In this document: positions 1 through 64,000 of the stretch, piece after piece
Position numbering within the stretch: the stretch's first letter is position 1
Layout of the letters: each line of letters opens with the position of its first letter
Assembly: GCF_900215505.1 (NCBI RefSeq)
Contig: NZ_LT907844.1
Location: 62,001-126,000 of the forward strand
Length of the DNA stretch: 64,000 nucleotides
Direction: 5' to 3'
DNA from: Cohaesibacter sp. ES.047
Lineage (GTDB): Bacteria; Pseudomonadota; Alphaproteobacteria; Rhizobiales; Cohaesibacteraceae
Notes under the pieces: model-generated
Databases searched by the model: none
What the model was told of the DNA's origin: nothing
Seen by the model: the letters and a program-made list of their open reading frames with translations, nothing else
Program-made: the position numbers and the translations under genes

Positions 1-675
1 GTTATCCATACGAGCCTGTGCGGATGCACCATCCCAATACATGATACCGACTTTATCCATACCCATCTGTCCGGACTGAACAACGAGTTTGCCTTCGTCG
101 ATCAGCGGCTGCAGAACGGACATGGCGCCATTGTAGAAGAAGTAGGCGTTGTTATCGTCTGGCGATCCGCCAAAGACTTCTATGTTGAGCGGGCCTTCTG
201 CATTTTCGAAATCAAGGCCTTTGAGCAGAGATTTTGCCTGCAGTACGCCAACCTGGAAGTTGTCGAAGGTTGCATAATAGTCAACGTTACCGGAATCACG
301 GATCAGGCGGTCATAGGCAATGACTTTGATGTCGTTGTCGGCAGCCAGTTCCAGAGCGCTTGAAAGCGCGGTGCCGTCGATCGATGCGATGACCAGAACG
401 TCGGCGCCCTTGAGGATCATGGTCTCGATCTGACGCAACTGTGTTGCAATGTCGTCACCAGCATATTGCAGGTCGGTGTCATAGCCTGCGGCTTCGAACT
501 GCTTGACCATGTTTGCGCCGTCATCAACCCAGCGGGCGAGCGACTTGGTTGGCATTGCGATGCCGACAGTCCCCTTGTCAGCAGCCATTGTATTTGCGGT
601 GGAGAAAGAAAGCCCTACAGCCAAAGCCATAGCACCTACGGTTGCCGCCTTCAGCAGCGCGCGAATTCCCAGCAT
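1..675 (-). CDS. chvE: Sugar ABC transporter periplasmic binding protein, ChvE-like (C-terminus off the window)
   Basis: Periplasmic receptor of a sugar ABC importer. The visible 225 residues start with a signal peptide ([20 protein letters not shown], then a small-residue cleavage zone) followed by [40 protein letters not shown] and [13 protein letters not shown]. These follow the Agrobacterium ChvE multiple-sugar receptor almost word for word as I remember it. The start at 675 is supported by a strong GGGAGG ribosome site 6-7 bases upstream. The gene runs leftward off the window, so the ATPase and permease partners are not visible. In Agrobacterium ChvE also feeds sugar signals to VirA; that role is not implied here. 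Family call is firm, exact sugar unknown. Confidence 0.9.
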
Positions 676-1061
676 AGATAACCTCCCTTGCCGGTTCGAC
701 GAAAAAGTATGCGTAATGCTCTCAATGGAATGGAAAGGCACCGAATTCAAAAATGCTTATGATGCGGATGGATTGTCATCCAGCGCTCGGTTCCTCCCAG
801 TACCTTTGCTTGTGCAATTTAATTCGGCGATTAAATTTAATCAATGAAAAAAGTGATTTTTGTCGTAACTATAAGTATTTACGCTAATGCTTGCCGGAGT
901 TTCTGTGCATTTCTTGCAAAGTTACCGACTGATTTTTGATTATTTTATTATCTGAAATAATTATCAACAAGCATTCAGGCGCACAAGCCGCCCGCGTCGT
1001 TAGGCCAGATCGGCCCGGACGGACGTTGAGCATTAACGGATTTCACTAGAGAGTGACAGTT
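676..1061. other. Intergenic region between chvE-like gene and thiolase gene
   Basis: 386 bases with no credible gene. The part nearest the chvE-like start is AT-rich and holds the inverted repeat listed at 816-837. The part near 1000-1060 is GC-rich and follows the end of the minus-strand thiolase gene; I see no hairpin plus T-run terminator in it. Confidence 0.6.
816..837. promoter_or_regulatory. Inverted repeat, candidate operator of the chvE-like sugar operon
   Basis: Arms AATTTAAT and ATTAAATT are perfect 8-base complements separated by TCGGCG. The centre lies about 150 bases upstream of the chvE-like start codon at 675. An AT arm with a GC centre is a common operator shape for LacI and ROK repressors of sugar operons; which protein binds is unknown. 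Confidence 0.4.
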
Positions 1062-2240
1062 TCAGCCATAAAACTCGAACAGACCGGCAGCGCCCTGCCC
1101 GCCACCGATGCACATGCTAACCACTCCGAGTTTGGCACCGCGCCGTTTTCCCTCAAGCAGAATATGCCCGGCCATTCGCGCGCCAGACATGCCATAAGGA
1201 TGCCCGATGGAGATGGCCCCGCCATTCACATTCAACTTGTCATTGTCAATTTCCAGCCTGTCACGGCAGAAAAGAAGCTGGGAGGCGAAGGCCTCGTTGA
1301 TTTCCCAAAGGTCGATATCAGCAATGGTCAGCCCGTTCCGCGCCAACAGTTTTGGGATGGCATTGACCGGGCCGATGCCCATTTCCTCAGGCGCACAGCC
1401 TGCGACAGCAAAGCCGCGAAAGATGCCCAGCGGATGAAGACCGCGCCGAACCGCTTCGCCCGCTTCCATGAGCACACAGGCGGAGGCGCCGTCGGAGAGT
1501 TGGCTGGCGTTGCCTGCAGTGATGCATTTGTCCTCGCCCAGAACCGGTTTGAGAGCGGATAGACCCTCAAGGGTCGTCGTGGGGCGGTTGCATTCATCCC
1601 TTTCCAACGTAACCGTCTCTTCGCTGACCTCTCCGGTCGCCTTGTCGGTGATACGTTTGGTCGCGGTCAGAGGGACGATCTCATCGTCAAACCTGCCCGC
1701 GTCTTGGGCCGCAGCCGTGCGCTGTTGGCTCTGAAGGGCATAAGCATCCTGCGCCTCTCTCGTGACGCCATAACGCTCGGCGACGATTTCGGCCGTCTCG
1801 ATCATCGGAAGATAGTAATTATCCGGCACGTTCGGATCGCGATAGCGGTAGTCATTCCACTGGTTGTTCTGAACCAGCGAGATGGAATCAAGCCCGCCCG
1901 CGACGGCCACATCGACCCCGTCGGAGACAATCATGTTGGCTGCGATTGCGATGGCATTGAGGCCAGAAGCACACTGACGGTCGATGGTCGCCCCGGCAAC
2001 GCTGTTTGGCAAGCCTGACGCCATGACGATGTGGCGCGCGACGTTGATGCCGGTGCTGCCTTGCGTGAGGGCCGAGCCAAAGACCAGATCCTCAATGGCG
2101 TCTCCTTCGAGACCTGTTCGTTCAACAGCGGCCTTGACCGCATGGGCTGCTAGACTTGGTCCCTCAAGATTGTTGAAGGCGCCCCGATAGGCCTTGCCGA
2201 TTGGCGTTCGGGCGGTCGAGACAATGACGGCTTGGCGCAT
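1062..2240 (-). CDS. Acetyl-CoA acyltransferase (thiolase)
   Basis: Cytosolic thiolase that cleaves a 3-oxoacyl-CoA with CoA to give acetyl-CoA and a shortened acyl-CoA, or runs in reverse. Start MRQAVIVSTARTPIG at 2240 follows a GGAG ribosome site; an earlier in-frame start only adds junk. The nucleophile cysteine sits in RQCASGLNAIAIAANM, the histidine in GGAISIGHPYGMSGARM, and the second cysteine in MCIGGGQGAAG near the C-terminus. At 392 residues it has normal thiolase length. It is the last gene of the 10080-1062 operon, downstream of the CoA-transferase genes, which suggests that it cleaves the 3-oxoacyl-CoA they make. Which chain length it prefers cannot be read from the sequence. Confidence 0.93.
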   Translation of the reverse strand: MRQAVIVSTARTPIGKAYRGAFNNLEGPSLAAHAVKAAVERTGLEGDAIEDLVFGSALTQGSTGINVARHIVMASGLPNSVAGATIDRQCASGLNAIAIAANMIVSDGVDVAVAGGLDSISLVQNNQWNDYRYRDPNVPDNYYLPMIETAEIVAERYGVTREAQDAYALQSQQRTAAAQDAGRFDDEIVPLTATKRITDKATGEVSEETVTLERDECNRPTTTLEGLSALKPVLGEDKCITAGNASQLSDGASACVLMEAGEAVRRGLHPLGIFRGFAVAGCAPEEMGIGPVNAIPKLLARNGLTIADIDLWEINEAFASQLLFCRDRLEIDNDKLNVNGGAISIGHPYGMSGARMAGHILLEGKRRGAKLGVVSMCIGGGQGAAGLFEFYG

Positions 2241-2266
2241 ATTATTCTCCATCAGACGATTTGAGG

Positions 2267-3559
2267 CTACAGCTTTTCGGTGCCGCACCAGCGGGCGATA
2301 AACAGCGCCGTGGCTTTGGTGATCCGGTTGATGCTGTCAATCGAAACATGCTCGTTAAAGCCGTGGATCGCCTCGGCCTTGGGGCCATAGACGAGAGCGG
2401 GCGTGTCGGCATAAAGACCAAAGAAGCGGGCATCCGTGGTGGCAGTGATCGCCACCTTGTCCAGCGCTTCGCCGGTTACCGTTTGGTGGGCATCCTCAAG
2501 GGCTGAGATGCTGCTCCGGGCACCTTCACTCTTGTCCTGAGAAAGAGCATAACCTTCGGCGAGGAACCCGTGATAGACGACTGATGGCTTGTTTTGCTTG
2601 AGGAAGGCATTGCTGCTCGCGGCCTCGAGTAGCACCGCTTCGATCTCCTCGCGCATCGCGTCGATGTTCTGGCCGGGAAAGACGCCCATACGAACATCAA
2701 AGACACACCAAGCGGGCACGGAGCTGGTCCAGTCGCCGCCGGTGATCTTGCCAACATTGAGATTGAGCGGGTGGTGGACATGGGCAAAGTCGGGATGCCG
2801 CAACTCGGGGCCGTTCCATTTGTCCTCAAGCTTGTGCAGGGCGTTGATGAGCGGAATGGCGGCCTCGATGGCATTGGCCCCGTCACCCGCATAAGCCACA
2901 TGGGTCGGCAGGCCTTTCAAGTGGACCTGAAACCAGATCACGCCGACCTGAGCGGTGACAAGGGTTTCGCTGAAAGGTTCGGGAATGAGAGCCGCGTCAG
3001 CCTTGTAGCCGCGCTGAAGGCAGGCGAGCGCACCGTTGCCTGTGCATTCTTCCTCGACGACGGACTGGAAAAAGACATCAGCGGCTGGCGCAAGACCGCA
3101 GGCACGCAGAGCATCAAGAGCGAAGAGGTTGCTGGCAAGACCGGCCTTCATGTCACCGGCACCGCGTCCGTAGAGCGCATCGCCATCAATGTGGGGGGCG
3201 AAGGGTGGCTGGTCCCACATATCAAGCGGGCCTTCGGGCACAACATCGATATGGCCATTGAGAATGAGGGAGCGCCCGGACCGCTTGCCGCTCCTGTAGG
3301 AGCCGACCACATTGACCGCATCGTCATAGGGGCCGATCACGGAGGAGAAGCCGGGCAGATGGCGAATATCTTCGACATCAATCTGCCAACGATCGACCGC
3401 CAAATGGCGCTCTTTCAATTGGCCTGCCATGAAATCCTGCGCCGATTGCTCGTTGCCGCGGGTTGAGGGATGGCTGACCAGTTCCTTCAGAAACTCCAGC
3501 TGCTCATCAAAGCGTTCGTCGACGGCGGACAAAAGGGCCGTTTCCAGTTCCCGATCCAT
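2267..3559 (-). CDS. M20-family deacylase/amidase (ArgE/DapE-like)
   Basis: Di-zinc amidohydrolase of the ArgE/DapE group that removes acyl groups from amino-acid amines. Metal and catalytic motifs are visible: LILNGHIDVVPEG (first metal His and Asp), YGRGAGDMKAG, SVVEEECTGNG (catalytic Glu pair) and a late IHGFNEHVS histidine motif. Chosen start MDRELETALL at 3559; a longer form from 3598 is possible. It ends 26 bases before the thiolase start in the same operon. Together with the creatininase-family protein upstream, it points to a substrate carrying an amide or N-acyl bond. The actual substrate is unknown. Confidence 0.88.
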   Translation of the reverse strand: MDRELETALLSAVDERFDEQLEFLKELVSHPSTRGNEQSAQDFMAGQLKERHLAVDRWQIDVEDIRHLPGFSSVIGPYDDAVNVVGSYRSGKRSGRSLILNGHIDVVPEGPLDMWDQPPFAPHIDGDALYGRGAGDMKAGLASNLFALDALRACGLAPAADVFFQSVVEEECTGNGALACLQRGYKADAALIPEPFSETLVTAQVGVIWFQVHLKGLPTHVAYAGDGANAIEAAIPLINALHKLEDKWNGPELRHPDFAHVHHPLNLNVGKITGGDWTSSVPAWCVFDVRMGVFPGQNIDAMREEIEAVLLEAASSNAFLKQNKPSVVYHGFLAEGYALSQDKSEGARSSISALEDAHQTVTGEALDKVAITATTDARFFGLYADTPALVYGPKAEAIHGFNEHVSIDSINRITKATALFIARWCGTEKL

Positions 3560-3619
3560 GGGTCTTGTCTTTCCTGGTTCAACCGGCACCGTGATCACTT
3601 TGGTGCCGAGATGTCGGTG

Positions 3620-4279
3620 TCAGAACGTGGGGATCTCTTCATCCGGCACAGCCAGAGGCGCGCCGGTTGCCGCCACGACTTCGGAGAGGGTCACCCCTTC
3701 CGCCAGTTCCCTCAGACAGAAGCCTTGCCAGGTCACGTCCACCACCGCCATATCGGTGAAGATCCGCGACACGCACGCTCGCGCGGTCAACGGCAGGGTG
3801 CAGGCTTCTAGCAGCTTGGGATTGCCCTTGCGGTCTGTGTGGGTGGTCAGGACCACCACGCGCCGGGCCTTCTGCGCCAGTTCGATCCCCCCGCCAACGC
3901 CGGGCGAGAATTTGCCGGGAATCTTCCAGTTCGCCAGATCGCCATTGGCTGCGATTTCGAAAGCGCCCAGCATGGTCAGATCGAGACGTCCCGAGCGGAC
4001 AATGGCAAAAGACATCGCGCTGTCGATGAAGGCGCCGCCGGGCAGGGCCGAAATGTATGCGCCGCCAGCATCGATGAGATCCTTGTCGGCGTCATCCAGC
4101 CCAAGCTCGGGGCCAACACCGACGAGACCGTTCTCCGTGTGCAGGCCGACCTCGAGATCCGGCTTGAGATAATTGACCACGCGTGTGGGGAGGCCGATGC
4201 CGAGATTGACCAGCATGCCAGACTCGATTTCGCGAGCGGCACGGGCGACCATTCTGGTTTTAGCGTCGGACAATGGCAT
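3620..4279 (-). CDS. 3-oxoacid CoA-transferase, subunit B
   Basis: Small subunit of a two-subunit class I CoA-transferase of the AtoA/ScoB/PcaJ type. It moves CoA from a donor such as succinyl-CoA to a 3-oxo acid. The start MPLSDAKTRMVAR at 4279 lies inside the end of subunit A (20-base overlap); the upstream in-frame extension is read-through in another gene. LVNLGIGLPTRVVNYL and HTENGLVGVGP hold the active-site Glu region (the E of TENGL), and PGVGGGIELA is the usual glycine-rich motif. The 219-residue length is normal. The upstream aminotransferase could supply the oxo acid and the downstream thiolase could cleave the product. Confidence 0.92.
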   Translation of the reverse strand: MPLSDAKTRMVARAAREIESGMLVNLGIGLPTRVVNYLKPDLEVGLHTENGLVGVGPELGLDDADKDLIDAGGAYISALPGGAFIDSAMSFAIVRSGRLDLTMLGAFEIAANGDLANWKIPGKFSPGVGGGIELAQKARRVVVLTTHTDRKGNPKLLEACTLPLTARACVSRIFTDMAVVDVTWQGFCLRELAEGVTLSEVVAATGAPLAVPDEEIPTF

Positions 4280-4952
4280 ATTCCTCGTGCAACTGATCGA
4301 TGGGCACCACATGATCCACAAAGGGACTAGGGACATGAATGACATCCGGCTCCAACCCGCCAACCGGCAATAGATTGACGCTCTCGGCAATCACGCAGTC
4401 GCTGGCCATGGCCATCAGCGGATTGAAATTTCGTGCGGTCTTGGCAAAGCAGAGATTGCCGACAAGATCGGCGCTTTCGGCATGGACGAGAGAGACATCG
4501 GCGCGCAGAGAGGGCTCGAACAGATAAGGCACGCCTTCGATTTCGACCTGCTTCTTGCCCGCGCCCAACTCAGTTCCGATGGCGATGTCGGTCAGGAACC
4601 CGGCAAGGCCCGATCCGCCGCTGCGGATGCGTTCAGCCAGAATCCCTTGCGCGCAGAATTCCACCTCAAGGCGGCCTTCGTTCATCATGGCAATGGCATT
4701 GGCATTGAGCCCCAGATGGGTAACGATCAGCTTGTCCACCTGCCCGGCAGCCAGAAGATGATCGATGCCCATGCCCTTTTCGTTGGCGTCGTTCTTGACC
4801 AGCGTCAGATGTCGGGGGCCTTGACGGACCAGCTCCGCAATCAGATTGAACGGCGTCCCCGGCACACCGAAGCCGCCAACCATAACCGTTGCCCCGTCAC
4901 GCACATTGGCGATGGCCTCCTCGATGGTGGTGGATTTGGCAGGCAATCTCAT
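4260..4952 (-). CDS. 3-oxoacid CoA-transferase, subunit A
   Basis: Large-subunit partner (AtoD/ScoA/PcaI type) of the CoA-transferase. Motifs: VMVGGFGVPGTPFNLIAEL near the N-terminus (CoA-transferase signature 1), EFCAQGILAERIRSGGSGLAGFLT, and FAKTARNFNPLMAMAS, all in the positions usual for a 230-residue subunit. The start codon overlaps the stop of the aminotransferase gene by four bases (ATGA), so translation is likely coupled. Acetoacetate, 3-oxoadipate and other 3-oxo acids are all possible acceptors. The neighbouring aminotransferase favours an oxo acid derived from an amino acid. Confidence 0.92.
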   Translation of the reverse strand: MRLPAKSTTIEEAIANVRDGATVMVGGFGVPGTPFNLIAELVRQGPRHLTLVKNDANEKGMGIDHLLAAGQVDKLIVTHLGLNANAIAMMNEGRLEVEFCAQGILAERIRSGGSGLAGFLTDIAIGTELGAGKKQVEIEGVPYLFEPSLRADVSLVHAESADLVGNLCFAKTARNFNPLMAMASDCVIAESVNLLPVGGLEPDVIHVPSPFVDHVVPIDQLHEEYAIVRR

Positions 4953-6295
4953 GAGGCATTCACCGGCAGGGCATGTTTGGCTGCAAAGGCATCAAGACTG
5001 TCAATGAGGATGGTCATGATGTCATCGATCTGCTCTTTGGTGACGATCAACGGCGGGCAGACAAGGAAATGATCACCCTTGATGCCGCCGCGGGTGCGGC
5101 GCGAATAGATGATCAGGCCCCGCTGATAGGCCATTTCAACGAGATCAAGATAGGCATTGAGTTCGGCAGGCAGAGGCTCCATGGTTTCCCGGTCGCTGAC
5201 CAGCTCAAACGCCAGCAAAAGCCCCTTGCCGCGCACATCCCCGATGAAGGGATAACGGTCCATGAGGGCCTCAAGGCGGGCTTTCAGCACCTCGCCCATT
5301 GTGGCGCAATTATCAATGAGGCCGAGACGTTCCATTTCATCCAGCACGGCGACACCGGCAGCGCAGGCAAGCGGATTGCCTGCATAGGTATAGCCATGCA
5401 GGAACCCTCCGGCATCGAGCAGAGCCTCGACCATGGATTGCCGAGCAACCACCGCGCCAAGCGGTGCATAGCCTGCGGCAAAGCCCTTGGACATGGCGAC
5501 CAGATCCGGGATGATGCCCCAATGGTCAGCAGCGAGGAAAGCACCGGTACGGCCAACCCCAGTCATGACTTCATCATAGATCAGCAGGATGCCGAATTCG
5601 TCGCAAATCTCGCGGATGCGGGCGTAATAGCTGTCCGGTGCGACGAGCGCTCCGGTGGACGCCCCGCCGATCGGTTCCATCACGAAGGCAAGGACGGTTT
5701 CAGGGCCTTGGGCGATGATCTCGTCGCGCAGCAGTTCGGCATATTTGAGGCCGCGTTGCTCGTCAGAAAGGTTATCGCGATCAAGATAGCAGACGGGGGC
5801 GGCGATCTTTGGCATGTCGCGCATCATCGGGTCGAACGGTCTGGCGAGCGGGTCATAGCCCGTGAGGGCAAGCGCACCAAGGGTGCTGCCGTGGTAGGAG
5901 GGAAAGCGCGAAATCACCTTCCAGCGACCTGCCTCACCTTGGGTGATGGCATATTGGCGCGCCAGCTTGATGGCGCTTTCCACGGCCTCAGACCCGCCAG
6001 AGACAAAGAAGACGCGGTCCAGATCGCCGGGCATCAGACCGGCCACCTTGGTGGCCAGAGCCTCGGACGGTTCGGTGCGGAAATGCAACCGATAGCCGAA
6101 GGTCGACTTGTCCATCTGGGCCTTCATGGCCGCCAGCACATTGGGATTCGAATGGCCGATGTTGGAGACCATGGCGCCGGACGAGCCATCAATATAGCGC
6201 TTACCCGATTGATCGAACATATAGATGCCTTCGGCGTAATCCAGAAAGGGTCTAGGCTGTCTGGATTGGTAGAAGAGATGAGATTTTTCTTCCAT
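4949..6295 (-). CDS. Class III PLP aminotransferase (omega/beta-amino acid type)
   Basis: PLP enzyme of aminotransferase class III that deaminates an omega- or beta-amino acid to an aldehyde or oxo acid. Seen: GSSGAMVSNIGHSNP near the N-terminus, FFVSGGSEAVESAIKLA (phosphate binding), SYHGSTLGALALTG, IYDEVMTGVGRTG (the Asp that pairs with the PLP pyridine) and MSKGFAAGYAPLGA (Schiff-base lysine). At 448 residues it is full length. It shares TAATG with the upstream ABC ATPase gene and ATGA with the CoA-transferase A gene, placing it at the centre of the operon. The substrate is unassigned. Confidence 0.92.
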   Translation of the reverse strand: MEEKSHLFYQSRQPRPFLDYAEGIYMFDQSGKRYIDGSSGAMVSNIGHSNPNVLAAMKAQMDKSTFGYRLHFRTEPSEALATKVAGLMPGDLDRVFFVSGGSEAVESAIKLARQYAITQGEAGRWKVISRFPSYHGSTLGALALTGYDPLARPFDPMMRDMPKIAAPVCYLDRDNLSDEQRGLKYAELLRDEIIAQGPETVLAFVMEPIGGASTGALVAPDSYYARIREICDEFGILLIYDEVMTGVGRTGAFLAADHWGIIPDLVAMSKGFAAGYAPLGAVVARQSMVEALLDAGGFLHGYTYAGNPLACAAGVAVLDEMERLGLIDNCATMGEVLKARLEALMDRYPFIGDVRGKGLLLAFELVSDRETMEPLPAELNAYLDLVEMAYQRGLIIYSRRTRGGIKGDHFLVCPPLIVTKEQIDDIMTILIDSLDAFAAKHALPVNAS

Positions 6296-7065
6296 TAATT
6301 CGCGCTTTCCAAATGCTTGCGGAGGAAATCCTTGGTGCGATCCATTTTCGGGTTGCGGAAAATGACCTCGGGTGGGCCTTCCTCAACAACAACGCCCTGA
6401 TCCATGAACAACACCCGATCGCAAACCGTTTCCGCAAAGCCCATTTCATGGGTGACGATGATCATGGTCATCTGCTCTTCGGCGAGCATTTTCATGACCT
6501 GGTTGACCTCTTCCACCAGTTCGGGATCAAGCGCCGAGGTTGCCTCGTCAAACAGCATCAGCTTGGGCTTCATGGCCAGTGCCCGGGCAATGGCGACGCG
6601 TTGCTTCTGACCGCCAGAAAGCTGAGAGGGGTGATAGTCCACCCGGTCCAGCAAGCCCACATGCTCAAGCTGCTGTTCGGCCAGCTCGCTCGCTTCCTTG
6701 TCGGACATGCCCTTCAAAAGCTTGGGCGCAAGGGTGATGTTCTCGCGCACCGTGAGATGGGGGAAGAGGTTGAAGTGTTGGAACACCATGCCGATATGCT
6801 GGCGCATCTGGTTGATATGTTTTTCATACTGGGCATGGGGCAGAAGCTTGTTGACCTGCACCCCATCAAGCCAGATTTCGCCCGACGTGAGGGAATCAAG
6901 ATCATTGATGGCTCTGAGCAAGGTCGACTTGCCTGACCCGGATGGGCCAATGATGGCAACGATCTGCTGGCGATCCACCTTCAGGCTGATGTCCTTGAGC
7001 ACTTCCAGATCGCCATAGCATTTCTGGGCGTGACGGATATCGACAAAGGGTCGTTTGCTGTTCAT
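6295..7065 (-). CDS. Polar amino acid ABC transporter ATPase
   Basis: Nucleotide-binding subunit of a GlnQ/HisP-type importer on the inner face of the membrane. Walker A is [15 protein letters not shown], the signature motif is [15 protein letters not shown], Walker B is [16 protein letters not shown], and the switch histidine is in [10 protein letters not shown]. The 256-residue length is normal. It is followed directly by the aminotransferase and preceded by the two permease genes of the same operon. Substrate class (amino acid or related amine) is inferred from the family. Confidence 0.95.
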
Positions 7066-7086
7066 AACTAGATCCTTCCGGCACGG

Positions 7087-7743
7087 CTAGCGTGAGGCTT
7101 GAACGCGGCGCTCGAGACGGCGCAGCACCGCTTCCATGCCCAGGTTGACGACGTAGTAGCAGACAGCGGCTAAGGCATAGAATTCGAATGGGCGGTATGT
7201 GCGCCCGATGGCAAGTTGTGCGGACAGGGTCAACTCTGTCACCCCGATCACCGACACAAGGGCGGAATCCTTGAGAAGAGCGATCATGTTGTTGCCGATT
7301 GGCGGGATCACGTCTCTCACCGCTTGCGGGATCACGACATAGCGCAGGGCATGGGTGCGGCTGAGCCCAAGGGTTCGGGCCGCTTCCATTTGCCCTTTGT
7401 CGACCGCGATGATTGCGGTCTGGATTAGCTCGGAATTATAGACCGCAAAATGCAGCCCTAGTCCGAGGGACCCAGCCACGAAGGCGGGCAGATCAATGCC
7501 GATCTGGATGAGGCCGAAATAGATGAGAAACAGCTGCAAGAGAAGCGGTGTTCCCATGAAGAGCCATTCGAAGGCTTTCATCGGCCAACTGATCACACGC
7601 GGCGCATAAAGCGCGATAACGGCAAAGAAGATACCAACGAAAAAGCTGATGAGCGCTGCGGTTGCCGTGATGGCAATGGTCCAGACGACGCCCATCAGGA
7701 TGACATCCATGAATGCAGGCACGACTGTAAAATCAAGTCCCAT
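7087..7743 (-). CDS. Polar amino acid ABC transporter permease (HisM/HisQ type)
   Basis: Inner-membrane subunit with about five hydrophobic helices. The N-terminal TM plus GTPLLLQLFLIYFG segment and the EAA loop (QMEAARTLGLSRTHALRYVV) are those of the HisM/GlnP family, where the EAA loop docks onto the ATPase. The 218-residue length is standard. Next to the second permease (gap 27 bases) and the ATPase (gap 21 bases), it makes the usual heterodimeric channel. Confidence 0.94.
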   Translation of the reverse strand: MGLDFTVVPAFMDVILMGVVWTIAITATAALISFFVGIFFAVIALYAPRVISWPMKAFEWLFMGTPLLLQLFLIYFGLIQIGIDLPAFVAGSLGLGLHFAVYNSELIQTAIIAVDKGQMEAARTLGLSRTHALRYVVIPQAVRDVIPPIGNNMIALLKDSALVSVIGVTELTLSAQLAIGRTYRPFEFYALAAVCYYVVNLGMEAVLRRLERRVQASR

Positions 7744-7770
7744 AGCGGCCTCCGATCAAGCAGAAACAGG

Positions 7771-8418
7771 TCATTGGATCTGCACCTTTCTGTCAAGCCA
7801 GCTGATGCCGCGCCCGGTTGCATAGATGATGATCATGTAGAGCGCGCCCGCGAGCATGAACATCTCGAACGGCTTGTAGGTCGAGCCGATGAAGCGTTGC
7901 GCGGTGTAGGTCAGCTCGATCACGGAGATCGCAGCGACGAGGGCCGTGCCCTTGATGAGGGCGTTGATATTGACCCCGAGCGGCCTGACCATCAGGCGGA
8001 AAGCCTGCGGCAGCACCACATAGCGCGTCGTCTGCCAACGGCTCAGCCCCAACGTTCGGGCCGCTTCTGCCTGTCCCCCATGCACAGAGACAATGGCGCC
8101 GCGAATGGTCTCGGTCATGTAGGCCCCGATATTCACCCCAAGGCCGATCACGCCAGCTTCGAAGGCATCCAGTTGGATGCCGATCTGTGGGCCACCGAAA
8201 TAGAGCAAAAAGAGCTGAATCAGCGCCGGTGTACCGCGAAAAAGGCTGACATAGGCCGTGCCAATGAAGCGAACAGCCGCAAGGCGAGACAATCTTGCAG
8301 CAGCCCCAAGCGTTCCGCAGACCAATCCCAGAATGGCCGTCAGAACCGACAATTCGATTGTGACCAGAGCAGCCTCTAGAAAGTGGGGATAGACTTTGAG
8401 GATCAGATCCAAATCCAT
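7771..8418 (-). CDS. Polar amino acid ABC transporter permease (HisM/HisQ type)
   Basis: Second membrane subunit of the same importer. It has an N-terminal helix pair, the FRGTPALIQLFLLYFGGPQIG signature region and the EAA loop QAEAARTLGLSRWQTTRYVV. The 215-residue length is normal. It lies 12 bases downstream of the creatininase-family gene, which is unusually placed between the binding protein and the permeases. Confidence 0.94.
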   Translation of the reverse strand: MDLDLILKVYPHFLEAALVTIELSVLTAILGLVCGTLGAAARLSRLAAVRFIGTAYVSLFRGTPALIQLFLLYFGGPQIGIQLDAFEAGVIGLGVNIGAYMTETIRGAIVSVHGGQAEAARTLGLSRWQTTRYVVLPQAFRLMVRPLGVNINALIKGTALVAAISVIELTYTAQRFIGSTYKPFEMFMLAGALYMIIIYATGRGISWLDRKVQIQ

Positions 8419-8430
8419 CAGTCGAACTCC

Positions 8431-9222
8431 TCAGTGATGATCTTTACGGTCCAGAAGCGGCAGCTTCCGGATTTCCGTGACAAGATCGGCTGTTTCCTTG
8501 ATGGCAGCCTCGAGAAAGGCCTTGCCATTTTCCTTGGTCGCCACCACGGGATCGCCCATGGTGCCGTCTTCGGAAACACAAGACCACCAGCGCATCAGCA
8601 TGGCCTTGCCACCACCACGCGCCAGATCGAGGTTGAAGAAACGGCTGTCCGGATCATGCAGATTTTGGCAAATAGCCTTGTCCAGATGCACCAGATCAGG
8701 GTGAAGATATTTGTAGATGGCCGCTTCAAATTCGCCGGCATGGGCAATGCCACCCGTCTCAGATGCCCGGATTTCATTGATCCGGTCCGAGCACAAATTC
8801 CAGTAGGACGCGGACACACAGATGATGCCCGTCTCGATCACCGTCTTTCGCGCTGACAGATCGAGAATGGGGTGGTTTGATCCGTGCGAATTGAGCAACA
8901 GAATGCGCCGGAAGCCATGATGAGCCAGCGACTTTGTCACGTCGGTCACAAAGGCAATCAGGGTCTCTGGTTGGATCCAGATGACGCCGGGAAAGTCCTT
9001 GTGATGCTCATTGAAGCCGTAGGCTATCGGCGGCATGACGAGAACCTGATCGGGAATGGCCTCTGCCACACCGTTTGCCACAGCCATGCCGAGCACCGTA
9101 TCGGTATCCAGCGGCATATGCGGGCCATGGTCTTCGGTTGCCGAGACATTGAGGATGACGACCCGGTCCTTGTCGGTATCGCGCACCTCTTGCCAGCTCA
9201 GCTTGCCATAATCTGTCTGCAT
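8431..9222 (-). CDS. Creatininase-family amidohydrolase
   Basis: Metal-dependent hydrolase of the creatinine amidohydrolase family, which opens cyclic or linear amides. Metal-binding motifs are clear: EDHGPHMPLDTD (residues about 30-41), LNSHGSNHP and HAGEFEAAIY, matching the E-x-H-P/D, NGHGGN and HAGE motifs of the family. The 263-residue length fits. It sits between the binding protein and the permeases of the importer, so the imported compound or a close product is probably its substrate. True creatinine use is not supported, because no creatinase or sarcosine oxidase is nearby. Confidence 0.88.
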   Translation of the reverse strand: MQTDYGKLSWQEVRDTDKDRVVILNVSATEDHGPHMPLDTDTVLGMAVANGVAEAIPDQVLVMPPIAYGFNEHHKDFPGVIWIQPETLIAFVTDVTKSLAHHGFRRILLLNSHGSNHPILDLSARKTVIETGIICVSASYWNLCSDRINEIRASETGGIAHAGEFEAAIYKYLHPDLVHLDKAICQNLHDPDSRFFNLDLARGGGKAMLMRWWSCVSEDGTMGDPVVATKENGKAFLEAAIKETADLVTEIRKLPLLDRKDHH

Positions 9223-9294
9223 GGAGATGACTTTCGCGCAAATGGCCCGCCGCCGTGCGGCGGACCAGATGAAAAGCGGGATGGTGCGGTAAGC

Positions 9295-10080
9295 TTAGCG
9301 AATGTCGCCACCAACCCATTTTTCGGCGATCTTGAGGTAGGTGCCATCTTCCATCATTTCATCAAGCGCCTTCTGCATGGCCGCTTTCAGTTCCGGATTG
9401 CCCTTGCGGATGGCGATGCCAGCCCCGAATTTCTCGGTGTTCGGGTCTTCGATTATGGCGTATTTCTGCTCGTTCTTTTTCATGGCCAGAATGGCTGCAA
9501 TGGAGTCATTGACAATGGCGTCCACGCGGCCGTTTTCAAGCTCGAGCAACAGTTCCGGCAGCCCCTTGTAGGTGCGGACACTATAGCCCTGTTCGCGCGC
9601 CCATTCTTCATGGGTTTCGCCAAGGGTCACGCCGATGGTGGCATCCTTGAGCTGGTCCATGCTGGTCAGCTCGGAGCCTTCCTTGGTGAAGATTGCACGC
9701 TGGGTGTTGTAGTAAGGGCCAACGAAGTCGACAACCTTGGCACGTTCCTCTGTGATCGACATGGACCCGACAATGGCGTCGTACTTTTGGGCCAGAAGCC
9801 CGCCGATGATGCCATCCCATGCGGTGGTGACGATCTTGGTCTCCAAGCCCATGCGCTTGGCGATTTCGGTGCCGATGGACGGATCGAAGCCGACGACCTT
9901 GTTTTCATCATTGACGAAGTTGAACGGAGGATAGGCGCCACTCATGGCGATGCTGATCTCTCCCTTTTCCTTGATGGCGTCAAGTTCGTCTGCAAGGACC
10001 GGAGCGGTGATGCCAAGGTTGGCCAATGCGAATGCGCCGGTGACGACGACGGCCTGCAACAAGCTGCGACGGTTGATCAT
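9295..10080 (-). CDS. Polar amino acid ABC transporter substrate-binding protein
   Basis: Periplasmic receptor of the importer. A signal peptide (MINRRSLLQAVVVTGAFALA) leads to a family-3 solute-binding fold: ISIAMSGAYPPFNFVNDENK, GFDPSIGTEIAKRMG, DAIVGSMSITEERAKVVDF and IRKGNPELKAAMQKALDEM. The length of 261 is standard. It is the first gene of the ten-gene minus operon and faces the LysR regulator gene across a 153-base divergent promoter region. Confidence 0.94.
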   Translation of the reverse strand: MINRRSLLQAVVVTGAFALANLGITAPVLADELDAIKEKGEISIAMSGAYPPFNFVNDENKVVGFDPSIGTEIAKRMGLETKIVTTAWDGIIGGLLAQKYDAIVGSMSITEERAKVVDFVGPYYNTQRAIFTKEGSELTSMDQLKDATIGVTLGETHEEWAREQGYSVRTYKGLPELLLELENGRVDAIVNDSIAAILAMKKNEQKYAIIEDPNTEKFGAGIAIRKGNPELKAAMQKALDEMMEDGTYLKIAEKWVGGDIR

Positions 10081-10125
10081 GGATTTCTCCTGTTTGAGCG
10101 TAAACTGTTCCCGGGAATTGATTGC

Positions 10126-10152
10126 CTAATTTTTAGCAGTGACTAATTTTTT
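10126..10152. promoter_or_regulatory. Direct repeats in the divergent LysR/operon promoter region
   Basis: CTAATTTTT occurs at 10126-10134 and again at 10143-10151, start to start 17 bases, between the binding-protein gene (minus) and the LysR gene (plus). A third partial copy, CCAATTTTT, lies near 10206. Repeated AT-rich sites in a divergent LysR intergenic region are the expected place for the regulator to bind, but the match is to position only, not to a known box. Confidence 0.35.
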
Positions 10153-10233
10153 GCCACCTTGCATTGAAGGTTGCATGGGCGCTATCATCAATCAAATAAA
10201 TAATTCCAATTTTTATTATAGGTGAAATCTATA

Positions 10234-11187
10234 ATGCGCCCCTATGAACAACGCTTTCCGTGGAATCTGGACTGGAACCTTTTGCGTACATTCATGGTTG
10301 TGGTTGAACAAAAGAGCATTACCAAAACCGCAGATTTCCTTGGCTTGAAGCAACCCACGGTGAGTGCCGCCCTGAAACGTCTGGAGGAGGCAACAGGGCA
10401 CAAGCTGATCGTGCGCAAACCGAACGAATTCAAGGTCACGGAAACCGGAAAAATTCTCTACAACGAGTGTTCTTCGATTTTTGGCAGCGTCTCGCAGTTG
10501 CCCTCTCTCCTGGAGCGGGATGAAGATGAACTCAGCGGGCATATCGCCATTGTCGTCGCGAGCCATGTGGTCTGCCCACATTTCGACGAGGTTCTGGCCG
10601 ACTTTGCCGACCGCCACCGCAAGGTGACCTTTTCCATTGCTGTGGCGGACAGCGAGGAAATTGTCAGCAGCGTTCTGCAGAACCGGATCAGCTTCGGCAT
10701 CTGCCTGCTCAACGACCTGTCCCGGCCACTCGATAATCCCGTGCTGTTTCGCGAGTTTTTCGGCCTCTATTGCGGACCAAGGCACCGGCTATTTGGCAAA
10801 ACGGACATCAAACTGTCCGACCTTGCGGGTGAACGCAGTGTGTCGTTTCAAACCGAAGTGGAAGGGGGGCCGCTTGAACCGGTGATCGGGTTGCGCGCGC
10901 ATGTGCAGGCCGAAACCCTTTGGCAGGGAGTGTCATCCAATCTGGTCGAGATCCGCAGGATGATCGTCGCCAACATCGGGATCGGCGCCCTGCCTGTTCA
11001 TGTGGCACGGCGCGACGTGGAGCGGGGGCTGTTGCACCAGTTGCCGCCCTATGAGGACTTGCCGGTGGTCGATGTTTATCTAATCACCAGCCCCAAGCGG
11101 CGCTCCAGCGATGCGGAAGCGGAATTTTTGCGCCTGTGCAGGGAGAAGATTTTCAGCTTGCCCCTTGAGGAGCGCACCTTTCGCTGA
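10234..11187 (+). CDS. LysR-family transcriptional regulator
   Basis: DNA-binding regulator with the N-terminal LysR helix-turn-helix (NLLRTFMVVVEQKSITKTADFLGLKQPTVSAALKRLEE, about residues 15-50, given here by description of its key ends) and a C-terminal ligand-binding domain. I chose the ATG at 10234, 8 bases after an AGGTG ribosome site; a GTG at 10222 is in frame but overlaps that site. It is divergent from the ten-gene catabolic operon and probably controls it in response to the substrate or a pathway intermediate. Ligand unknown. Confidence 0.9.
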   Translation: MRPYEQRFPWNLDWNLLRTFMVVVEQKSITKTADFLGLKQPTVSAALKRLEEATGHKLIVRKPNEFKVTETGKILYNECSSIFGSVSQLPSLLERDEDELSGHIAIVVASHVVCPHFDEVLADFADRHRKVTFSIAVADSEEIVSSVLQNRISFGICLLNDLSRPLDNPVLFREFFGLYCGPRHRLFGKTDIKLSDLAGERSVSFQTEVEGGPLEPVIGLRAHVQAETLWQGVSSNLVEIRRMIVANIGIGALPVHVARRDVERGLLHQLPPYEDLPVVDVYLITSPKRRSSDAEAEFLRLCREKIFSLPLEERTFR

Positions 11188-11237
11188 ATGAAGAGCGGCC
11201 CCCCGCGTCGGCGCAGCGTCATGCGCCCTCTGCTTCA

Positions 11238-13385
11238 CTAGCCAACGGCTGCGGTGATGGGCGGCGTTTCTTGCCGGAAGGCATCGGAATCGGCCTCTCG
11301 GGCCTGTTTGATTGGCTGAGGCGAATCCTCAGAGGTGATGATCCGCCGGTTCAGAGCACCAGCCGCGATCAGGGCATCCATGGAGGACGGACGCCCCAGA
11401 AAGAAGCCCTGCCCTGCATCACAGCCTTCGGCGCGCAGAACAGCCAACTGATCACTTGTCTCGATTCCCTCTGCCAGAACGGGAATCTCAAGGCTGTTAC
11501 CGAGCGCCAGCACCGCGCGGACGATGGCCTTGCACTGACGGTCACGTTCGATGCCACTGACAAAAGCCTTGTCGAGCTTGATCTTGTCGAACGGAAATAC
11601 ACGCAAGACGTCCAACGATGAATAACCGGTGCCGAAGTCATCAAGCGCGATACCAACACCAAGATCCTTGATCTGACGCATGATATGAAGCGAGCGAACC
11701 CTGTCCTCAACCAACGCTGTTTCGGTCAGTTCCAGTTCCAGACGGTGCGGTGAAAGCCCGGTTTCCAGAAGAACCTCATGGACCAATTGGGGTAGGCGCG
11801 GATTCGTGAACTGAACGGCGGAGACATTGACAGCCACCCGATAGCCGGGCTCCCATTGGGCAGCATCGCGACAGGCGCGCCGGAGCACCCAAGCCCCGAG
11901 CGGCGCGATGAGGCCGTTTTCCTCTGCCACGGGAATGAATTCTGCTGGCGAAATCGGCCCCTTCTCCGGGTGCGTCCAGCGCAGAAGGGCCTCGAAGCCC
12001 TGAACCTCGTCCTTACCCGCCTCATCAGTCGCCAAGGAAACCTGCACCTGATAGTGGACTTCAAGCTGGTCTCTTTCGAGCGCCAGACGCAGCTCATCGG
12101 CAAGCTTGTGCCGTTCTCGCAACTTGGTTCCGATTTCGGCATCATAAAAGCCGATACCATCCAGAAAATTGTCCTTGGTGTGGCACACGGCAAGCTCTGC
12201 GTTGCTGACCAGCTCATCAAGTTCTCTGGCATCATCCGGCCAAACGGCTGCGCCAAAACTGGCATTCATTTCGATTTCGCTGACGCCCAGTTCCACCGGA
12301 CGTCTCAGCGCTCCGGCCAGTCTCTCAGCAAAGGCGACCAGTTCCGATCTGTCGGAGAAGGTCTTAGCGGCAGCGAACTCATCTCCACCGATGCGCGCAA
12401 TCATCTCGCCGTCCCACAGAATATCACTCATCCGCCGGGACAAGACGCGCAAAACTTCGTCGCCCGCAGCGTGGCCCATGCGTTCATTGATGTCCTTGAA
12501 GCGATTTAGATCCAACCCAATGACGCCCAGCTTCCGCTTGTCGGCGATTGCATCATCAAGCTTCTCAATGAGAGAGCTTTTGAAGCTGGAGCGGTTTTCC
12601 AGTCCGGTCAACGGATCGTGCACGGCCAGATAGTGCAGCTCGTTCTGCGAAGCCTCGCGCAGCTTGGTGTCGATGAGATAACTGGTGATGCCCGCGCTGA
12701 GAATGATGGTCGTGAGCACCGAGACGGCCAGTGCCAACGCGATCACCGCATGCATATCCGTTTTTGGAAATGATGAGATCATGGGCGTGACCGTCAACGC
12801 TGTCATGCCGGTGAAATGCAAGGCGAAAAAGCCCAAAACCATCAGACCAACAGCTGCGGCGAGCTTTTTGTTGCTCGCCTTGCGTTGCCAGATCAGCATC
12901 AGGGACAAAGCCCCCAAGACAACCGGGATCGCGATGGAAGCCACGACATAACTGACGTTCCACTCAACGAAAGCGATGATGCGATAGGCGAACATACCGG
13001 TGTAGTGCGTCGCCGCGAAGCTGCCGCCGGTCAAGGCGCCTCCGATTGCGGCGAAAAGCATGTGCGGGCGATAACCACTGACTACGAAGCTGATACACAG
13101 ACCAACTACGGCAATGACAAGGGACAGTACAGTCAGGGTCGGATCAACCGAGATCGGTGCCTTGGGATCGTAGGCAAGGACGGCGACAAAATGGGTTGCC
13201 CAGATTCCGCCACCGCCAGCAACAGCCGCCAAAAACTGCCAACCGAGACGCTGCGAGCCATGTGCCGAGACGCTGCGTTGCAACAAACGCAGCGTTATAA
13301 AGGATCCAAACAAGCAGATGATAACTGCCAGCCCGACAAGCGGGATATTATGCTGCGTAAAGATGCAATTCAGAACTTTCAGCAT
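11238..13385 (-). CDS. MHYT-GGDEF-EAL cyclic-di-GMP signalling protein
   Basis: Membrane sensor with both cyclic-di-GMP synthase and phosphodiesterase domains. The N-terminus has seven hydrophobic helices carrying three MHYT-type repeats (WATHFVAVLAY, ATHYTGMFAY, ALHFTGMTAL), proposed to bind copper and sense oxygen, CO or NO. Next comes an intact GGDEF motif (ARIGGDEFAAA, near residue 333), then an EAL domain (FEALLRW near residue 465, with DDFGTGYSSL and LAEGIET). All motifs look catalytic, so the net direction is not clear. The start chosen at 13385 gives 715 residues and lies in a 14-base tandem duplication. It stands alone as a transcription unit. Confidence 0.9.
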   Translation of the reverse strand: MLKVLNCIFTQHNIPLVGLAVIICLFGSFITLRLLQRSVSAHGSQRLGWQFLAAVAGGGGIWATHFVAVLAYDPKAPISVDPTLTVLSLVIAVVGLCISFVVSGYRPHMLFAAIGGALTGGSFAATHYTGMFAYRIIAFVEWNVSYVVASIAIPVVLGALSLMLIWQRKASNKKLAAAVGLMVLGFFALHFTGMTALTVTPMISSFPKTDMHAVIALALAVSVLTTIILSAGITSYLIDTKLREASQNELHYLAVHDPLTGLENRSSFKSSLIEKLDDAIADKRKLGVIGLDLNRFKDINERMGHAAGDEVLRVLSRRMSDILWDGEMIARIGGDEFAAAKTFSDRSELVAFAERLAGALRRPVELGVSEIEMNASFGAAVWPDDARELDELVSNAELAVCHTKDNFLDGIGFYDAEIGTKLRERHKLADELRLALERDQLEVHYQVQVSLATDEAGKDEVQGFEALLRWTHPEKGPISPAEFIPVAEENGLIAPLGAWVLRRACRDAAQWEPGYRVAVNVSAVQFTNPRLPQLVHEVLLETGLSPHRLELELTETALVEDRVRSLHIMRQIKDLGVGIALDDFGTGYSSLDVLRVFPFDKIKLDKAFVSGIERDRQCKAIVRAVLALGNSLEIPVLAEGIETSDQLAVLRAEGCDAGQGFFLGRPSSMDALIAAGALNRRIITSEDSPQPIKQAREADSDAFRQETPPITAAVG

Positions 13386-13407
13386 CGCGATATCAGCATC
13401 GCGATAT
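13380..13407. repeat. Perfect 14-base tandem duplication over the start of the GGDEF-EAL gene
   Basis: CAGCATCGCGATAT occurs twice without a gap (13380-13393 and 13394-13407). The first copy contains the chosen start codon (CAT at 13383-13385 on the plus strand), and the second copy provides another in-phase-looking ATG context 14 bases upstream, out of frame. This looks like a recent slippage event in the translation initiation region. Confidence 0.8.
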
Positions 13408-13742
13408 AAGATCCAATAGTTTACTAATCGTATTTGACTACTAACCAATAAAAGTTACAGATCTATTGCTTGGCGACTTACAGGTGGCCATGAAACGGCG
13501 CCGAGCGGCCGCATCGTCTTTTTTTACAATCTTTTCAATGTGATGGTTAAAAAACGGTTTCCACCCAGCAGGCCAAGGCAGGTCGAATGGCCGCATCGAT
13601 TAGCCGTCATTTGGCCGTTCCGGTCAACGGCTGGCGGTAATGTCGGACTTGAGGGATGGCCCGGACCCAGTTACCAATAGGCCAATCACAGCTCGCAGCA
13701 GTCGATGCTAAATACCATACCAGACGTCAGGGACCCCAGACC

Positions 13743-14189
13743 ATGCCCGCGGACACGACCATCTTCGATGCCATGCACGAGACCATCTCCTTCCAGACCG
13801 CCCCCAAAAGCATCCGCATGATCACGCAGGAGGTCGCGCAATGGGTCAACAGCGTCGGCGCGATATCGGGAACCGTGACTGTCTTTTGTCAACACACATC
13901 GGCTTCGCTGTCTATACAGGAGAATGCCGATCCGACGGTCCGCGAGGATGTCGTGCGCTATTTCGACGACATCGCGCCGGAGGATCGCTATTACGAGCAT
14001 TCCTATGAGGGACCGGACGACATGCCCGCCCATCTCAAGACCATACTGACGTCAGTCAGCCTTACCATACCCGTACAGAATGGCCGGATGGCGCTGGGCA
14101 CCTGGCAGGGGATCTATTTCATGGAGCATCGCGCCCATCCTCATCGCCGCCAGTGCCACCTGACCTTCACCGGCCTGCGCCAAGCGTGA
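13743..14189 (+). CDS. YjbQ/UPF0047 family protein
   Basis: Small cytosolic protein of the YjbQ (UPF0047) family, 148 residues. Some members have weak thiamine-phosphate synthase activity; the physiological role is unclear. Family motifs: VTVFCQHTSASLSIQENADP, the DDIAPEDRYYEHSYEGPDDM region with its metal-binding histidines, and GTWQGIYFMEHRAHPHRRQ at the C-terminus. The start MPADTTIFDAM at 13743 is preferred over a longer form from 13656, because the extra segment is unlike the family. It converges with dgdA. Confidence 0.85.
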   Translation: MPADTTIFDAMHETISFQTAPKSIRMITQEVAQWVNSVGAISGTVTVFCQHTSASLSIQENADPTVREDVVRYFDDIAPEDRYYEHSYEGPDDMPAHLKTILTSVSLTIPVQNGRMALGTWQGIYFMEHRAHPHRRQCHLTFTGLRQA

Positions 14190-14219
14190 TCCTTACTCGC
14201 CGCGTCCTTTCTGGCAGCC

Positions 14220-15573
<1,354 letters not shown>

Positions 15574-15697
15574 CGATTGCGTTTAAAAAGCTCTAGCAGT
15601 GCTTGTGCATTCAGGCAAATTGATTGTGTTTCGCTTTGCCATCCGTAAAGCCGATAACCATGCGCAGCTTTTGCCTCAGCGCCTTGACCAAAGGGGA

Positions 15698-16399
15698 TCA
15701 GAAGCTCGTTCGCATGCGGTAGCCGGGACGATAGATCAGGCGGACATGGGTGATGGGATTTTCCTGATACCAGGTGCTGCGCTCTGTCGCGAACAGCGCG
15801 TAGCCTTCGGCAACGTCGAAGGTGCGCGCCAGTTTTGCATCGGCCTGAACGGCAAAAAAGCTCAACTCGCCACCCGTATAGGGGGCATTTTGCACCAGCC
15901 ATTCATTGGCGCTGATCCGATCCAGATTGAAATCGGCAAAGTCCGGCACCGCAACATGATTGGTATAGCGCTCTTCATGGATATAAGGCTGATTGTCCGA
16001 GAAATGCATTGTTTCAGTGTAGATCAACGGCGTGTCGTCCGCCACACGAAAGGCGCCAGCCAGAAAAGCAGGCCTCTCTCTCTGGTCGCGGATCAACAGG
16101 GAATGGCGATAGCTCGAGCCCTTGCTTTCAACTTCCTCGCGAATGATGGGAATGGTGAAGACCGCCTTGTGCGGCGGGTTGATGGCCACGCGGGTACCGG
16201 CCTTGCGCTTGCGGGTGACGATCCCTGCGGTTGCCAATTCGCGCAAAGCCCGGTTGACCATGGTGCGGCCACAGTGGAATTCTTCGGCGAGGTCCGCCTC
16301 GTTGGGGATCAGCGCACCGGGCTGCCAGACGCGCTCATTGATGCGCCGGACCACTTCGTCACGGATCTGCCGCCAGCTGTTTGCCTCACGCACCGTCAA
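15698..16399 (-). CDS. hutC: Histidine utilization repressor HutC (GntR/HutC family)
   Basis: Repressor of the hut genes, released by urocanate in studied bacteria. The N-terminal winged helix-turn-helix (SWRQIRDEVVRRINERVWQP, then LIPNEADLAEEF and CGRTMVNRALRELATAGIV) is followed by a UTRA ligand domain (ETMHFSDNQPYIHEERYTN, AYALF-type end). The 233-residue length is normal. Its start overlaps the stop of hutF by four bases, so the two are co-transcribed. The divergent hutF-hutI region is the expected target. Confidence 0.92.
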   Translation of the reverse strand: MTVREANSWRQIRDEVVRRINERVWQPGALIPNEADLAEEFHCGRTMVNRALRELATAGIVTRKRKAGTRVAINPPHKAVFTIPIIREEVESKGSSYRHSLLIRDQRERPAFLAGAFRVADDTPLIYTETMHFSDNQPYIHEERYTNHVAVPDFADFNLDRISANEWLVQNAPYTGGELSFFAVQADAKLARTFDVAEGYALFATERSTWYQENPITHVRLIYRPGYRMRTSF

Positions 16400-17775
16400 A
16401 ATTCCTGCCTCAGCTTTCTCATCACCTGCCGATAGGTATCGCGAATTGCCTCGCCTCTGATGTGCATCCCATTTTTAACCAGATGACGCCCGGCCGACCA
16501 AACATCAGTGACCAGCCTGTCGTCGGCAGCAAAAAGGAACATGTCGAGGATTTCGTCGCCCTTGACACCGTCCAGCATCAGGGAGGCGCCATCAAGTGCG
16601 AGGAGATCGGCCCAAGCCCCGGTCTCGATCCGCCCTGACGCGCGGCCCGCCGCTTGTGCGCCACCCGCGACAGCAGCCTCGAAGAGAACGCGCCCGGTGG
16701 ACTGCTGCGTCGTTGCGACACTGGCGCGGCAGTGGTCCCTGAGGCGCTGGGAATATTCCAGAGTGCGCAGCTCCTCGCTCAAGGAAATGCGGATGTTGGA
16801 ATCCGAGCCAATGCCGATGCGACCACCCTTGGAGAGGTAGCGCACCCCGTTGAAGATGCCATCCCCAAGGCTCGATTCCGTAATCGGGCAAAGCCCTGCG
16901 ACAGCGCCCGTCGCGGCCAGCGCGTCCGTCTCTTCATCGGTCATCTGGGTGCAATGAATAAGACACCATTTCTCATCCACCTGATGATGATTGAGAAGCC
17001 ATTCGGTCGGGCGCGCGCCCCAAGCGGCCTTGACTTCCTCAACTTCCTTAACCTGCTCAGCCAAATGCATGTGCAGTGGTCCGTCACCGACCAGCCAGAC
17101 GGCATCGCGCAGGGCCTCTTGCCCCACGGCCCGCAAAGAATGGGGCGCAACACCGATCCGGCTATCCACCGGCAGGTTCGGCAGCATTGCTGTGGCTTCC
17201 TGATGCAGACGGGCGAAGCGCTCGAAATCATTGCCAAAGCGGATCTGGCCGGGGCCGAGTGGTCGCATGTCGCAGCCGCCATATTGATAGAGCACCGGCA
17301 GGAGCGTCAGTCCGATGCCGCTTTCCTGCGCTGCCGCGCCGATCCTGTGGGACAATTCCGCGAGCGCGGCATAGGGCGTGCCATCCGCCTGATGATGCAC
17401 ATAGTGGAATTCAACGTTGCATCCATATCCCGCCTCGAGCATTTCCATTTGCACAAAGGCGGCGATGGCTTCAATATCTTCCGGTGTCAGGATATCGAGG
17501 AAGCGATACATGATCTGGCGCCAGGTCCAGAAAGTATCGAGCGGCTCGGCGCCGCGGCGTTCGCTCATGCCTGCCATGGCGCGCTGGAATGCGTGGCTGT
17601 GCAGATTGGCCGGGGCGGGCAGAAGGATCGGAACCGTGTGATCTGGCGTGCTTGGCAATGTGGTGAGATCGGCATCGGTCCGGGTCGAAACAATGCGCCC
17701 TGCGTCATCGATATCGACGAGTACGCCGTTTTTCCAACCGTCCGGCAAAAGCGCCGTTTCTGCATATATTTTCAT
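16396..17775 (-). CDS. hutF: Formimidoylglutamate deiminase
   Basis: Amidohydrolase that converts N-formimidoyl-L-glutamate to N-formyl-L-glutamate and ammonia in the five-step histidine pathway. [20 protein letters not shown] carries the metal-binding HxH of the family, followed by [25 protein letters not shown] and [21 protein letters not shown]. The start [14 protein letters not shown] at 17775 gives 459 residues, the usual length. It pairs with hutG on the opposite strand, which uses its product. It is divergent from hutI and shares a promoter region with it. Confidence 0.93.
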
Positions 17776-17832
17776 CAAAAAACCACTTTCACTTTGCACC
17801 ACTCAAGATCTGCCCCGAAATTCAGCAGCTTT

Positions 17833-17852
17833 ACTGTCATCGCGTTGACAGT
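17833..17852. promoter_or_regulatory. Inverted repeat in the hutF-hutI divergent promoter region, candidate operator
   Basis: ACTGTCA (17833-17839) and TGACAGT (17846-17852) are perfect 7-base inverted arms with a 6-base spacer. The right arm also forms part of TTGACAGTCAA (17845-17855). The element lies between the start of hutF (17775) and that of hutI, where HutC would be expected to act. It does not match the classical TGTATATACA-like hut operator, so another regulator is possible. Confidence 0.4.
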
Positions 17853-17915
17853 CAAATTATTATGTGCATATATATTCTCATAAAACACGATTTAATCAAG
17901 CATGGATCGGCACCT

Positions 17916-19130
17916 GTGACACATTTCATCCTGAAAAATGCCACGTTGGCAACCATGAAGCCGGGCAAAACTGCCTATGGCCTGATTTCGGACGGTGCAC
18001 TCGCCATCAAGGATGGGCTGATTGCCTACTGCGGCCCGGATGCAGAGTTGCCCAACGCGTATGCCGACTGGCCGCAAAAGGATCTTGGCAGTTCGCTGAT
18101 CACCCCCGCTCTTATCGATTGCCACACCCATGTCGTTTTCGGCGGCAACCGGGCGCGCGAATTTGAAATGCGTCTTGAAGGGGCCGAGTACGAGGAGATT
18201 GCACGGGCTGGAGGCGGCATCGTTTCGACCGTCACCGCGACGCGATCCGCAAGCGAGGAAGAGCTGCTGGAAAGCGCCCTGCCTCGGGTTGACACCCTGA
18301 TCGCCGAAGGGGTCTCGACCCTTGAAATCAAATCCGGCTATGGCCTTGATATCGAGAGCGAGCTCAAAATGCTGCGGGTGGCCCGCCATATTGGCGATTT
18401 GCGCGACATTACCGTCAAAACCACCTATCTCGCCGCCCATGCGATGCCGCCAGAGTATAAAGGCAAGCCGCAAGGCTATCTTGATGATGTCGTCCTGCCC
18501 GGCCTTGAAAAAGCCCATGCAGAAGGGCTGGTGGATGCGGTGGATGGCTTCTGCGAAGGCATCGCGTTCCAGCCTGATGAAATTGCTCAGGTTTTCGACA
18601 AAGCCAAGGCTCTGGGCCTGCTGGTCAAACTGCATGCCGAACAGCTCTCCAATCTGGGGGGCGCAGCGCTTGCCGCCTCCTATGGTGCATTGTCTGCCGA
18701 TCATCTTGAATATCTCGACGAGGCGGGCGTCAAAGCCATGGCCGAGGCGGATACAGTTGCGGTTCTGCTGCCCGGTGCCTTCTACACCTTGCGCGAGACG
18801 CAAAGCCCTCCGGTGGATCTCATCCGCCAGCATGGGGTCAGCCTTGCCATCGCAACGGATTGCAATCCCGGCACATCGCCCCTCACCTCTTTGTTGCTGA
18901 CGCTCAACATGGCCTGCACCCTCTTCCGTCTGACGCCTGAAGAGGCGCTCATCGGCACGACACGCAATGCGGCCAAGGCGCTCGGCCTTTCTGATCGCGG
19001 CATGCTCTCCGAAGGCCTCAGGGCAGACTTCAATATCTGGAACGCGGCCCATCCGGCCGAGCTTTGCTATCGCATCGGTTTCAATCCCCTCACCAAGCGC
19101 TATTTCGGAGGCACCCCATGCGTTCAGTAA
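17916..19130 (+). CDS. hutI: Imidazolonepropionase
   Basis: Zinc amidohydrolase that opens the ring of imidazolone-5-propionate to give N-formimidoyl-L-glutamate. Motifs: [21 protein letters not shown] (metal HxH), AARGG-type [34 protein letters not shown] and [14 protein letters not shown] favour the GTG at 17916 (product beginning [13 protein letters not shown], 404 residues, normal length), although an ATG at 17862 is in frame. The sequence between them has no clear ribosome site and looks like leader DNA. The end overlaps hutH by 13 bases. Confidence 0.9.
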
Positions 19131-20674
19131 CGCTTGTTCCCGGCACGGTCACTCTGACCGAACTCGAAGCCATCTATCGCGATGGGCTTGCGGTGATGAT
19201 CGATCGCAGTGCCCGCCCTGCCATTGACGAAGCAGCCGCGCGTGTCGCTGCGGCAGCCAATGGCAATGAGGCGGTCTATGGCGTCAACACTGGTTTTGGC
19301 AAGCTTGCCAGCGTCAAGATAGCCCCGGAAGATACAGCCACCCTTCAGCGCAACCTGATCCTGTCCCATTGCTGCGGTGTTGGCGACGAGCTTGATGCGG
19401 CCACCGTGCGGCTGATCATGACCCTCAAACTCCTGTCGCTTGCGCGTGGGGCGTCGGGCGTGCGTTGGGAAATCCTCGAACTGATCGAGGCCTGCCTCGC
19501 CAAGGGCGTCACGCCAGTCATCCCCAGCCAGGGGTCGGTTGGCGCATCGGGCGACCTTGCGCCGCTGGCGCACATGACCGCCGTCTTGATCGGCGAAGGT
19601 GAAGCCACCTTTGAAGGAGAGCGCCTTTCCGGCGCTGAGGCGCTCGCCAAAGCGGGCCTTTCGCCCGTCATCCTTGGCCCCAAAGAGGGGCTTGGCCTGA
19701 TCAACGGCACGCAGGTATCAACCGCCTTTGCGCTGACCGGTCTGTTCGGTGCCCTGCGCATGGCCGAAGCCTGCCTTGTCACGGCGTCTCTATCGACGGA
19801 TGCGATCATGGGGTCAACCGCCCCGCTGCTGCCCGAAATCCATGCCCTGCGTGGTCAGCCCGGCCAGATCGAGGTCGCGGCCATCATGCGCGACCTGATG
19901 GACGGCTCGGAAATCCGCGAGAGCCACCGCGAGGGCGATGCCCGGGTTCAGGATCCCTATTGCATTCGCTGTCAGCCGCAGGTGGTTGGCGCCTGTGTCG
20001 ATCTCTTGCGTATGGCGGGCAACACCTTGCGCATCGAAGCCAATGCCGCAACGGACAATCCGCTTGTTCTTATTGAGGCAGACCGGATCGTCTCGGGCGG
20101 CAATTTCCATGCCGAACCGGTGGCCTTTGCTGCCGACCAGATTGCGCTCGCAATCGCCGAAATTGGTGCAATTGCCCAGCGGCGCGTCGCTCTGATGGTC
20201 GATCCAACCCTGTCGTTCGATCTGCCGCCTTTTCTTGCCAAGGATCCGGGCCTCAATTCCGGCCTGATGATCGCCGAAGTGACGACCGCAGCCTTGATGA
20301 GCGAGAACAAGCATCTGGCGAATCCTTGCTCGACCGACTCAACCCCGACGAGCGCCAATCAGGAAGATCATGTGTCCATGGCAGCCCATGGTGGACGCAG
20401 ATTGGGCCGCATGGTCGAAAATCTTTCAAACATTCTGGGCGTTGAGCTTTTGTGTTCAGCTCTGGGCGTCGAGTATCGCGCGCCGCTGAAAACCAGCCCT
20501 CAGTTGCAATCCATCCTGTCAAAACTGCGTCGTCAAATCCCCTGCCTGGATACTGATCGATACCTCGCACCCGATCTGGCTACCGCAAGCCGGTTGATCA
20601 GCAGCCGTGAATTGGTCACAGTGGTCTCCGTTAACTATTTGCTTAGCTTGGAGGTGCCACATGGAACCGTTTGA
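19118..20674 (+). CDS. hutH: Histidine ammonia-lyase
   Basis: First enzyme of histidine breakdown, giving urocanate and ammonia. [15 protein letters not shown] contains the Ala-Ser-Gly triad that cyclises into the MIO electrophile. Other family motifs are [37 protein letters not shown] and SADQEDHVSM-like [15 protein letters not shown]. The start MRSVTLVPG at 19118 overlaps the end of hutI; 518 residues, normal length. The stop overlaps the start of hutG by 14 bases, which suggests translational coupling in a hutI-H-G-U operon. Confidence 0.95.
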
Positions 20675-21476
20675 CGTTATCGAGGGCGACAGTCCAATTA
20701 TTCTTGGCCTGCCGCATGTGGGGACATTCATCCCCGAAGACATCTGGAACAAGCTCAACGACACTGGCCACATCATGGCCGACACCGACTGGCACGTAGA
20801 TCGACTCTATGCCGATCTTCTTCCCAACCTGACGATGGTCAAGGCCAACTTCCATCGCTATGTGATCGACGCCAACCGGAATCCGGAAGACGAAACGCTC
20901 TATCCGGGGCAGAACACCACGAGCCTCTGCCCGACCACCGACTTCGATGGCACGCCTATCTACCATGAAGGCATGGAGCCGGATGCCGAGGAAACCGAGC
21001 GGCGGCTTCAGAGCTTCCATGCCCCCTATCATGAAGCACTTGCCGCACAGATCCAGCGCGTAAAGGACAAGCACGGCGTTGCGATCCTTTATGATTGCCA
21101 TTCGATCCGCTCGCACATCCCGTTCCTGTTCAATGGCAAGCTGGCTGATTTCAATGTCGGCACCAATTTGGGCACGACTTGCGACTTGCGCATCGAAGGG
21201 TCGGTATCTGGCCATACGAGCGCGGCGGACGGATACACCTCGGTTCTCAATGGCCGCTTCAAGGGCGGCTGGACCACACGTCATTATGGTCGACCCGAAG
21301 AAGGTGTCCATGCCATTCAGATGGAATTGGCACAGGACACGCATCTGGTCGCAGAATTTCCACCCTTTGATTATGATGAGCAGAAGGCCTTCCGCCTGCG
21401 CGCCCACTTGAAGGCGATCCTTTATGATCTGGAAGCGCTGGCCCCTGATCTGCTCATGTGCGAACTCGAGACCTAA
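20661..21476 (+). CDS. hutG: N-formylglutamate deformylase
   Basis: Hydrolyses N-formyl-L-glutamate to glutamate and formate, the last step when HutF is present. Motifs: [25 protein letters not shown] and [16 protein letters not shown] hold the predicted metal and substrate residues of the FGase family (not the arginase-type HutG). The start MEPFDVIEG at 20661 follows GGAGGTG; 271 residues. It is coupled to hutH by overlap and followed 17 bases later by hutU. Confidence 0.93.
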
Positions 21477-21493
21477 GACCTGAGGAGATCACG

Positions 21494-23170
21494 ATGGTTG
21501 ATCGTCGCCACAATGCCCGCGACATCTTTCCGCCAACCGGCACCGAGCTCAATGCCAAGTCCTGGCTGACCGAAGCGCCCTTGCGGATGTTGATGAACAA
21601 TCTGCATCCCGATGTCGCCGAACGTCCCCATGAGCTTGTGGTCTATGGCGGGATAGGGCGGGCAGCCCGGACGTGGGACGATTTCGATCAGATCGTCGAG
21701 ACCCTCAAGACTCTGGATGAGACCGAGACCCTTCTGGTGCAGTCCGGCAAGCCGGTTGGTGTGTTCCGCACCCACAAGGATGCGCCGCGCGTCCTCATCG
21801 CCAACTCCAACCTCGTGCCGCACTGGGCCAACTGGGATCATTTCAACGAGCTCGACAAGAAAGGTCTGGCCATGTTTGGCCAGATGACGGCTGGCTCTTG
21901 GATCTATATCGGGGCGCAAGGCATCGTGCAGGGCACCTATGAGACCTTTGCCGAGGCAGGACGCCAGCATTTTGGCGGAGACCTTAAGGGCAAATGGATT
22001 CTGACCGGTGGTCTTGGTGGCATGGGCGGCGCTCAGCCGCTGGCGGCCGTGATGGCCGGGGCCTGCTGTCTTGCCGTGGAATGCGATGAAAGCCGCATCG
22101 ATTTCCGCCTGCGCACGCGCTATGTCGACGAAAAGGCGCATACGCTTGATGAAGCCCTCGCCATGATCGATGAATGGACCAAGGCAGGTGAAGCCAAGTC
22201 CGTCGGCCTTGTTGGCAACGCAGCTGACATCTTCCCCGAACTGGTGGCACGCGGCATCAAGCCCGACATCGTCACCGACCAGACGTCGGCCCACGATCCC
22301 ATCCATGGCTACCTGCCCAAGGGCTGGTCCGTTGCCGAATGGCGCGAGAAGCAGGAGAGCGATCCCAAGAGCGTTGAAAAAGCCGCCCGCGCCTCGATGC
22401 GCGAACATGTGGAAGCCATGGTGGCCTTCTGGGATATGGGCATCCCCACGCTCGATTACGGCAACAATATCCGTCAGGTGGCGCTGGACGAAGGGTTCGA
22501 GAATGCTTTCGCCTTCCCCGGATTTGTGCCCGCCTATATCCGGCCTCTGTTCTGCAAGGGCATCGGCCCGTTCCGCTGGGCCGCCCTGTCCGGCGATCCG
22601 GAAGACATTTACAAGACCGATGCCAAGGTGAAAGAGCTGATCCCTGACGATCCAAACCTGCACAATTGGCTCGACATGGCCCGCGATCGCATTTCCTTCC
22701 AAGGGTTGCCAGCACGTATCTGTTGGGTCGGTCTTGGGCAGCGCCATCGTCTCGGCCTTGCCTTTAACGAAATGGTCCGCACCGGCGAGTTGAAGGCCCC
22801 TGTCGTGATCGGTCGCGATCATCTGGACAGCGGCTCGGTCGCCTCGCCCAATCGCGAGACCGAAGCCATGAAGGACGGGTCGGACGCGGTGTCCGACTGG
22901 CCCTTGCTCAATGCCCTGCTCAACACCGCCTCTGGCGCAACATGGGTGTCGCTGCACCATGGTGGCGGGGTCGGCATGGGCTTTTCGCAGCATTCGGGCA
23001 TGGTTATCTGTTGCGACGGCACAGACGACGCCAAGGAACGCATTGGCCGCGTTCTCTGGAACGATCCGGCAACGGGCGTGATGCGTCACGCCGATGCCGG
23101 TTATGAAATCGCACTTGATTGTGCAAAAGAGCACAATCTAAACCTTCCCGGGATCCTTCCGGGCAAATAA
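21494..23170 (+). CDS. hutU: Urocanate hydratase
   Basis: NAD-dependent enzyme that adds water to urocanate to give imidazolone propionate. Motifs: [19 protein letters not shown] (NAD binding), [29 protein letters not shown] and [18 protein letters not shown] near the C-terminus, followed by VICCDG. The start [14 protein letters not shown] at 21494 is preceded by GAGGAG; 558 residues, normal length. It is the last enzyme gene of the plus-strand hut operon; the ABC importer follows after 56 bases. Confidence 0.95.
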
Positions 23171-23226
23171 TAGAATAAAAACAAAACCAATCACCTCTCA
23201 GATAAATTTTCAGGAGAACAGAACTC

Positions 23227-24045
23227 ATGAAACGGACCTTCTTCAGCCTCGTTGCTGCTGCAGCCTTCGGTCTTGGCCTTGCCAGCACCGCGCAGGCCGA
23301 CCTTCTGGCCGACATCAAGGCCAAAGGCAAAATCGTCGCCGCAACCGAAATGCATTTCGCTCCCTTCGACATTCTCAAGGATGGCGAATATCAGGGCATC
23401 TGCCACGACCTCTTCTCTGAAGTGGCCAAAGAGCTCGGTGTCGAAGTGGAATTCCTCGATCTGCCATGGCAGTCGATCCTTCCGGGTCTGGAAGCTGGCA
23501 AGTTCGACATTGTCAATGCGCCTGTGACCATCACCGCAGAGCGCATGAAACGCTACAGCTTCACCCTGCCCATCGGCAACGCGACCGTTGCTCTGGCCAA
23601 GAAAGCTGGCGACGACAGCATCTCCAAACCTGAAGACATTGCAGGCAAGGCCGTTGGCTCGCAGAAAGGCTCGGCACAGCTCGAGCAGCTCAAAGCCTTC
23701 TCCGAAACCCTGTCCTCGCCAGTTGATGCGCGTGAATATGTCAACATCGATGAAGCGCTCGCCGACCTTGCTGCTGGCCGTATTTCTGCCGTTGCCAACT
23801 CTGCGCCGCTGATGGGCTATGCCGCCGTCCAGCGCCCCGGCCTGTTCGAAATGGTCATGCCTCCATTCGGTGATCCGAAGTTCTTCGGTTGGGTTGCACC
23901 GGCTGGCGAAGACTCCGCGTCCCTTGTCGCTGCAATCAACGACGCTATCCTGAAAATGCATGAAGATGGTCGCCTCAAAGCGATCAACGAAAAATGGCTC
24001 GGTACCGCGCCTGAGCTGCCGACTTCCATGCCGGACGTCAAATAA
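23227..24045 (+). CDS. Amino acid ABC transporter substrate-binding protein (probable histidine-type receptor)
   Basis: Periplasmic family-3 solute-binding protein of 272 residues. The signal peptide MKRTFFSLVAAAAFGLGLAS ends near AQA, followed by IVAATEMHFAPFDILKDGEY, ICHDLFSEVAKELG, FDIVNAPVTITAERMKRY and LKAINEKWLG. Its place directly after hutU suggests it carries histidine or urocanate; the sequence alone does not fix the ligand. A stable hairpin follows the stop codon, before the permease genes. Confidence 0.92.
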   Translation: MKRTFFSLVAAAAFGLGLASTAQADLLADIKAKGKIVAATEMHFAPFDILKDGEYQGICHDLFSEVAKELGVEVEFLDLPWQSILPGLEAGKFDIVNAPVTITAERMKRYSFTLPIGNATVALAKKAGDDSISKPEDIAGKAVGSQKGSAQLEQLKAFSETLSSPVDAREYVNIDEALADLAAGRISAVANSAPLMGYAAVQRPGLFEMVMPPFGDPKFFGWVAPAGEDSASLVAAINDAILKMHEDGRLKAINEKWLGTAPELPTSMPDVK

Positions 24046-24057
24046 CAAAAGCCGCAA

Positions 24058-24086
24058 GCGCCCGGAAGGTTTCACTTTCCGGGCGC
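24058..24086 (+). promoter_or_regulatory. Intercistronic hairpin after the binding-protein gene
   Basis: GCGCCCGGAA (24058-24067) pairs perfectly with TTCCGGGCGC (24077-24086) around a 9-base loop. There is no T-run after it, so it is more likely a 3'-end stabiliser or partial attenuator. Such hairpins commonly keep binding-protein mRNA more abundant than that of the permeases. Confidence 0.65.
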
Positions 24087-24207
24087 ACCTCTTTGTCCGC
24101 CTCCTGTTTCGGAAGCCAGTCCGCTTTCGAGGCCACAGCGACCCGGAGGCTCACGACGCCCAACAAGAGGCGTTCGAGCGCTTGCGGATCGAATGGATGA
24201 TGATGAG

Positions 24208-24861
24208 ATGAATTTCTCGTTCGAAACAATCTGGCACAATCTGCCCTATCTGTTGGCCGCCGCGCGCTGGACGATCCTGATCTCTGTTGCCGGCATGGCA
24301 ATCAGTCTGGTCTGGGGCACCTTTATCTGCGCGGCCCGCCTGTCCAAGGGGCCGATCCTTAGCGCCGCCGCCAAGGTCTATATCAGCTTCTTTCGCGGTG
24401 TGCCGCTTCTGGTGCAGCTGTTGATGTTCTACTACATGCTCCCCTACATCGGCCTCGACCTGCCCGCCATTCAGGCGGCCATTCTTGCGGTTGGCATGTG
24501 TTCGGCGGCCTATACCGCCGAAATCCTGCGCGGTGCGCTGCAATCCATTCCTGCTGGCCAGACTGAAGCGGCCTATGCGCTCGGCATCCCCTATTTCTCG
24601 CTCTGGCGCCGCATATTGGTGCCGCAAGCCGTTCGCATCGGCCTGCCGTCCCTCATCAACGAGTTGATCCTGCTGGTCAAGGTGTCCTCGCTGGCGTCGG
24701 TTGTCGGCATTGGCGAATTGACGCGCATTTCGCAGAATATCACCGGCGAGACCTATCGCCCGCTCGAGATCTATATCACCGCAGCGGTGATCTATTTCGT
24801 CATCAACTGGGTCCTGTCCCTGCTCGGTCGCTATGCCGAGAAGAAACTTCAGGTCGGATAG
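24208..24861 (+). CDS. Amino acid ABC transporter permease
   Basis: Inner-membrane subunit of the hut-linked importer. It has about five helices, the FRGVPLLVQLLMFYYMLP signature region and the EAA loop QTEAAYALGIPYFSLWRRIL. The start MNFSFETIWHN at 24208 gives 217 residues; an ATG 15 bases earlier (24193) is also possible within a GATGATGATG stretch. The second permease follows after 9 bases. Confidence 0.92.
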   Translation: MNFSFETIWHNLPYLLAAARWTILISVAGMAISLVWGTFICAARLSKGPILSAAAKVYISFFRGVPLLVQLLMFYYMLPYIGLDLPAIQAAILAVGMCSAAYTAEILRGALQSIPAGQTEAAYALGIPYFSLWRRILVPQAVRIGLPSLINELILLVKVSSLASVVGIGELTRISQNITGETYRPLEIYITAAVIYFVINWVLSLLGRYAEKKLQVG

Positions 24862-24870
24862 GAGGACCCC

Positions 24871-25530
24871 ATGGAATTTGACCTTTTCATTCGTTATGGC
24901 CCTGCGCTTCTGTCCGGTTTCGGCGTCACGATCCTGTGTTGGCTCGTCGGCTCGATCGGAGGGCTTATCGTGGGCTTCGTTCTTGCGGCCCTACGGCGCT
25001 GGGGACCAAGGGTCATCGGCTGGGTGATCTATGCCTATATCGAAGTGATCCGCGGCACGCCCTTCATGATCCAGCTGTTCATTCTCTATTATGGTGGCCC
25101 CTATATCGGGCTGGTGCTCTCGCCTGTTCAGGCCGGGATTCTCAGCTTCATCGTCTATGGCAGCCCCTATTTTGCAGAGATCTTCCGGTCAGGCTTCAAC
25201 GCCATCCCGATTGGCCAGATTGAGGCTGCGCGCTGCGTCGGCATGTCCGAAAAACGCATTCTTTGGAAGATTATCCTGCCGCAGATGCTGGTGCCGATCA
25301 CAGCACCGCTGACCAACTTCTTCATCATTCTGACCAAGGAAACGGCCATCTTGTCGGTGGTTACCGTGCCTGAGCTTCTGTATCAAACCCAGACCATGGC
25401 CGCGGAGACCTTCACGTTCGTTGAGCCTTTCCTTATTCTGTCCCTTTTCTACTGGCTGATGGTGGTTGCCTCCAGTTGGCTTGGTGCGCGCGTCGAGGAA
25501 CGCGTCACCCGTCATCTCAAGCGCGCCTGA
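24871..25530 (+). CDS. Amino acid ABC transporter permease
   Basis: Second membrane subunit of the same importer, 219 residues. [20 protein letters not shown] and the EAA loop [20 protein letters not shown] are typical of the HisQ/HisM family. AGGAG precedes the start at 24871. It lies between the first permease and the ATPase gene and is probably translated with them. Confidence 0.94.
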
Positions 25531-25547
25531 AATCACGAGGTTTCCCC

Positions 25548-26399
25548 ATGTCCGAGACCAAAGTCCCCGAGACCAATGCTCTCAACACTGCCGACACCAA
25601 AGCTCATGAGGCCAGCGATGCAATCATCACGGTTCGCAACATGAGCAAATATTTCGATGATTTCGAGGCCCTGCATGACATTTCGGTGGATGTGCACCGC
25701 TCCGAGGTGCTCTGTCTCATCGGGCCATCCGGCTCGGGCAAGAGCACGCTCTTGCGATGCCTGAACTTTCTGGAAGCCTATGATGGCGGCGAGGTTCGGC
25801 TCGATGGAGAACTGATCGGATGGCGTGAAGGCAGCCACAGCAATCCGCGCAAGGCCGTTTCCGCCGAGGCCCTGCGCAAGCAGCGCCAGAACATCGGCAT
25901 GGTGTTTCAGCATTTCCACCTCTGGCCGCACATGAGCGCCCTCGACAACGTCGCCGAGGCGCTGGTGAGCGTGAAAGGCATGAAGCGGGAAGCGGCACGC
26001 GAGAAGGCAAAAGAGTCGCTGACCAAGGTGCATTTGTCGGACAAGGTGGACAACTATCCCGCCAATCTCTCGGGCGGTCAGCAGCAGCGCGTCGCCATCG
26101 CCCGTGCCATCGCCATGGAGCCTCGGGTGATGCTGTTCGACGAACCCACCTCGGCCCTTGATCCCGAATTGGTGGGCGAAGTGCTGTCGGTGATGAAGGA
26201 AATGGCCAACGAAGGCATGACGATGGTTGTCGTCACGCACGAGATGGGCTTTGCTGCGCATGTGGCCGACCGGGTGGCGTTTCTCGACAGCGGGCGTCTG
26301 GTGACCTGCATTCCGCCCGTAGAGATGTTCGGCAAGGAGCCGGATGACCCCCGCGTGCGCTCGTTCCTTCAGACCTATCGCGAACGCAACGTGGTCTGA
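25548..26399 (+). CDS. Amino acid ABC transporter ATPase
   Basis: ATP-binding subunit of the hut-linked importer, 283 residues with about 20 extra hydrophilic residues before the core. Walker [17 protein letters not shown], signature [14 protein letters not shown], Walker [17 protein letters not shown] and [16 protein letters not shown] are intact. The start [13 protein letters not shown] at 25548 is 17 bases past the permease stop. It ends the plus-strand hut run and converges with the UspA gene. Confidence 0.95.
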
Positions 26400-26408
26400 C
26401 GCCGGGAT

Positions 26409-26834
26409 CTATTTGACGATCAGCAGATTGCATGGTGCCAGCCGGGCGATGTGTGCGGTGACCGGCCCGGTCACGCCACTTGTAGCGTCCGGGCTGTGGC
26501 CGTTGAGCACGATATAGGCTGGCTTGAGCTTTTCGGCGAGAAGCAGGATCTGCTGATGCACACCGCCCTTGAGCACATGGCGGGACACGAACTCATCTGA
26601 AAGTCCCGCTTGCCGGATGACCCCCACCAGCTCCACCTTGACGTTCGCAATGGTGTCCTTGAGGACTTCCTCGACCAGAAACGGCTTCACATAATCATAA
26701 AAGCCATAGGCCAGCACGAAGCAAACATGGATTTCTGCGTCGCATGCCTCGGCCAACAGCTTGGCCTGCTTCAAGGCCCTGACCGCACTGTCGCGATGCT
26801 CGATATCAATCGCCACGAGTATCTTGTTGACCAT
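26409..26834 (-). CDS. Universal stress protein (UspA), TRAP-associated
   Basis: UspA-fold protein of 141 residues: KILVAIDIEHRDSAVRALKQA at the N-terminus and an ATP-loop-like VLNGHSPDATSGVTGPVTAHI near the end, somewhat different from the classic G-x2-G-x9-G(S/T). The start MVNKILVAID at 26834. It follows the TRAP large-permease gene after 75 bases on the same strand. In Halomonas elongata the TeaABC TRAP carrier is encoded with a UspA protein, TeaD, that regulates transport; a similar role is inferred here. Confidence 0.85.
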   Translation of the reverse strand: MVNKILVAIDIEHRDSAVRALKQAKLLAEACDAEIHVCFVLAYGFYDYVKPFLVEEVLKDTIANVKVELVGVIRQAGLSDEFVSRHVLKGGVHQQILLLAEKLKPAYIVLNGHSPDATSGVTGPVTAHIARLAPCNLLIVK

Positions 26835-26909
26835 GACGCGCTCCCCGCTCAAGTCACATTCAGATGGGGCGGTATCGTCTTCAGACCCCGCCCGTTGCGC
26901 CCCGACGCC

Positions 26910-28205
26910 CTACTTGAGGAAGTTTGGCAACCAGAGGGCCAGATCGGGGAAAATCACCAACAGGCCGACGAACAGACACATCACCACGAAACTGGGCACA
27001 GCTGCTCGGGCGATGAAGCCGATATCGTGCCCGGTCATGCCTTGCAGAACGAACAGGTTAAACCCGATGGGCGGCGTGATCTGGGCCATTTCGACAACGA
27101 TCATCAGATAGACGCCGAACCAGAGCATATCAAAGCCCGCCGCCCGCACCATCGGCTCAATGACTGCCATCGTCAGGACGATCGATGAAATGCCGTCGAG
27201 GAAACAGCCAAGGATGATGTAGAAGACCGTCAGGGTCAGAATGAGCGCCAGCGGCGAGGGTTGCCAGGCCGCAATGCCTTCGGCCAGCGCCTTGGGGATG
27301 CCGGTAAAGCCCATGGCCAGCGACAGGAAGCCCGAGCCCATCAGGATGAACATGATCATCGTGGTGGTACGCACGGCGCCGATCACAGAGTCGATGAAGC
27401 TCTCACGCGTAAGGGTCCGCTGGAAGGCAGCCAGCAGGAATGATCCCAGAACGCCCAACGCAGCGGCCTCTGTTGCCGTAGCGATGCCTGCATAGATCGA
27501 GCCGATCACGGCAAGAATAAGGGTGATGACCGGCAACAGGCCCAAGAAGGCCGAGAGCTTTTCGGACCAGTTGGTCTCAGGTTCAAGCTGCAGGCCCGCC
27601 CCACTGCGCAGGCCCCACAGCACGATATAGCCCATAAACATCAACGCCAGGCAGATGCCGGGGATCATCGCCGCCATGAAAAGCTGGGCGATGCTCTCGT
27701 TGACCGTCACGCCGTAAATGATCATCGAAATGGATGGCGGGATGAGAAGCCCCAGCGTTCCGGCACCAGCCAGCGAGCCGACGATCTGTTTTTCGGGATA
27801 TTTGCGCTTGCGCAGCTCGGGGATGGCCATTTTGCCGACGGTTGCCACTGTCGCAGCGGACGAACCGGAGATGGCCGCAAAGATGGCAGAGGCACCGACA
27901 TTGACATGCAGCAGGCTGCCGGGCAAGCGCCGCATGAAGGGCGCTATGCCGCGAAACAGGGTCTCGGACAGGTTGGTGCGGAACAGAATCTCGCCCATCC
28001 AGATGAACAGCGGCAAGGCCGTCAACGTCCACGAAGACTGGCTGCCCCAGATGGTCAGCGCCAGAGCATCGCCGATTGGCGCAGAGGTGAAAAGAAACAT
28101 GCCCAGAATGGCGGTGAGCATGAGAGAGGCCCCGACCCAGACACTGGTGCCGAGCAGAAAGAACAGCGCGAAGAGGAATATCGCAATGGAGATGGCTTCG
28201 TTCAT
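26910..28205 (-). CDS. dctM: TRAP transporter large permease (DctM)
   Basis: Twelve-helix membrane protein of the DctM family that carries the substrate using a sodium gradient. Motifs: GSSAATVATVGKMAIPELRKR (a DctM hallmark), GLLIPPSISMIIYGVTVNES and TPPIGFNLFVLQGMTG. 431 residues, full length. The start at 28205 overlaps the end of dctQ by four bases. Together with the oxidase gene upstream, it probably imports a D-amino acid or related compound. Confidence 0.94.
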   Translation of the reverse strand: MNEAISIAIFLFALFFLLGTSVWVGASLMLTAILGMFLFTSAPIGDALALTIWGSQSSWTLTALPLFIWMGEILFRTNLSETLFRGIAPFMRRLPGSLLHVNVGASAIFAAISGSSAATVATVGKMAIPELRKRKYPEKQIVGSLAGAGTLGLLIPPSISMIIYGVTVNESIAQLFMAAMIPGICLALMFMGYIVLWGLRSGAGLQLEPETNWSEKLSAFLGLLPVITLILAVIGSIYAGIATATEAAALGVLGSFLLAAFQRTLTRESFIDSVIGAVRTTTMIMFILMGSGFLSLAMGFTGIPKALAEGIAAWQPSPLALILTLTVFYIILGCFLDGISSIVLTMAVIEPMVRAAGFDMLWFGVYLMIVVEMAQITPPIGFNLFVLQGMTGHDIGFIARAAVPSFVVMCLFVGLLVIFPDLALWLPNFLK

Positions 28206-28729
28206 ACTTCTTGCGGTCCTTCGCCTTCGTGCAATTCGGGATCAATCTTGTCATAATCAAACAGGGCAATCGCCAGAACATGCAGGGTGGACAGGGCGAA
28301 AAGCACCGAGCCAAGCGCCACTGGTGCCTGCGGGATCCACAAAAGGATCGCATCCGCGCCTTCACTGCGCTCGCCGAAATCATAGGAATCCAGCATCAGC
28401 CGGATCATGTAGTAGGACAGGAAGCACGCGAGAGCCGCAATGACCGCATGGGCCCAGATTTCGGCCAGACGGCGATGAAAGCCTTCAAGGCGGCGGGTCA
28501 GGATCGACACACGGATATGCCCTTGCGAACGGAAAGTATAGGCAAGCGCCATGAAGGTGCTGGTGGCCATGACATAGCCCGCAACGTCGGACGCGCCTCC
28601 GCCGAACCAGCCGACGAGACGGGCGAGAATGCTGTAAAGCACAAGCGAGCACAGAAGAATAAGCAGCGCCCCGGCAATCCAGGCGGCAGCCAGATAGATG
28701 CGGTCAAGAAACCGATTGATCGTTTCCAT
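28202..28729 (-). CDS. dctQ: TRAP transporter small permease (DctQ)
   Basis: Four-helix membrane partner of DctM, 175 residues. LAAAWIAGALLILLCSLVLY is the first helix; the family motif FRSQGHIRVSIL follows the second. It overlaps dctM at 28202-28205 and lies 121 bases after dctP. The C-terminus is charged and cytosolic. Confidence 0.9.
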   Translation of the reverse strand: METINRFLDRIYLAAAWIAGALLILLCSLVLYSILARLVGWFGGGASDVAGYVMATSTFMALAYTFRSQGHIRVSILTRRLEGFHRRLAEIWAHAVIAALACFLSYYMIRLMLDSYDFGERSEGADAILLWIPQAPVALGSVLFALSTLHVLAIALFDYDKIDPELHEGEGPQEV

Positions 28730-28850
28730 GAAACATGTCCCTGCATGAGGTCAGGGCCCCAAGGAAGGCCAGTGCGGCCCGGGCCTTGTCGAGGCCAGAT
28801 ATTGCATGAAAGAAGATGAGCCGGAGCGGACAGGCCCCGGCTCGCTTTCC

Positions 28851-29822
28851 TTACATGCCCTCGTAGGCTTTAAGGACAGCTGCGCCTTCATCGCCGGCGC
28901 GCTCAAGCCATGCGGCCTTGAGTTCGTCGCCAGCCTTGGAGAAGGCTTCCATCATCGCATCGCTTGCAGGGGCAACATTCATGCCCTGTTCCTTGAACTG
29001 CTCGATGTACCAGCCATCCAGTTCAGCAGATTTCGCCCAGCATTTGCTCTCGGCCGTCGCTGCGGCTTCCTCGACGATGGTCTTGATGTTGTCATCGAGA
29101 CGCGCCCATGCCTTGGCATTGACGATGACCATGTTGCGCGGCAGCCATGCCTTCACATCGTAGTAATATTTGACATGTTCCCAGAGTTTGCGGTCATAGC
29201 CGGTTGCGCCGGAGGAAATCATCGATTCAGCCACGCCAGTGGCAAAGGCCTGACTGAGCTCGGCAGCTTCGATCTTGGTGGGTGCCATGCCGAGTGCTTC
29301 GGCGATCTTGGAGGTGGTGGCGTTGTAGGCGCGGAACTTCAGGCCTTCCACGTCAGCGGGAACCTTGGCTTCCTTGATGGAGTAGAAGCCCTGCGGTGGC
29401 CACGGGCAGGAGTAAAGCAGCTTGACGCGGGCCTTGGCCAAGGTCTTTTCCAGAGCCGGTTTCGAGGCCTTGTAAAGCTTCATGGAATCCTCAAATGAGG
29501 TCGCAAGGAACGGCAGGGCATCGATTTCGTAAATTGGGTCCTCGTTGCCAAGGGCAGAGATCAGGCGCTCACCCATGGGCACGAGCCCCTTGCGGACGGC
29601 CCCGAAGATCTCGGCACCCCCAAACAGAGAGCCGGACGGGTGTGTCGCGATTTCGAGCGCGCCATCGGTCTTCTCGGTCACGTCCTTGGCGAATTCTGCC
29701 GCCATTTCGGAATGGAAGTTGGTTGCGGAATAGGCCAGCGCCATATCCCATTTTTCGGCCTGCGAAGCGGTGGTGATCATCGCAAGACCCGTTGCCATAG
29801 CTAACATCAATTTGGTTTTCAT
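28851..29822 (-). CDS. dctP: TRAP transporter periplasmic receptor (DctP)
   Basis: Periplasmic receptor of the DctPQM carrier. A signal peptide (MKTKLMLAMATGLAMITTAS, cut near SQA) leads to the mature WDMALAYSATNFHSEMAAEF. The ligand-binding arginine region is GLKFRAYNATTSKIAEALG, followed by QAFATGVAESMISSGATGYD. 323 residues, normal. It lies 22 bases after the DadA-like oxidase gene in the same operon, so the pair may handle the same compound. Confidence 0.92.
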   Translation of the reverse strand: MKTKLMLAMATGLAMITTASQAEKWDMALAYSATNFHSEMAAEFAKDVTEKTDGALEIATHPSGSLFGGAEIFGAVRKGLVPMGERLISALGNEDPIYEIDALPFLATSFEDSMKLYKASKPALEKTLAKARVKLLYSCPWPPQGFYSIKEAKVPADVEGLKFRAYNATTSKIAEALGMAPTKIEAAELSQAFATGVAESMISSGATGYDRKLWEHVKYYYDVKAWLPRNMVIVNAKAWARLDDNIKTIVEEAAATAESKCWAKSAELDGWYIEQFKEQGMNVAPASDAMMEAFSKAGDELKAAWLERAGDEGAAVLKAYEGM

Positions 29823-29844
29823 GTGGTCTTCCTCTGGGTGGTCA

Positions 29845-31113
29845 TTATTGTTTGGCTGGAAGGATGAACCGATCCGGGCGGAAAGGTTCGGCTAAACTAT
29901 TTTTATTCCGACCTATTATCTGGTCGGCGCAGATGATTGCTGTGCCCGGGCCCGTATTGAACCCGATATGCTGATGCCCGAAGGCAAAATAGAGACCGTC
30001 CCGGCCCGGCGCAGGACCGATCACGGGTCGGCTGTCCGGCATGGTCGGGCGACTGCCCATCCATGGCTCGTCCAGCATGCGCTCACCCAGCTCGATTGCC
30101 TGTCTGGCCGAGGTTTCCGCAGAATTAAGTTGTTGGAAATTTCCGGTAGCGTCAAGTGACGTGAGCTCCACGCCTGTACACAATCTGAGTCCTTCCTGCA
30201 TGGGGGAGAGAACATAGCCCGCTGAAACATCATAATAGGGCTTGCTGACCGGGATCACGTCCTCATCCTCGGGGCGGCGGTAGAGCATGTGATAGCCGCG
30301 CTCGTATCCCATGGGAACTTTGTAACCGAGACGGGCGCAGAAGTCCTTCGACCACGGCCCGAGCGCAACAACGACCTTGTCAGCGCTGAAGCTGCTTCCG
30401 TCTTCAGCGAGGGCTTCCCAGCCTTCGCCTTCTTGCTCAAGGGTCGCAAGGCTCATTTTGCGGATCACACCGCCACGCTCCACGAACAGGCGGGCGTAGG
30501 CGCGAACCAGCTCGCCGGGGTCTTGCACCGACCATGTGTCCTTGACCCATAGCCCCTTGGCAAAGATAGGCTTCAAGCCCGGATCATGGTCATGGATCCC
30601 GGCAGGGTCGAGGGTTTCCATGTCAACGCCATAGCGGGCATAGATGTTACGCGTGTAGGACGCGGCCTCGAAATCCTTCTCGCTGCGATAGACAAACAGC
30701 CAGCCATCATCGTGGAACATACTCTCTGCCGCTGCCTCGCCTTTTAATCGATCATGCTCGGTGCGGGACAGCTCGATGAGATCAAACAGCGCTTTGGTGG
30801 TTTCCTCAAAGGCGGAGCGGGATGTGCGCCGCAAGAAGCCAAGGCCCCAGCCGATGTTGCGCATCATGAAGGCGTTGGAATAGCGAAACGATGTCGAGCG
30901 ATTGAGCATCAGCTTGGGCAGCTGACGCCAGAGCATCGGACTGTTGATGGGTGCGAGCGATGTGCGCGTGATGATACCGGCGTTGCCGTGGGAGGTTTCT
31001 TCGCCCGGGTCGCGGCGATCAATCAAGGTGACGGACAAGCCGCGCCGTTGCAGCTCGAGCGCGGTTGTTACACCAACCATTCCAGCGCCGCACACCAGTA
31101 TCGTTTCAGCCAT
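29845..31113 (-). CDS. FAD-dependent D-amino acid dehydrogenase (DadA-like)
   Basis: FAD oxidoreductase of the DAO/DadA family, 422 residues. The dinucleotide motif ILVCGAGMVGVTTALELQRR at the N-terminus is followed by RRDPGEETSHGNAGIITRTS, as in DadA, and by RPTMPDSRPVIGPAPGRDGL and FGHQHIGFNTGPGTA at the C-terminus. It probably oxidises a D-amino acid to a 2-oxo acid and ammonia and passes electrons to the membrane chain. It is the first gene of an oxidase-dctP-dctQ-dctM-usp operon. Confidence 0.88.
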   Translation of the reverse strand: MAETILVCGAGMVGVTTALELQRRGLSVTLIDRRDPGEETSHGNAGIITRTSLAPINSPMLWRQLPKLMLNRSTSFRYSNAFMMRNIGWGLGFLRRTSRSAFEETTKALFDLIELSRTEHDRLKGEAAAESMFHDDGWLFVYRSEKDFEAASYTRNIYARYGVDMETLDPAGIHDHDPGLKPIFAKGLWVKDTWSVQDPGELVRAYARLFVERGGVIRKMSLATLEQEGEGWEALAEDGSSFSADKVVVALGPWSKDFCARLGYKVPMGYERGYHMLYRRPEDEDVIPVSKPYYDVSAGYVLSPMQEGLRLCTGVELTSLDATGNFQQLNSAETSARQAIELGERMLDEPWMGSRPTMPDSRPVIGPAPGRDGLYFAFGHQHIGFNTGPGTAIICADQIIGRNKNSLAEPFRPDRFILPAKQ

Positions 31114-31390
31114 CGCTTATACTCCTTTTGTCGCATGCTCGCAGAAATTGACCATACAGTGAAAGAGCAAAATGTCGATTTTGGATAGAAATGTCTGATA
31201 TTTCGCCGGTTTTCCCGGTATTTTCCCACATCGGAGACAGCCTCGTTTGCAATTGCTCCTTTCCATCGCGCCTTGTTTTTCTGACAAGGTTACATGCCGC
31301 CGGGCAATCCGCTGGAATTTGTTCGCTGACAGGTTTGAAAATGTCGCCTATATTTGCCGGATAGTCAGCCCCTGTTTCCGAACCATCGCA

Positions 31391-32092
31391 ATGCCTGATC
31401 CATCTCCATCCCCCTTTGTCGGCATCCTGATGCTCGACACCCGCTTTGAGCGCCCGATTGGGGATGCAGGCAACGTGGCGAGCTATCCCTGCCCGGCTCG
31501 GGTCGCCGTGGTTGAAGGCGCGGAAAGCCCCGAAATCGTCAAGGATGGACGGCCATCTGATGCACTGGTTGAGGCCTTCCTCCGCGCAGCACGCCAGCTT
31601 GAAGCCGATGGCGCGATAGCCATCACCTCGACCTGCGGCTTTCTGATCACGATCCGAAAGGAATTGCAGGCAGCGGTGTCGATCCCGGTGATAACATCAG
31701 CGCTTTGCCTTTACCCCGCGCTCAAAGCCAGGCACCCTGACGGGCGCATTGGCATTCTGACAGCCTCGAAGTCCTCGCTTGGTAAGGTTGCTTTGGCTGC
31801 AGCGGGGATCGATGCCAAGGATGTGGTGATCGAGGGAATGGAGGATTGTCCCGCCTTTGCCGAGGCTATCCTCAGAGCGAAGGCGGACCAGACGCTTAAG
31901 ATGGACCAAGGAGCTATCGAAGCCGCCATCACCGCCAAAGCCAAAGCGATGGTGGCCCGACATCCGAACGTCAGGGCGTTCCTGCTTGAGTGTGGAAACA
32001 TGCCGCCCTATCAGGCAGCAATCGCAAAGGCGACGGGGCGGCCCGTCGTCTCGCTTCTGGATGGCATTGCCGATCTGCTGCGCCGCGCGTGA
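31391..32092 (+). CDS. Asp/Glu/hydantoin racemase-family protein
   Basis: A 233-residue member of the aspartate/glutamate racemase superfamily. The two catalytic cysteines are likely in IAITSTCGFLITIRK and FLLECGNMPPYQ, on opposite lobes as the family requires. The start MPDPSPSPFVGILML at 31391; a longer reading from 31247 has no homology-like sequence. It is divergent from the DadA-like operon and convergent with dsdA. Racemase activity toward an amino acid, or a related isomerase/decarboxylase activity, is inferred only from the fold. Confidence 0.8.
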   Translation: MPDPSPSPFVGILMLDTRFERPIGDAGNVASYPCPARVAVVEGAESPEIVKDGRPSDALVEAFLRAARQLEADGAIAITSTCGFLITIRKELQAAVSIPVITSALCLYPALKARHPDGRIGILTASKSSLGKVALAAAGIDAKDVVIEGMEDCPAFAEAILRAKADQTLKMDQGAIEAAITAKAKAMVARHPNVRAFLLECGNMPPYQAAIAKATGRPVVSLLDGIADLLRRA

Positions 32093-32133
32093 GATGTGTG
32101 AGGGTGCCTTTACCCGGATTTCCGGTTGGCAAA

Positions 32134-33477
32134 TCAGAGATCTTCACGCATCAAATCAAATTGGCTGCCAAGGGATGAACCACGGTCGACAAAGGTCTGG
32201 AATTGCACCTCCGGCACCAGAGATCCGCCGGTCGCCCATGCAACATGCACGGCCCTGTTGAGGGCATCCGGGGCCAGATGCGTTGCGCAGAAATGTCGCC
32301 CCGCCTCGGTGCTTAGCAGGAAATGCGGACCGGCAAACCCGATGGCTGCAGAAGGCTCAATTTGCAGGCCGGCGTGACTGTAGGCAAGCGACACCCAGCG
32401 GAACAAATCATCGTCACCAGCCGTATAGACACCGGCCAGCCGCTCACGCATCCGGCGGGCAACAAGCTGGGACATGGTGGCCACCGCCATCCCGTCCGCT
32501 TCGGTCTTGTTGCTGAGGCCAAATTCATACACCGGTAACGGCTGATCCGACCCGTGCATCATCTGAACGAGAGCGGATGGCGACTGGACCGGCTCGGCAA
32601 AAAAGCAATGGACATCAGGGCCAAAGACGGCACGGGCGCCATAGGCGATACCGCCCGGCGCTCCTCCAATGCCACACGGCAGATAAAGAAAGAGTGGGCG
32701 GTCCGGGCCGATCACAATGCCCGCATCCTCCAGCTGGGTTTTCAGCTCGGCGGCCGCGGCGCTATATCCTCTGAACAGCAGTTCGGAATCCTCGTCATCG
32801 ACAAAGTAAGCCAGTGGATCACGGCTCGCTGCGTCACGCGCAGCGGCGACCGCCAGATTGTAATCGCCCTCATATTGCATGACCTTGACACCGAAGCGTC
32901 GCAACCGCTCGATCTTCCATTCCTTGGCGTCTGCGGACATGTGCACGACCACATTGTAGCCAAGGGTGCGGGCGGCAAGGCCAACGCTGAGACCAAGATT
33001 GCCGGTTGAGCCGACAGCGATGGTGCGGCGGCCAAAGAAACTGTGCGCTTCCGTGCTCGCCAGCTTGGTGAGGCTCTCATCTGCAGCCAGAAAGCCGAAG
33101 GCGCGGGCTTCGTTCACCGCGTGCATGAGCACTTCGAACAGCCCGCCGCGTGCCTTGACCGACCCGGCCACCGGCAGATCATGATCGCCCTTGACGAAGA
33201 GGCGACCAAAGTGAGGAGCACCATATCCGAGCGCCGTCTGAAGATCGGGCACATCAATGAGGTCGGAGGCGATCTCTCCGCCACTTTGCTTGAGTTGCGG
33301 GAAAAGCGCTTCAAGCAGTGGGGCAATGAGCGCCCAGTCGTCAAGCGCCTTGGAAAGGCCTTCTGCCGCTTCGGGGTCGACAGCTGGCACATAGGCCGGA
33401 TTGCACCAAAGCGTCGGGCGCGCCGACTTGATCCGATCAAGGAGAGGCGCCTCAAGAGGGGAGGACATGTCAGGCAT
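32134..33477 (-). CDS. dsdA: D-serine ammonia-lyase
   Basis: PLP enzyme that turns D-serine into pyruvate and ammonia. LPVAGSVKARGGLFEVLMHA holds the Schiff-base lysine, and GSTGNLGLSVGLAA is the phosphate-cup loop. LPCGIGGAPGGIAYG and NKTEADGMAVAT follow the DsdA pattern. 447 residues, against 442 in E. coli. The start ATG at 33477 shares TGATG with the stop of the upstream exporter gene. It fits the D-amino-acid theme of 26-36 kb. Confidence 0.92.
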   Translation of the reverse strand: MPDMSSPLEAPLLDRIKSARPTLWCNPAYVPAVDPEAAEGLSKALDDWALIAPLLEALFPQLKQSGGEIASDLIDVPDLQTALGYGAPHFGRLFVKGDHDLPVAGSVKARGGLFEVLMHAVNEARAFGFLAADESLTKLASTEAHSFFGRRTIAVGSTGNLGLSVGLAARTLGYNVVVHMSADAKEWKIERLRRFGVKVMQYEGDYNLAVAAARDAASRDPLAYFVDDEDSELLFRGYSAAAAELKTQLEDAGIVIGPDRPLFLYLPCGIGGAPGGIAYGARAVFGPDVHCFFAEPVQSPSALVQMMHGSDQPLPVYEFGLSNKTEADGMAVATMSQLVARRMRERLAGVYTAGDDDLFRWVSLAYSHAGLQIEPSAAIGFAGPHFLLSTEAGRHFCATHLAPDALNRAVHVAWATGGSLVPEVQFQTFVDRGSSLGSQFDLMREDL

Positions 33478-34292
33478 CAACCCATCAGAGCCTTGCGCAG
33501 CATGTTCCCCGCAAGCACCAGAATGGTGCAGGCGAACACGATCCGCAAATGTCGGGGTGACAGAGCATGGGCCATCCGAACGCCCAACGGAACGGTGAGC
33601 ATGGTGGTCATCACGATCAGAACCACAGCGGGAAGATTGACATAACCGATGGTGTAGGGCGGCTTGCCGCTCACATCCCAGCCGGTTGCCATGAAGGCCA
33701 GAAAGGCAGGCACGGAAATCATCAGCCCAAAGCCCGGCGACGTCGCCACGGCCTTATGGGGCGGCACATTGTAAGCTGTCAGCAGGGGCACGGTGAAAGA
33801 CCCGCCGCCGATCCCCATCAGGGCCGAGAAAAACCCGATGCCCATGCCATAAATGCCGCTCAACATTCGGCCGGGCAATTCGCTGGACAGGCGCCAGTCC
33901 TTCCTGCCAAGGAGCATGTAAAGCCCAAGGCAAACACCGATGCATCCAAAAACGAGCTGCAATTCATGCGATCTGAGACTGGCCGCCGCAAACACCCCGA
34001 TGAGGGCTCCAATGGCAATGAAAGGGCCCCAGCTCTTGATCAGCGAAACACTCACGGCTCCCCGCTTGTGATGGGACATAACCGATCTGAGCGAGGTGAA
34101 GATGATGGTGCCGGTGGACGTCGCCACACAGATCTGCATCAGCTGATCGGGCTGATAGCCAAGGGTGGTGAAGGCATAGAAGAAGGCAGGCACCAGAATG
34201 ATGCCACCGCCAACTCCGAGCAGGCCGGAAATGATCCCGGCTACGGCACCGGACAGGGCGATCACGCCAAACAATATGAGAATTTCGTTCAT
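33477..34292 (-). CDS. TSUP-family anion exporter (TauE/SafE type)
   Basis: Membrane protein of eight or so helices, 271 residues, in two repeats each opened by a glycine motif: SGLLGVGGGIILVPAFFY near the N-terminus and ALMGIGGGSFTVPLL in the middle. This is typical of the TSUP family, which exports sulfite, sulfoacetate or related anions. It is translationally coupled to dsdA. A role in clearing sulfite or a thiol product of D-amino-acid breakdown is possible but unproven. Confidence 0.88.
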   Translation of the reverse strand: MNEILILFGVIALSGAVAGIISGLLGVGGGIILVPAFFYAFTTLGYQPDQLMQICVATSTGTIIFTSLRSVMSHHKRGAVSVSLIKSWGPFIAIGALIGVFAAASLRSHELQLVFGCIGVCLGLYMLLGRKDWRLSSELPGRMLSGIYGMGIGFFSALMGIGGGSFTVPLLTAYNVPPHKAVATSPGFGLMISVPAFLAFMATGWDVSGKPPYTIGYVNLPAVVLIVMTTMLTVPLGVRMAHALSPRHLRIVFACTILVLAGNMLRKALMG

Positions 34293-34599
34293 GCGAACGC
34301 CCCCGCAATTCTGATGGTGAAAATGTGAAGAGACTGGGTTGCGAGCACTGTCACGGAACCGCGGGCGGGGCCATAAGCCGCCATGCTCCCTGTCGGGCTG
34401 GGTGCGCTCATCTGGTTTCCCCTAAGAACTGTGTGGCGAGACAGGCGTCGGGCACGGGAGGTAAGGAATGTGTTGGTCTTTGCAGGGATCTATATACGCC
34501 CCCGCAACCGCTGACTGTCAAGAAGAAACCCGTCGTTCGGGAAATGGCCCCAGACGTTTTGCCTCCTGTCAGCTGCGCGTGATGCGCCTTAGAATGCCG
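34293..34599. other. Intergenic region between TSUP gene and acdR
   Basis: 307 bases upstream of the TSUP-dsdA pair and downstream of acdR. I see no convincing gene, terminator or repeat. A small cysteine-rich reading frame is discussed under rejected items. Confidence 0.5.
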
Positions 34600-35061
34600 C
34601 TAGAACGGCAGGGGCGCGTTGTTTTTCACCTCCTTCATGACAAAGAAGGTGCGGGTCTGGCGAACACCGGGAAGAGCAATCAGCTGCTGGGCATGAAGCT
34701 TGTTGAAATCGGCCATGTCACGCACGCGGATCTTCAGAAGATAATCGAAATCACCCGCGACCAGATTGCAGTCCAGCACCGCCGGGATTTCTACCACGGC
34801 CTTCTCGAAGGCCCCGAAGCTTTCGGGGGTGGAGCGATCCAGCACGACACCGACCTGAACCAGCGCCCCCAGACCAACCGGCTCGGGATTGATGCGCGCA
34901 CTGACACCGGTGATATATCCCTCTTCGAACAATCTCTGGGTTCGCCTGTGACAGGTGGCCGGGCTGACATGGACCCGCTCGGCCAGTTCGGCATTGCTGA
35001 GGCGGCCTTCCATCTGCAGGGCTCTAAGGATATTGCGGTCGATGCGATCAAATTCAGCCAT
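34600..35061 (-). CDS. acdR: Lrp/AsnC-family regulator, AcdR-like
   Basis: Lrp-type regulator of 153 residues. The N-terminal helix-turn-helix is DRNILRALQMEGRLSNAELA plus VHVSPATCHRRTQRL, followed by a RAM ligand domain (LVQVGVVLD, DCNLVAGDFDYLLKI). The start MAEFDRIDRN at 35061 is preferred over an ATG 15 bases upstream. It is divergent from acdS, the same arrangement as acdR-acdS in Pseudomonas and rhizobia, where AcdR and ACC control the deaminase. The 153-base intergenic region is very AT-rich, as expected for Lrp binding. Confidence 0.88.
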   Translation of the reverse strand: MAEFDRIDRNILRALQMEGRLSNAELAERVHVSPATCHRRTQRLFEEGYITGVSARINPEPVGLGALVQVGVVLDRSTPESFGAFEKAVVEIPAVLDCNLVAGDFDYLLKIRVRDMADFNKLHAQQLIALPGVRQTRTFFVMKEVKNNAPLPF

Positions 35062-35214
35062 GAAATTTTCTTCCAATTATTCTCAATACATTTCTCTATT
35101 TCTCATTTTTGAAGGAAATAGTCGAGATATTTATCAATTCTGAGAGGAATAATAGAGAGCACCTTTCAAAGATTTATCGTTACGATTTGAGCCGTCAATT
35201 CAGGAGACCGGTTT

Positions 35215-36234
35215 ATGTCACTACTTAAGAAATTCGAGCGCTACCCCCTTACTTTTGGCCCGACACCCATCGAGCATCTGCCGCGCCTCACCGAGGCACT
35301 GGGTGGAGATGTCGAAATCTATGCCAAGCGGGATGATTGCAACTCCGGTCTTGCAATGGGTGGTAACAAACTCAGAAAACTGGAATATATCGTCCCTGAT
35401 GCCATCGCTGCAGGTGCCGACACGCTGGTCTCCATTGGCGGCGTCCAGTCCAACCATACGCGCATGGTCGCAGCCACCGCTGCCAAAATCGGCATGAAAT
35501 GCGTGGTGGTGCAGGAAAAATGGGTGCCCCATTATGATGCCGTCTATGATCGGGTTGGCAATATCCTGATGACGCGCCTGATGGGTGCGGACAGCCGTCT
35601 TGTTGATGAAGGCTTTGACATCGGCATTCGCGAAAGCTGGGAAAATGCCATCCAGTCGGTCAAGGACGCGGGCGGCAAGCCCTATGCCATTCCGGCGGGT
35701 GCTTCGGTGCACAAATATGGCGCGCTCGGATATATCGGCTTTGCCGAGGAAGTCGCCGAGCAGGAAAAAGAGCTGGGCTTCAAGTTCGATTATATCGTCG
35801 TCTGCGTCGTCACCGGCTCCACGCAGGGCGGCATGATTGTCGGCTTTGCCGCTCAGGACCGCGCTGACCGGGTCATCGGTATCGATGCATCGGCCACCAT
35901 CGAGCAGACACGCGAGCAAGTTCGCTCCATCGTCGACAACACCGCCGAGCTTGTCGGTCTTGGGCGTCAGGTTCGCGACGACGAGATCGTCATCAATCCA
36001 GACTATGCCTATCCGGCCTATGGCGTGCCGTCAGACGAGACCAACGAGGCCATCCGCTTGGCTGCCCGCACCGAAGCGATGATGACCGACCCGGTGTATG
36101 AAGGCAAATCCATGCAGGGTCTTGTTGATCTGACCAAGAAGGGTTTCTTCCCCAAAGGCTCCAAGGTGCTTTATGCGCATCTGGGCGGAGCACCGGCGCT
36201 GAATGGTTACAGCTATTACTACAAGGACGGCTAG
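35215..36234 (+). CDS. acdS: 1-aminocyclopropane-1-carboxylate deaminase
   Basis: PLP enzyme that cleaves the plant ethylene precursor ACC to 2-oxobutyrate and ammonia. The sequence tracks the Pseudomonas ACC deaminase: [36 protein letters not shown] (PLP lysine K52), [18 protein letters not shown] and [18 protein letters not shown]. The residues that separate ACC deaminase from D-cysteine desulfhydrase are present: Tyr295, Glu296 (in [11 protein letters not shown]) and Leu323 (in [10 protein letters not shown]), equal to Y294, E295 and L322 in Pseudomonas. 339 residues. CAGGAG ribosome site; a strong terminator follows. Confidence 0.94.
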
Positions 36235-36320
36235 GTCCCCCGAAAAAGACCGTCCAATGCAGCCCAAGCTAGGCTTTTGTTTTTTGCAGCCTCAAAACCA
36301 GCGCAATCGGGCAACTGTGC

Positions 36321-36357
36321 GCCTATCCGCGATCAAGCCGCGGATAGGCTTTTTTTT
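36321..36357 (+). terminator. Rho-independent terminator of acdS
   Basis: GCCTATCCGCG (36321-36331) pairs perfectly with CGCGGATAGGC (36339-36349) around a 7-base loop and is followed by eight T residues (36350-36357). It lies about 90 bases after the acdS stop and before the convergent acoR-like gene. Confidence 0.92.
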
Positions 36358-36365
36358 GTCCAGTT

Positions 36366-38351
36366 TTAGTGTGACCGTCCGATGCCGTGGCTTTTCATTT
36401 TTCTGTAAAGCGTATTGCGCGAGATGCCGAGCTGCTGGGCGCAGCGGGAAACATTCCATTTCGCTTCACTAAGAGCCTTCTCAATCAGCGCCCGCTCGCG
36501 CCTCTCGACGTCAAGGCTCGCCTTCAGTCCGCTCTCTCCCCCTCGCAGGTTGGCTGCAATCGCTGGCGCTGCTGCATTGACCTGGCAGGGTAGATCCATT
36601 CCCCTATTTTCTTTCAATCCGAGATGATGAGGCTGGATTGGGCCGCCGTCGGCCAAGATGAAAGCGGTTTTGAGCGCATGCTTCAACTGGCGAATGTTGC
36701 CGGGCCAGCGGTGCTGCTCAATCAGGTTGCGCGCTTCACGGGAAAAGGCGGTCGGATCGTCAAGCGCGGTGCCGGGCATCAGACGCCCGATGAGCGCGGC
36801 AATATCGCGGCGCTGCCGCAAAGCTGGCAGGGGCAAGACAAAGCCGCAAATGCGGTAATAGAGATCCTCCCGGAACCGCCCTTCGGCGCAGAGATCTTCA
36901 AGTGGCTGATGGGTTGCTGCCAACAGGCGAATGTCCAGATCGATGCCCTTGGTGCTACCAAGCGGCGTCACCTGTCGCCGTTCCAGAACCTGAAGCAAGC
37001 GCGTCTGGGCCGAGAGGGGCATATCGCCGATTTCATCGAGCAGCAGGGTGCCGCCATTGGCCGCCAAGATCTGGCCCTTGAAGCCGCTCGCCTGCGCCCC
37101 GGTGAAGGCGCCTGCCTTGTAGCCGAACAATTCCCCTTCGATGAGATTTTCCGGCAAGGCCCCGCAGTTGACGGCAATGAAGGGCGCGTTCTTGCGACTT
37201 GAGGCCTCATGCAAAGCGCGGGCAAAGCTGTCCTTGCCCACTCCGGTCTCTCCAGTGATGAGCAATGGCACGTCATGCTCGTAAAGTTTACTGGCTTTGG
37301 ACGCGAGATCCCGCAAATTGAGATCGTCCCCGACCATGCGCTCTAGCGCGGAAGGCCCCACCATGGCGGGCTTGTGCCTTACGGGGCGAACAGGCGCTGC
37401 AATCGCTCCGCCAGACACCCGCATCTCGCGACTGGCCGCTTCCGGCTCGATCAGACGGGCATGAACAAGCGGCGTATCCCGCTTGAAGACATCGCGAATG
37501 GCGACTTGCGCAGGAACTCGCCCCGCGTCGGAAAGGTGGGCGGCAAGCTGGTCACGCTCCATGTCGATGAGTTCATCAATGTCGCGCCCCAGAATGTCCG
37601 AGCGATCCGAAACCGCAAGATGGCTGAGCGCCTGTTGATCCGCACCAGCGATGCGTCCGTTGTGATCCAGCGCGACAAGCCCCTCCTCCAGAAGCCCCAC
37701 CCGTTCTGCGTCCGGATGGAAGCGCATGACCCAATGGCTTGAGAAATGATCCTGAAAATGACGCCGACTGATAAGCCGCGCAGACATCTCAAGAAGCGCG
37801 CGCGTGTGGGCCAGAATGTCGGGATCGTCCTTGCGTCCGATGCTTGAAACATCAAACAGGGCCAGCACCTGCCCATCAACATCGAACACGGGTGCGCCCG
37901 TACAGGTCAGGCTTGCGTGATGATTGTGAAAATGCTGGTCGCGATAGATGGTGATGGATTTCTTCTCGGCGATGGCCGTGCCGATGCCATTGGTCCCTTC
38001 TCTCGCCTCGCTCCAGTCTGCACCGCGCCTGAGACCGGCCTTGCGGAAGAGATTTTCAAGCGTCGACTGGACGGCAAATTCGACGATGGTGCCACTCTTG
38101 TCGGTCAGAATGACAGCATGACCCGATCCGACAATATTTTTGAAGATATGCTGCACCTGTGAGCGGCAGGCGGTAAAGAGCGGGCCGAGATGCTCGATGG
38201 AATCGCGCACGCGCTCTCGGCGCACCACCGTCTCGTGATGGCGTTTCCACTGATCAAGCCCGTGCTCTTTCACGCAGCGATCCCAGGATGCAGATATGGT
38301 GGTCTGGTCAAGCGCAGACAGAGCTGCGCCGCGCAGAGTAAGATCGGCCAA
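36366..38351 (-). CDS. acoR: Sigma54-dependent activator, AcoR-like
   Basis: Enhancer-binding protein of 661 residues. A GAF-type sensor (about residues 70-230) is followed by an AAA+ domain with Walker [21 protein letters not shown], the sigma54-contact loop [13 protein letters not shown], Walker [15 protein letters not shown] and an R-finger segment. It ends in a Fis-type helix-turn-helix ([20 protein letters not shown]). AcoR proteins activate acetoin and aldehyde genes. It is divergent from the aldehyde dehydrogenase gene, whose upstream DNA holds a -24/-12-like element and a long palindrome. Confidence 0.92.
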
Positions 38352-38504
38352 GTGTTTCCTCCCCGGACCTGCAATGGCTCATTTTCGGGCTTCTGCCGGT
38401 CACAGGGGAAGATTACCACGCATTTCTACGTGCGACAAATATGCACAGTCTCACACTTAAGCCAAAGCGTCCCAACAAGGAGACAGTATGTCACCCCCAC
38501 TGGC

Positions 38505-38534
38505 ACAAAGTGTCACGGTGGCGTGACACTTTGT
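38505..38534. promoter_or_regulatory. Long palindrome, candidate AcoR upstream activating site
   Basis: ACAAAGTGTCACG (38505-38517) is the exact inverted complement of CGTGACACTTTGT (38522-38534), with only GTGG between. It lies 38 bases upstream of the -24-like element at 38573 and between the divergent acoR-like and aldehyde dehydrogenase genes. The Fis-type HTH of AcoR-like proteins binds such GTGTCAC-type palindromes as dimers; assignment is by position. Confidence 0.6.
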
Positions 38535-38572
38535 ACGTAATGGTACCAAGTGAATTCAACGAGTTAGCAAAC

Positions 38573-38588
38573 TGGCACGATTTTTCCT
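38573..38588 (+). promoter_or_regulatory. Candidate sigma54 (-24/-12) promoter of the aldehyde dehydrogenase gene
   Basis: TGGCACG (38573-38579), then four bases, then TTTCC/TTCCT where TTGCT is usual. The -24 half is perfect; the -12 GC doublet is changed to CC, so the match is partial. The predicted transcript start near 38598-38600 leaves about 42 bases to the ATG at 38642. Confidence 0.5.
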
Positions 38589-38641
38589 TCTCACCTCCCA
38601 TAGCAAATCCACATGACGACGCATTTCTCGGGAGGAAAACC

Positions 38642-40189
38642 ATGAACGTCATTACACCAAGCACACGCTCCGCTGCGCTCGATACCGCACATCTCGATGT
38701 GTCCTTTCCCTTCAAGACCCGCTACGGCAATTTCATCAACGGTGAGTTTGTTGAACCGACGTCCGGTCAGTATTTCCAGAACCCGACCCCGATCACCGGC
38801 GAGATCCTGTGTGAATGCGCCCGCTCGAACGCCGAGGACGTCGAGGCTGCCCTTGATGCCGCTCATGCCGCTTTCCCCGCTTGGGGCCGCACATCGATCA
38901 CCAAACGCTCGAATATGCTGCTCAAGATTGCTGACGTGATGGAGGCCAATACCAATTTTCTGGCGGTTGCCGAAACCATGGACAACGGCAAGCCGGTGCG
39001 CGAGTCCATCGCCGCTGACATTACTCTTGCGGTTGACCATTTCCGCTATTTCGCCGGGGTCATCCGCGCCGAGGAAGGCTCCATTGGCGAGATCGACGCC
39101 AACACCTATGCCTATCACATCAACGAGCCGCTGGGTGTTGTGGGACAGATCATCCCGTGGAACTTCCCCATCCTGATGGCCACATGGAAGGTCGCGCCAG
39201 CCTTGGCGGCAGGCAACTGCATCGTGCTGAAACCTGCCGAGCAGACCCCGGCCTCGATCATGGTGCTGATGGAGCTGATCGGCGACATCCTGCCAGCCGG
39301 GGTGCTCAATGTGGTCAACGGCTTTGGCCTAGAAGCAGGCAAGCCGCTTGCCTCCTCGAACCGCATCGCCAAGATCGCCTTCACCGGCGAGACGACCACC
39401 GGCCGCCTGATCATGCAATATGCCTCACAGAATATCATTCCAGTGACGCTGGAGCTTGGCGGTAAAAGCCCGAACATCTTTTTCTCGGATGTGATGAGTG
39501 AGGACGATGCGTTCCTGAACAAATGCCTTGAAGGCTTTGCCATGTTCGCGCTCAATCAGGGCGAGGTCTGCACCTGCCCGTCCCGCGCCCTCATTCAGGA
39601 AGACATCTATGATGCCTTCATGGAAAAAGCCGTGGCGCGCGTCAAAGCCGTCAAGCAGGGTAACCCGCTTTCCATGGACACCATGATCGGCGCACAAGCA
39701 TCGCTCGAGCAGATGGAGAAGATCACCTCCTATCTTGATCTTGGCAAGCAGGAAGGAGCCGAGTGCCTCACTGGCGGTAACCGCGCCCATCTTGGCGGGG
39801 ATCTGGAGCAGGGCAACTATATCGAGCCGACCGTATTTACGGGCGACAACTCGATGCGTATTTTCCAGGAAGAGATCTTCGGCCCTGTTTTGTCGGTGAC
39901 GACCTTCAAGGATGAAGCCGAAGCACTGGCGATTGCCAATGACACGCTTTACGGCCTTGGCGCCGGTGTCTGGACCCGCGATGGCAGCCGCGCCTTCCGC
40001 ATGGGTCGGGAAATTCAGGCCGGTCGCGTCTGGACCAACTGCTATCACGCCTATCCGGCCCATGCGGCCTTTGGTGGATACAAACAGTCGGGCATTGGTC
40101 GCGAGAACCACAAGATGATGCTCGGCCATTACCGCCAGACCAAGAACCTGCTCGTCTCCTATGACGACAATGCTCTGGGCTTCTTCTGA
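38642..40189 (+). CDS. exaC: NAD-dependent aldehyde dehydrogenase (acetaldehyde type)
   Basis: Cytosolic aldehyde dehydrogenase that oxidises acetaldehyde and similar aldehydes to acids. The catalytic cysteine lies in [18 protein letters not shown] and the general-base glutamate in [34 protein letters not shown] and [15 protein letters not shown] form the NAD site. The start [11 protein letters not shown] at 38642 has an upstream GGAGGAAA; 515 residues, full length. An upstream AcoR-like activator and a downstream DUF779 gene are the usual neighbours of ExaC/AcoD-type enzymes. Confidence 0.9.
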
Positions 40190-40249
40190 TCTCCCCCTGT
40201 CGACTGTAAGGGTCAGAAGGAACAAGAGCAGGAAGGGCACCCACTGAGG

Positions 40250-40267
40250 ACAGAGCATGCGCTCTGT
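40250..40267. promoter_or_regulatory. Short hairpin between exaC and the DUF779 gene
   Basis: ACAGAGC (40250-40256) and GCTCTGT (40261-40267) are exact inverted arms with ATGC between. No T-run follows. It may be a processing or stability element in the 123-base gap between the two genes. Confidence 0.4.
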
Positions 40268-40312
40268 TCTCTACTCGACCATCCTCTCCACGCAAGAGAC
40301 GAGAAACCAGTC

Positions 40313-40666
40313 ATGAATGGTAAGTCCATCCCCACGGTCACCGCCACCGATGCCGCCATCGATTTGATCCGCAAGATTAAGGGCAAGTACGGAGAAAATC
40401 TGGTGTTTCATCAGTCGGGCGGCTGTTGCGATGGCTCTGCGCCGATGTGTTTCGAGACCAGCGACTTCATGCTGGGAGGCAATGACCTGTTGCTTGGTGA
40501 GCTGGACGGGGTGCCCTTCTATATCAATCGCGATCAGGGAGAGCGTTGGGGCGGGACCAATCTGATCATCGATGCCATTCCGGGCAACGGCGGCATGTTC
40601 AGCCTCGACAATGGCACGGGTCAGCGGTTTCTCACCCGCTCCGAGGTTTGCGCGGTTGGTAACTAG
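40313..40666 (+). CDS. DUF779 family protein
   Basis: A 117-residue protein of the DUF779 family, commonly encoded next to ExaC-type aldehyde dehydrogenases; its function is unknown. Conserved features are FHQSGGCCDGSAPMCF, rich in cysteines, and FYINRDQGERWGGTNLIIDA. The CC-x-GS-x2-MC cluster suggests metal binding. Its TAG stop lies in a CTAG sequence that also provides the stop of the convergent gluconate kinase gene, so the two genes overlap by four bases. Confidence 0.85.
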   Translation: MNGKSIPTVTATDAAIDLIRKIKGKYGENLVFHQSGGCCDGSAPMCFETSDFMLGGNDLLLGELDGVPFYINRDQGERWGGTNLIIDAIPGNGGMFSLDNGTGQRFLTRSEVCAVGN

Positions 40667-41163
40667 AGGATCGGTTCGAGAATGGCCGCGATGTGATCAA
40701 CCAGCTCTTGAGGCGATTTGTCGATATCCAGCCGGATGACATCCTCCTCGCCATCGGGCACTTCCAGCGTCGCGATCTGGCTTTCGATGAGATCGACGGG
40801 CATGAAATGGCGCTCTCTGTGAGCCATGCGATCCCGCACCAGTTCTACCGCTCCATCGAGAAAAACAAAGCGCAGATCACGGGCCGCCGTACGGAATTGA
40901 TCCCGATAGCTCTTGCGCAGGGCCGAACAACTGAGCACGCGGGCTTCGCCCTTTTGGGACCATTTCGCGATCTCTCGGGTCAGCGTCTCAAGCCATGGCT
41001 TGCGGTCCTCATCGGTCAGCGGAATGCCTGCTGCCATTTTCTCGACATTGGCTTTTGAATGGAAGGCATCACCCTCCTCGAAAGCAAAGCCGAACCGCTC
41101 GGCCAGCAGTTTGCCAAGGGTCGATTTACCGCTGCCTGATATCCCCATGACAATAATGATCAT
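40663..41163 (-). CDS. gntK: Gluconokinase
   Basis: Small P-loop kinase that phosphorylates D-gluconate to 6-phosphogluconate. Walker [20 protein letters not shown]; the substrate region GDAFHSKANVEKMAAGIPL and the CSALRKSYRDQFR and HFMPVDLIESQIATLE motifs are those of GntK. 166 residues, normal. It ends in the shared CTAG with the DUF779 gene and starts 80 bases after gnd, with a palindrome just upstream. Its product is the substrate of the neighbouring Gnd. Confidence 0.93.
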   Translation of the reverse strand: MIIIVMGISGSGKSTLGKLLAERFGFAFEEGDAFHSKANVEKMAAGIPLTDEDRKPWLETLTREIAKWSQKGEARVLSCSALRKSYRDQFRTAARDLRFVFLDGAVELVRDRMAHRERHFMPVDLIESQIATLEVPDGEEDVIRLDIDKSPQELVDHIAAILEPIL

Positions 41164-41192
41164 TTTCGTGGCCCTTTATTGATTGGTTCCAA

Positions 41193-41208
41193 AGTGACAG
41201 GTGTCACT
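41193..41208. promoter_or_regulatory. Palindrome upstream of gntK, candidate operator
   Basis: AGTGACA (41193-41199) and TGTCACT (41202-41208) are exact inverted arms around GG, giving a 16-base element centred about 38 bases upstream of the gntK start. The size and spacing suit a LacI/GntR-type gluconate repressor site, though no such regulator lies in the window. Confidence 0.45.
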
Positions 41209-41243
41209 CTTTATCCGCGTCCCCCGTGCTTTGCCGGTCCACT

Positions 41244-42635
41244 TTAATTCTCCCCCATCCAGTCATGGTGGAAATGCCCTTCCCGATCCACTCGTTCAAA
41301 GGTGTGAGCACCAAAATAGTCCCGCTGCCCCTGAATGAAGTTGGCGCCAAGGCATGCACTGCGCCGACCATCGAGCCAACTGAGTGCTGAACTGAGCGCT
41401 GGTGTCGGCGTTGCGGTGAGCGCGGCTGTGGTAACGATAGCCCGCAGGGCGGCTTCCGCGTCCTCCAACGTTGCCTCTGCGAATGGGCTAGCGAGTGCAT
41501 CTCCCTCTTTGCAGGCGTCTGACAGGGGATCAAGCATCGCAGAGCGGATGATGCAGCCAGCGCGCCATCCTCTGGCAACGCTTGAAAGATCCGTGTCCCA
41601 ACCATTGTCTCGCGCGGCCTCTGCGATCAGTTCCAATCCTTGCACATAAACCGATAGCATCGCGGCGGGAAAGGCCTTGATTGCCAGATCGGGGAGATTG
41701 CCGGTTGCGTCGGTAGAGAGGGGCAAGGTGCGTTTTGAGCCCGTCAGACGCTCGCGCCCGGACAGGGCACGGGCCAGAAATCCGGCGGCAACACTTGGCA
41801 CAGCGATGCCATACTCAAGGCCTGCCTCGACCGTCCAGCGCCCGGTGCCCTTGTGGGCCGCCTGATCGCGAATAAGCTCCACCAGTGGCCGTCCGGTTTC
41901 CGGGTCGATCGTTGCCATGACCTTTTGAGAAATCTCGGCAAGATAGGAGGCCGCAGGCCCGGCATTCATCACGCCAAAACAGTCGGAAATCTCTTTGTGG
42001 TCCTGTTCGGCGGGCCCGGAGAGCAGCAGATAGCATTCGGCCAACATCTGCATGAGGCCATATTCAATGCCGTTGTGCACCATTTTGACGAAATGCCCTG
42101 CCCCCATCGGGCCATGCGCGGCATAACAGGAAGCCCCGTCGGCGGCCTTGGCTGCGATGGCAGAGAAAGGCGCCTCGATTGCAGCAAGCGCATCGGCATC
42201 GCCGCCCGCCATCAACGCCGGGCCGAAACGGGCCCCCTCCTCGCCGCCAGAGACCCCGAGGCCCACAAATTTGAGGCCTTTGGCTTTGAGCTTCTCCTGC
42301 CGTCGTTCCGTGTCACGATAAAAGGTGTTGCCGCCATCGATGAGAATATCGTCCGGTGCAAGGATCGGAGCGAAGCTGTCGATGACGTCGTCAACGGGTT
42401 TCCCCGCCTTGATCATGATGAGAATGCGCGCGGGTTTGGTGAGCACCTTGACCATGTCTTCAGGGCTTTCGCAGACAACCAGATCCCTGAGTGTCTCGCG
42501 GGCTTTCTCCAGCACTTCGGGGAAGGGATCATAGACCGCCACCCGAAAGCCATGGTCGGCGAAATTAAGCGCCAGATTGCGTCCCATGACGCCAAGGCCG
42601 ACGACAGCGATATCGGCGCGTGCATTTGTATCCAT
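41244..42635 (-). CDS. gnd: 6-phosphogluconate dehydrogenase (decarboxylating)
   Basis: Oxidises 6-phosphogluconate to ribulose 5-phosphate, CO2 and NADPH. The NADP fold is IAVVGLGVMGRNLALNFADH; catalytic parts are GGNTFYRDTERR, GVSGGEEGARFGPALMAGG and GHFVKMVHNGIEYGLMQMLAE (Lys and Asn acting on substrate). The start MDTNARADIAVVG at 42635 gives 463 residues. It lies between dgoD (40 bases upstream) and gntK (80 bases downstream), so gluconate can be routed through the pentose phosphate pathway. Confidence 0.94.
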   Translation of the reverse strand: MDTNARADIAVVGLGVMGRNLALNFADHGFRVAVYDPFPEVLEKARETLRDLVVCESPEDMVKVLTKPARILIMIKAGKPVDDVIDSFAPILAPDDILIDGGNTFYRDTERRQEKLKAKGLKFVGLGVSGGEEGARFGPALMAGGDADALAAIEAPFSAIAAKAADGASCYAAHGPMGAGHFVKMVHNGIEYGLMQMLAECYLLLSGPAEQDHKEISDCFGVMNAGPAASYLAEISQKVMATIDPETGRPLVELIRDQAAHKGTGRWTVEAGLEYGIAVPSVAAGFLARALSGRERLTGSKRTLPLSTDATGNLPDLAIKAFPAAMLSVYVQGLELIAEAARDNGWDTDLSSVARGWRAGCIIRSAMLDPLSDACKEGDALASPFAEATLEDAEAALRAIVTTAALTATPTPALSSALSWLDGRRSACLGANFIQGQRDYFGAHTFERVDREGHFHHDWMGEN

Positions 42636-42675
42636 AATTCTGCTCCCAATTGGCTTGGTTCGGATGGGCCTCAGC

Positions 42676-43824
42676 CTACCATTCCGCGATGCTTCCGTCT
42701 TCATGCCGCCAGACCGGATTGTGCCAGCTGTGGCCCTCTTTGGCCCGTTCGATCACGAAATCCTCGTTGATCTCGATACCCAGCCCAGGTCCGGTCAAGC
42801 GTGGCAAATAGCCATCCTTGATCTGCAACGGCGACGGGTCGACAAGATAGTCGAGCACATCATTGCCGACATTATAGTGGATTCCCATCGACTGTTCCTG
42901 AATGAAGGCATTGTAGGAGACAAAATCAAGCTGCAGGGAGGCCGCTAGGGTGCAGGGCCCCAGCGGACAGTGCGGCGCAATGGCCACATCATAGGCTTCG
43001 GCCATGGCTGCGATCTTGAACAATTCGGTAATACCGCCGCAGTGGCTGATATCAGGCTGCAGGATGTCCACCATGCGCTGCTCGAGAATATCCCTGAAGC
43101 CATAGCGCGAGAAGATCCGCTCGCCCGTGGCGATGGGGTAGCCGAGCCCTCCGGCAATTTCCCTAAGGCACGAGAGATGCTCGGGCAGGACCGGCTCCTC
43201 GACAAACATGGGATGGAAGGGCTCAAGCTCGCGCAGCAGCGCCTTGGCCATCGGGCGATGAACGCGGCCATGAAAATCGATGGCAATGCCAACATCAGGA
43301 CCGACCGCTTCGCGCGCTTCAGCCACGCGGGCGACCGCATCATCCACCTTCTTGTGGCTGTCAACGATGGCGATTTCCGGGGTGCCATTCATCTTGAAGG
43401 CGGTGAAGCCCTTCTCAACCACTTCCTTGGCCTGCCTGCCCACATCGTTCGGGCGGTCACCACCGATCCAGCAATACATGCGCATCTTGTCCCTGACAGC
43501 GCCACCGAGCAGCTCATGCACGGGAACACCAAGCGCCTTGCCCTTGATGTCCCAAAGCGCCTGATCGATCCCCGCAATCGCGGACATCAGGATCGGGCCA
43601 CCGCGATAAAAAGTGGTGCGGTAAAGGGTTTGCCAGATGTCCTGAATGTGGCGCGGGTCGCTGCCAATCAGCAGGTCTTCAAATTCGAGCACCGCGGCTT
43701 CCACCGAACGGGCGCGGCCCTCGATCACCGGTTCGCCCCAACCGCTGATGCCGTCGTCCGTTTCGATTTTCAGAAACAGCCAGCGCGGGGGTACCTGATA
43801 GGTCTTGATACTGGTTATTTTCAT
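42676..43824 (-). CDS. dgoD: D-galactonate dehydratase
   Basis: Enolase-superfamily dehydratase that converts D-galactonate to 2-dehydro-3-deoxy-D-galactonate with magnesium. It is 382 residues, the same as E. coli DgoD, and matches it throughout: [40 protein letters not shown], the metal ligands in [21 protein letters not shown] and ATGERIFSR, the catalytic histidine in [14 protein letters not shown], and [10 protein letters not shown]. No DgoK or DgoA is nearby, so the product must be handled by genes elsewhere. Confidence 0.94.
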
Positions 43825-43898
43825 TGTTCACTCCAGAATTCGGGGGGCGCGGGGGCGGGAGATATGTCCCCGCGCTTGGAGATCGGCGTGGGATCGCA

Positions 43899-45224
43899 CT
43901 AAACCATCAGCAGTACGAAATCCGGGAAGAGAAGCATGACGGCCAGCACCATGAGCTGCATTGCGATAAAGGGCAGCAACGAGGCAAAAATATCGCCAAG
44001 ACTGATCTCGGGCGGCGCGACGCCCTTGAGATAGAAGGCCGCAGGACCAAAGGGCGGACTGAGGAACGAGACCTGCATGTTGACGGCGAACAGAACACCG
44101 AACCAGATTGGATCATAGCCAAGCTGGATGATGATCGGCACGAAGATCGGCAGGGTCAACATGGCGATGCCGATCCAGTCAAGGAACAGGCCCAGCACCA
44201 GAAGGATCAGCATCATCACAAGGATGATGACGATCGGCGCTGCATCCAATCCGAGGATGGTGTTGGAGACGAAGCGGTTGCCGCCCATCAGGTTGTAGAC
44301 CCCGACGAGGGTGGCCGCACCGATGCCGATCCAGATGATCATGCCGCAGGTGGTCAGGGTCTGCATGGCGCTTTCGTGCACCAGCTTGAAGTTCAGTTCC
44401 TTGCGGATGAGCGTTGCGGCAAGCACCCCAAAGACACCCATGGCGGCGGCTTCTGTGACCGAGGCAATGCCGGCATAGATCGTCCCAAGCACCATGAAGG
44501 CAATGCCAGCGGGCAGAAGGATCGCCTTGATCGCATCGCGCCGGGCCTTGCCCCTTTCCTCTGGCGGCAAGGGCGGCATGGCCGGAGCCAGTTCCGGGTT
44601 GATCATGCAGCGGGTCAGCACATAGGTCATGTAGAGACCGGCCAGCATCAAGCCCGGGATCACGGCGGCGACGAACAGATCGGCAATCGAGACCGAGGCA
44701 ATCAGGCCATAGATGATGAGCACGATGGAAGGCGGGATCATGGTACCCAGCGAGCCACCGCCGCACACGACGCCAATGGCGATCTTGCGGTCATAGCCAA
44801 GGCGCAGCATCTGGGGCAGCGCGAGAATGCCCAGAAGTACGATCTCGCCGCCGATGATACCGGACATGGCCGCAAGGAAGACCGCCACGATCAGGGTCTG
44901 AATGGCGACACCACCGGGCAGACGCCCGGCCAGCACCCGCATGCCCGAGAAGAGATCCTTGGCGATGCCAGATCGGTCGAGGAGCGAAGCCATGAAGACG
45001 AACATGGGCACCGCAACAAGGGAGTATTCGGTGACAAAGCCGAAGATGCGTGCGGTGACCAGTGGGATAGCGTTGGGGCCGAACCAGCCGATGGTGAAGA
45101 CGAAGGCCACAAGGCCCGTGACGAATGCAAGAGGCAAACCGGTGAGCAGCAGAAGGAAGATGCTGCCGACGAGCACATAGGTGCCCCATTCGATGCCCAG
45201 TGCCTGTAATCCAAGACCGCCCAT
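43899..45224 (-). CDS. dctM: TRAP transporter large permease (DctM)
   Basis: Twelve-helix DctM protein of 441 residues, the carrier subunit of the sugar-acid TRAP system. Motifs: RLPGGVAIQTLIVAVFLAAM, GSLGTMIPPSIVLIIYGLIA and FLSPPFGPAAFYLKGVAPPE. The start at 45224 shares TAATG with the stop of dctQ. It precedes dgoD by 74 bases, so the load is probably galactonate, gluconate or a related acid. Confidence 0.94.
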   Translation of the reverse strand: MGGLGLQALGIEWGTYVLVGSIFLLLLTGLPLAFVTGLVAFVFTIGWFGPNAIPLVTARIFGFVTEYSLVAVPMFVFMASLLDRSGIAKDLFSGMRVLAGRLPGGVAIQTLIVAVFLAAMSGIIGGEIVLLGILALPQMLRLGYDRKIAIGVVCGGGSLGTMIPPSIVLIIYGLIASVSIADLFVAAVIPGLMLAGLYMTYVLTRCMINPELAPAMPPLPPEERGKARRDAIKAILLPAGIAFMVLGTIYAGIASVTEAAAMGVFGVLAATLIRKELNFKLVHESAMQTLTTCGMIIWIGIGAATLVGVYNLMGGNRFVSNTILGLDAAPIVIILVMMLILLVLGLFLDWIGIAMLTLPIFVPIIIQLGYDPIWFGVLFAVNMQVSFLSPPFGPAAFYLKGVAPPEISLGDIFASLLPFIAMQLMVLAVMLLFPDFVLLMV

Positions 45225-45820
45225 TATTCCACGCGCTCCCCTTGTTTGCTGTCGTCACCCTGATTGCTGCTGATGTCCCGGATGGACTTGTAAAGATGCA
45301 GCAGGGTCTGGAGCGTCATAATCGCAAGGGCAATCAGGATAATGCCTTTGGTCAATGCCGGGAATGGCGGGTTCCAGCTGGTGCCGGAGCGCTCTAAGCT
45401 CCATTCGCCCAAGGGATTGTGGGAAGCCCGCCAGAACATGGTGTAGGCCGCATAGGACATGCCGGCAGCAAAAAACAATGTGATGATGCTGTTGAACAGA
45501 TCGAGCCAGCGCCGCGCCCTTAGCGAGACGGTATCGTAGATGAGCCGAACGCGGATGTGCTTGTCTTTTGCCATGGCAACAGGTCCGCCAAAGGCAAACA
45601 GAATGGCGATCATGAAGACCACGGTCTCATGCACCCACGACGTCGGGCTGTCGAACGCGTAGCGGGAGATGACTTCGATGACGCTGATGGCCATGGCGAT
45701 GAACACCAGCCAGGCCAATCCGCGCCCGCACCAGGTGATGGCGGCATCGAGGGGCGTGCGGGCCTCTCCATCTGTGCCGGAAGGGGCTGCCGGGGCAGCG
45801 ATTTGCTGATCTTTTGACAT
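45224..45820 (-). CDS. dctQ: TRAP transporter small permease (DctQ)
   Basis: Four-helix DctQ subunit of 198 residues: GRGLAWLVFIAMAISVIEVI, FDSPTSWVHETVVFMIAILF and AKDKHIRVRLIYDTV are typical. The start MSKDQQIAAPAAP at 45820 is preferred over a long upstream extension. It is coupled to dctM by a one-base overlap and lies 142 bases downstream of dctP. Confidence 0.9.
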   Translation of the reverse strand: MSKDQQIAAPAAPSGTDGEARTPLDAAITWCGRGLAWLVFIAMAISVIEVISRYAFDSPTSWVHETVVFMIAILFAFGGPVAMAKDKHIRVRLIYDTVSLRARRWLDLFNSIITLFFAAGMSYAAYTMFWRASHNPLGEWSLERSGTSWNPPFPALTKGIILIALAIMTLQTLLHLYKSIRDISSNQGDDSKQGERVE

Positions 45821-45962
45821 GGGGCGACCTTGAAATGCGATCGGGTGTGTGCGCTGAAGGCAGGGCGGCCGGACCATGCGGGCTCTTCCGTCCTGTCGCG
45901 TATCAGGCAGCATAGCGAGGATATGAGGCCGACCGGTTTGCCTGCCTCATATCCTGAGGGTG

Positions 45963-46994
45963 CTACATCAGGTTCCGTGCGGTCAGGAAGGTGACGACGG
46001 AATCATAGACTTTTTGGGTCAACTCGTTCTTCTTGGCCCAATTGGCCCATTCCTGCTTGGCAATGTTGCGGAACTTCTTGCGTTCTTCAGGAGCCATATC
46101 GATGATTTCGATGTTGGGATCCTTGCGTGCTTCCGCGACCGCAACAAGATCGCGACCCTTGAGCTGGAAGACCAGATCATAGGCAAGAGCGTCGGTTGCC
46201 ACTTCAAGGGTTGTTTTGATGTCGGTTGGCAGGCCGTCCCAGATGTCCTTGTTGATGGAGACGGCGACCATCGGCAGGGAATGAAACCCCGGATAGCTTG
46301 GATAGGTCGCAAACTGGTGCAGGCCCTGCGCGTGGTTGGTGGAGAACACCGTATAGTCCGCCGCGTCGATGACGCCCTTTTCCAGACCGGTGTAGACTTC
46401 AGACCCCGGCAGGTTCACAGGTGACGCGCCAGCCTTGGAGAAGATGTCATAGACCATGCCTTCGGGTGCGCGCAGCTTGAGGCCCTTGAGATCAGCCACG
46501 GTGCGGATCGGCTTTTTGGAGACAAAGGCTTCAAGGCCGGTCGCCGCTGCCCCGATCAGGTGCACTTTGTATGGCTCGACCAGCTCGTTGTAGAGTTCCT
46601 CGCCACCACCATATTGCATATATTCAAGGAATTCGAGCGGATCGCCCCAAGCCCCAACAAGGTTGCCGAGCATGGAGAAGGCCGGATTGAGGCCGGAGAA
46701 ATAGCTGGGGTCGGTCAGATGTCCCTGCAGAATGCCGGCTCCCACGGCATCAAGGGTCTGGTTGTGGGGCACCACGGCGCCGGTCGGCAGGATTTCGATT
46801 TTCACCCGTCCGTCCGTCATGGTTTCGATATTTTTGGCCCAATTCTGCTTGATGACGAACTGTGGCTCACCAGCGGTTTCGGATGTCTGGAATGTCCATT
46901 CATACTCTGCGGCAACCGCCTGCCCTGCCATTGCAAGACCAAGGCCCGCAGCGATCAAACCTCCGCTAAAGCCGAAAACTTTCGAGAACTTCAT
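45963..46994 (-). CDS. dctP: TRAP transporter periplasmic receptor (DctP)
   Basis: Periplasmic receptor, 343 residues. The signal peptide MKFSKVFGFSGGLIAAGLGL runs to AVA near residue 28. The ligand arginine is in LKGLKLRAPEGMVYDIFSK and the DAADYTVFSTNHAQGLH region closes over the ligand, as in the TakP/DctP family. It is the first gene of a dctP-Q-M-dgoD-gnd-gntK run and follows the FCD-GntR regulator gene on the same strand. Confidence 0.92.
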   Translation of the reverse strand: MKFSKVFGFSGGLIAAGLGLAMAGQAVAAEYEWTFQTSETAGEPQFVIKQNWAKNIETMTDGRVKIEILPTGAVVPHNQTLDAVGAGILQGHLTDPSYFSGLNPAFSMLGNLVGAWGDPLEFLEYMQYGGGEELYNELVEPYKVHLIGAAATGLEAFVSKKPIRTVADLKGLKLRAPEGMVYDIFSKAGASPVNLPGSEVYTGLEKGVIDAADYTVFSTNHAQGLHQFATYPSYPGFHSLPMVAVSINKDIWDGLPTDIKTTLEVATDALAYDLVFQLKGRDLVAVAEARKDPNIEIIDMAPEERKKFRNIAKQEWANWAKKNELTQKVYDSVVTFLTARNLM

Positions 46995-47060
46995 GTGAGT
47001 ACCTCCTTACTCATTTTTCGAACCGATCACGAAGTCGGCCCGACTTGCGAACCGCCCTCC

Positions 47061-47861
47061 CTAAGGATCGGTTCGGGCTCCTCCTGCCCTGATATGGGTC
47101 AGAATCTCTTTTGCTCCCGGTGTCTCTTCAAACCCCAGATCAAAGCCCGTCTGAGAGAGGATCCTTCCGGCAGCGGTATAGGCTGCCTCGGCGTCGCGCA
47201 TGCGGATGCTTTCCATCAGGCGGCGATGCCGCTCCAAGCTCTCTCTGAGCTCCTCGGCTGTCTCGTTACTGGTGCGAATGACAAGGAGAATGGCGGGGCG
47301 CAAAATGTGAACGATCTGCGCCCAGACCAGATTGTGGGTGGCCCGATAGATCGCCTCATGAAAGGCAATATCGGCTGTGCTGAAGGGATCGCGTTCGCCA
47401 TGAGAGGCGCGGCGTTCCCAATTTTGCTCCATGATCTCGAAGGCCTCTTCCATCGCCAGAAGATCGCGCGCGTTGGCCCGGCGCGCAGCCAGCGAGGCAA
47501 TCAAGGGCTCGGTCGTGCAGCGAAACTCAAAGACATCATGCAAGACACCCAGATTGGGAGCTGCGTACGTGGCAATCCACTGACTGACTTGCGGATCTAG
47601 AAAGTTCCATTCGCGGAATTCCTGCACCGTGGTGCCGCGTCCGGCCTGCCGGACGATAATGCCCAAGGTTTCGAGCGTTTTGAGCGCCGTGCGGACCGAT
47701 GCGCGCGAAATATGGAATTGCGCGGCAATTTCTGTTTCCGGCGGCAAAATGTCGCCTGGCTGCAGATCACCCGAACAGACCCGGCGTGCCATGTCCTCGG
47801 CAACTAGACTGCCGACGGCGCGCGAACTGGTGGATTTGGAGATGCTTGATTGGTCGATCAT
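47061..47861 (-). CDS. GntR/FadR-family regulator with FCD domain
   Basis: Regulator of 266 residues: N-terminal winged helix (LPPETEIAAQFHISRASVRT, then ALKTLETLGIIVRQAGRGTT) and a C-terminal all-helical FCD domain whose metal/ligand residues include DIAFHEAIYRATHN and ESLERHRRLMESI. It resembles DgoR/UxuR-like repressors of sugar-acid genes and lies just upstream of the galactonate/gluconate TRAP operon. The start at 47861 is 19 bases from the first of five phased TCAGAC-type sites, which suggests autoregulation. Confidence 0.9.
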   Translation of the reverse strand: MIDQSSISKSTSSRAVGSLVAEDMARRVCSGDLQPGDILPPETEIAAQFHISRASVRTALKTLETLGIIVRQAGRGTTVQEFREWNFLDPQVSQWIATYAAPNLGVLHDVFEFRCTTEPLIASLAARRANARDLLAMEEAFEIMEQNWERRASHGERDPFSTADIAFHEAIYRATHNLVWAQIVHILRPAILLVIRTSNETAEELRESLERHRRLMESIRMRDAEAAYTAAGRILSQTGFDLGFEETPGAKEILTHIRAGGARTDP

Positions 47862-47879
47862 GGGATGCCTGTTAATTTG

Positions 47880-47970
47880 TCAGATCAAGGTATATTAAAT
47901 GTCTGACATTTACAAATACAAATCAGACATTGAAGCCACAACATCAGACCTTATAGACTTAATGGTCTGA
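47880..47970. promoter_or_regulatory. Five phased TCAGAC/GTCTGA half-sites, candidate operator array of the FCD-GntR regulator
   Basis: Six-base sites begin at 47880 (TCAGAT, degenerate), 47901 (GTCTGA), 47923 (TCAGAC), 47944 (TCAGAC) and 47965 (GTCTGA), spaced 21, 22, 21 and 21 bases, two helical turns each. The second site is the core of a 17-base palindrome, TAAATGTC-T-GACATTTA (47896-47912). Sites 4 and 5 form arms ATCAGACC and GGTCTGAT. An FCD-GntR dimer array is the simplest reading. Confidence 0.6.
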
Positions 47971-48214
47971 TTCCACTAACCTAATACAGACGACGAGCTG
48001 GGCACAACTGAGGGATGACGCTCGCCGGGCTGACAGCCGAGATCGGTTCGATCAAAAAGCCCGCTGCAACCGTCATCGCGACAGGTCCGTGCCGTTAACC
48101 CTATATTCTCCCGACATAATTTTGGACGACATTGATTTTTGCATTGGGTGAAATCAGACGCAGCGCCGCGCCGAATTCGGCCGCATGCAAGAGAGCGGTG
48201 GGTAAATTTTCCGA

Positions 48215-48228
48215 TTGATCATGATCAA
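48215..48228. promoter_or_regulatory. Perfect FNR/FnrL-type box upstream of the redox operon
   Basis: TTGATCATGATCAA matches the FNR consensus TTGAT-N4-ATCAA exactly and extends one base each side (ATTGAT...ATCAAT). It is centred about 113 bases upstream of the nfnA-like start at 48335. I see no clear -10 placed for a -41.5 site. FNR-type control would put the operon under low-oxygen induction, fitting its iron-sulfur enzymes. Confidence 0.6.
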
Positions 48229-48334
48229 TGCAGCTCACCCTATGGGGCGTAGCGTTTTGAGATAGTTGTTTCCGTCGAATTCACCACTCTTTGGGTGAAA
48301 CGGGAGGGAGCTGCTATCACGGGAGGAAATTATT

Positions 48335-49300
48335 ATGTCCGATCGCAACTCGGAGGGCGGTCGTGCGAACGATGCGTCCTTTGACGGGGCGCAGAGCGGT
48401 TCGGGAGAGGATCCTGAGCCGGGCTTTCCAATTGTCTCAAGAACTGACTTCGCTGAGACCACCTTTCTACTAGAAATCCTGCATCCACTGCTCGCCAGGG
48501 CCGCAAGGCCGGGGCAATTTGTCATTGTCATGACCCATGATCACGGGGAACGTGTTCCCCTGACCATTGCCGACTTCGACCGCGACAGAGGAACTGTCAC
48601 GCTTGTCGTGCAGGCCGTCGGCAAATCGAGCCGCGAGATGCAGTCCATCTGTCAGAAGGGAAGAAAGATCTTCGCGATCGTCGGGCCAATGGGAATTCCA
48701 AGCGAGATTTCCCATGCCAAAAAGGTCATCTGCGTTGGCGGTGGTCTTGGTGTCGCGCCAATCTATCCGCAAGCTCGAGCCTTTAAAGATGCCGGGGCCC
48801 ATGTCATCGGCATTGTTGGTTTTCGAAGCAGCAATCTCATCTTTTGGGAGGAGAAGTTCCGCGCGGTCTGCGACGAGTTCATCGTCTGCACCGACGACGG
48901 GTCTGCCGGCATGAAGGGCTTTGTCACCGACGGCATCAAGCAGGCAATCGAAGCGCATGGCGATATCGATGAGGTGGTCGCCATTGGGCCGCCCATCATG
49001 ATGCGGGCCTGTGCCGAAACCACCCGGCCCTATGGCGTCAAGACGATGGTAAGCCTCAACCCGATCATGGTGGATGGCACCGGAATGTGCGGTGGCTGCC
49101 GTGTCCGGGTGAATGACCGCATCAAGTTCGCCTGTGTTGACGGGCCGGACTTTGACGGCCATGCCGTTGATTTCAACGACCTCATGTCGCGGCTGCATCG
49201 CTATCAGTCCGAGGAGCGCGAAGCGATGGAACGCTATTCCGACAGCTGCCGCCGTCTGGCGATGGAGCCGTCCCCGACCATGCCTGTGGGAGGCAAGTGA
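48335..49300 (+). CDS. Ferredoxin-NADP reductase-like subunit (NfnA/SudB type)
   Basis: FAD/[2Fe-2S] subunit, 321 residues, of the type that pairs with a GltD-like subunit in NADH-dependent ferredoxin:NADP oxidoreductase (NfnAB) or sulfide dehydrogenase. The flavin part is RPGQFVIVMTHDHGERVPLT, the nucleotide part KKVICVGGGLGVAPIYPQAR. The cluster region VDGTGMCGGCRV plus FACVDGPDFDGHAVDF gives Asp247, Cys252, Cys255 and Cys267 as likely ligands. An odd hydrophilic extension of about 30 residues precedes the core. Strong GGGAGGAAA ribosome site. First gene of a five-gene operon, two bases before nfnB. Confidence 0.88.
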   Translation: MSDRNSEGGRANDASFDGAQSGSGEDPEPGFPIVSRTDFAETTFLLEILHPLLARAARPGQFVIVMTHDHGERVPLTIADFDRDRGTVTLVVQAVGKSSREMQSICQKGRKIFAIVGPMGIPSEISHAKKVICVGGGLGVAPIYPQARAFKDAGAHVIGIVGFRSSNLIFWEEKFRAVCDEFIVCTDDGSAGMKGFVTDGIKQAIEAHGDIDEVVAIGPPIMMRACAETTRPYGVKTMVSLNPIMVDGTGMCGGCRVRVNDRIKFACVDGPDFDGHAVDFNDLMSRLHRYQSEEREAMERYSDSCRRLAMEPSPTMPVGGK

Positions 49301-49302
49301 CC

Positions 49303-50811
49303 ATGGTCCGAAAAACCATCCGAACCATTCCGCAAGAGCGGGCGATGATGCCTGTTCTTGATCCGGAAACCCGTGCCAAATGCTTCGATGAAGTCACGCA
49401 CGGCTTTGATCTCGAGAATGCCCTGCTTGAAGCCGAGCGCTGTCTGATGTGCCCGGAACCGGCCTGCGTGTCAGGCTGTCCGGTCAGCATCGATATTCCG
49501 GGCTTCATCGCCCATATGCTGGAAAAGGATTTCCAAGGGGCCTATGACCTTCTGACGGACGCCACACAGCTGCCAGCGGTGTGCGGCAGGGTTTGTCCGC
49601 AAGAGGATCAGTGCGAGGGCGTCTGCGCCGTGGGGGCAGGCACCGGCCTCGAACCGGTGGCCATTGGCCGCCTTGAACGCTGGCTTGGCGATCAGGCCAT
49701 CAAGGAGGGCTGGAAGAAGGTCCATCATATCGAGCCGAACCGCTTCCGAGTTGCCATTGTCGGCTCCGGTCCAGCGGGCATGGCCTGTGCCGCCGACCTT
49801 GCCAAGGCAGGGTGCGCGGTGACCATCTACGAAGCCTTGCATCAACCGGGCGGCGTTCTGCGCTATGGCATTCCCGAGTTTCGTCTGCCCAACAAAGTGG
49901 TCGATGCGGAGATTGCCAACCTCAAGGCACTGGGCGTCGACATCCAGTGCAACATGCTGGTGGGGCGCCTGTTCTCGATTGAGCAGATGCTCGGCGAGAT
50001 GGGCTTTGATGCCGTCTTCATCGGGGTCGGGGCGGGCACGCCGCACTTCATGGATATTCCGGGCGAGAATCTCAACGGCGTTCTGTCGGCCAACGAGTTG
50101 CTGACGCGCTGCAATCTGATGCATGCAGGCGACTTCCCGGGCCACGACACGCCGCTTGGCCTTGGCAAGCGGATTGCGGTCATCGGCTCGGGCAACACGG
50201 CCATGGATGCCATGCGGGTCTCGCTGCGTCTGGGGGCCGAAGAGGTGCATTGCGTCTATCGCCGCTCCGAAGCTGAATGCCCTGCCCGCCTTGAAGAGCT
50301 GCATCACGCACAGGAAGAAGGCATCGCCTTCCATTGGCTGACCAACCCGGTTGAACTGCTCGGAGATACTGACAGCAATGTCCGGGGCATCCGTTGCATT
50401 CGGATGGAGCTTGGCGACCCGGACGCGTCAGGCCGCAGGCGGCCCGTGCCGATCCCGGACAGCGAATTCGATTTCGAGGCGGACACCGTGGTCTATGCCA
50501 TTGGCACCTCGCCCAATCCGATCCTTGGCCAGACATCGAACGTGCGGCTCAACAAGTGGGGCTATATCGATACCGATGCGTCTCTGGCGACATCTCTGGC
50601 GGGGGTCTATGCCGGCGGCGATATCGTGACCGGTGCGGCGACTGTCATTCAGGCGATGGGGGCTGGCCGCAAGGCAGCCCACAGCATCAGAGCCTATCTG
50701 GGCATCCGCGACAGCCAGGCCGTCTACCGGCCAGAGGCAAGCGGCTTTGCAGACAGCCTGTTCGGGATCGACCGCAGCGAGCAGAACTTCAATCCGATTC
50801 GACTGAGTTGA
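49303..50811 (+). CDS. Glutamate synthase small-subunit-like flavoprotein (NfnB/SudA type)
   Basis: Flavoprotein of 504 residues with two [4Fe-4S] cysteine sets near the N-terminus: ERCLMCPEPACVSGCPVSID and LPAVCGRVCPQEDQCEGVCA. An FAD site (VAIVGSGPAGMACAADLA) and a NADPH site (AVIGSGNTAMDAMRVSLRLG) follow. GltD looks the same, but no gltB is present and the partner next door is NfnA-like, which points to an Nfn/Sud complex. NfnAB enzymes couple NADH, NADPH and ferredoxin by flavin bifurcation. Whether bifurcation occurs here is an inference. Confidence 0.88.
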   Translation: MVRKTIRTIPQERAMMPVLDPETRAKCFDEVTHGFDLENALLEAERCLMCPEPACVSGCPVSIDIPGFIAHMLEKDFQGAYDLLTDATQLPAVCGRVCPQEDQCEGVCAVGAGTGLEPVAIGRLERWLGDQAIKEGWKKVHHIEPNRFRVAIVGSGPAGMACAADLAKAGCAVTIYEALHQPGGVLRYGIPEFRLPNKVVDAEIANLKALGVDIQCNMLVGRLFSIEQMLGEMGFDAVFIGVGAGTPHFMDIPGENLNGVLSANELLTRCNLMHAGDFPGHDTPLGLGKRIAVIGSGNTAMDAMRVSLRLGAEEVHCVYRRSEAECPARLEELHHAQEEGIAFHWLTNPVELLGDTDSNVRGIRCIRMELGDPDASGRRRPVPIPDSEFDFEADTVVYAIGTSPNPILGQTSNVRLNKWGYIDTDASLATSLAGVYAGGDIVTGAATVIQAMGAGRKAAHSIRAYLGIRDSQAVYRPEASGFADSLFGIDRSEQNFNPIRLS

Positions 50812-50918
50812 ACCAGCGCCCCGGCTGCTGGATCACGGTACTCGGGGCAGACAAGGAATTCGAACATTTCAATCCTCTCAACGAAGAGCGGAGATGTTCT
50901 TGAAACGGACATGGACCA

Positions 50919-52847
50919 ATGACTTCGGAAAGCATCCAAACCCTCGCAGCCCAAGACGGAACAGGCGAGCCGGACGCGCTTAACAAGACCCCGCCTCGCG
51001 CCAGCGTGGCCGAGGTGATCAACGAGCATATCGTCGAAATCGTCAGCGATTCCGGCGAAGGCGCTCAACGCTGCGGCCAGGCGCTCGCAGCCATCGCCGC
51101 CCGGTCGGGCGCAGGCATCTGGACGGTGGAGATCATCCCCGCCGAAATCCAGCCGCCTCATCGCTCCGTCGCAGGGGCCAGCGGTAACCGCGTGCGCATG
51201 GCCGCTCACAAGGTGACCAACGTCGGGGACGAAGCGGATCTCGTCATCGCCTTCAACGAGCAGGTGCTGCTCAGCCGCGTGCGGGCGGGCGAAATCAAAC
51301 CCGGTGGCATCATCCTCATTGAGGAAATGTGGAAGCGCGACAATGATCCCAAAATCGTTGCGGCCTATGAAACAGTGCTCGCGGACATCAAGGATGCTGG
51401 CTACCGGGTCTATGAGATCCCGATGGAAGTCGAGTGCCAGAAGCTGGTGCCCGATCCGCGCAAGGGCAAGAATATGTTCGTGCTCGGCATGCTCTGCGCG
51501 CTCTACAGCCTTGATGATGAGTTGGCTGAGGCGCAGGTGCGGCTGACCTTTGCCAAGAAAGACCAGAAGATCATCAATGCCAACCTTGAGCTGCTTGCGG
51601 CTGGTCGTGCATGGGCCGAAGCCAATCTTGATTTCCGCTATATGATCCCGACCCCACCGGTCGAAAAGCCGCAGATCGTGACCAACGGCAACGCGGCCTT
51701 GGCCCTCGGTGTCGTCGCGTCAGGCATGGAAGTTTGCGCGATGTATCCCATCACCCCGGCAACCTCGGCCTCGCATTATCTCTCGAGCATTTTTGAGAAG
51801 GTGGGCTGCGTGGTGCATCAGGCAGAGGATGAAATCTCGGCCTGTACGTTTGCCATCGGCGCGTCCTATGCGGGCAAATGCGCTGTGACCATCACATCCG
51901 GTCCGGGGCTTTCGCTCAAGCAGGAAGCCATCGGGCTGGCGGTGATGACCGAAATCCCCTTGGTCGTTATCAACGTCCAGCGCGGCGGACCCTCCACTGG
52001 CTTGCCCACCAAGGTGGAACAGGGCGATCTGATGTCGGCCATGTTCGGCAGCCATGGTGACGCACCCAAGGTGGTGATGGCGGTGGACTCGATTGAGGAC
52101 TGCTTCTATTCGGTTATCACGGCGCGCAAGATCGCCGAGACCTTCAACATGGTGGTGGTGATCCTGTCCGATGCGGCTCTGTCGACGGCGCAGCAGCCGT
52201 TCGAGCGCCCCGAATTCCACGCCGACTGGCTGGCCCCTCCTGTCAACCAGAGTGCCGTGCCAAAGGATGCCCATCCCTATGACTGGGATGAGCGGACGGG
52301 CATTGCCACCCGCTTCATACCCGGCCAGCCGAACGGCATGCACTGCCTGACCGGTCTTGCCCATGACCGCGACAGCCATGTGGCCTATGACCCCAAGATC
52401 AATGAAGAAGGCCTGCTCAACAGATCCCGCAAACTCGCGGCCTTCCAGACGACCCTGAAGCTGGCTCCTGTGTTCGGTGATGCGGAGGGCGACCTTCTGC
52501 TCATCGGCTGGGGCAGCACGCGCGGCGCCATTGAGGAAGCTGTCACCGCCCTTCGCGAGGAAGGGCACAAGGTCTCGGCGCTGCATCTGAAATTTCTCCA
52601 ACCCATGGCCTCAGGCATTGACGAAGTGATGGCGCGGTTCAAGAAGGTGATGACCATCGAGAACAACTGGAATGATCCGGTGAGCGACCCGATGATCAAC
52701 CCGAACAACCGTCGCTACTCGCACGTTGCGATGCTGCTGAGATCCCGTTGGCTGGTCGACGTGGATTGCTGGGGCAATGCACGCGGACAACCACTCAAAC
52801 CGGCTGCCATCAAACAAGCCGCGCTTGCAAAATTGGGAAAGGTCTGA
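50919..52847 (+). CDS. korA: 2-oxoacid:ferredoxin oxidoreductase, fused gamma-alpha subunit (KorA type)
   Basis: Large subunit, 642 residues, fusing a gamma domain (about 20-210, EIVSDSGEGAQRCGQALAAI, QPPHRSVAGASGNRVRM) to an alpha domain (from about 245). In the alpha part, CAMYPITPATSASHYLSS, QAEDEISACTFAIGASYAGK and TITSGPGLSLKQEAIGLAVM are the motifs of 2-oxoglutarate and other 2-oxoacid oxidoreductases. QRGGPSTGLPTKVEQGDLM is also typical. It works with KorB to decarboxylate a 2-oxo acid to acyl-CoA while reducing ferredoxin. It follows nfnB after 107 bases. Confidence 0.92.
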   Translation: MTSESIQTLAAQDGTGEPDALNKTPPRASVAEVINEHIVEIVSDSGEGAQRCGQALAAIAARSGAGIWTVEIIPAEIQPPHRSVAGASGNRVRMAAHKVTNVGDEADLVIAFNEQVLLSRVRAGEIKPGGIILIEEMWKRDNDPKIVAAYETVLADIKDAGYRVYEIPMEVECQKLVPDPRKGKNMFVLGMLCALYSLDDELAEAQVRLTFAKKDQKIINANLELLAAGRAWAEANLDFRYMIPTPPVEKPQIVTNGNAALALGVVASGMEVCAMYPITPATSASHYLSSIFEKVGCVVHQAEDEISACTFAIGASYAGKCAVTITSGPGLSLKQEAIGLAVMTEIPLVVINVQRGGPSTGLPTKVEQGDLMSAMFGSHGDAPKVVMAVDSIEDCFYSVITARKIAETFNMVVVILSDAALSTAQQPFERPEFHADWLAPPVNQSAVPKDAHPYDWDERTGIATRFIPGQPNGMHCLTGLAHDRDSHVAYDPKINEEGLLNRSRKLAAFQTTLKLAPVFGDAEGDLLLIGWGSTRGAIEEAVTALREEGHKVSALHLKFLQPMASGIDEVMARFKKVMTIENNWNDPVSDPMINPNNRRYSHVAMLLRSRWLVDVDCWGNARGQPLKPAAIKQAALAKLGKV

Positions 52848-52857
52848 GGAGAGAGCC

Positions 52858-53850
52858 ATGACCGCTTCAATGAGCCAATGTCTGATGCAAATGGTGCAGA
52901 CGGACTACGCAATCAAGGATTATCAAAGTGACATCCAGCCGCGCTGGTGCACCGGCTGTGGTGACACGGCCATCCTCACCGCCATGCAGCGGCTGTGCCG
53001 CGATGAGCAATTGCCGCCCGAAAAGACCGTATGTGTCTCGGGCATCGGCTGTGCCTCGCGCCTGCCTCACTATATGAATGCCTATGGCTTTCACGGTATT
53101 CACGGACGGGCCCTGCCCATCGCTGAAGGGATCAAGATCCGCAGGCCGGACCTGCATGTCTTCGTGACCACGGGGGATGGCGACTGCTGCTCCATCGGTG
53201 CCGCCCACTGGCTGCATGCGATCCGCTACAACATGAACATGACCATGTTGCTGCATGACAACAATGTCTATGGCCTGACAAAGAAACAGGCCTCGCCAAC
53301 CTCACCCAAGGGCCTCAAGAGCAACACCACGCCGACCGGGGCGACCCTTAATCCGCTCAACCCATTGAGCGTGACGCTCGGTGTCGCCAACGTCTCCTTC
53401 GTGGCGCAAGTTGTCGACTGGATTCCCGATCTGCTCTATGACGTTCTGTCGAAGGCCTATCACCACAAGGGCTTTTCCTTCATCCGCATCTTGCAGCGCT
53501 GCCCGAACTTCATGGATCACAATTTCGATCATGCTGTCCGGGACCCGCTCAGCACGCGCATCCTCACCCATTCGGACGGTTTGCGGCTGAAGCCGGAGCT
53601 GTCGCGGGTTTACAAAAATCAGGAAACCCATGACCCGCTCGATCTTGACCGGGCGCGGCAACTGGCGTCGCTGGAGGGAGAAATCCCCGTCGGTATTCTT
53701 TATTCGAACCCGGACGTTCCCTGCTACGACGAGCTGCGCGCCGGTGAACGCCCCAACACCCCGGGCCTTGTCTCGACGGTCCTCAATGAAGAATTCGACA
53801 AGATCGGGATCTGGCCCAAAGACGGCAAACCGGCTGAGAGCGAGGAGTAG
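52858..53850 (+). CDS. korB: 2-oxoacid:ferredoxin oxidoreductase, beta subunit (KorB type)
   Basis: TPP- and [4Fe-4S]-binding subunit, 330 residues. The cluster cysteines are likely C31 and C34 (RWCTGCGDTAIL), C65 (VSGIGCASR) and C215 (LQRCPNFMDH). TPP binding is in TTGDGDCCSIGAAHWLHAI and HDNNVYGLTKKQASPTSPKG. The start MTASMSQCLMQ at 52858 is 10 bases past korA with a GAGGAGAG site. Specificity for 2-oxoglutarate, pyruvate or another oxo acid cannot be read from the sequence. Confidence 0.93.
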   Translation: MTASMSQCLMQMVQTDYAIKDYQSDIQPRWCTGCGDTAILTAMQRLCRDEQLPPEKTVCVSGIGCASRLPHYMNAYGFHGIHGRALPIAEGIKIRRPDLHVFVTTGDGDCCSIGAAHWLHAIRYNMNMTMLLHDNNVYGLTKKQASPTSPKGLKSNTTPTGATLNPLNPLSVTLGVANVSFVAQVVDWIPDLLYDVLSKAYHHKGFSFIRILQRCPNFMDHNFDHAVRDPLSTRILTHSDGLRLKPELSRVYKNQETHDPLDLDRARQLASLEGEIPVGILYSNPDVPCYDELRAGERPNTPGLVSTVLNEEFDKIGIWPKDGKPAESEE

Positions 53851-53855
53851 AGATC

Positions 53856-56084
53856 ATGCAAAACGCTCAAATCGTGCGGGACGATTTCCCGAACTCAGCC
53901 CGGTCCGATGCTGCCGAAGCCCTGCCGTCGCTCAAACCCGCGCTCTTTGCACGCTATGGCAATCTGTCAAAGCTGCGGCATGATTATCCGCTGGTGCTCG
54001 TCGACAGCGACGAGCCGCAGCCTTTGCTGCGCCCGCTAAGCACGATCGTCAACGAGGCCCTCAGGGCAGCAGCTCCGGAAGGACCGGATGGCGAAGAGGT
54101 GCGTATGCAGGTTCTCAAGCTCGAACAGCGCATGCGGGATCGCGCGACCGGTGGTCGCGAGGAACGGCTCACTCAGCTCTGGTGGGCTTGCGAGGCGGAA
54201 CTGGTGGAGGAAGCCGGAGAGGCCCGCTTTGGCTCGCTCGACCAGATCTTTGAGAAGGCGCGCCGCCAGATCAAGGTTGATGGCCGTGTCATCGGGTGCG
54301 ATGACACCACACCAAGCAAGGTGCTCGGCCATATATGGCAGGCCATGCACAAGAACAGGGCGCGGCACTTCCGCAAGCGGGTCGACAGCCTGATCCTGAG
54401 GATGAATGACATCCTGAAGTCCGACCACATGAAATCCGACGAGGCGCACGGAGCCGTTGCGCTCAGCTCGGCCATGGGTCTGGATCGGGATGGCTCCATC
54501 GACTTTTCCAGCCTGTCAGATGTGCTGCATCGCCTCCGGCCGGAGGATCGACTGCCAGCAGACAGGGTCGCCCGGATCAATGAGGCCATCGAGGTTCTAC
54601 AGTCCCAGGTCTTCTTTGGCCCCGGTCGCGCGTCCTATAGCGATCCGGGCAAGGCCATGTGCTACAGCTATGTCTTCAAGAGCTGTTCCGAAGCCCTTGC
54701 CGCCTATCGCGAGCGCCTGCCGAGCCTCGTTGCGCTCACCAAGGCGCTGACCATTGCCGAGCTTGAGGTCGAGAACAAGTATGTTCCCGGCCTGCATGAC
54801 GCAATCTTCGCCTCTTTTGACGAGAGCGATCTGACGGCCGAGCAGATGGACCTGTTGCCACCCGCCATGATCTATCTGCGGGACGGGGTGACGGAAACGC
54901 TGGAAATCGCCCGCGTTTATGAAGCGCTTGCCTGCGGTCTTCCTTTCAAGGTGATGATTCAGGTCGACGACATTCTGGGGCCGACGACACCGGAACCGCC
55001 GCTCAATTCCTTTGGAGCAGGCACCGCGCGTCTTGCCTCGATGGCGATGGGGCTCAACAACGCTTTCGCCATCCAGACCACCAGTGCCCATCTTTACCGG
55101 ATGCGGGATGCCCTCCTGAAAGGCATGGAATATGGCGGGCCGGCCATGTTCTCGATCTATTCGGGCGCAACCCACACGGTCAGGGATGTTGCTCCCTATA
55201 TCCTCGCAGCAGCGGCGACTGAAGCTCGAGCCTTTCCCAGCTTCACCTTCGATCCGTCCGCCGGTCCTGACTGGGCAAGCCGGTTCAATCTCGATGACAA
55301 TCCGCAACTGGATGAAGTCTGGCCGGAACATTCACTCACCTTCGAGAACCAGATCGGCGAATGGAAGGAAGAGCGCGTTGCCTTTACCTTCGGGGATTTT
55401 GCCATCTGCGACGAACGCTATCAGCGCTTCTGCCACGCCATTGCCCAGAGTGACTGGAGCACCAACATGGTGCCCTTTGCCGACTGGCTCAAGGTCGCAG
55501 GCAACACCGACGATGTGCGCAAGCCCTATGTTCTGGGCGTTTTCGATCAGAACCGGCTGATGCGGGTGGCTGTCGACGACAAGATCACCAGCGCAGCACG
55601 CCTTTGTCAGGATGCCTGGCGCGGGCTTAAGGAACTCGCCGGGATCGACAATTCGCATGTGACGGCCGTGTTGCATGAGGAGCGTCTGAAACGAGAGGCC
55701 TTTTTGAAGGAAATGGCGGAGGAGGAAGCGAATCAGCCTTCCGCGCCATCGGCTGCACAGGCTCCCGTGTCCGATGCGGTCAGCGAGGCTCCCAAGGTTG
55801 AAGAAGCGGAAGACGTTGCATCCGATCCCAATGCTGATGGGACCCCGTGGATCGAGACGCCGCGCTGCACGACCTGCAATGAATGCACGCAAATCAACAA
55901 CAAGCTGTTTGCCTTCAATGACGACATGCAGGCCTATATCGCCGATCCTGATGGTGGCACCTACCGGCAACTCGTCGAGGCAGCGGAAAGCTGTCAGGTC
56001 AGCATCATCCATCCGGGCAAGCCGCGCAATCCGGACGAACCCAATCTGGATGAATTGGTCGAACGGGCAGAGCCGTTCAATTGA
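53856..56084 (+). CDS. Unrecognised 742-residue iron-sulfur protein of the Kor/Nfn operon
   Basis: I do not recognise this family with certainty. It starts 5 bases after korB and is clearly part of the operon. There is no signal peptide or membrane helix. Residues 1-300 look soluble and mostly helical. The middle (about 270-600) faintly recalls the C-terminal part of NifJ-type pyruvate:ferredoxin oxidoreductases (ALTIAELEVENKYVPGLHDA, GGPAMFSIYSGA, EARAFPSFTFDPSAGPDW) but lacks a TPP GDG...NN motif. An acidic Ala/Pro/Glu linker (about 622-669) leads to a C-terminal domain with CTTCNEC (C671, C674, C677) and a distant C713, the spacing of a single [4Fe-4S] cluster. It could be an electron-transfer or structural partner of KorAB. 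A terminator follows. Confidence 0.85.
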   Translation: MQNAQIVRDDFPNSARSDAAEALPSLKPALFARYGNLSKLRHDYPLVLVDSDEPQPLLRPLSTIVNEALRAAAPEGPDGEEVRMQVLKLEQRMRDRATGGREERLTQLWWACEAELVEEAGEARFGSLDQIFEKARRQIKVDGRVIGCDDTTPSKVLGHIWQAMHKNRARHFRKRVDSLILRMNDILKSDHMKSDEAHGAVALSSAMGLDRDGSIDFSSLSDVLHRLRPEDRLPADRVARINEAIEVLQSQVFFGPGRASYSDPGKAMCYSYVFKSCSEALAAYRERLPSLVALTKALTIAELEVENKYVPGLHDAIFASFDESDLTAEQMDLLPPAMIYLRDGVTETLEIARVYEALACGLPFKVMIQVDDILGPTTPEPPLNSFGAGTARLASMAMGLNNAFAIQTTSAHLYRMRDALLKGMEYGGPAMFSIYSGATHTVRDVAPYILAAAATEARAFPSFTFDPSAGPDWASRFNLDDNPQLDEVWPEHSLTFENQIGEWKEERVAFTFGDFAICDERYQRFCHAIAQSDWSTNMVPFADWLKVAGNTDDVRKPYVLGVFDQNRLMRVAVDDKITSAARLCQDAWRGLKELAGIDNSHVTAVLHEERLKREAFLKEMAEEEANQPSAPSAAQAPVSDAVSEAPKVEEAEDVASDPNADGTPWIETPRCTTCNECTQINNKLFAFNDDMQAYIADPDGGTYRQLVEAAESCQVSIIHPGKPRNPDEPNLDELVERAEPFN

Positions 56085-56105
56085 TCCTGATCGCGCGCAA
56101 AAAGC

Positions 56106-56133
56106 AAAAAGGCCCGTCTTGCGGGCCTTTTTT
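56106..56133. terminator. Rho-independent terminator, bidirectional
   Basis: AAAAAGGCCCG (56106-56116) and CGGGCCTTTTT (56122-56132) form a perfect hairpin with a 5-base loop and T-runs on both strands. It separates the plus-strand redox operon, which ends at 56084, from the minus-strand M42 gene, which ends at 56152. Confidence 0.92.
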
Positions 56134-56151
56134 ATGTCTTGTGATGTTTCA

Positions 56152-57324
56152 TCAGGCTTGCGGCCCGAGATCCTCGTTGACCGCGTCCTTGGTCAGATCC
56201 TGCTCGGCTTCAGTTGAGCTTTGGCTGGTGAAGCCGGTGATGCCTGCCTTGAACTGTTCGAAGTCGCGTTTGATTTCGACCGGGCTTCCCAGATAGGCAG
56301 TGATCAGTTCGGCCAGAGACCTGAGCGCATGCATATGAATGCGCTCATAGCCGTGGGATGCATCCACACCGAAGGTGATCAATCCGGTGCGAACGTCCGC
56401 ACCGGCTTCAACGGCGCTGGCTGAATCCGAGCGGTAATATTTGAAGATATCCTTCTGGAAGCGGATGTCATTTTCGCGGCAAAGGCTGACCAGTTTCTTG
56501 GTCAAGTGATAATCGAACGGGCCGGTCTGATCGGCCATGGCGATGGTGACACCGAATTCGGATGAATTCTGCCCCGGGGCCGACGTTCCGTTGTCCACGG
56601 AAATCATCGAGGCGACATCAGGTGTCAGCACCGATGAGGCGCCCACGCCGACCTCTTCAGCGATGGTGAAGAGAAAATGGATATCCACGGGCGTGCGCTG
56701 CTTTTCGTCCTGCATCGCCTTGAGCGCAGTCAGGGCAACCGCAACACCGGCCTTGTTGTCCAGATGACGCGAAACGATGAAGCCATTGTCGATGAATTCG
56801 GACTGCGGATCGATGGCGATCATGTCGCCGATATCGATCCCAAGGCGCTCGATATCCTCGAAGCTGCGCGCAAGGGCATCGACGCGGAACTCGACGTGAT
56901 CCCAGCCGATGGGCTGGGTGTCGATTTCCTCGTTGAAGGTATGCCCGGAGGCCTTGAGCGGCAGGATCGTACCGCGATAGAAGCCACTCTCCGAAAAGAT
57001 CGTCCCGCGTGCCCCTTCGGCAAAACGGGCGGACCAGTGACCAACAGGCACGAGGGCCAAACGGCCATCTTCCTTGACGAACTTGACCTGAGCCCCAAGG
57101 GTGTCGAGGTGCGTCACGATGGCCCTTGCGCCCTTGCGCCGCGAGCCCTGCCGGATGGCGCAAATCGCGCCCCTTCTTGTCAGCTCCGCATCCAGTCCGA
57201 GTGACTTAAGCTCTCTGGTGACAAATCTGACGATCGTGTCGGTGTATCCGGTCGGGCTCGGGATCTCGAGCAGCTTGGCCAGCGTTTTTTGCAGATATTC
57301 GGTATCTATTACCAACATGGTCAT
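56152..57324 (-). CDS. M42-family peptidase of the NAGGN osmoprotectant system
   Basis: Di-metal M42 aminopeptidase-fold hydrolase, 390 residues. Ligand motifs are AIVTHLDTLGAQVKF, SRHLDNKAGVAVALTALK, FTIAEEVGVGASS (catalytic Glu pair) and HGYERIHMHALRSLAELI. It lies 15 bases downstream of ngg, in the same order as in other NAGGN cassettes, where a co-occurring M42 hydrolase is conserved. Its role (breakdown or recycling of the dipeptide) is not established. Confidence 0.9.
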   Translation of the reverse strand: MTMLVIDTEYLQKTLAKLLEIPSPTGYTDTIVRFVTRELKSLGLDAELTRRGAICAIRQGSRRKGARAIVTHLDTLGAQVKFVKEDGRLALVPVGHWSARFAEGARGTIFSESGFYRGTILPLKASGHTFNEEIDTQPIGWDHVEFRVDALARSFEDIERLGIDIGDMIAIDPQSEFIDNGFIVSRHLDNKAGVAVALTALKAMQDEKQRTPVDIHFLFTIAEEVGVGASSVLTPDVASMISVDNGTSAPGQNSSEFGVTIAMADQTGPFDYHLTKKLVSLCRENDIRFQKDIFKYYRSDSASAVEAGADVRTGLITFGVDASHGYERIHMHALRSLAELITAYLGSPVEIKRDFEQFKAGITGFTSQSSTEAEQDLTKDAVNEDLGPQA

Positions 57325-57339
57325 CTTTATGTCTTCCCG

Positions 57340-59124
57340 TCAGCCCTCTTGTTTCTTTTTAAGCTCCTGACGCACGGAAGCAGGCAAAGACCGCGGGAAC
57401 AAGAGATCAATAAAACGTTCTGCTGTCGGTTGTGGTTCATGATTGGCAAGGCCGGGTCGTTCGTTGGCCTCGATGAAAACATAGTCCGGTTTGCGATGAT
57501 CCTTGATCATCAGATCTATGCCGGTAACCGGAATGTCGATAGCGCGCGCTGCCTTCACCGCAGCCTCGATCAGGGTTGTATGCACCTGATCGGTTACGTC
57601 GACAATGGTACCACCTGTATGCAGATTAGCCGTTTTACGGACCACCAATTCCTCGCAGGATGGCAGGCAATCGTCAAGCCCGTATCCGGCCTCGGCGAGA
57701 CACCGTTCCGTTTCCTTGTCGAGAGGAATGCTGCTCTCTCCCCCCGTTGCAGCCGAACGGCGACGGCTTTGTTTTTCAATCAACAGGCGGATGGTGCTCA
57801 TGCCGTCCCCGACAATCCGGGCAGGAAGACGCAGGGCCGCGGCCACCAGCCGGTCGTTGATGACGACGAGGCGCAGATCCTGCCCTTCGAAATATTCTTC
57901 CAGCAGAACGTCCTGACAGACCTCCTTGGCGCGGTCGATGGCAGCAAGCATTTCATCGTAATCGCGCACCCCGACCGCAATGCCCTTACCCTGTTCACCG
58001 CGCGCAGGCTTGACCACCACGGCGCCATATTGCTCGAGAAACGCCCGCAACGGCTCCTCGCCTTCGCCGGCATCGATCTGGGCCGGAACGCGGACGCCAG
58101 CCTCCTCGACAATGCGGCGGGTCATGCGCTTGTCGTCACAGATCGACAGGGTCACCGCGCTTGTCAGATCCGTCAGAGATTCGCGACACCGGATGGTTCG
58201 ACCGCCATAGCTCAGGCGGAACAGTCCGCCCTCCGCATCGATCACTTCGACCTGAATGCCGCGCCGCCATGCCTCATCGACGATAATCTTGGCATAGGGG
58301 TTGAGCCCGGTTTCCTCCTTGTCTCCGACAAAGAGCTTTTCGTTGATCTGGTTCTTGCGCTTGACCGCAAAGACATTGACGCGGCGAAAGCCCAGCTTCT
58401 CATAAAGGGCGATGGCCTTGTCGTTGTCATGCAGGACCGAGAGATCCATGTAGGAGCAGCCTCGGGCCTGATATTGTTCAGCCAGACGCCGCACGAGCGA
58501 CTCGCCAAGGCCGCGATGGGGCGCGGCGGACGAGACCGCCAGACACCACAGAGAGGAGCCTCTCTCCGGATCGTCAAAGGCCTTGGAGTGATCGACCCCC
58601 ATGACCGAGCCCCAGATCTCTCCGGTCTGGGCGTCCTCGGCCACAAGCATGGTCACCTTGCTGGCATCGCGAGCCGACCAGAAAAAGTCAGGCGGGACCG
58701 AAACCATACCACGCTCGGCCAGAATGCCATTGATCGCGTCGGCATCCTTTTTGGTCGACAAACGCCGGATGTGATAGCCCTGCCGCCGCATGCTAGCGGG
58801 GCGGTAGATCGACATATCCAGACGGTAAGTGTGCGACGGATCGAGAAAGAATTCCTGCGGCGACTGAGCCAGAACCACATGTGGATCGCGCACATAAAAG
58901 GCGATGTCACGCTGATCGGCCTTTTCCGACCGCATGACCTCGACCAGCTGTTCCGGGGTCTCAAAGGTGTTACCAAATATCAGCCGCCCCCATCCGCAAT
59001 TGACGGCGACATTCGACTGCGTGAGTTGATGCGAAGACGAATGGAGGGAGTTCATCCCCTCCTGCCTGATCCGCTGCAGCCTGTGCTGGGCGACCGGCTT
59101 TGGCTTCTCACGTTCAGTGCTCAT
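57340..59124 (-). CDS. ngg: N-acetylglutaminylglutamine synthetase
   Basis: Two-domain enzyme, 594 residues, that makes N-acetylglutaminylglutamine. A GNAT acetyltransferase domain (about 115-285; LAVSSAAPHRGLGESLVRRL carries the acetyl-CoA loop) is followed by an ATP-grasp domain (VVVKPARGEQGKGIAVGV, EEYFEGQDLRLVVINDRLVA, DYVFIEANERPGLANHEPQP) like that of cyanophycin-type ligases. The product is amidated by AsnO to the osmoprotectant NAGGN. It lies 6 bases downstream of asnO. Studied in Sinorhizobium and Pseudomonas under salt stress. Confidence 0.92.
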   Translation of the reverse strand: MSTEREKPKPVAQHRLQRIRQEGMNSLHSSSHQLTQSNVAVNCGWGRLIFGNTFETPEQLVEVMRSEKADQRDIAFYVRDPHVVLAQSPQEFFLDPSHTYRLDMSIYRPASMRRQGYHIRRLSTKKDADAINGILAERGMVSVPPDFFWSARDASKVTMLVAEDAQTGEIWGSVMGVDHSKAFDDPERGSSLWCLAVSSAAPHRGLGESLVRRLAEQYQARGCSYMDLSVLHDNDKAIALYEKLGFRRVNVFAVKRKNQINEKLFVGDKEETGLNPYAKIIVDEAWRRGIQVEVIDAEGGLFRLSYGGRTIRCRESLTDLTSAVTLSICDDKRMTRRIVEEAGVRVPAQIDAGEGEEPLRAFLEQYGAVVVKPARGEQGKGIAVGVRDYDEMLAAIDRAKEVCQDVLLEEYFEGQDLRLVVINDRLVAAALRLPARIVGDGMSTIRLLIEKQSRRRSAATGGESSIPLDKETERCLAEAGYGLDDCLPSCEELVVRKTANLHTGGTIVDVTDQVHTTLIEAAVKAARAIDIPVTGIDLMIKDHRKPDYVFIEANERPGLANHEPQPTAERFIDLLFPRSLPASVRQELKKKQEG

Positions 59125-59130
59125 GTTTCG

Positions 59131-60906
59131 CTAAATCTCCTGTGCCTGCAGCCACATTTCGAGCAATGCAACCTGCCAGAGTTCCGACCCGCGCAAGGGC
59201 GTGATGTGGTCGGACGGTGAGTCAAAGAGCTGGTCGAGATAGGATTGCTGGAACAGGCCGCGTTCCTTTGCTGCCTGCGAGCCGAGAGCATCCTGAACCA
59301 TTTCCAGATATGGCCCCTGAATATATTTGAGCGCCGGAACCGGGAAATACCCCTTTGGCCGATCAATGACGGCGGCGGGGATCACGCGGCGGGAGGCTTC
59401 TTTCAAAACGCCCTTGCCACCGTGGGACAATTTGTGCCGGCTGGGGATACGGCCAGCCAGTTCAACCAGTTCGTGATCAAGGAAGGGAACACGCGCCTCA
59501 AGGCCCCAGGCCATGGTCATGTTGTCCACGCGCTTGACCGGATCGTCCACGAGCATGACGTTGGTATCAAGGCGCAGCGCCTTGTCGACCGGCTCACGCG
59601 CACCGGCACGGGCGAAATGTTCGGCGACAAAGGCGGCACTTTCGTCCTTCTCGGCGAGATACTCCGGATTAAGATGCTCGGACATGCGCTTCTGGTCGCG
59701 ATCAAAGAAGGCCTGACGATAGCTTTCGACCGGGTCGTTGGTCTTCTGAAGCGGCGGATACCAGTGATAGCCGCCAAAGACCTCGTCCGCGCCCTGACCG
59801 GACTGCACCACCTTGATGGTCTTGGAAACCTCGCGGCTCAGAAGGTAGAAGCCGATGTTGTCATAGGACACCATCGGTTCGGACATCGCCTTGATGGCGT
59901 GCGGCAGATTTTCCATCATCTCGGCGGACGGGATGTGGATCTGGTGATGATTGGTGCCGTAGTGATTGGCGATGAGATCGGAATATTCGAACTCGTTACC
60001 CTTCTCGTTGTTGGCGTCCTCAAAACCGATCGAATAGGTGGCAAGACCCTCCTGCCCCTGTTCGGCGAGCAGACCCACAATCAGCGATGAATCAACACCG
60101 CCCGAGAGCAGCACGCCAACCGGCACGTCACAGACCATACGGCGGCCTACAGCGGTGCGCAGGCTTTCAAGCAGCATGTCGCACCATTCTTCCTCAGAGC
60201 GCGCTTCATCGGCATCACTGCGTTCGAAGCTCGGTTCCCAATACAGCTTTTCAGTGGAAGAGCCATCGGCTTCGATGATGCGGATGGTCGCTGCGGGCAG
60301 CTTGCGAACACCGTTCAGAAGCGTGCGGGGCGCGGGCACGACGGCATGCCATGACATATAGTGATGAAGAGCAATGCGGTCGATTGAGGTGTCGACGCTG
60401 CCGCCCTTCAGGACCGATTGCAGGGTCGAGCCGAAGCGGATGTGATCCGGACCTTCACTCAGATACAGCGGCTTGATGCCGAAGCGGTCGCGCACCATGA
60501 TCGTGCGACCCGTGCGACGTTCGAAAATCACGAAGGCAAACATGCCCTGAAGACGGGGAATGGCGGCTTCGCCCCATTGCTCCCACGCCTTGATGATCAC
60601 CTCGGTATCCCCTTGGGACTTGAAGCTGTGACCGAGGCCTTTGAGCTCTTCACGCAGTTCGGGATAGTTGTAGATGCAGCCGTTGAAGACCATCACCCGG
60701 TCGTTGACTTCATCCTCGAACGGCTGGGCGGATGCATCCGACAAGTCGATGATCCTGAGACGGCGATGCCCCATGCCGACATTGCCGCGCACATAGGTAC
60801 CCTGCGCATCAGGACCGCGCGACACGAGGCAATCGGTCATTGCCTCAATTTGTTGGAGCGGAACTTCGGTGCCGTTGAACCTGACTTCGCCGCAAATACC
60901 ACACAT
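59131..60906 (-). CDS. asnO: N-acetylglutaminylglutamine amidotransferase (AsnB-like)
   Basis: Asparagine-synthase-type amidotransferase of 591 residues. MCGICGEVRFNGTEV starts at 60906 so that Cys2 becomes the N-terminal glutaminase nucleophile; an in-frame start at 60933 would break this. The synthetase domain holds VGVLLSGGVDSSLIVGLL (PP-loop) and YSIGFEDANNEKGNEFEY. In the NAGGN pathway it makes the C-terminal amide. It is the first gene of asnO-ngg-M42 and is divergent from the MarR gene. Confidence 0.92.
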   Translation of the reverse strand: MCGICGEVRFNGTEVPLQQIEAMTDCLVSRGPDAQGTYVRGNVGMGHRRLRIIDLSDASAQPFEDEVNDRVMVFNGCIYNYPELREELKGLGHSFKSQGDTEVIIKAWEQWGEAAIPRLQGMFAFVIFERRTGRTIMVRDRFGIKPLYLSEGPDHIRFGSTLQSVLKGGSVDTSIDRIALHHYMSWHAVVPAPRTLLNGVRKLPAATIRIIEADGSSTEKLYWEPSFERSDADEARSEEEWCDMLLESLRTAVGRRMVCDVPVGVLLSGGVDSSLIVGLLAEQGQEGLATYSIGFEDANNEKGNEFEYSDLIANHYGTNHHQIHIPSAEMMENLPHAIKAMSEPMVSYDNIGFYLLSREVSKTIKVVQSGQGADEVFGGYHWYPPLQKTNDPVESYRQAFFDRDQKRMSEHLNPEYLAEKDESAAFVAEHFARAGAREPVDKALRLDTNVMLVDDPVKRVDNMTMAWGLEARVPFLDHELVELAGRIPSRHKLSHGGKGVLKEASRRVIPAAVIDRPKGYFPVPALKYIQGPYLEMVQDALGSQAAKERGLFQQSYLDQLFDSPSDHITPLRGSELWQVALLEMWLQAQEI

Positions 60907-60948
60907 ATCTTGTGAAGGTCTCCTTAAAACCATTTGATCAAGAATTAT

Positions 60949-60977
60949 TTGACAGCTAACAATTAGTACAATAATAA
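60949..60977 (+). promoter_or_regulatory. Near-consensus sigma70 promoter of the MarR gene
   Basis: TTGACA (60949-60954), a 17-base spacer, and TAATAA (60972-60977). The transcript should start near 60984, about 20 bases before the ATG at 61005. ATTAG is repeated at 60962 and about 14 bases later, overlapping the spacer and -10, a plausible site for MarR self-repression. The same 98-base region must also carry the asnO promoter on the minus strand. Confidence 0.65.
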
Positions 60978-61004
60978 TTAGAATTCAACTCTTGAGACCA
61001 AAAA

Positions 61005-61502
61005 ATGACAGCGAGCCAGGAAATCCGGGTGGTGCTGAAGGCGATCCGTAAAATCGAGCGGGCGCTGGATATCCACTCCCGAGTGTTAAACAAAGAAAGT
61101 GGCCTTACTTTGCCACAATTGATTGTGCTGCGATGCGTCCGCGATCTGGGCGAGCCATCGGGCAATGCTATCGCACGTGATGTGGATTTGTCACCACCGA
61201 CTGTTCTGGGCATTCTGGACAAGCTTTCCACCAAGGGCCTGATCGAACGGCAGCGGCTTCAAACCAACCGCCGCGTGGTGATTTCTCGTATCACCGAACA
61301 CGGCGCACGCGTGCTCGCAGCCGCCCCCTCCCCGCTTGGCGAGACCTTCTCTCGGCGCTTCTTTGCACTTGAGCCCGAACAGCGTCAGGTCATTATCGAC
61401 AGTCTGGAGAAAGTGGCTGAGTTCTCGGGTGTCGAAAAGATCGAGCAGCTTGCGGAGGTGATGGACCTACCGGTACCCAGTGCGACGCAAAAGCCCCACT
61501 GA
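61005..61502 (+). CDS. MarR-family regulator divergent from the NAGGN operon
   Basis: Winged-helix regulator of 165 residues: GLTLPQLIVLRCVRDLGEPS, then NAIARDVDLSPPTVLGILDKL as the recognition helix-turn-helix, and GLIERQRLQTNRRVVISRI as the wing. MarR genes accompany NAGGN cassettes in other bacteria, but whether this one responds to osmotic stress is unproven. It is divergent from asnO and convergent with the tct operon. Confidence 0.88.
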   Translation: MTASQEIRVVLKAIRKIERALDIHSRVLNKESGLTLPQLIVLRCVRDLGEPSGNAIARDVDLSPPTVLGILDKLSTKGLIERQRLQTNRRVVISRITEHGARVLAAAPSPLGETFSRRFFALEPEQRQVIIDSLEKVAEFSGVEKIEQLAEVMDLPVPSATQKPH

Positions 61503-61584
61503 CGCGTTATAAACTCTCTGTTTTCTCAATGACTTTTTTCGCTTTTCATGAGCGCCACGCCTTGCACCGCACGACAATGAAAAG

Positions 61585-61610
61585 GCCGCCTCCCGGAGTC
61601 GGGAGACGGC
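61585..61610 (-). terminator. Probable terminator of the tct operon
   Basis: GCCGCCTCCCG (61585-61595) and CGGGAGACGGC (61600-61610) pair with one mismatch around a GAGT loop. Read on the minus strand the stem is followed by CCTTTTC, a short T-run. It is 35 bases after the tctA stop. Confidence 0.7.
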
Positions 61611-61645
61611 TATTGCCACGGGGGACAGACCAGTCGAAAGGTTGT

Positions 61646-63148
61646 TCAGGTCTCTCTTGAGCCGAACGACTTTCTCGCCCGGTTGAGCATTTTCAAAAGC
61701 GGGATCGTCCAGATGATCAACGTCAGGACACCAAGCACCCCGGCCACCGGACGATCGAAGAAGCCCAGAATGGCACCATCGGTCTTGATGACTGTTGCCA
61801 TGAAGTTTTCCTCAAGCATTGGCCCGATGACGATCCCCAGAATGACCGGCGCCAGAGGAAAGCCGTTTTCTTCCATGATGAATCCGATCACGCCCAGCAC
61901 CAGCATGACACTGATGCCGTAGGTGCTGTTGGTAATCGAGAAGGACCCCACGATACAGAAGATCAGAATGATCGGCATGATGACATTGGCCGGCGCGCGC
62001 AGCACGTAGCGGGCACTGCGGATGGCCGCGTAGCCCAGTGGGATGAGCATCAGGTTGGCGATGAAGAAGGTCAGGAAGATGCCATAGGTCAGATCCGCCT
62101 GCTGGATGAAGACCATGGGGCCGGGCGTGATGCCCTTCATGAACAGAACGCCGATTGCGATTGCTGTTACCGAGTCGCCGGGAATACCGAACACCAGGGC
62201 AGGCACCCAGACACCGCTCAGACCGGCATTGTTGGCAGCACCAGCAGCAACAAGCCCCTCTTCATGCCCCGTGCCGAACTTTTGCGGTTCGCGAGCAAAC
62301 TTCTTGGACAGGGCGTAGGAGACCCAGGCGGCGATATCGGCCCCAGCGCCGGGGAGGATGCCGACGATGGTGCCGATAAGGCTTCCCCGGACCAGATGAC
62401 TTTTGTTCCTTAACATCATCTTGCCCTGCCCGGCGAAAACGCTCGACCGCCCGGGGGCAATGGTTGATCGGTTCTGTTGGGGAGAGATCGCAAAGCGCAA
62501 CAGCTCGGTCATGGCGAACATGCCGATCATCGCCGGAATGAAGCTGATCCCGGCCATGAGTTCGACATTGCCGAATGTGAAGCGCGGGTAGCCGCCGATC
62601 ACATCAATGCCGATTGTCGAGATGAAGAGCCCCAGAAGCAATGCGATCATGCCCTTGGTGCGGGATCCGCGCGAGATGACAACCGAGCAGCTCAGGCCAA
62701 GACAGGCAAGCCAGAAATACTCGACCGTTGAGAATTGAAAAGCGAACTCGGCCAGATAGGGCGCTCCGGTCGACAGGATAACCGCGCCCACAAGCCCGCC
62801 AAAGACAGAGCTGACAAGCCCGATGCCGAGGGCTTTTTCAGCCTCACCGCGCTGGGTCATGTTAAAGGCTTCATCGACATAGGCCGCAGAGGCTGGCGTG
62901 CCGGGAATGCGCAGCAGTGCGCCGGGTATGTCCCCTGCAAAGATCGCCATAGCAACGCTGGTTACGATCGCCGCAATCGCAGGCAAGGGATCCATAAAGA
63001 AGGTAATAGGCACCAGCAGCGCCGTGGCCATGGTTGCCGAAAGCCCGGGGACGGCGCCAACAAACAGGCCAAACATGGCCGATCCCAGAATGACCATCAG
63101 AACATAGGGCTCGGTGACTTGGCTGAAAGCTGAGAGAAGAACGTCCAT
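61646..63148 (-). CDS. tctA: Tripartite tricarboxylate transporter large membrane protein (TctA)
   Basis: Twelve-helix membrane carrier, 500 residues, that moves a carboxylate bound by TctC. Motifs: AVPGLSATMATALLVPITF and GILPGAGADIAAWVSYALSK (twin glycine-rich TctA signatures), DIPGALLRIPGTPASAAYVD and VFGIPGDSVTAIAIGVLF. The ATG at 63148 is 4 bases past tctB; the longer frame opens with TTG. Substrate may be citrate or another acid. Confidence 0.93.
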   Translation of the reverse strand: MDVLLSAFSQVTEPYVLMVILGSAMFGLFVGAVPGLSATMATALLVPITFFMDPLPAIAAIVTSVAMAIFAGDIPGALLRIPGTPASAAYVDEAFNMTQRGEAEKALGIGLVSSVFGGLVGAVILSTGAPYLAEFAFQFSTVEYFWLACLGLSCSVVISRGSRTKGMIALLLGLFISTIGIDVIGGYPRFTFGNVELMAGISFIPAMIGMFAMTELLRFAISPQQNRSTIAPGRSSVFAGQGKMMLRNKSHLVRGSLIGTIVGILPGAGADIAAWVSYALSKKFAREPQKFGTGHEEGLVAAGAANNAGLSGVWVPALVFGIPGDSVTAIAIGVLFMKGITPGPMVFIQQADLTYGIFLTFFIANLMLIPLGYAAIRSARYVLRAPANVIMPIILIFCIVGSFSITNSTYGISVMLVLGVIGFIMEENGFPLAPVILGIVIGPMLEENFMATVIKTDGAILGFFDRPVAGVLGVLTLIIWTIPLLKMLNRARKSFGSRET

Positions 63149-63152
63149 GAGA

Positions 63153-63635
63153 TCACCAGGCAATCGGTTCGAGCAGGCCCCATGGCAGCGGCACTAGGAA
63201 CAGCTTGTTGAAGATGGTATGGATGGCGAACGCAGCGACGACGCTCACCGGAATGGCAACAATGATCCTGAGCTGAAAGACCAGAAAGAGCGCAATCAGC
63301 AGAATAGCGCTGAGGAGTGGAAACCCGATGTCGTTGACAAAGGGAATAAAACTGGCCGTACCAAGCAGAATGACCAGAGCTTGCAGGACGCGCCGTTGAT
63401 CTTTGATCCAGTTGCCGAATGACACAAGCCTTGCGCGGTCCGTACGACGTAAATCCGTAATGATGAGAGACAGGCCACCAAGAATAAAGCCGAAGGCGAT
63501 AATTCTCGGCATGAGATCCGAACCGACCGATTGCCCCGGAACGGAGGGAAATGAGCTGATCTCATACAGGATGGCCAATGAGAACAGGATGAGGAGTCCC
63601 CCCATCAAACGATCGCTTATTTTCATTTTTTGCAT
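63153..63635 (-). CDS. tctB: Tripartite tricarboxylate transporter small membrane protein (TctB)
   Basis: Four-helix protein of 160 residues: LMGGLLILFSLAILYEISSF, LMPRIIAFGFILGGLSLIIT, FGNWIKDQRRVLQALVILLG and a C-terminal pair of helices. It pairs with TctA, whose gene follows after four bases. A second start, MKISDRLMGG, lies 9 bases further in. A 229-base gap separates it from tctC. Confidence 0.88.
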   Translation of the reverse strand: MQKMKISDRLMGGLLILFSLAILYEISSFPSVPGQSVGSDLMPRIIAFGFILGGLSLIITDLRRTDRARLVSFGNWIKDQRRVLQALVILLGTASFIPFVNDIGFPLLSAILLIALFLVFQLRIIVAIPVSVVAAFAIHTIFNKLFLVPLPWGLLEPIAW

Positions 63636-63864
63636 CCGACTTCAGACAGGCCTTGTGCCTATGCTCACCGGTCACTATTGCCTTCATGGACAGGCAAAAG
63701 ACGACAAGGCCCAAGCAGGGCACCACAAAGCAACACAAGGCGGTTCAGGTCCAGATCAAAGCAAGGCGGGATTTTTGCACCTGCCATGTCCACCCCGGCG
63801 ATCCCGCGCCGAGGCGAAGTGGTTCAACCGCAAAGGGTCATGAGAGACCCTTCTGCTGACACTA

Positions 63865-64000
63865 TTATTTTGCCAACCCGGCTGCTTTCATGACCTTGCC
63901 CAGATCGGCGTCAGCCTTGGCCATCCATTCGCCAAAGCCTGCGCCATCACGCCAGATCGTGCCAAAGCCGCGTTTTTTCATGAAGGCCTGGAATTCATCA
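63865..64000 (-). CDS. tctC: Tripartite tricarboxylate transporter receptor (TctC family), C-terminal end only
   Basis: The last 44 residues of a reading frame that enters from beyond the window: DEFQAFMKKRGFGTIWRDGA, then GFGEWMAKADADLGKVMKAA and GLAK. This is the usual C-terminus of TctC/Bug periplasmic receptors, and the gene precedes tctB and tctA in the standard order. Confidence 0.8.
   Translation of the reverse strand, partial: DEFQAFMKKRGFGTIWRDGAGFGEWMAKADADLGKVMKAAGLAK

Follow-up and report, generated by a model that had tools for sequence, protein, structure and literature searches.

PorD and OorD are small dicluster proteins that serve as the ferredoxin-like subunit accompanying KorAB-type subunits, and in KorABC of Azoarcus and the phenylglyoxylate dehydrogenase PadEFGHI a 2-oxoacid oxidoreductase is encoded together with a GltD-like NAD(P) reductase subunit. 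We know of no NfnA-type subunit in KorABC or PadEFGHI, nor of one resembling the protein analyzed here, which was given the working name px. In Cohaesibacter sp. ES.047, px likewise appears to be a ferredoxin-like subunit accompanying KorAB-type subunits, as are PorD and the OorD subunit of Helicobacter OorDABC (PDB 8ys5), but it combines one cluster with a PFOR-derived body of ~600 residues. With the large tailed type of PFOR/NifJ (L024, L146, L147, and L021) px is colinear from a point before domain V and shares a helical insert, whereas it is devoid of the N-terminal half, the eight domain-V cysteines, three of the four proximal-cluster cysteines, and the TPP motif. Unlike the NfnAB enzymes of known structure (5jca/4ylf), the NfnAB-type proteins found here have genes that accompany those for KorAB and px at all px loci where this is visible, and KorA of the cassette is only 23 to 38% identical to the other KorA-like proteins compared. 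What is new, as far as sequence can tell, would be a KorAB-type enzyme that includes a pseudoenzyme subunit derived from PFOR; neither the px subunit nor the cassette was found described in the open literature, with most subscription papers lying outside this coverage. The reading that we prefer, at a probability of roughly 0.6, regards px as a pseudoenzyme subunit with a tail that takes the place of free ferredoxin and carries electrons from the KorB cluster to NfnAB.

The window, i.e., the whole stretch of 64,000 nucleotides analyzed, corresponds to positions 62001 to 126000 of the single contig that forms the 5.1-Mb genome; NCBI taxonomy places Cohaesibacter in the Hyphomicrobiales. Five genes on the plus strand make up a compact run in the order nfnA-nfnB-korA-korB-px. 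nfnA (48335..49300) encodes a predicted small subunit of the NfnAB type with an Asp plus 3 Cys motif for a [2Fe-2S] cluster, and nfnB (49297..50811) the GltD-like large subunit of this type, with both N-terminal [4Fe-4S] motifs intact. korA (50919..52847) encodes a fused gamma-alpha subunit (TIGR03710) with an intact YPITP motif, and korB (52858..53850) the TPP-binding beta subunit, in which the cluster cysteines C31, C34, C65, and C215 and the GDGD motif are intact. The last gene, px (53856..56084), starts with ATG, has 742 codons plus a stop codon, and encodes a putative PFOR-derived pseudoenzyme of 742 amino acids with a C-terminal ferredoxin tail. As an earlier note on this DNA had stated, px follows korB by five bases, korB ending at 53850; the 3′ end of korB contains a GAGGAG sequence located 8 bases ahead of the px start codon. 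Between the five open reading frames there is no room for a ferredoxin gene. A terminator-like hairpin of 12 pairs followed by a T-run (56106..56132, plus strand, also readable on the minus strand) is located just 3′ of px; the terminator scan is not significant alone (4 sites in the region versus 6.2 expected in shuffles), and it is the position of the hairpin that is telling. The adjoining osmoprotectant NAGGN genes (window positions 56152 to 60933, minus strand) are convergent to the cassette and include those for an M42 peptidase and N-acetylglutaminylglutamine synthetase, both recognized by NCBIfam, and an asparagine-synthetase-like open reading frame assigned by eye.

A named-genome scan yielded 236 relatives, of which the best 80 were kept and checked, the remainder possibly including tailed PFORs; a scan of the named genomes with the single px sequence had found nothing. 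The earlier note had proposed counting how often the genes stay together in other alphaproteobacteria. This frame proved too narrow, many of the best 80 of the 236 records being labeled betaproteobacteria and most of these 80 either alpha- or betaproteobacteria, and the count itself bore out the association: wherever the contig reaches, px stays beside korAB and nfnAB, with korB upstream in 77/77, korA in 64/64, nfnB in 60/60, and nfnA in 55/55 cases among these best 80 of 236 records. A single gene order was found across the loci with enough upstream DNA. Two loci labeled Anaerolineae (L038) and Chitinophaga (L111) contain proteobacterial-like cassettes and probably represent mis-binned contigs.

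At the level of the class, px was present in 5 of 385 genomes, this one included, and a close-type KorA (61 to 100% identity) in exactly the same five of the 385; KorA matches at an E value of ≤1e-50 in 99 other class genomes had at most 38% identity and were not accompanied by px. No NfnB match at an E value of ≤1e-60 was obtained in the three px-lacking genomes of the same genus that were tested (G008, G010, and G017) out of four (the remaining one being G005). By gene content and order, the cassette acts as a single unit. When the body of px was used as a profile, 49 of 398 phylum genomes gave matches, and this genome was the sole one of px type by score; the other matches were mostly frames of 1651 to 1698 or 546 to 592 amino acids, with two shorter ones (415 and 142 amino acids), and the TPP motif was present in 12/12 read or checked of the 48 other body-matching genomes. 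A comparison of the px body between the window and L003 gave a dN of 0.073 and a dS of 0.91 for this one pair, and the body is, by such substitution rates, under purifying selection. A relic of a decaying gene is ruled out by the intact frames and the low dN/dS.

Outside the cassette span, no open reading frame family (35% identity, 60% length) occurred in more than 5 of the 80 loci, with 2 kb visible downstream in 66/80 and upstream in about 53/80; five minus-strand families (5 to 17 loci) are contained entirely within the span and resemble shadow open reading frames. This absence of a gene family recurring widely beside the cassette speaks against an improbable alternative in which flow is reversed, NfnAB splitting the electrons of NADPH and px taking the low-potential ones to an acyl-CoA-carboxylating KorAB or to nitrogenase or another reductase. 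Such a direction would be in line with the presence of an NfnAB-type reductase with its cluster motifs and with the occurrence of nifH, which scored above cut-off in 12/14 px-bearing versus 0/3 px-lacking Cohaesibacter genomes tested, a comparison that ignores kinship; in this genome, nifH (contig positions 3477551-3478372) exceeds the NCBIfam cut-off. KorAB is reported to feed benzoyl-CoA reductase in Thauera (PMC9973337), which also counts for this direction. Outside the genus, however, nifH scored above cut-off in only one of four px-bearing genomes (in G208, but not in G113, G176, and G256). The pairing of nifH and px in Cohaesibacter may be due to a set of genes for an anaerobic lifestyle and not to a role with nitrogenase, and px as a dedicated nitrogenase feeder was rejected for lack of support beyond the genus.

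KorA exceeded the cut-off of TIGR03710 (516.5 versus 482.75 bits) and KorB remained under that of TIGR02177 (239.6 versus 261.9); the best solved match of both was the 2-oxoglutarate:ferredoxin oxidoreductase of Magnetococcus (6n2n). The partner motifs were intact, which speaks for px as a wire from KorB to NfnAB: the KorB cluster cysteines were present in 60/60 and the KorA YPITP motif in 61/61 sequences, with 44/68 matching a more stringent pattern centered on the fourth cysteine of KorB. The best solved matches of nfnA and nfnB were 5jca of Pyrococcus (E value of 7e-93) and 4ylf of Thermotoga (E value of 7e-162), respectively; both NfnB clusters were present in 59/59 and the Asp plus 3 Cys motif of NfnA in 54/54. 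The pair is assigned to NfnAB on the strength of homology and the Fe-S motifs of both subunits. At six loci (L071, L078, L080, L083, L090, and L102), a second KorA-KorB pair with 23 to 35% identity to that of the cassette occurs a few kilobases from px, in five of the six with a GltD-like protein of ~600 amino acids; these second pairs are possibly KorABC of the Azoarcus type. With respect to the substrate, Arg in 60/60 sequences occupies the site that corresponds to Lys49 in Sulfolobus OFOR. The published mutants of the Sulfolobus enzyme at the substrate-choice residues do not let this Arg be read as indicating either 2-oxoglutarate or pyruvate (PMC5020499), so that an assignment from active-site residues was discarded. 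Going by the nearest solved structure, 2-oxoglutarate would be the likeliest substrate.

The body of px (residues ~26 to 605) was shown by pairwise and profile comparison to be homologous to and colinear with the C-terminal half of the large ferredoxin-tailed PFORs. In a two-sequence BLASTP comparison, px matched the full PFOR of the same genome (1661 amino acids) with 106 bits and an E value of 3e-27. Using hhalign, the px body without the tail aligned with nine PFOR C-terminal halves at 99.9% probability (E value of 7e-33) over 302 columns, approximately residues 267 to 605, and the N-terminal third alone (residues ~26 to 262) at 97.5% (E value of 5e-12); when the latter was rerun, the raw score was 86.3, whereas 40 column-shuffles gave at most 22.4 and reversal gave 14.6. 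The colinearity with the tailed PFORs begins shortly ahead of domain V and extends to the end. It includes a helical insert, located behind the proximal-cluster motif, that px and tailed PFORs have in common and that is missing in the alignment from E. coli YdbK and the 555-residue PFOR subunits. Residues 26 to 270 (53931..54665, plus strand) are accordingly interpreted as a remnant of PFOR domain V and the proximal-cluster region including this insert, with the domain-V ligands gone; residues 336 to 445 (54861..55190, plus strand) as the former TPP-binding fold; and residues 446 to 605 (55191..55670, plus strand) as the post-TPP region, which is the best-kept part of the body. Identity to two PFORs was 30 and 28% in the post-TPP region and 29 and 29% in the helix before the TPP fold.

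AlphaFold2 was used to model px from 54 sequences, resulting in a mean pLDDT of 83 and a pTM of 0.72; in the region of residues 26 to 270, the model features helices at residues 77 to 98, 105 to 120, and 152 to 192. The first 24 Foldseek matches of the model were all PFOR or oxalate oxidoreductase chains, the PFOR matches being geometrically poor (nine at E values of 2e-4 to 1e-3, TM-score over px of ≤0.23, rmsd of 9 to 13 Å), and the fold search is in weak agreement with the homology. A sequence search of the PDB with the px profile returned matches to the tail plus four at E values of 0.45 to 1.1 that were taken as chance. NCBIfam contained no family matching px, and only the Pfam family Fer4_13, on the tail, passed its cut-off, in keeping with the view of the earlier note that no named family exists for the protein. 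The faint resemblance to PFOR remarked there has turned out to be real homology by BLASTP and hhalign, and the suggestion of a degenerate PFOR half with a new job gained support from profile homology, from residue-by-residue loss of cofactor sites, and from the tree described below.

The eight cysteines of domain V, the four of the proximal cluster, and the motifs GDG and SNTGGQ are each invariant among the true PFOR halves (9/9). In px, both [4Fe-4S] clusters of domain V, with their eight cysteines, are missing, the segment of the second cluster being deleted in the alignment, and only one of the four proximal-cluster cysteine positions is kept; this residue, Cys148 (54297..54299, plus strand), is invariant in 54/54 aligned sequences. 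SNTGG, GCGE, and any C..C..C upstream of the tail were each found in 0 of the 80 px loci, one of which, L095, covers px only in part owing to a split reading frame. At that locus (L095:9314-11542), px is in two pieces of 203 and 524 amino acids, reflecting a frame break in the metagenome assembly. The N-terminal half of PFOR with the pyrimidine-binding and CoA domains and domains II and III is absent as well, and the alignment proper starts only near column 855 of 1800.

At the former TPP site, GDG and SNTGGQ have been lost, confirming the previously noted absence of a TPP motif, and a QxDDIL motif is conserved instead (D371 in 52/54 and D372 in 51/54). That px is a divergent but still active TPP enzyme is extremely improbable. 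The retained TPP-type fold region, an aspartate at position 343 in 26/54 sequences, and a loose GDG-x25-32-N string in 10/80 loci can be cited in favor of activity, but by context all of these 10 strings are located elsewhere than at the former TPP site, A or G takes the place of the GDG aspartate in 22/54 sequences, SNTGG is lacking in all 80 loci as stated above, and the pyrimidine-binding (KorA-like) half does not form part of px. An active TPP enzyme was rejected on these grounds. Two further body cysteines are nearly invariant (C277 in 49/54 and C584 in 50/54 aligned sequences). Together with C148 and QxDDIL, their conservation suggests that the body does something specific; in a body that is expected to be free of cofactors, C148, C277, C584, and D371-D372 could possibly form a metal site, a disulfide, or the site of a new ligand.

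The body is followed by a linker (residues 606 to 662; 55671..55841, plus strand) that is rich in Ala, Pro, and Ser, acidic as previously described, and part helical, part predicted to be disordered. Its 57 residues comprise 15 D+E, 5 K+R, and 22 A+P+S, and the pLDDT values in the px model are below 50 for residues 631 to 636 and 638 to 658. The tail (residues 664 to 742; 55845..56081, plus strand) is predicted to form a single [4Fe-4S] ferredoxin domain (Fer4_13), and the Cx2Cx2C motif plus distant cysteine recognized earlier, i.e., the ligands C671, C674, C677, and C713, are all present. Fer4_13 matched residues 670 to 719 with 25 bits at a Pfam cut-off of 24.5, and three other px proteins scored 28.3 and 25.9 bits, above the cut-off, and 21.7 bits, below it. 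The best PDB match of the tail was ferredoxin I (1dax). Within the genome, the px tail was the only Fer4_13 match at an E value of ≤0.001, in a scan that missed the PFOR tail of this genome (20.1 bits in a separate scan). The tail showed 51% identity (40/78) to that of the Rnf-linked PFOR of L024 and 30% (17/57) to that of the PFOR of its own genome.

All tail cysteines were kept in 17/17 full-length homologues found with the whole protein, an 18th homologue (G256) that is truncated by the contig end being left out of this count. The ligands were also present in 80/80 named loci; as tail patterns had been used to retrieve these loci, however, the conservation of their tails does not count as independent evidence. 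The same bias applies to the tail being the most conserved segment of px, with a mean top-residue frequency of 0.80 versus 0.47 to 0.64 elsewhere. Subject to it, this conservation argues against an unlikely alternative, in which px would act chiefly in structure or assembly, as a dead KorB/PFOR partner that completes or stabilizes the Kor oligomer, with the tail as an exit port to free ferredoxin and NfnAB drawing on the free pool. The body, being large and under purifying selection, exceeds the needs of a bare wire, which favors such a role, as does the post-TPP region being its best-kept part; moreover, NfnAB elsewhere works with free ferredoxin. Against it also stands the five-gene cassette, which was never seen split where the contig reaches.

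Descent of px from a tailed PFOR was examined in a tree of 26 rows rooted on YdbK. The 12 px rows formed one clade (support 100/100) inside the tailed PFORs, placed next to Rnf-linked PFORs with a support of 88/84, which is below the strong threshold; the stem of the px clade is long (1.3 to 1.6 changes per column, depending on the drawing). At L024, rnfB and rnfC score above cut-off and flank the tailed PFOR on either side; at L146, rnfD is above cut-off, and at L147, an rnfB-like gene is just under it (64.6 versus 68.7). The location of these ~1650-residue tailed PFORs among rnf genes suggests a PFOR wired directly to Rnf. In this genome, the tailed PFOR adjoins an NfnBA-like fusion (NF009415, 1670 bits versus a cut-off of 1519). 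At L024, L146, and L147 and in this genome, complete PFORs bearing such a tail have an electron acceptor encoded next to them, a point in favor of the proposed wiring. The latter pair, which lies outside the window, consists of the 1661-residue PFOR with its own single-cluster tail (L021:3459-8444, minus strand) and the fusion protein of 919 amino acids (L021:703-3462, minus strand), at about 164.7 to 172.4 kb of the contig, and represents a second self-contained system from 2-oxoacid to NAD(P) in the genome. The plasmid collection contributed two records (Persicobacter and Gemmatirosa), both full tailed PFORs. PFOR subunits of ~555 amino acids (L127, L128, L129, L130, and L135) have intact clusters and TPP motif, fall outside the tailed types in the tree, and are apparently active split PFORs.

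Our preferred interpretation, px as adaptor and wire, would derive the protein from a large PFOR with a C-terminal ferredoxin tail that was reduced to its C-terminal half, leaving catalysis to KorAB. We infer a physical complex in which KorAB would oxidize a 2-oxoacid to acyl-CoA and CO2, the electrons exiting via the single [4Fe-4S] cluster of KorB. The PFOR-like body of px would dock on the Kor/Nfn assembly, serving in place of the docking surface expected of a tailed PFOR, and the flexibly linked [4Fe-4S] tail would shuttle electrons to the N-terminal clusters of NfnB and further via two flavins to NAD(P); NfnAB may also couple electrons to NADH. In this manner, the five genes would specify one channeled 2-oxoacid:NAD(P)+ oxidoreductase that operates without free ferredoxin. 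Counted against this interpretation are the poor Foldseek geometry, the tail-based selection of the loci, the 88/84 support for the sister group, and, concerning the need for a px enzyme, an ordinary 2-oxoglutarate dehydrogenase E1 also encoded in the genome; a pure adaptor role leaves the near-invariance of C148, C277, and C584 unexplained. Any free 2×[4Fe-4S] ferredoxins encoded elsewhere in the genome may serve instead of the px tail. The more far-reaching proposal of a widespread and undescribed five-subunit enzyme, an OFOR-type 2-oxoacid dehydrogenase with a fixed connection to a confurcating NfnAB through a stripped PFOR that keeps its tail, is put forward tentatively, the odds being somewhat against it.

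The analysis proposes a function for an unannotated family with at least 80 named records and predicts a distinct KorAB subfamily that does not use free ferredoxin, which would alter models of redox balance in these bacteria. px offers a clean example of one half of a redox enzyme being retained after cofactor loss, and electron channeling from an OFOR to NfnAB becomes directly testable. If the proposed role is true, px would represent a rare case in which a multi-cluster redox enzyme has become a pseudoenzyme subunit within a relative of itself, and the cassette would link the oxidation of 2-oxoacids at low potential to NADH as well as NADP(H), directly and independently of ferredoxin.
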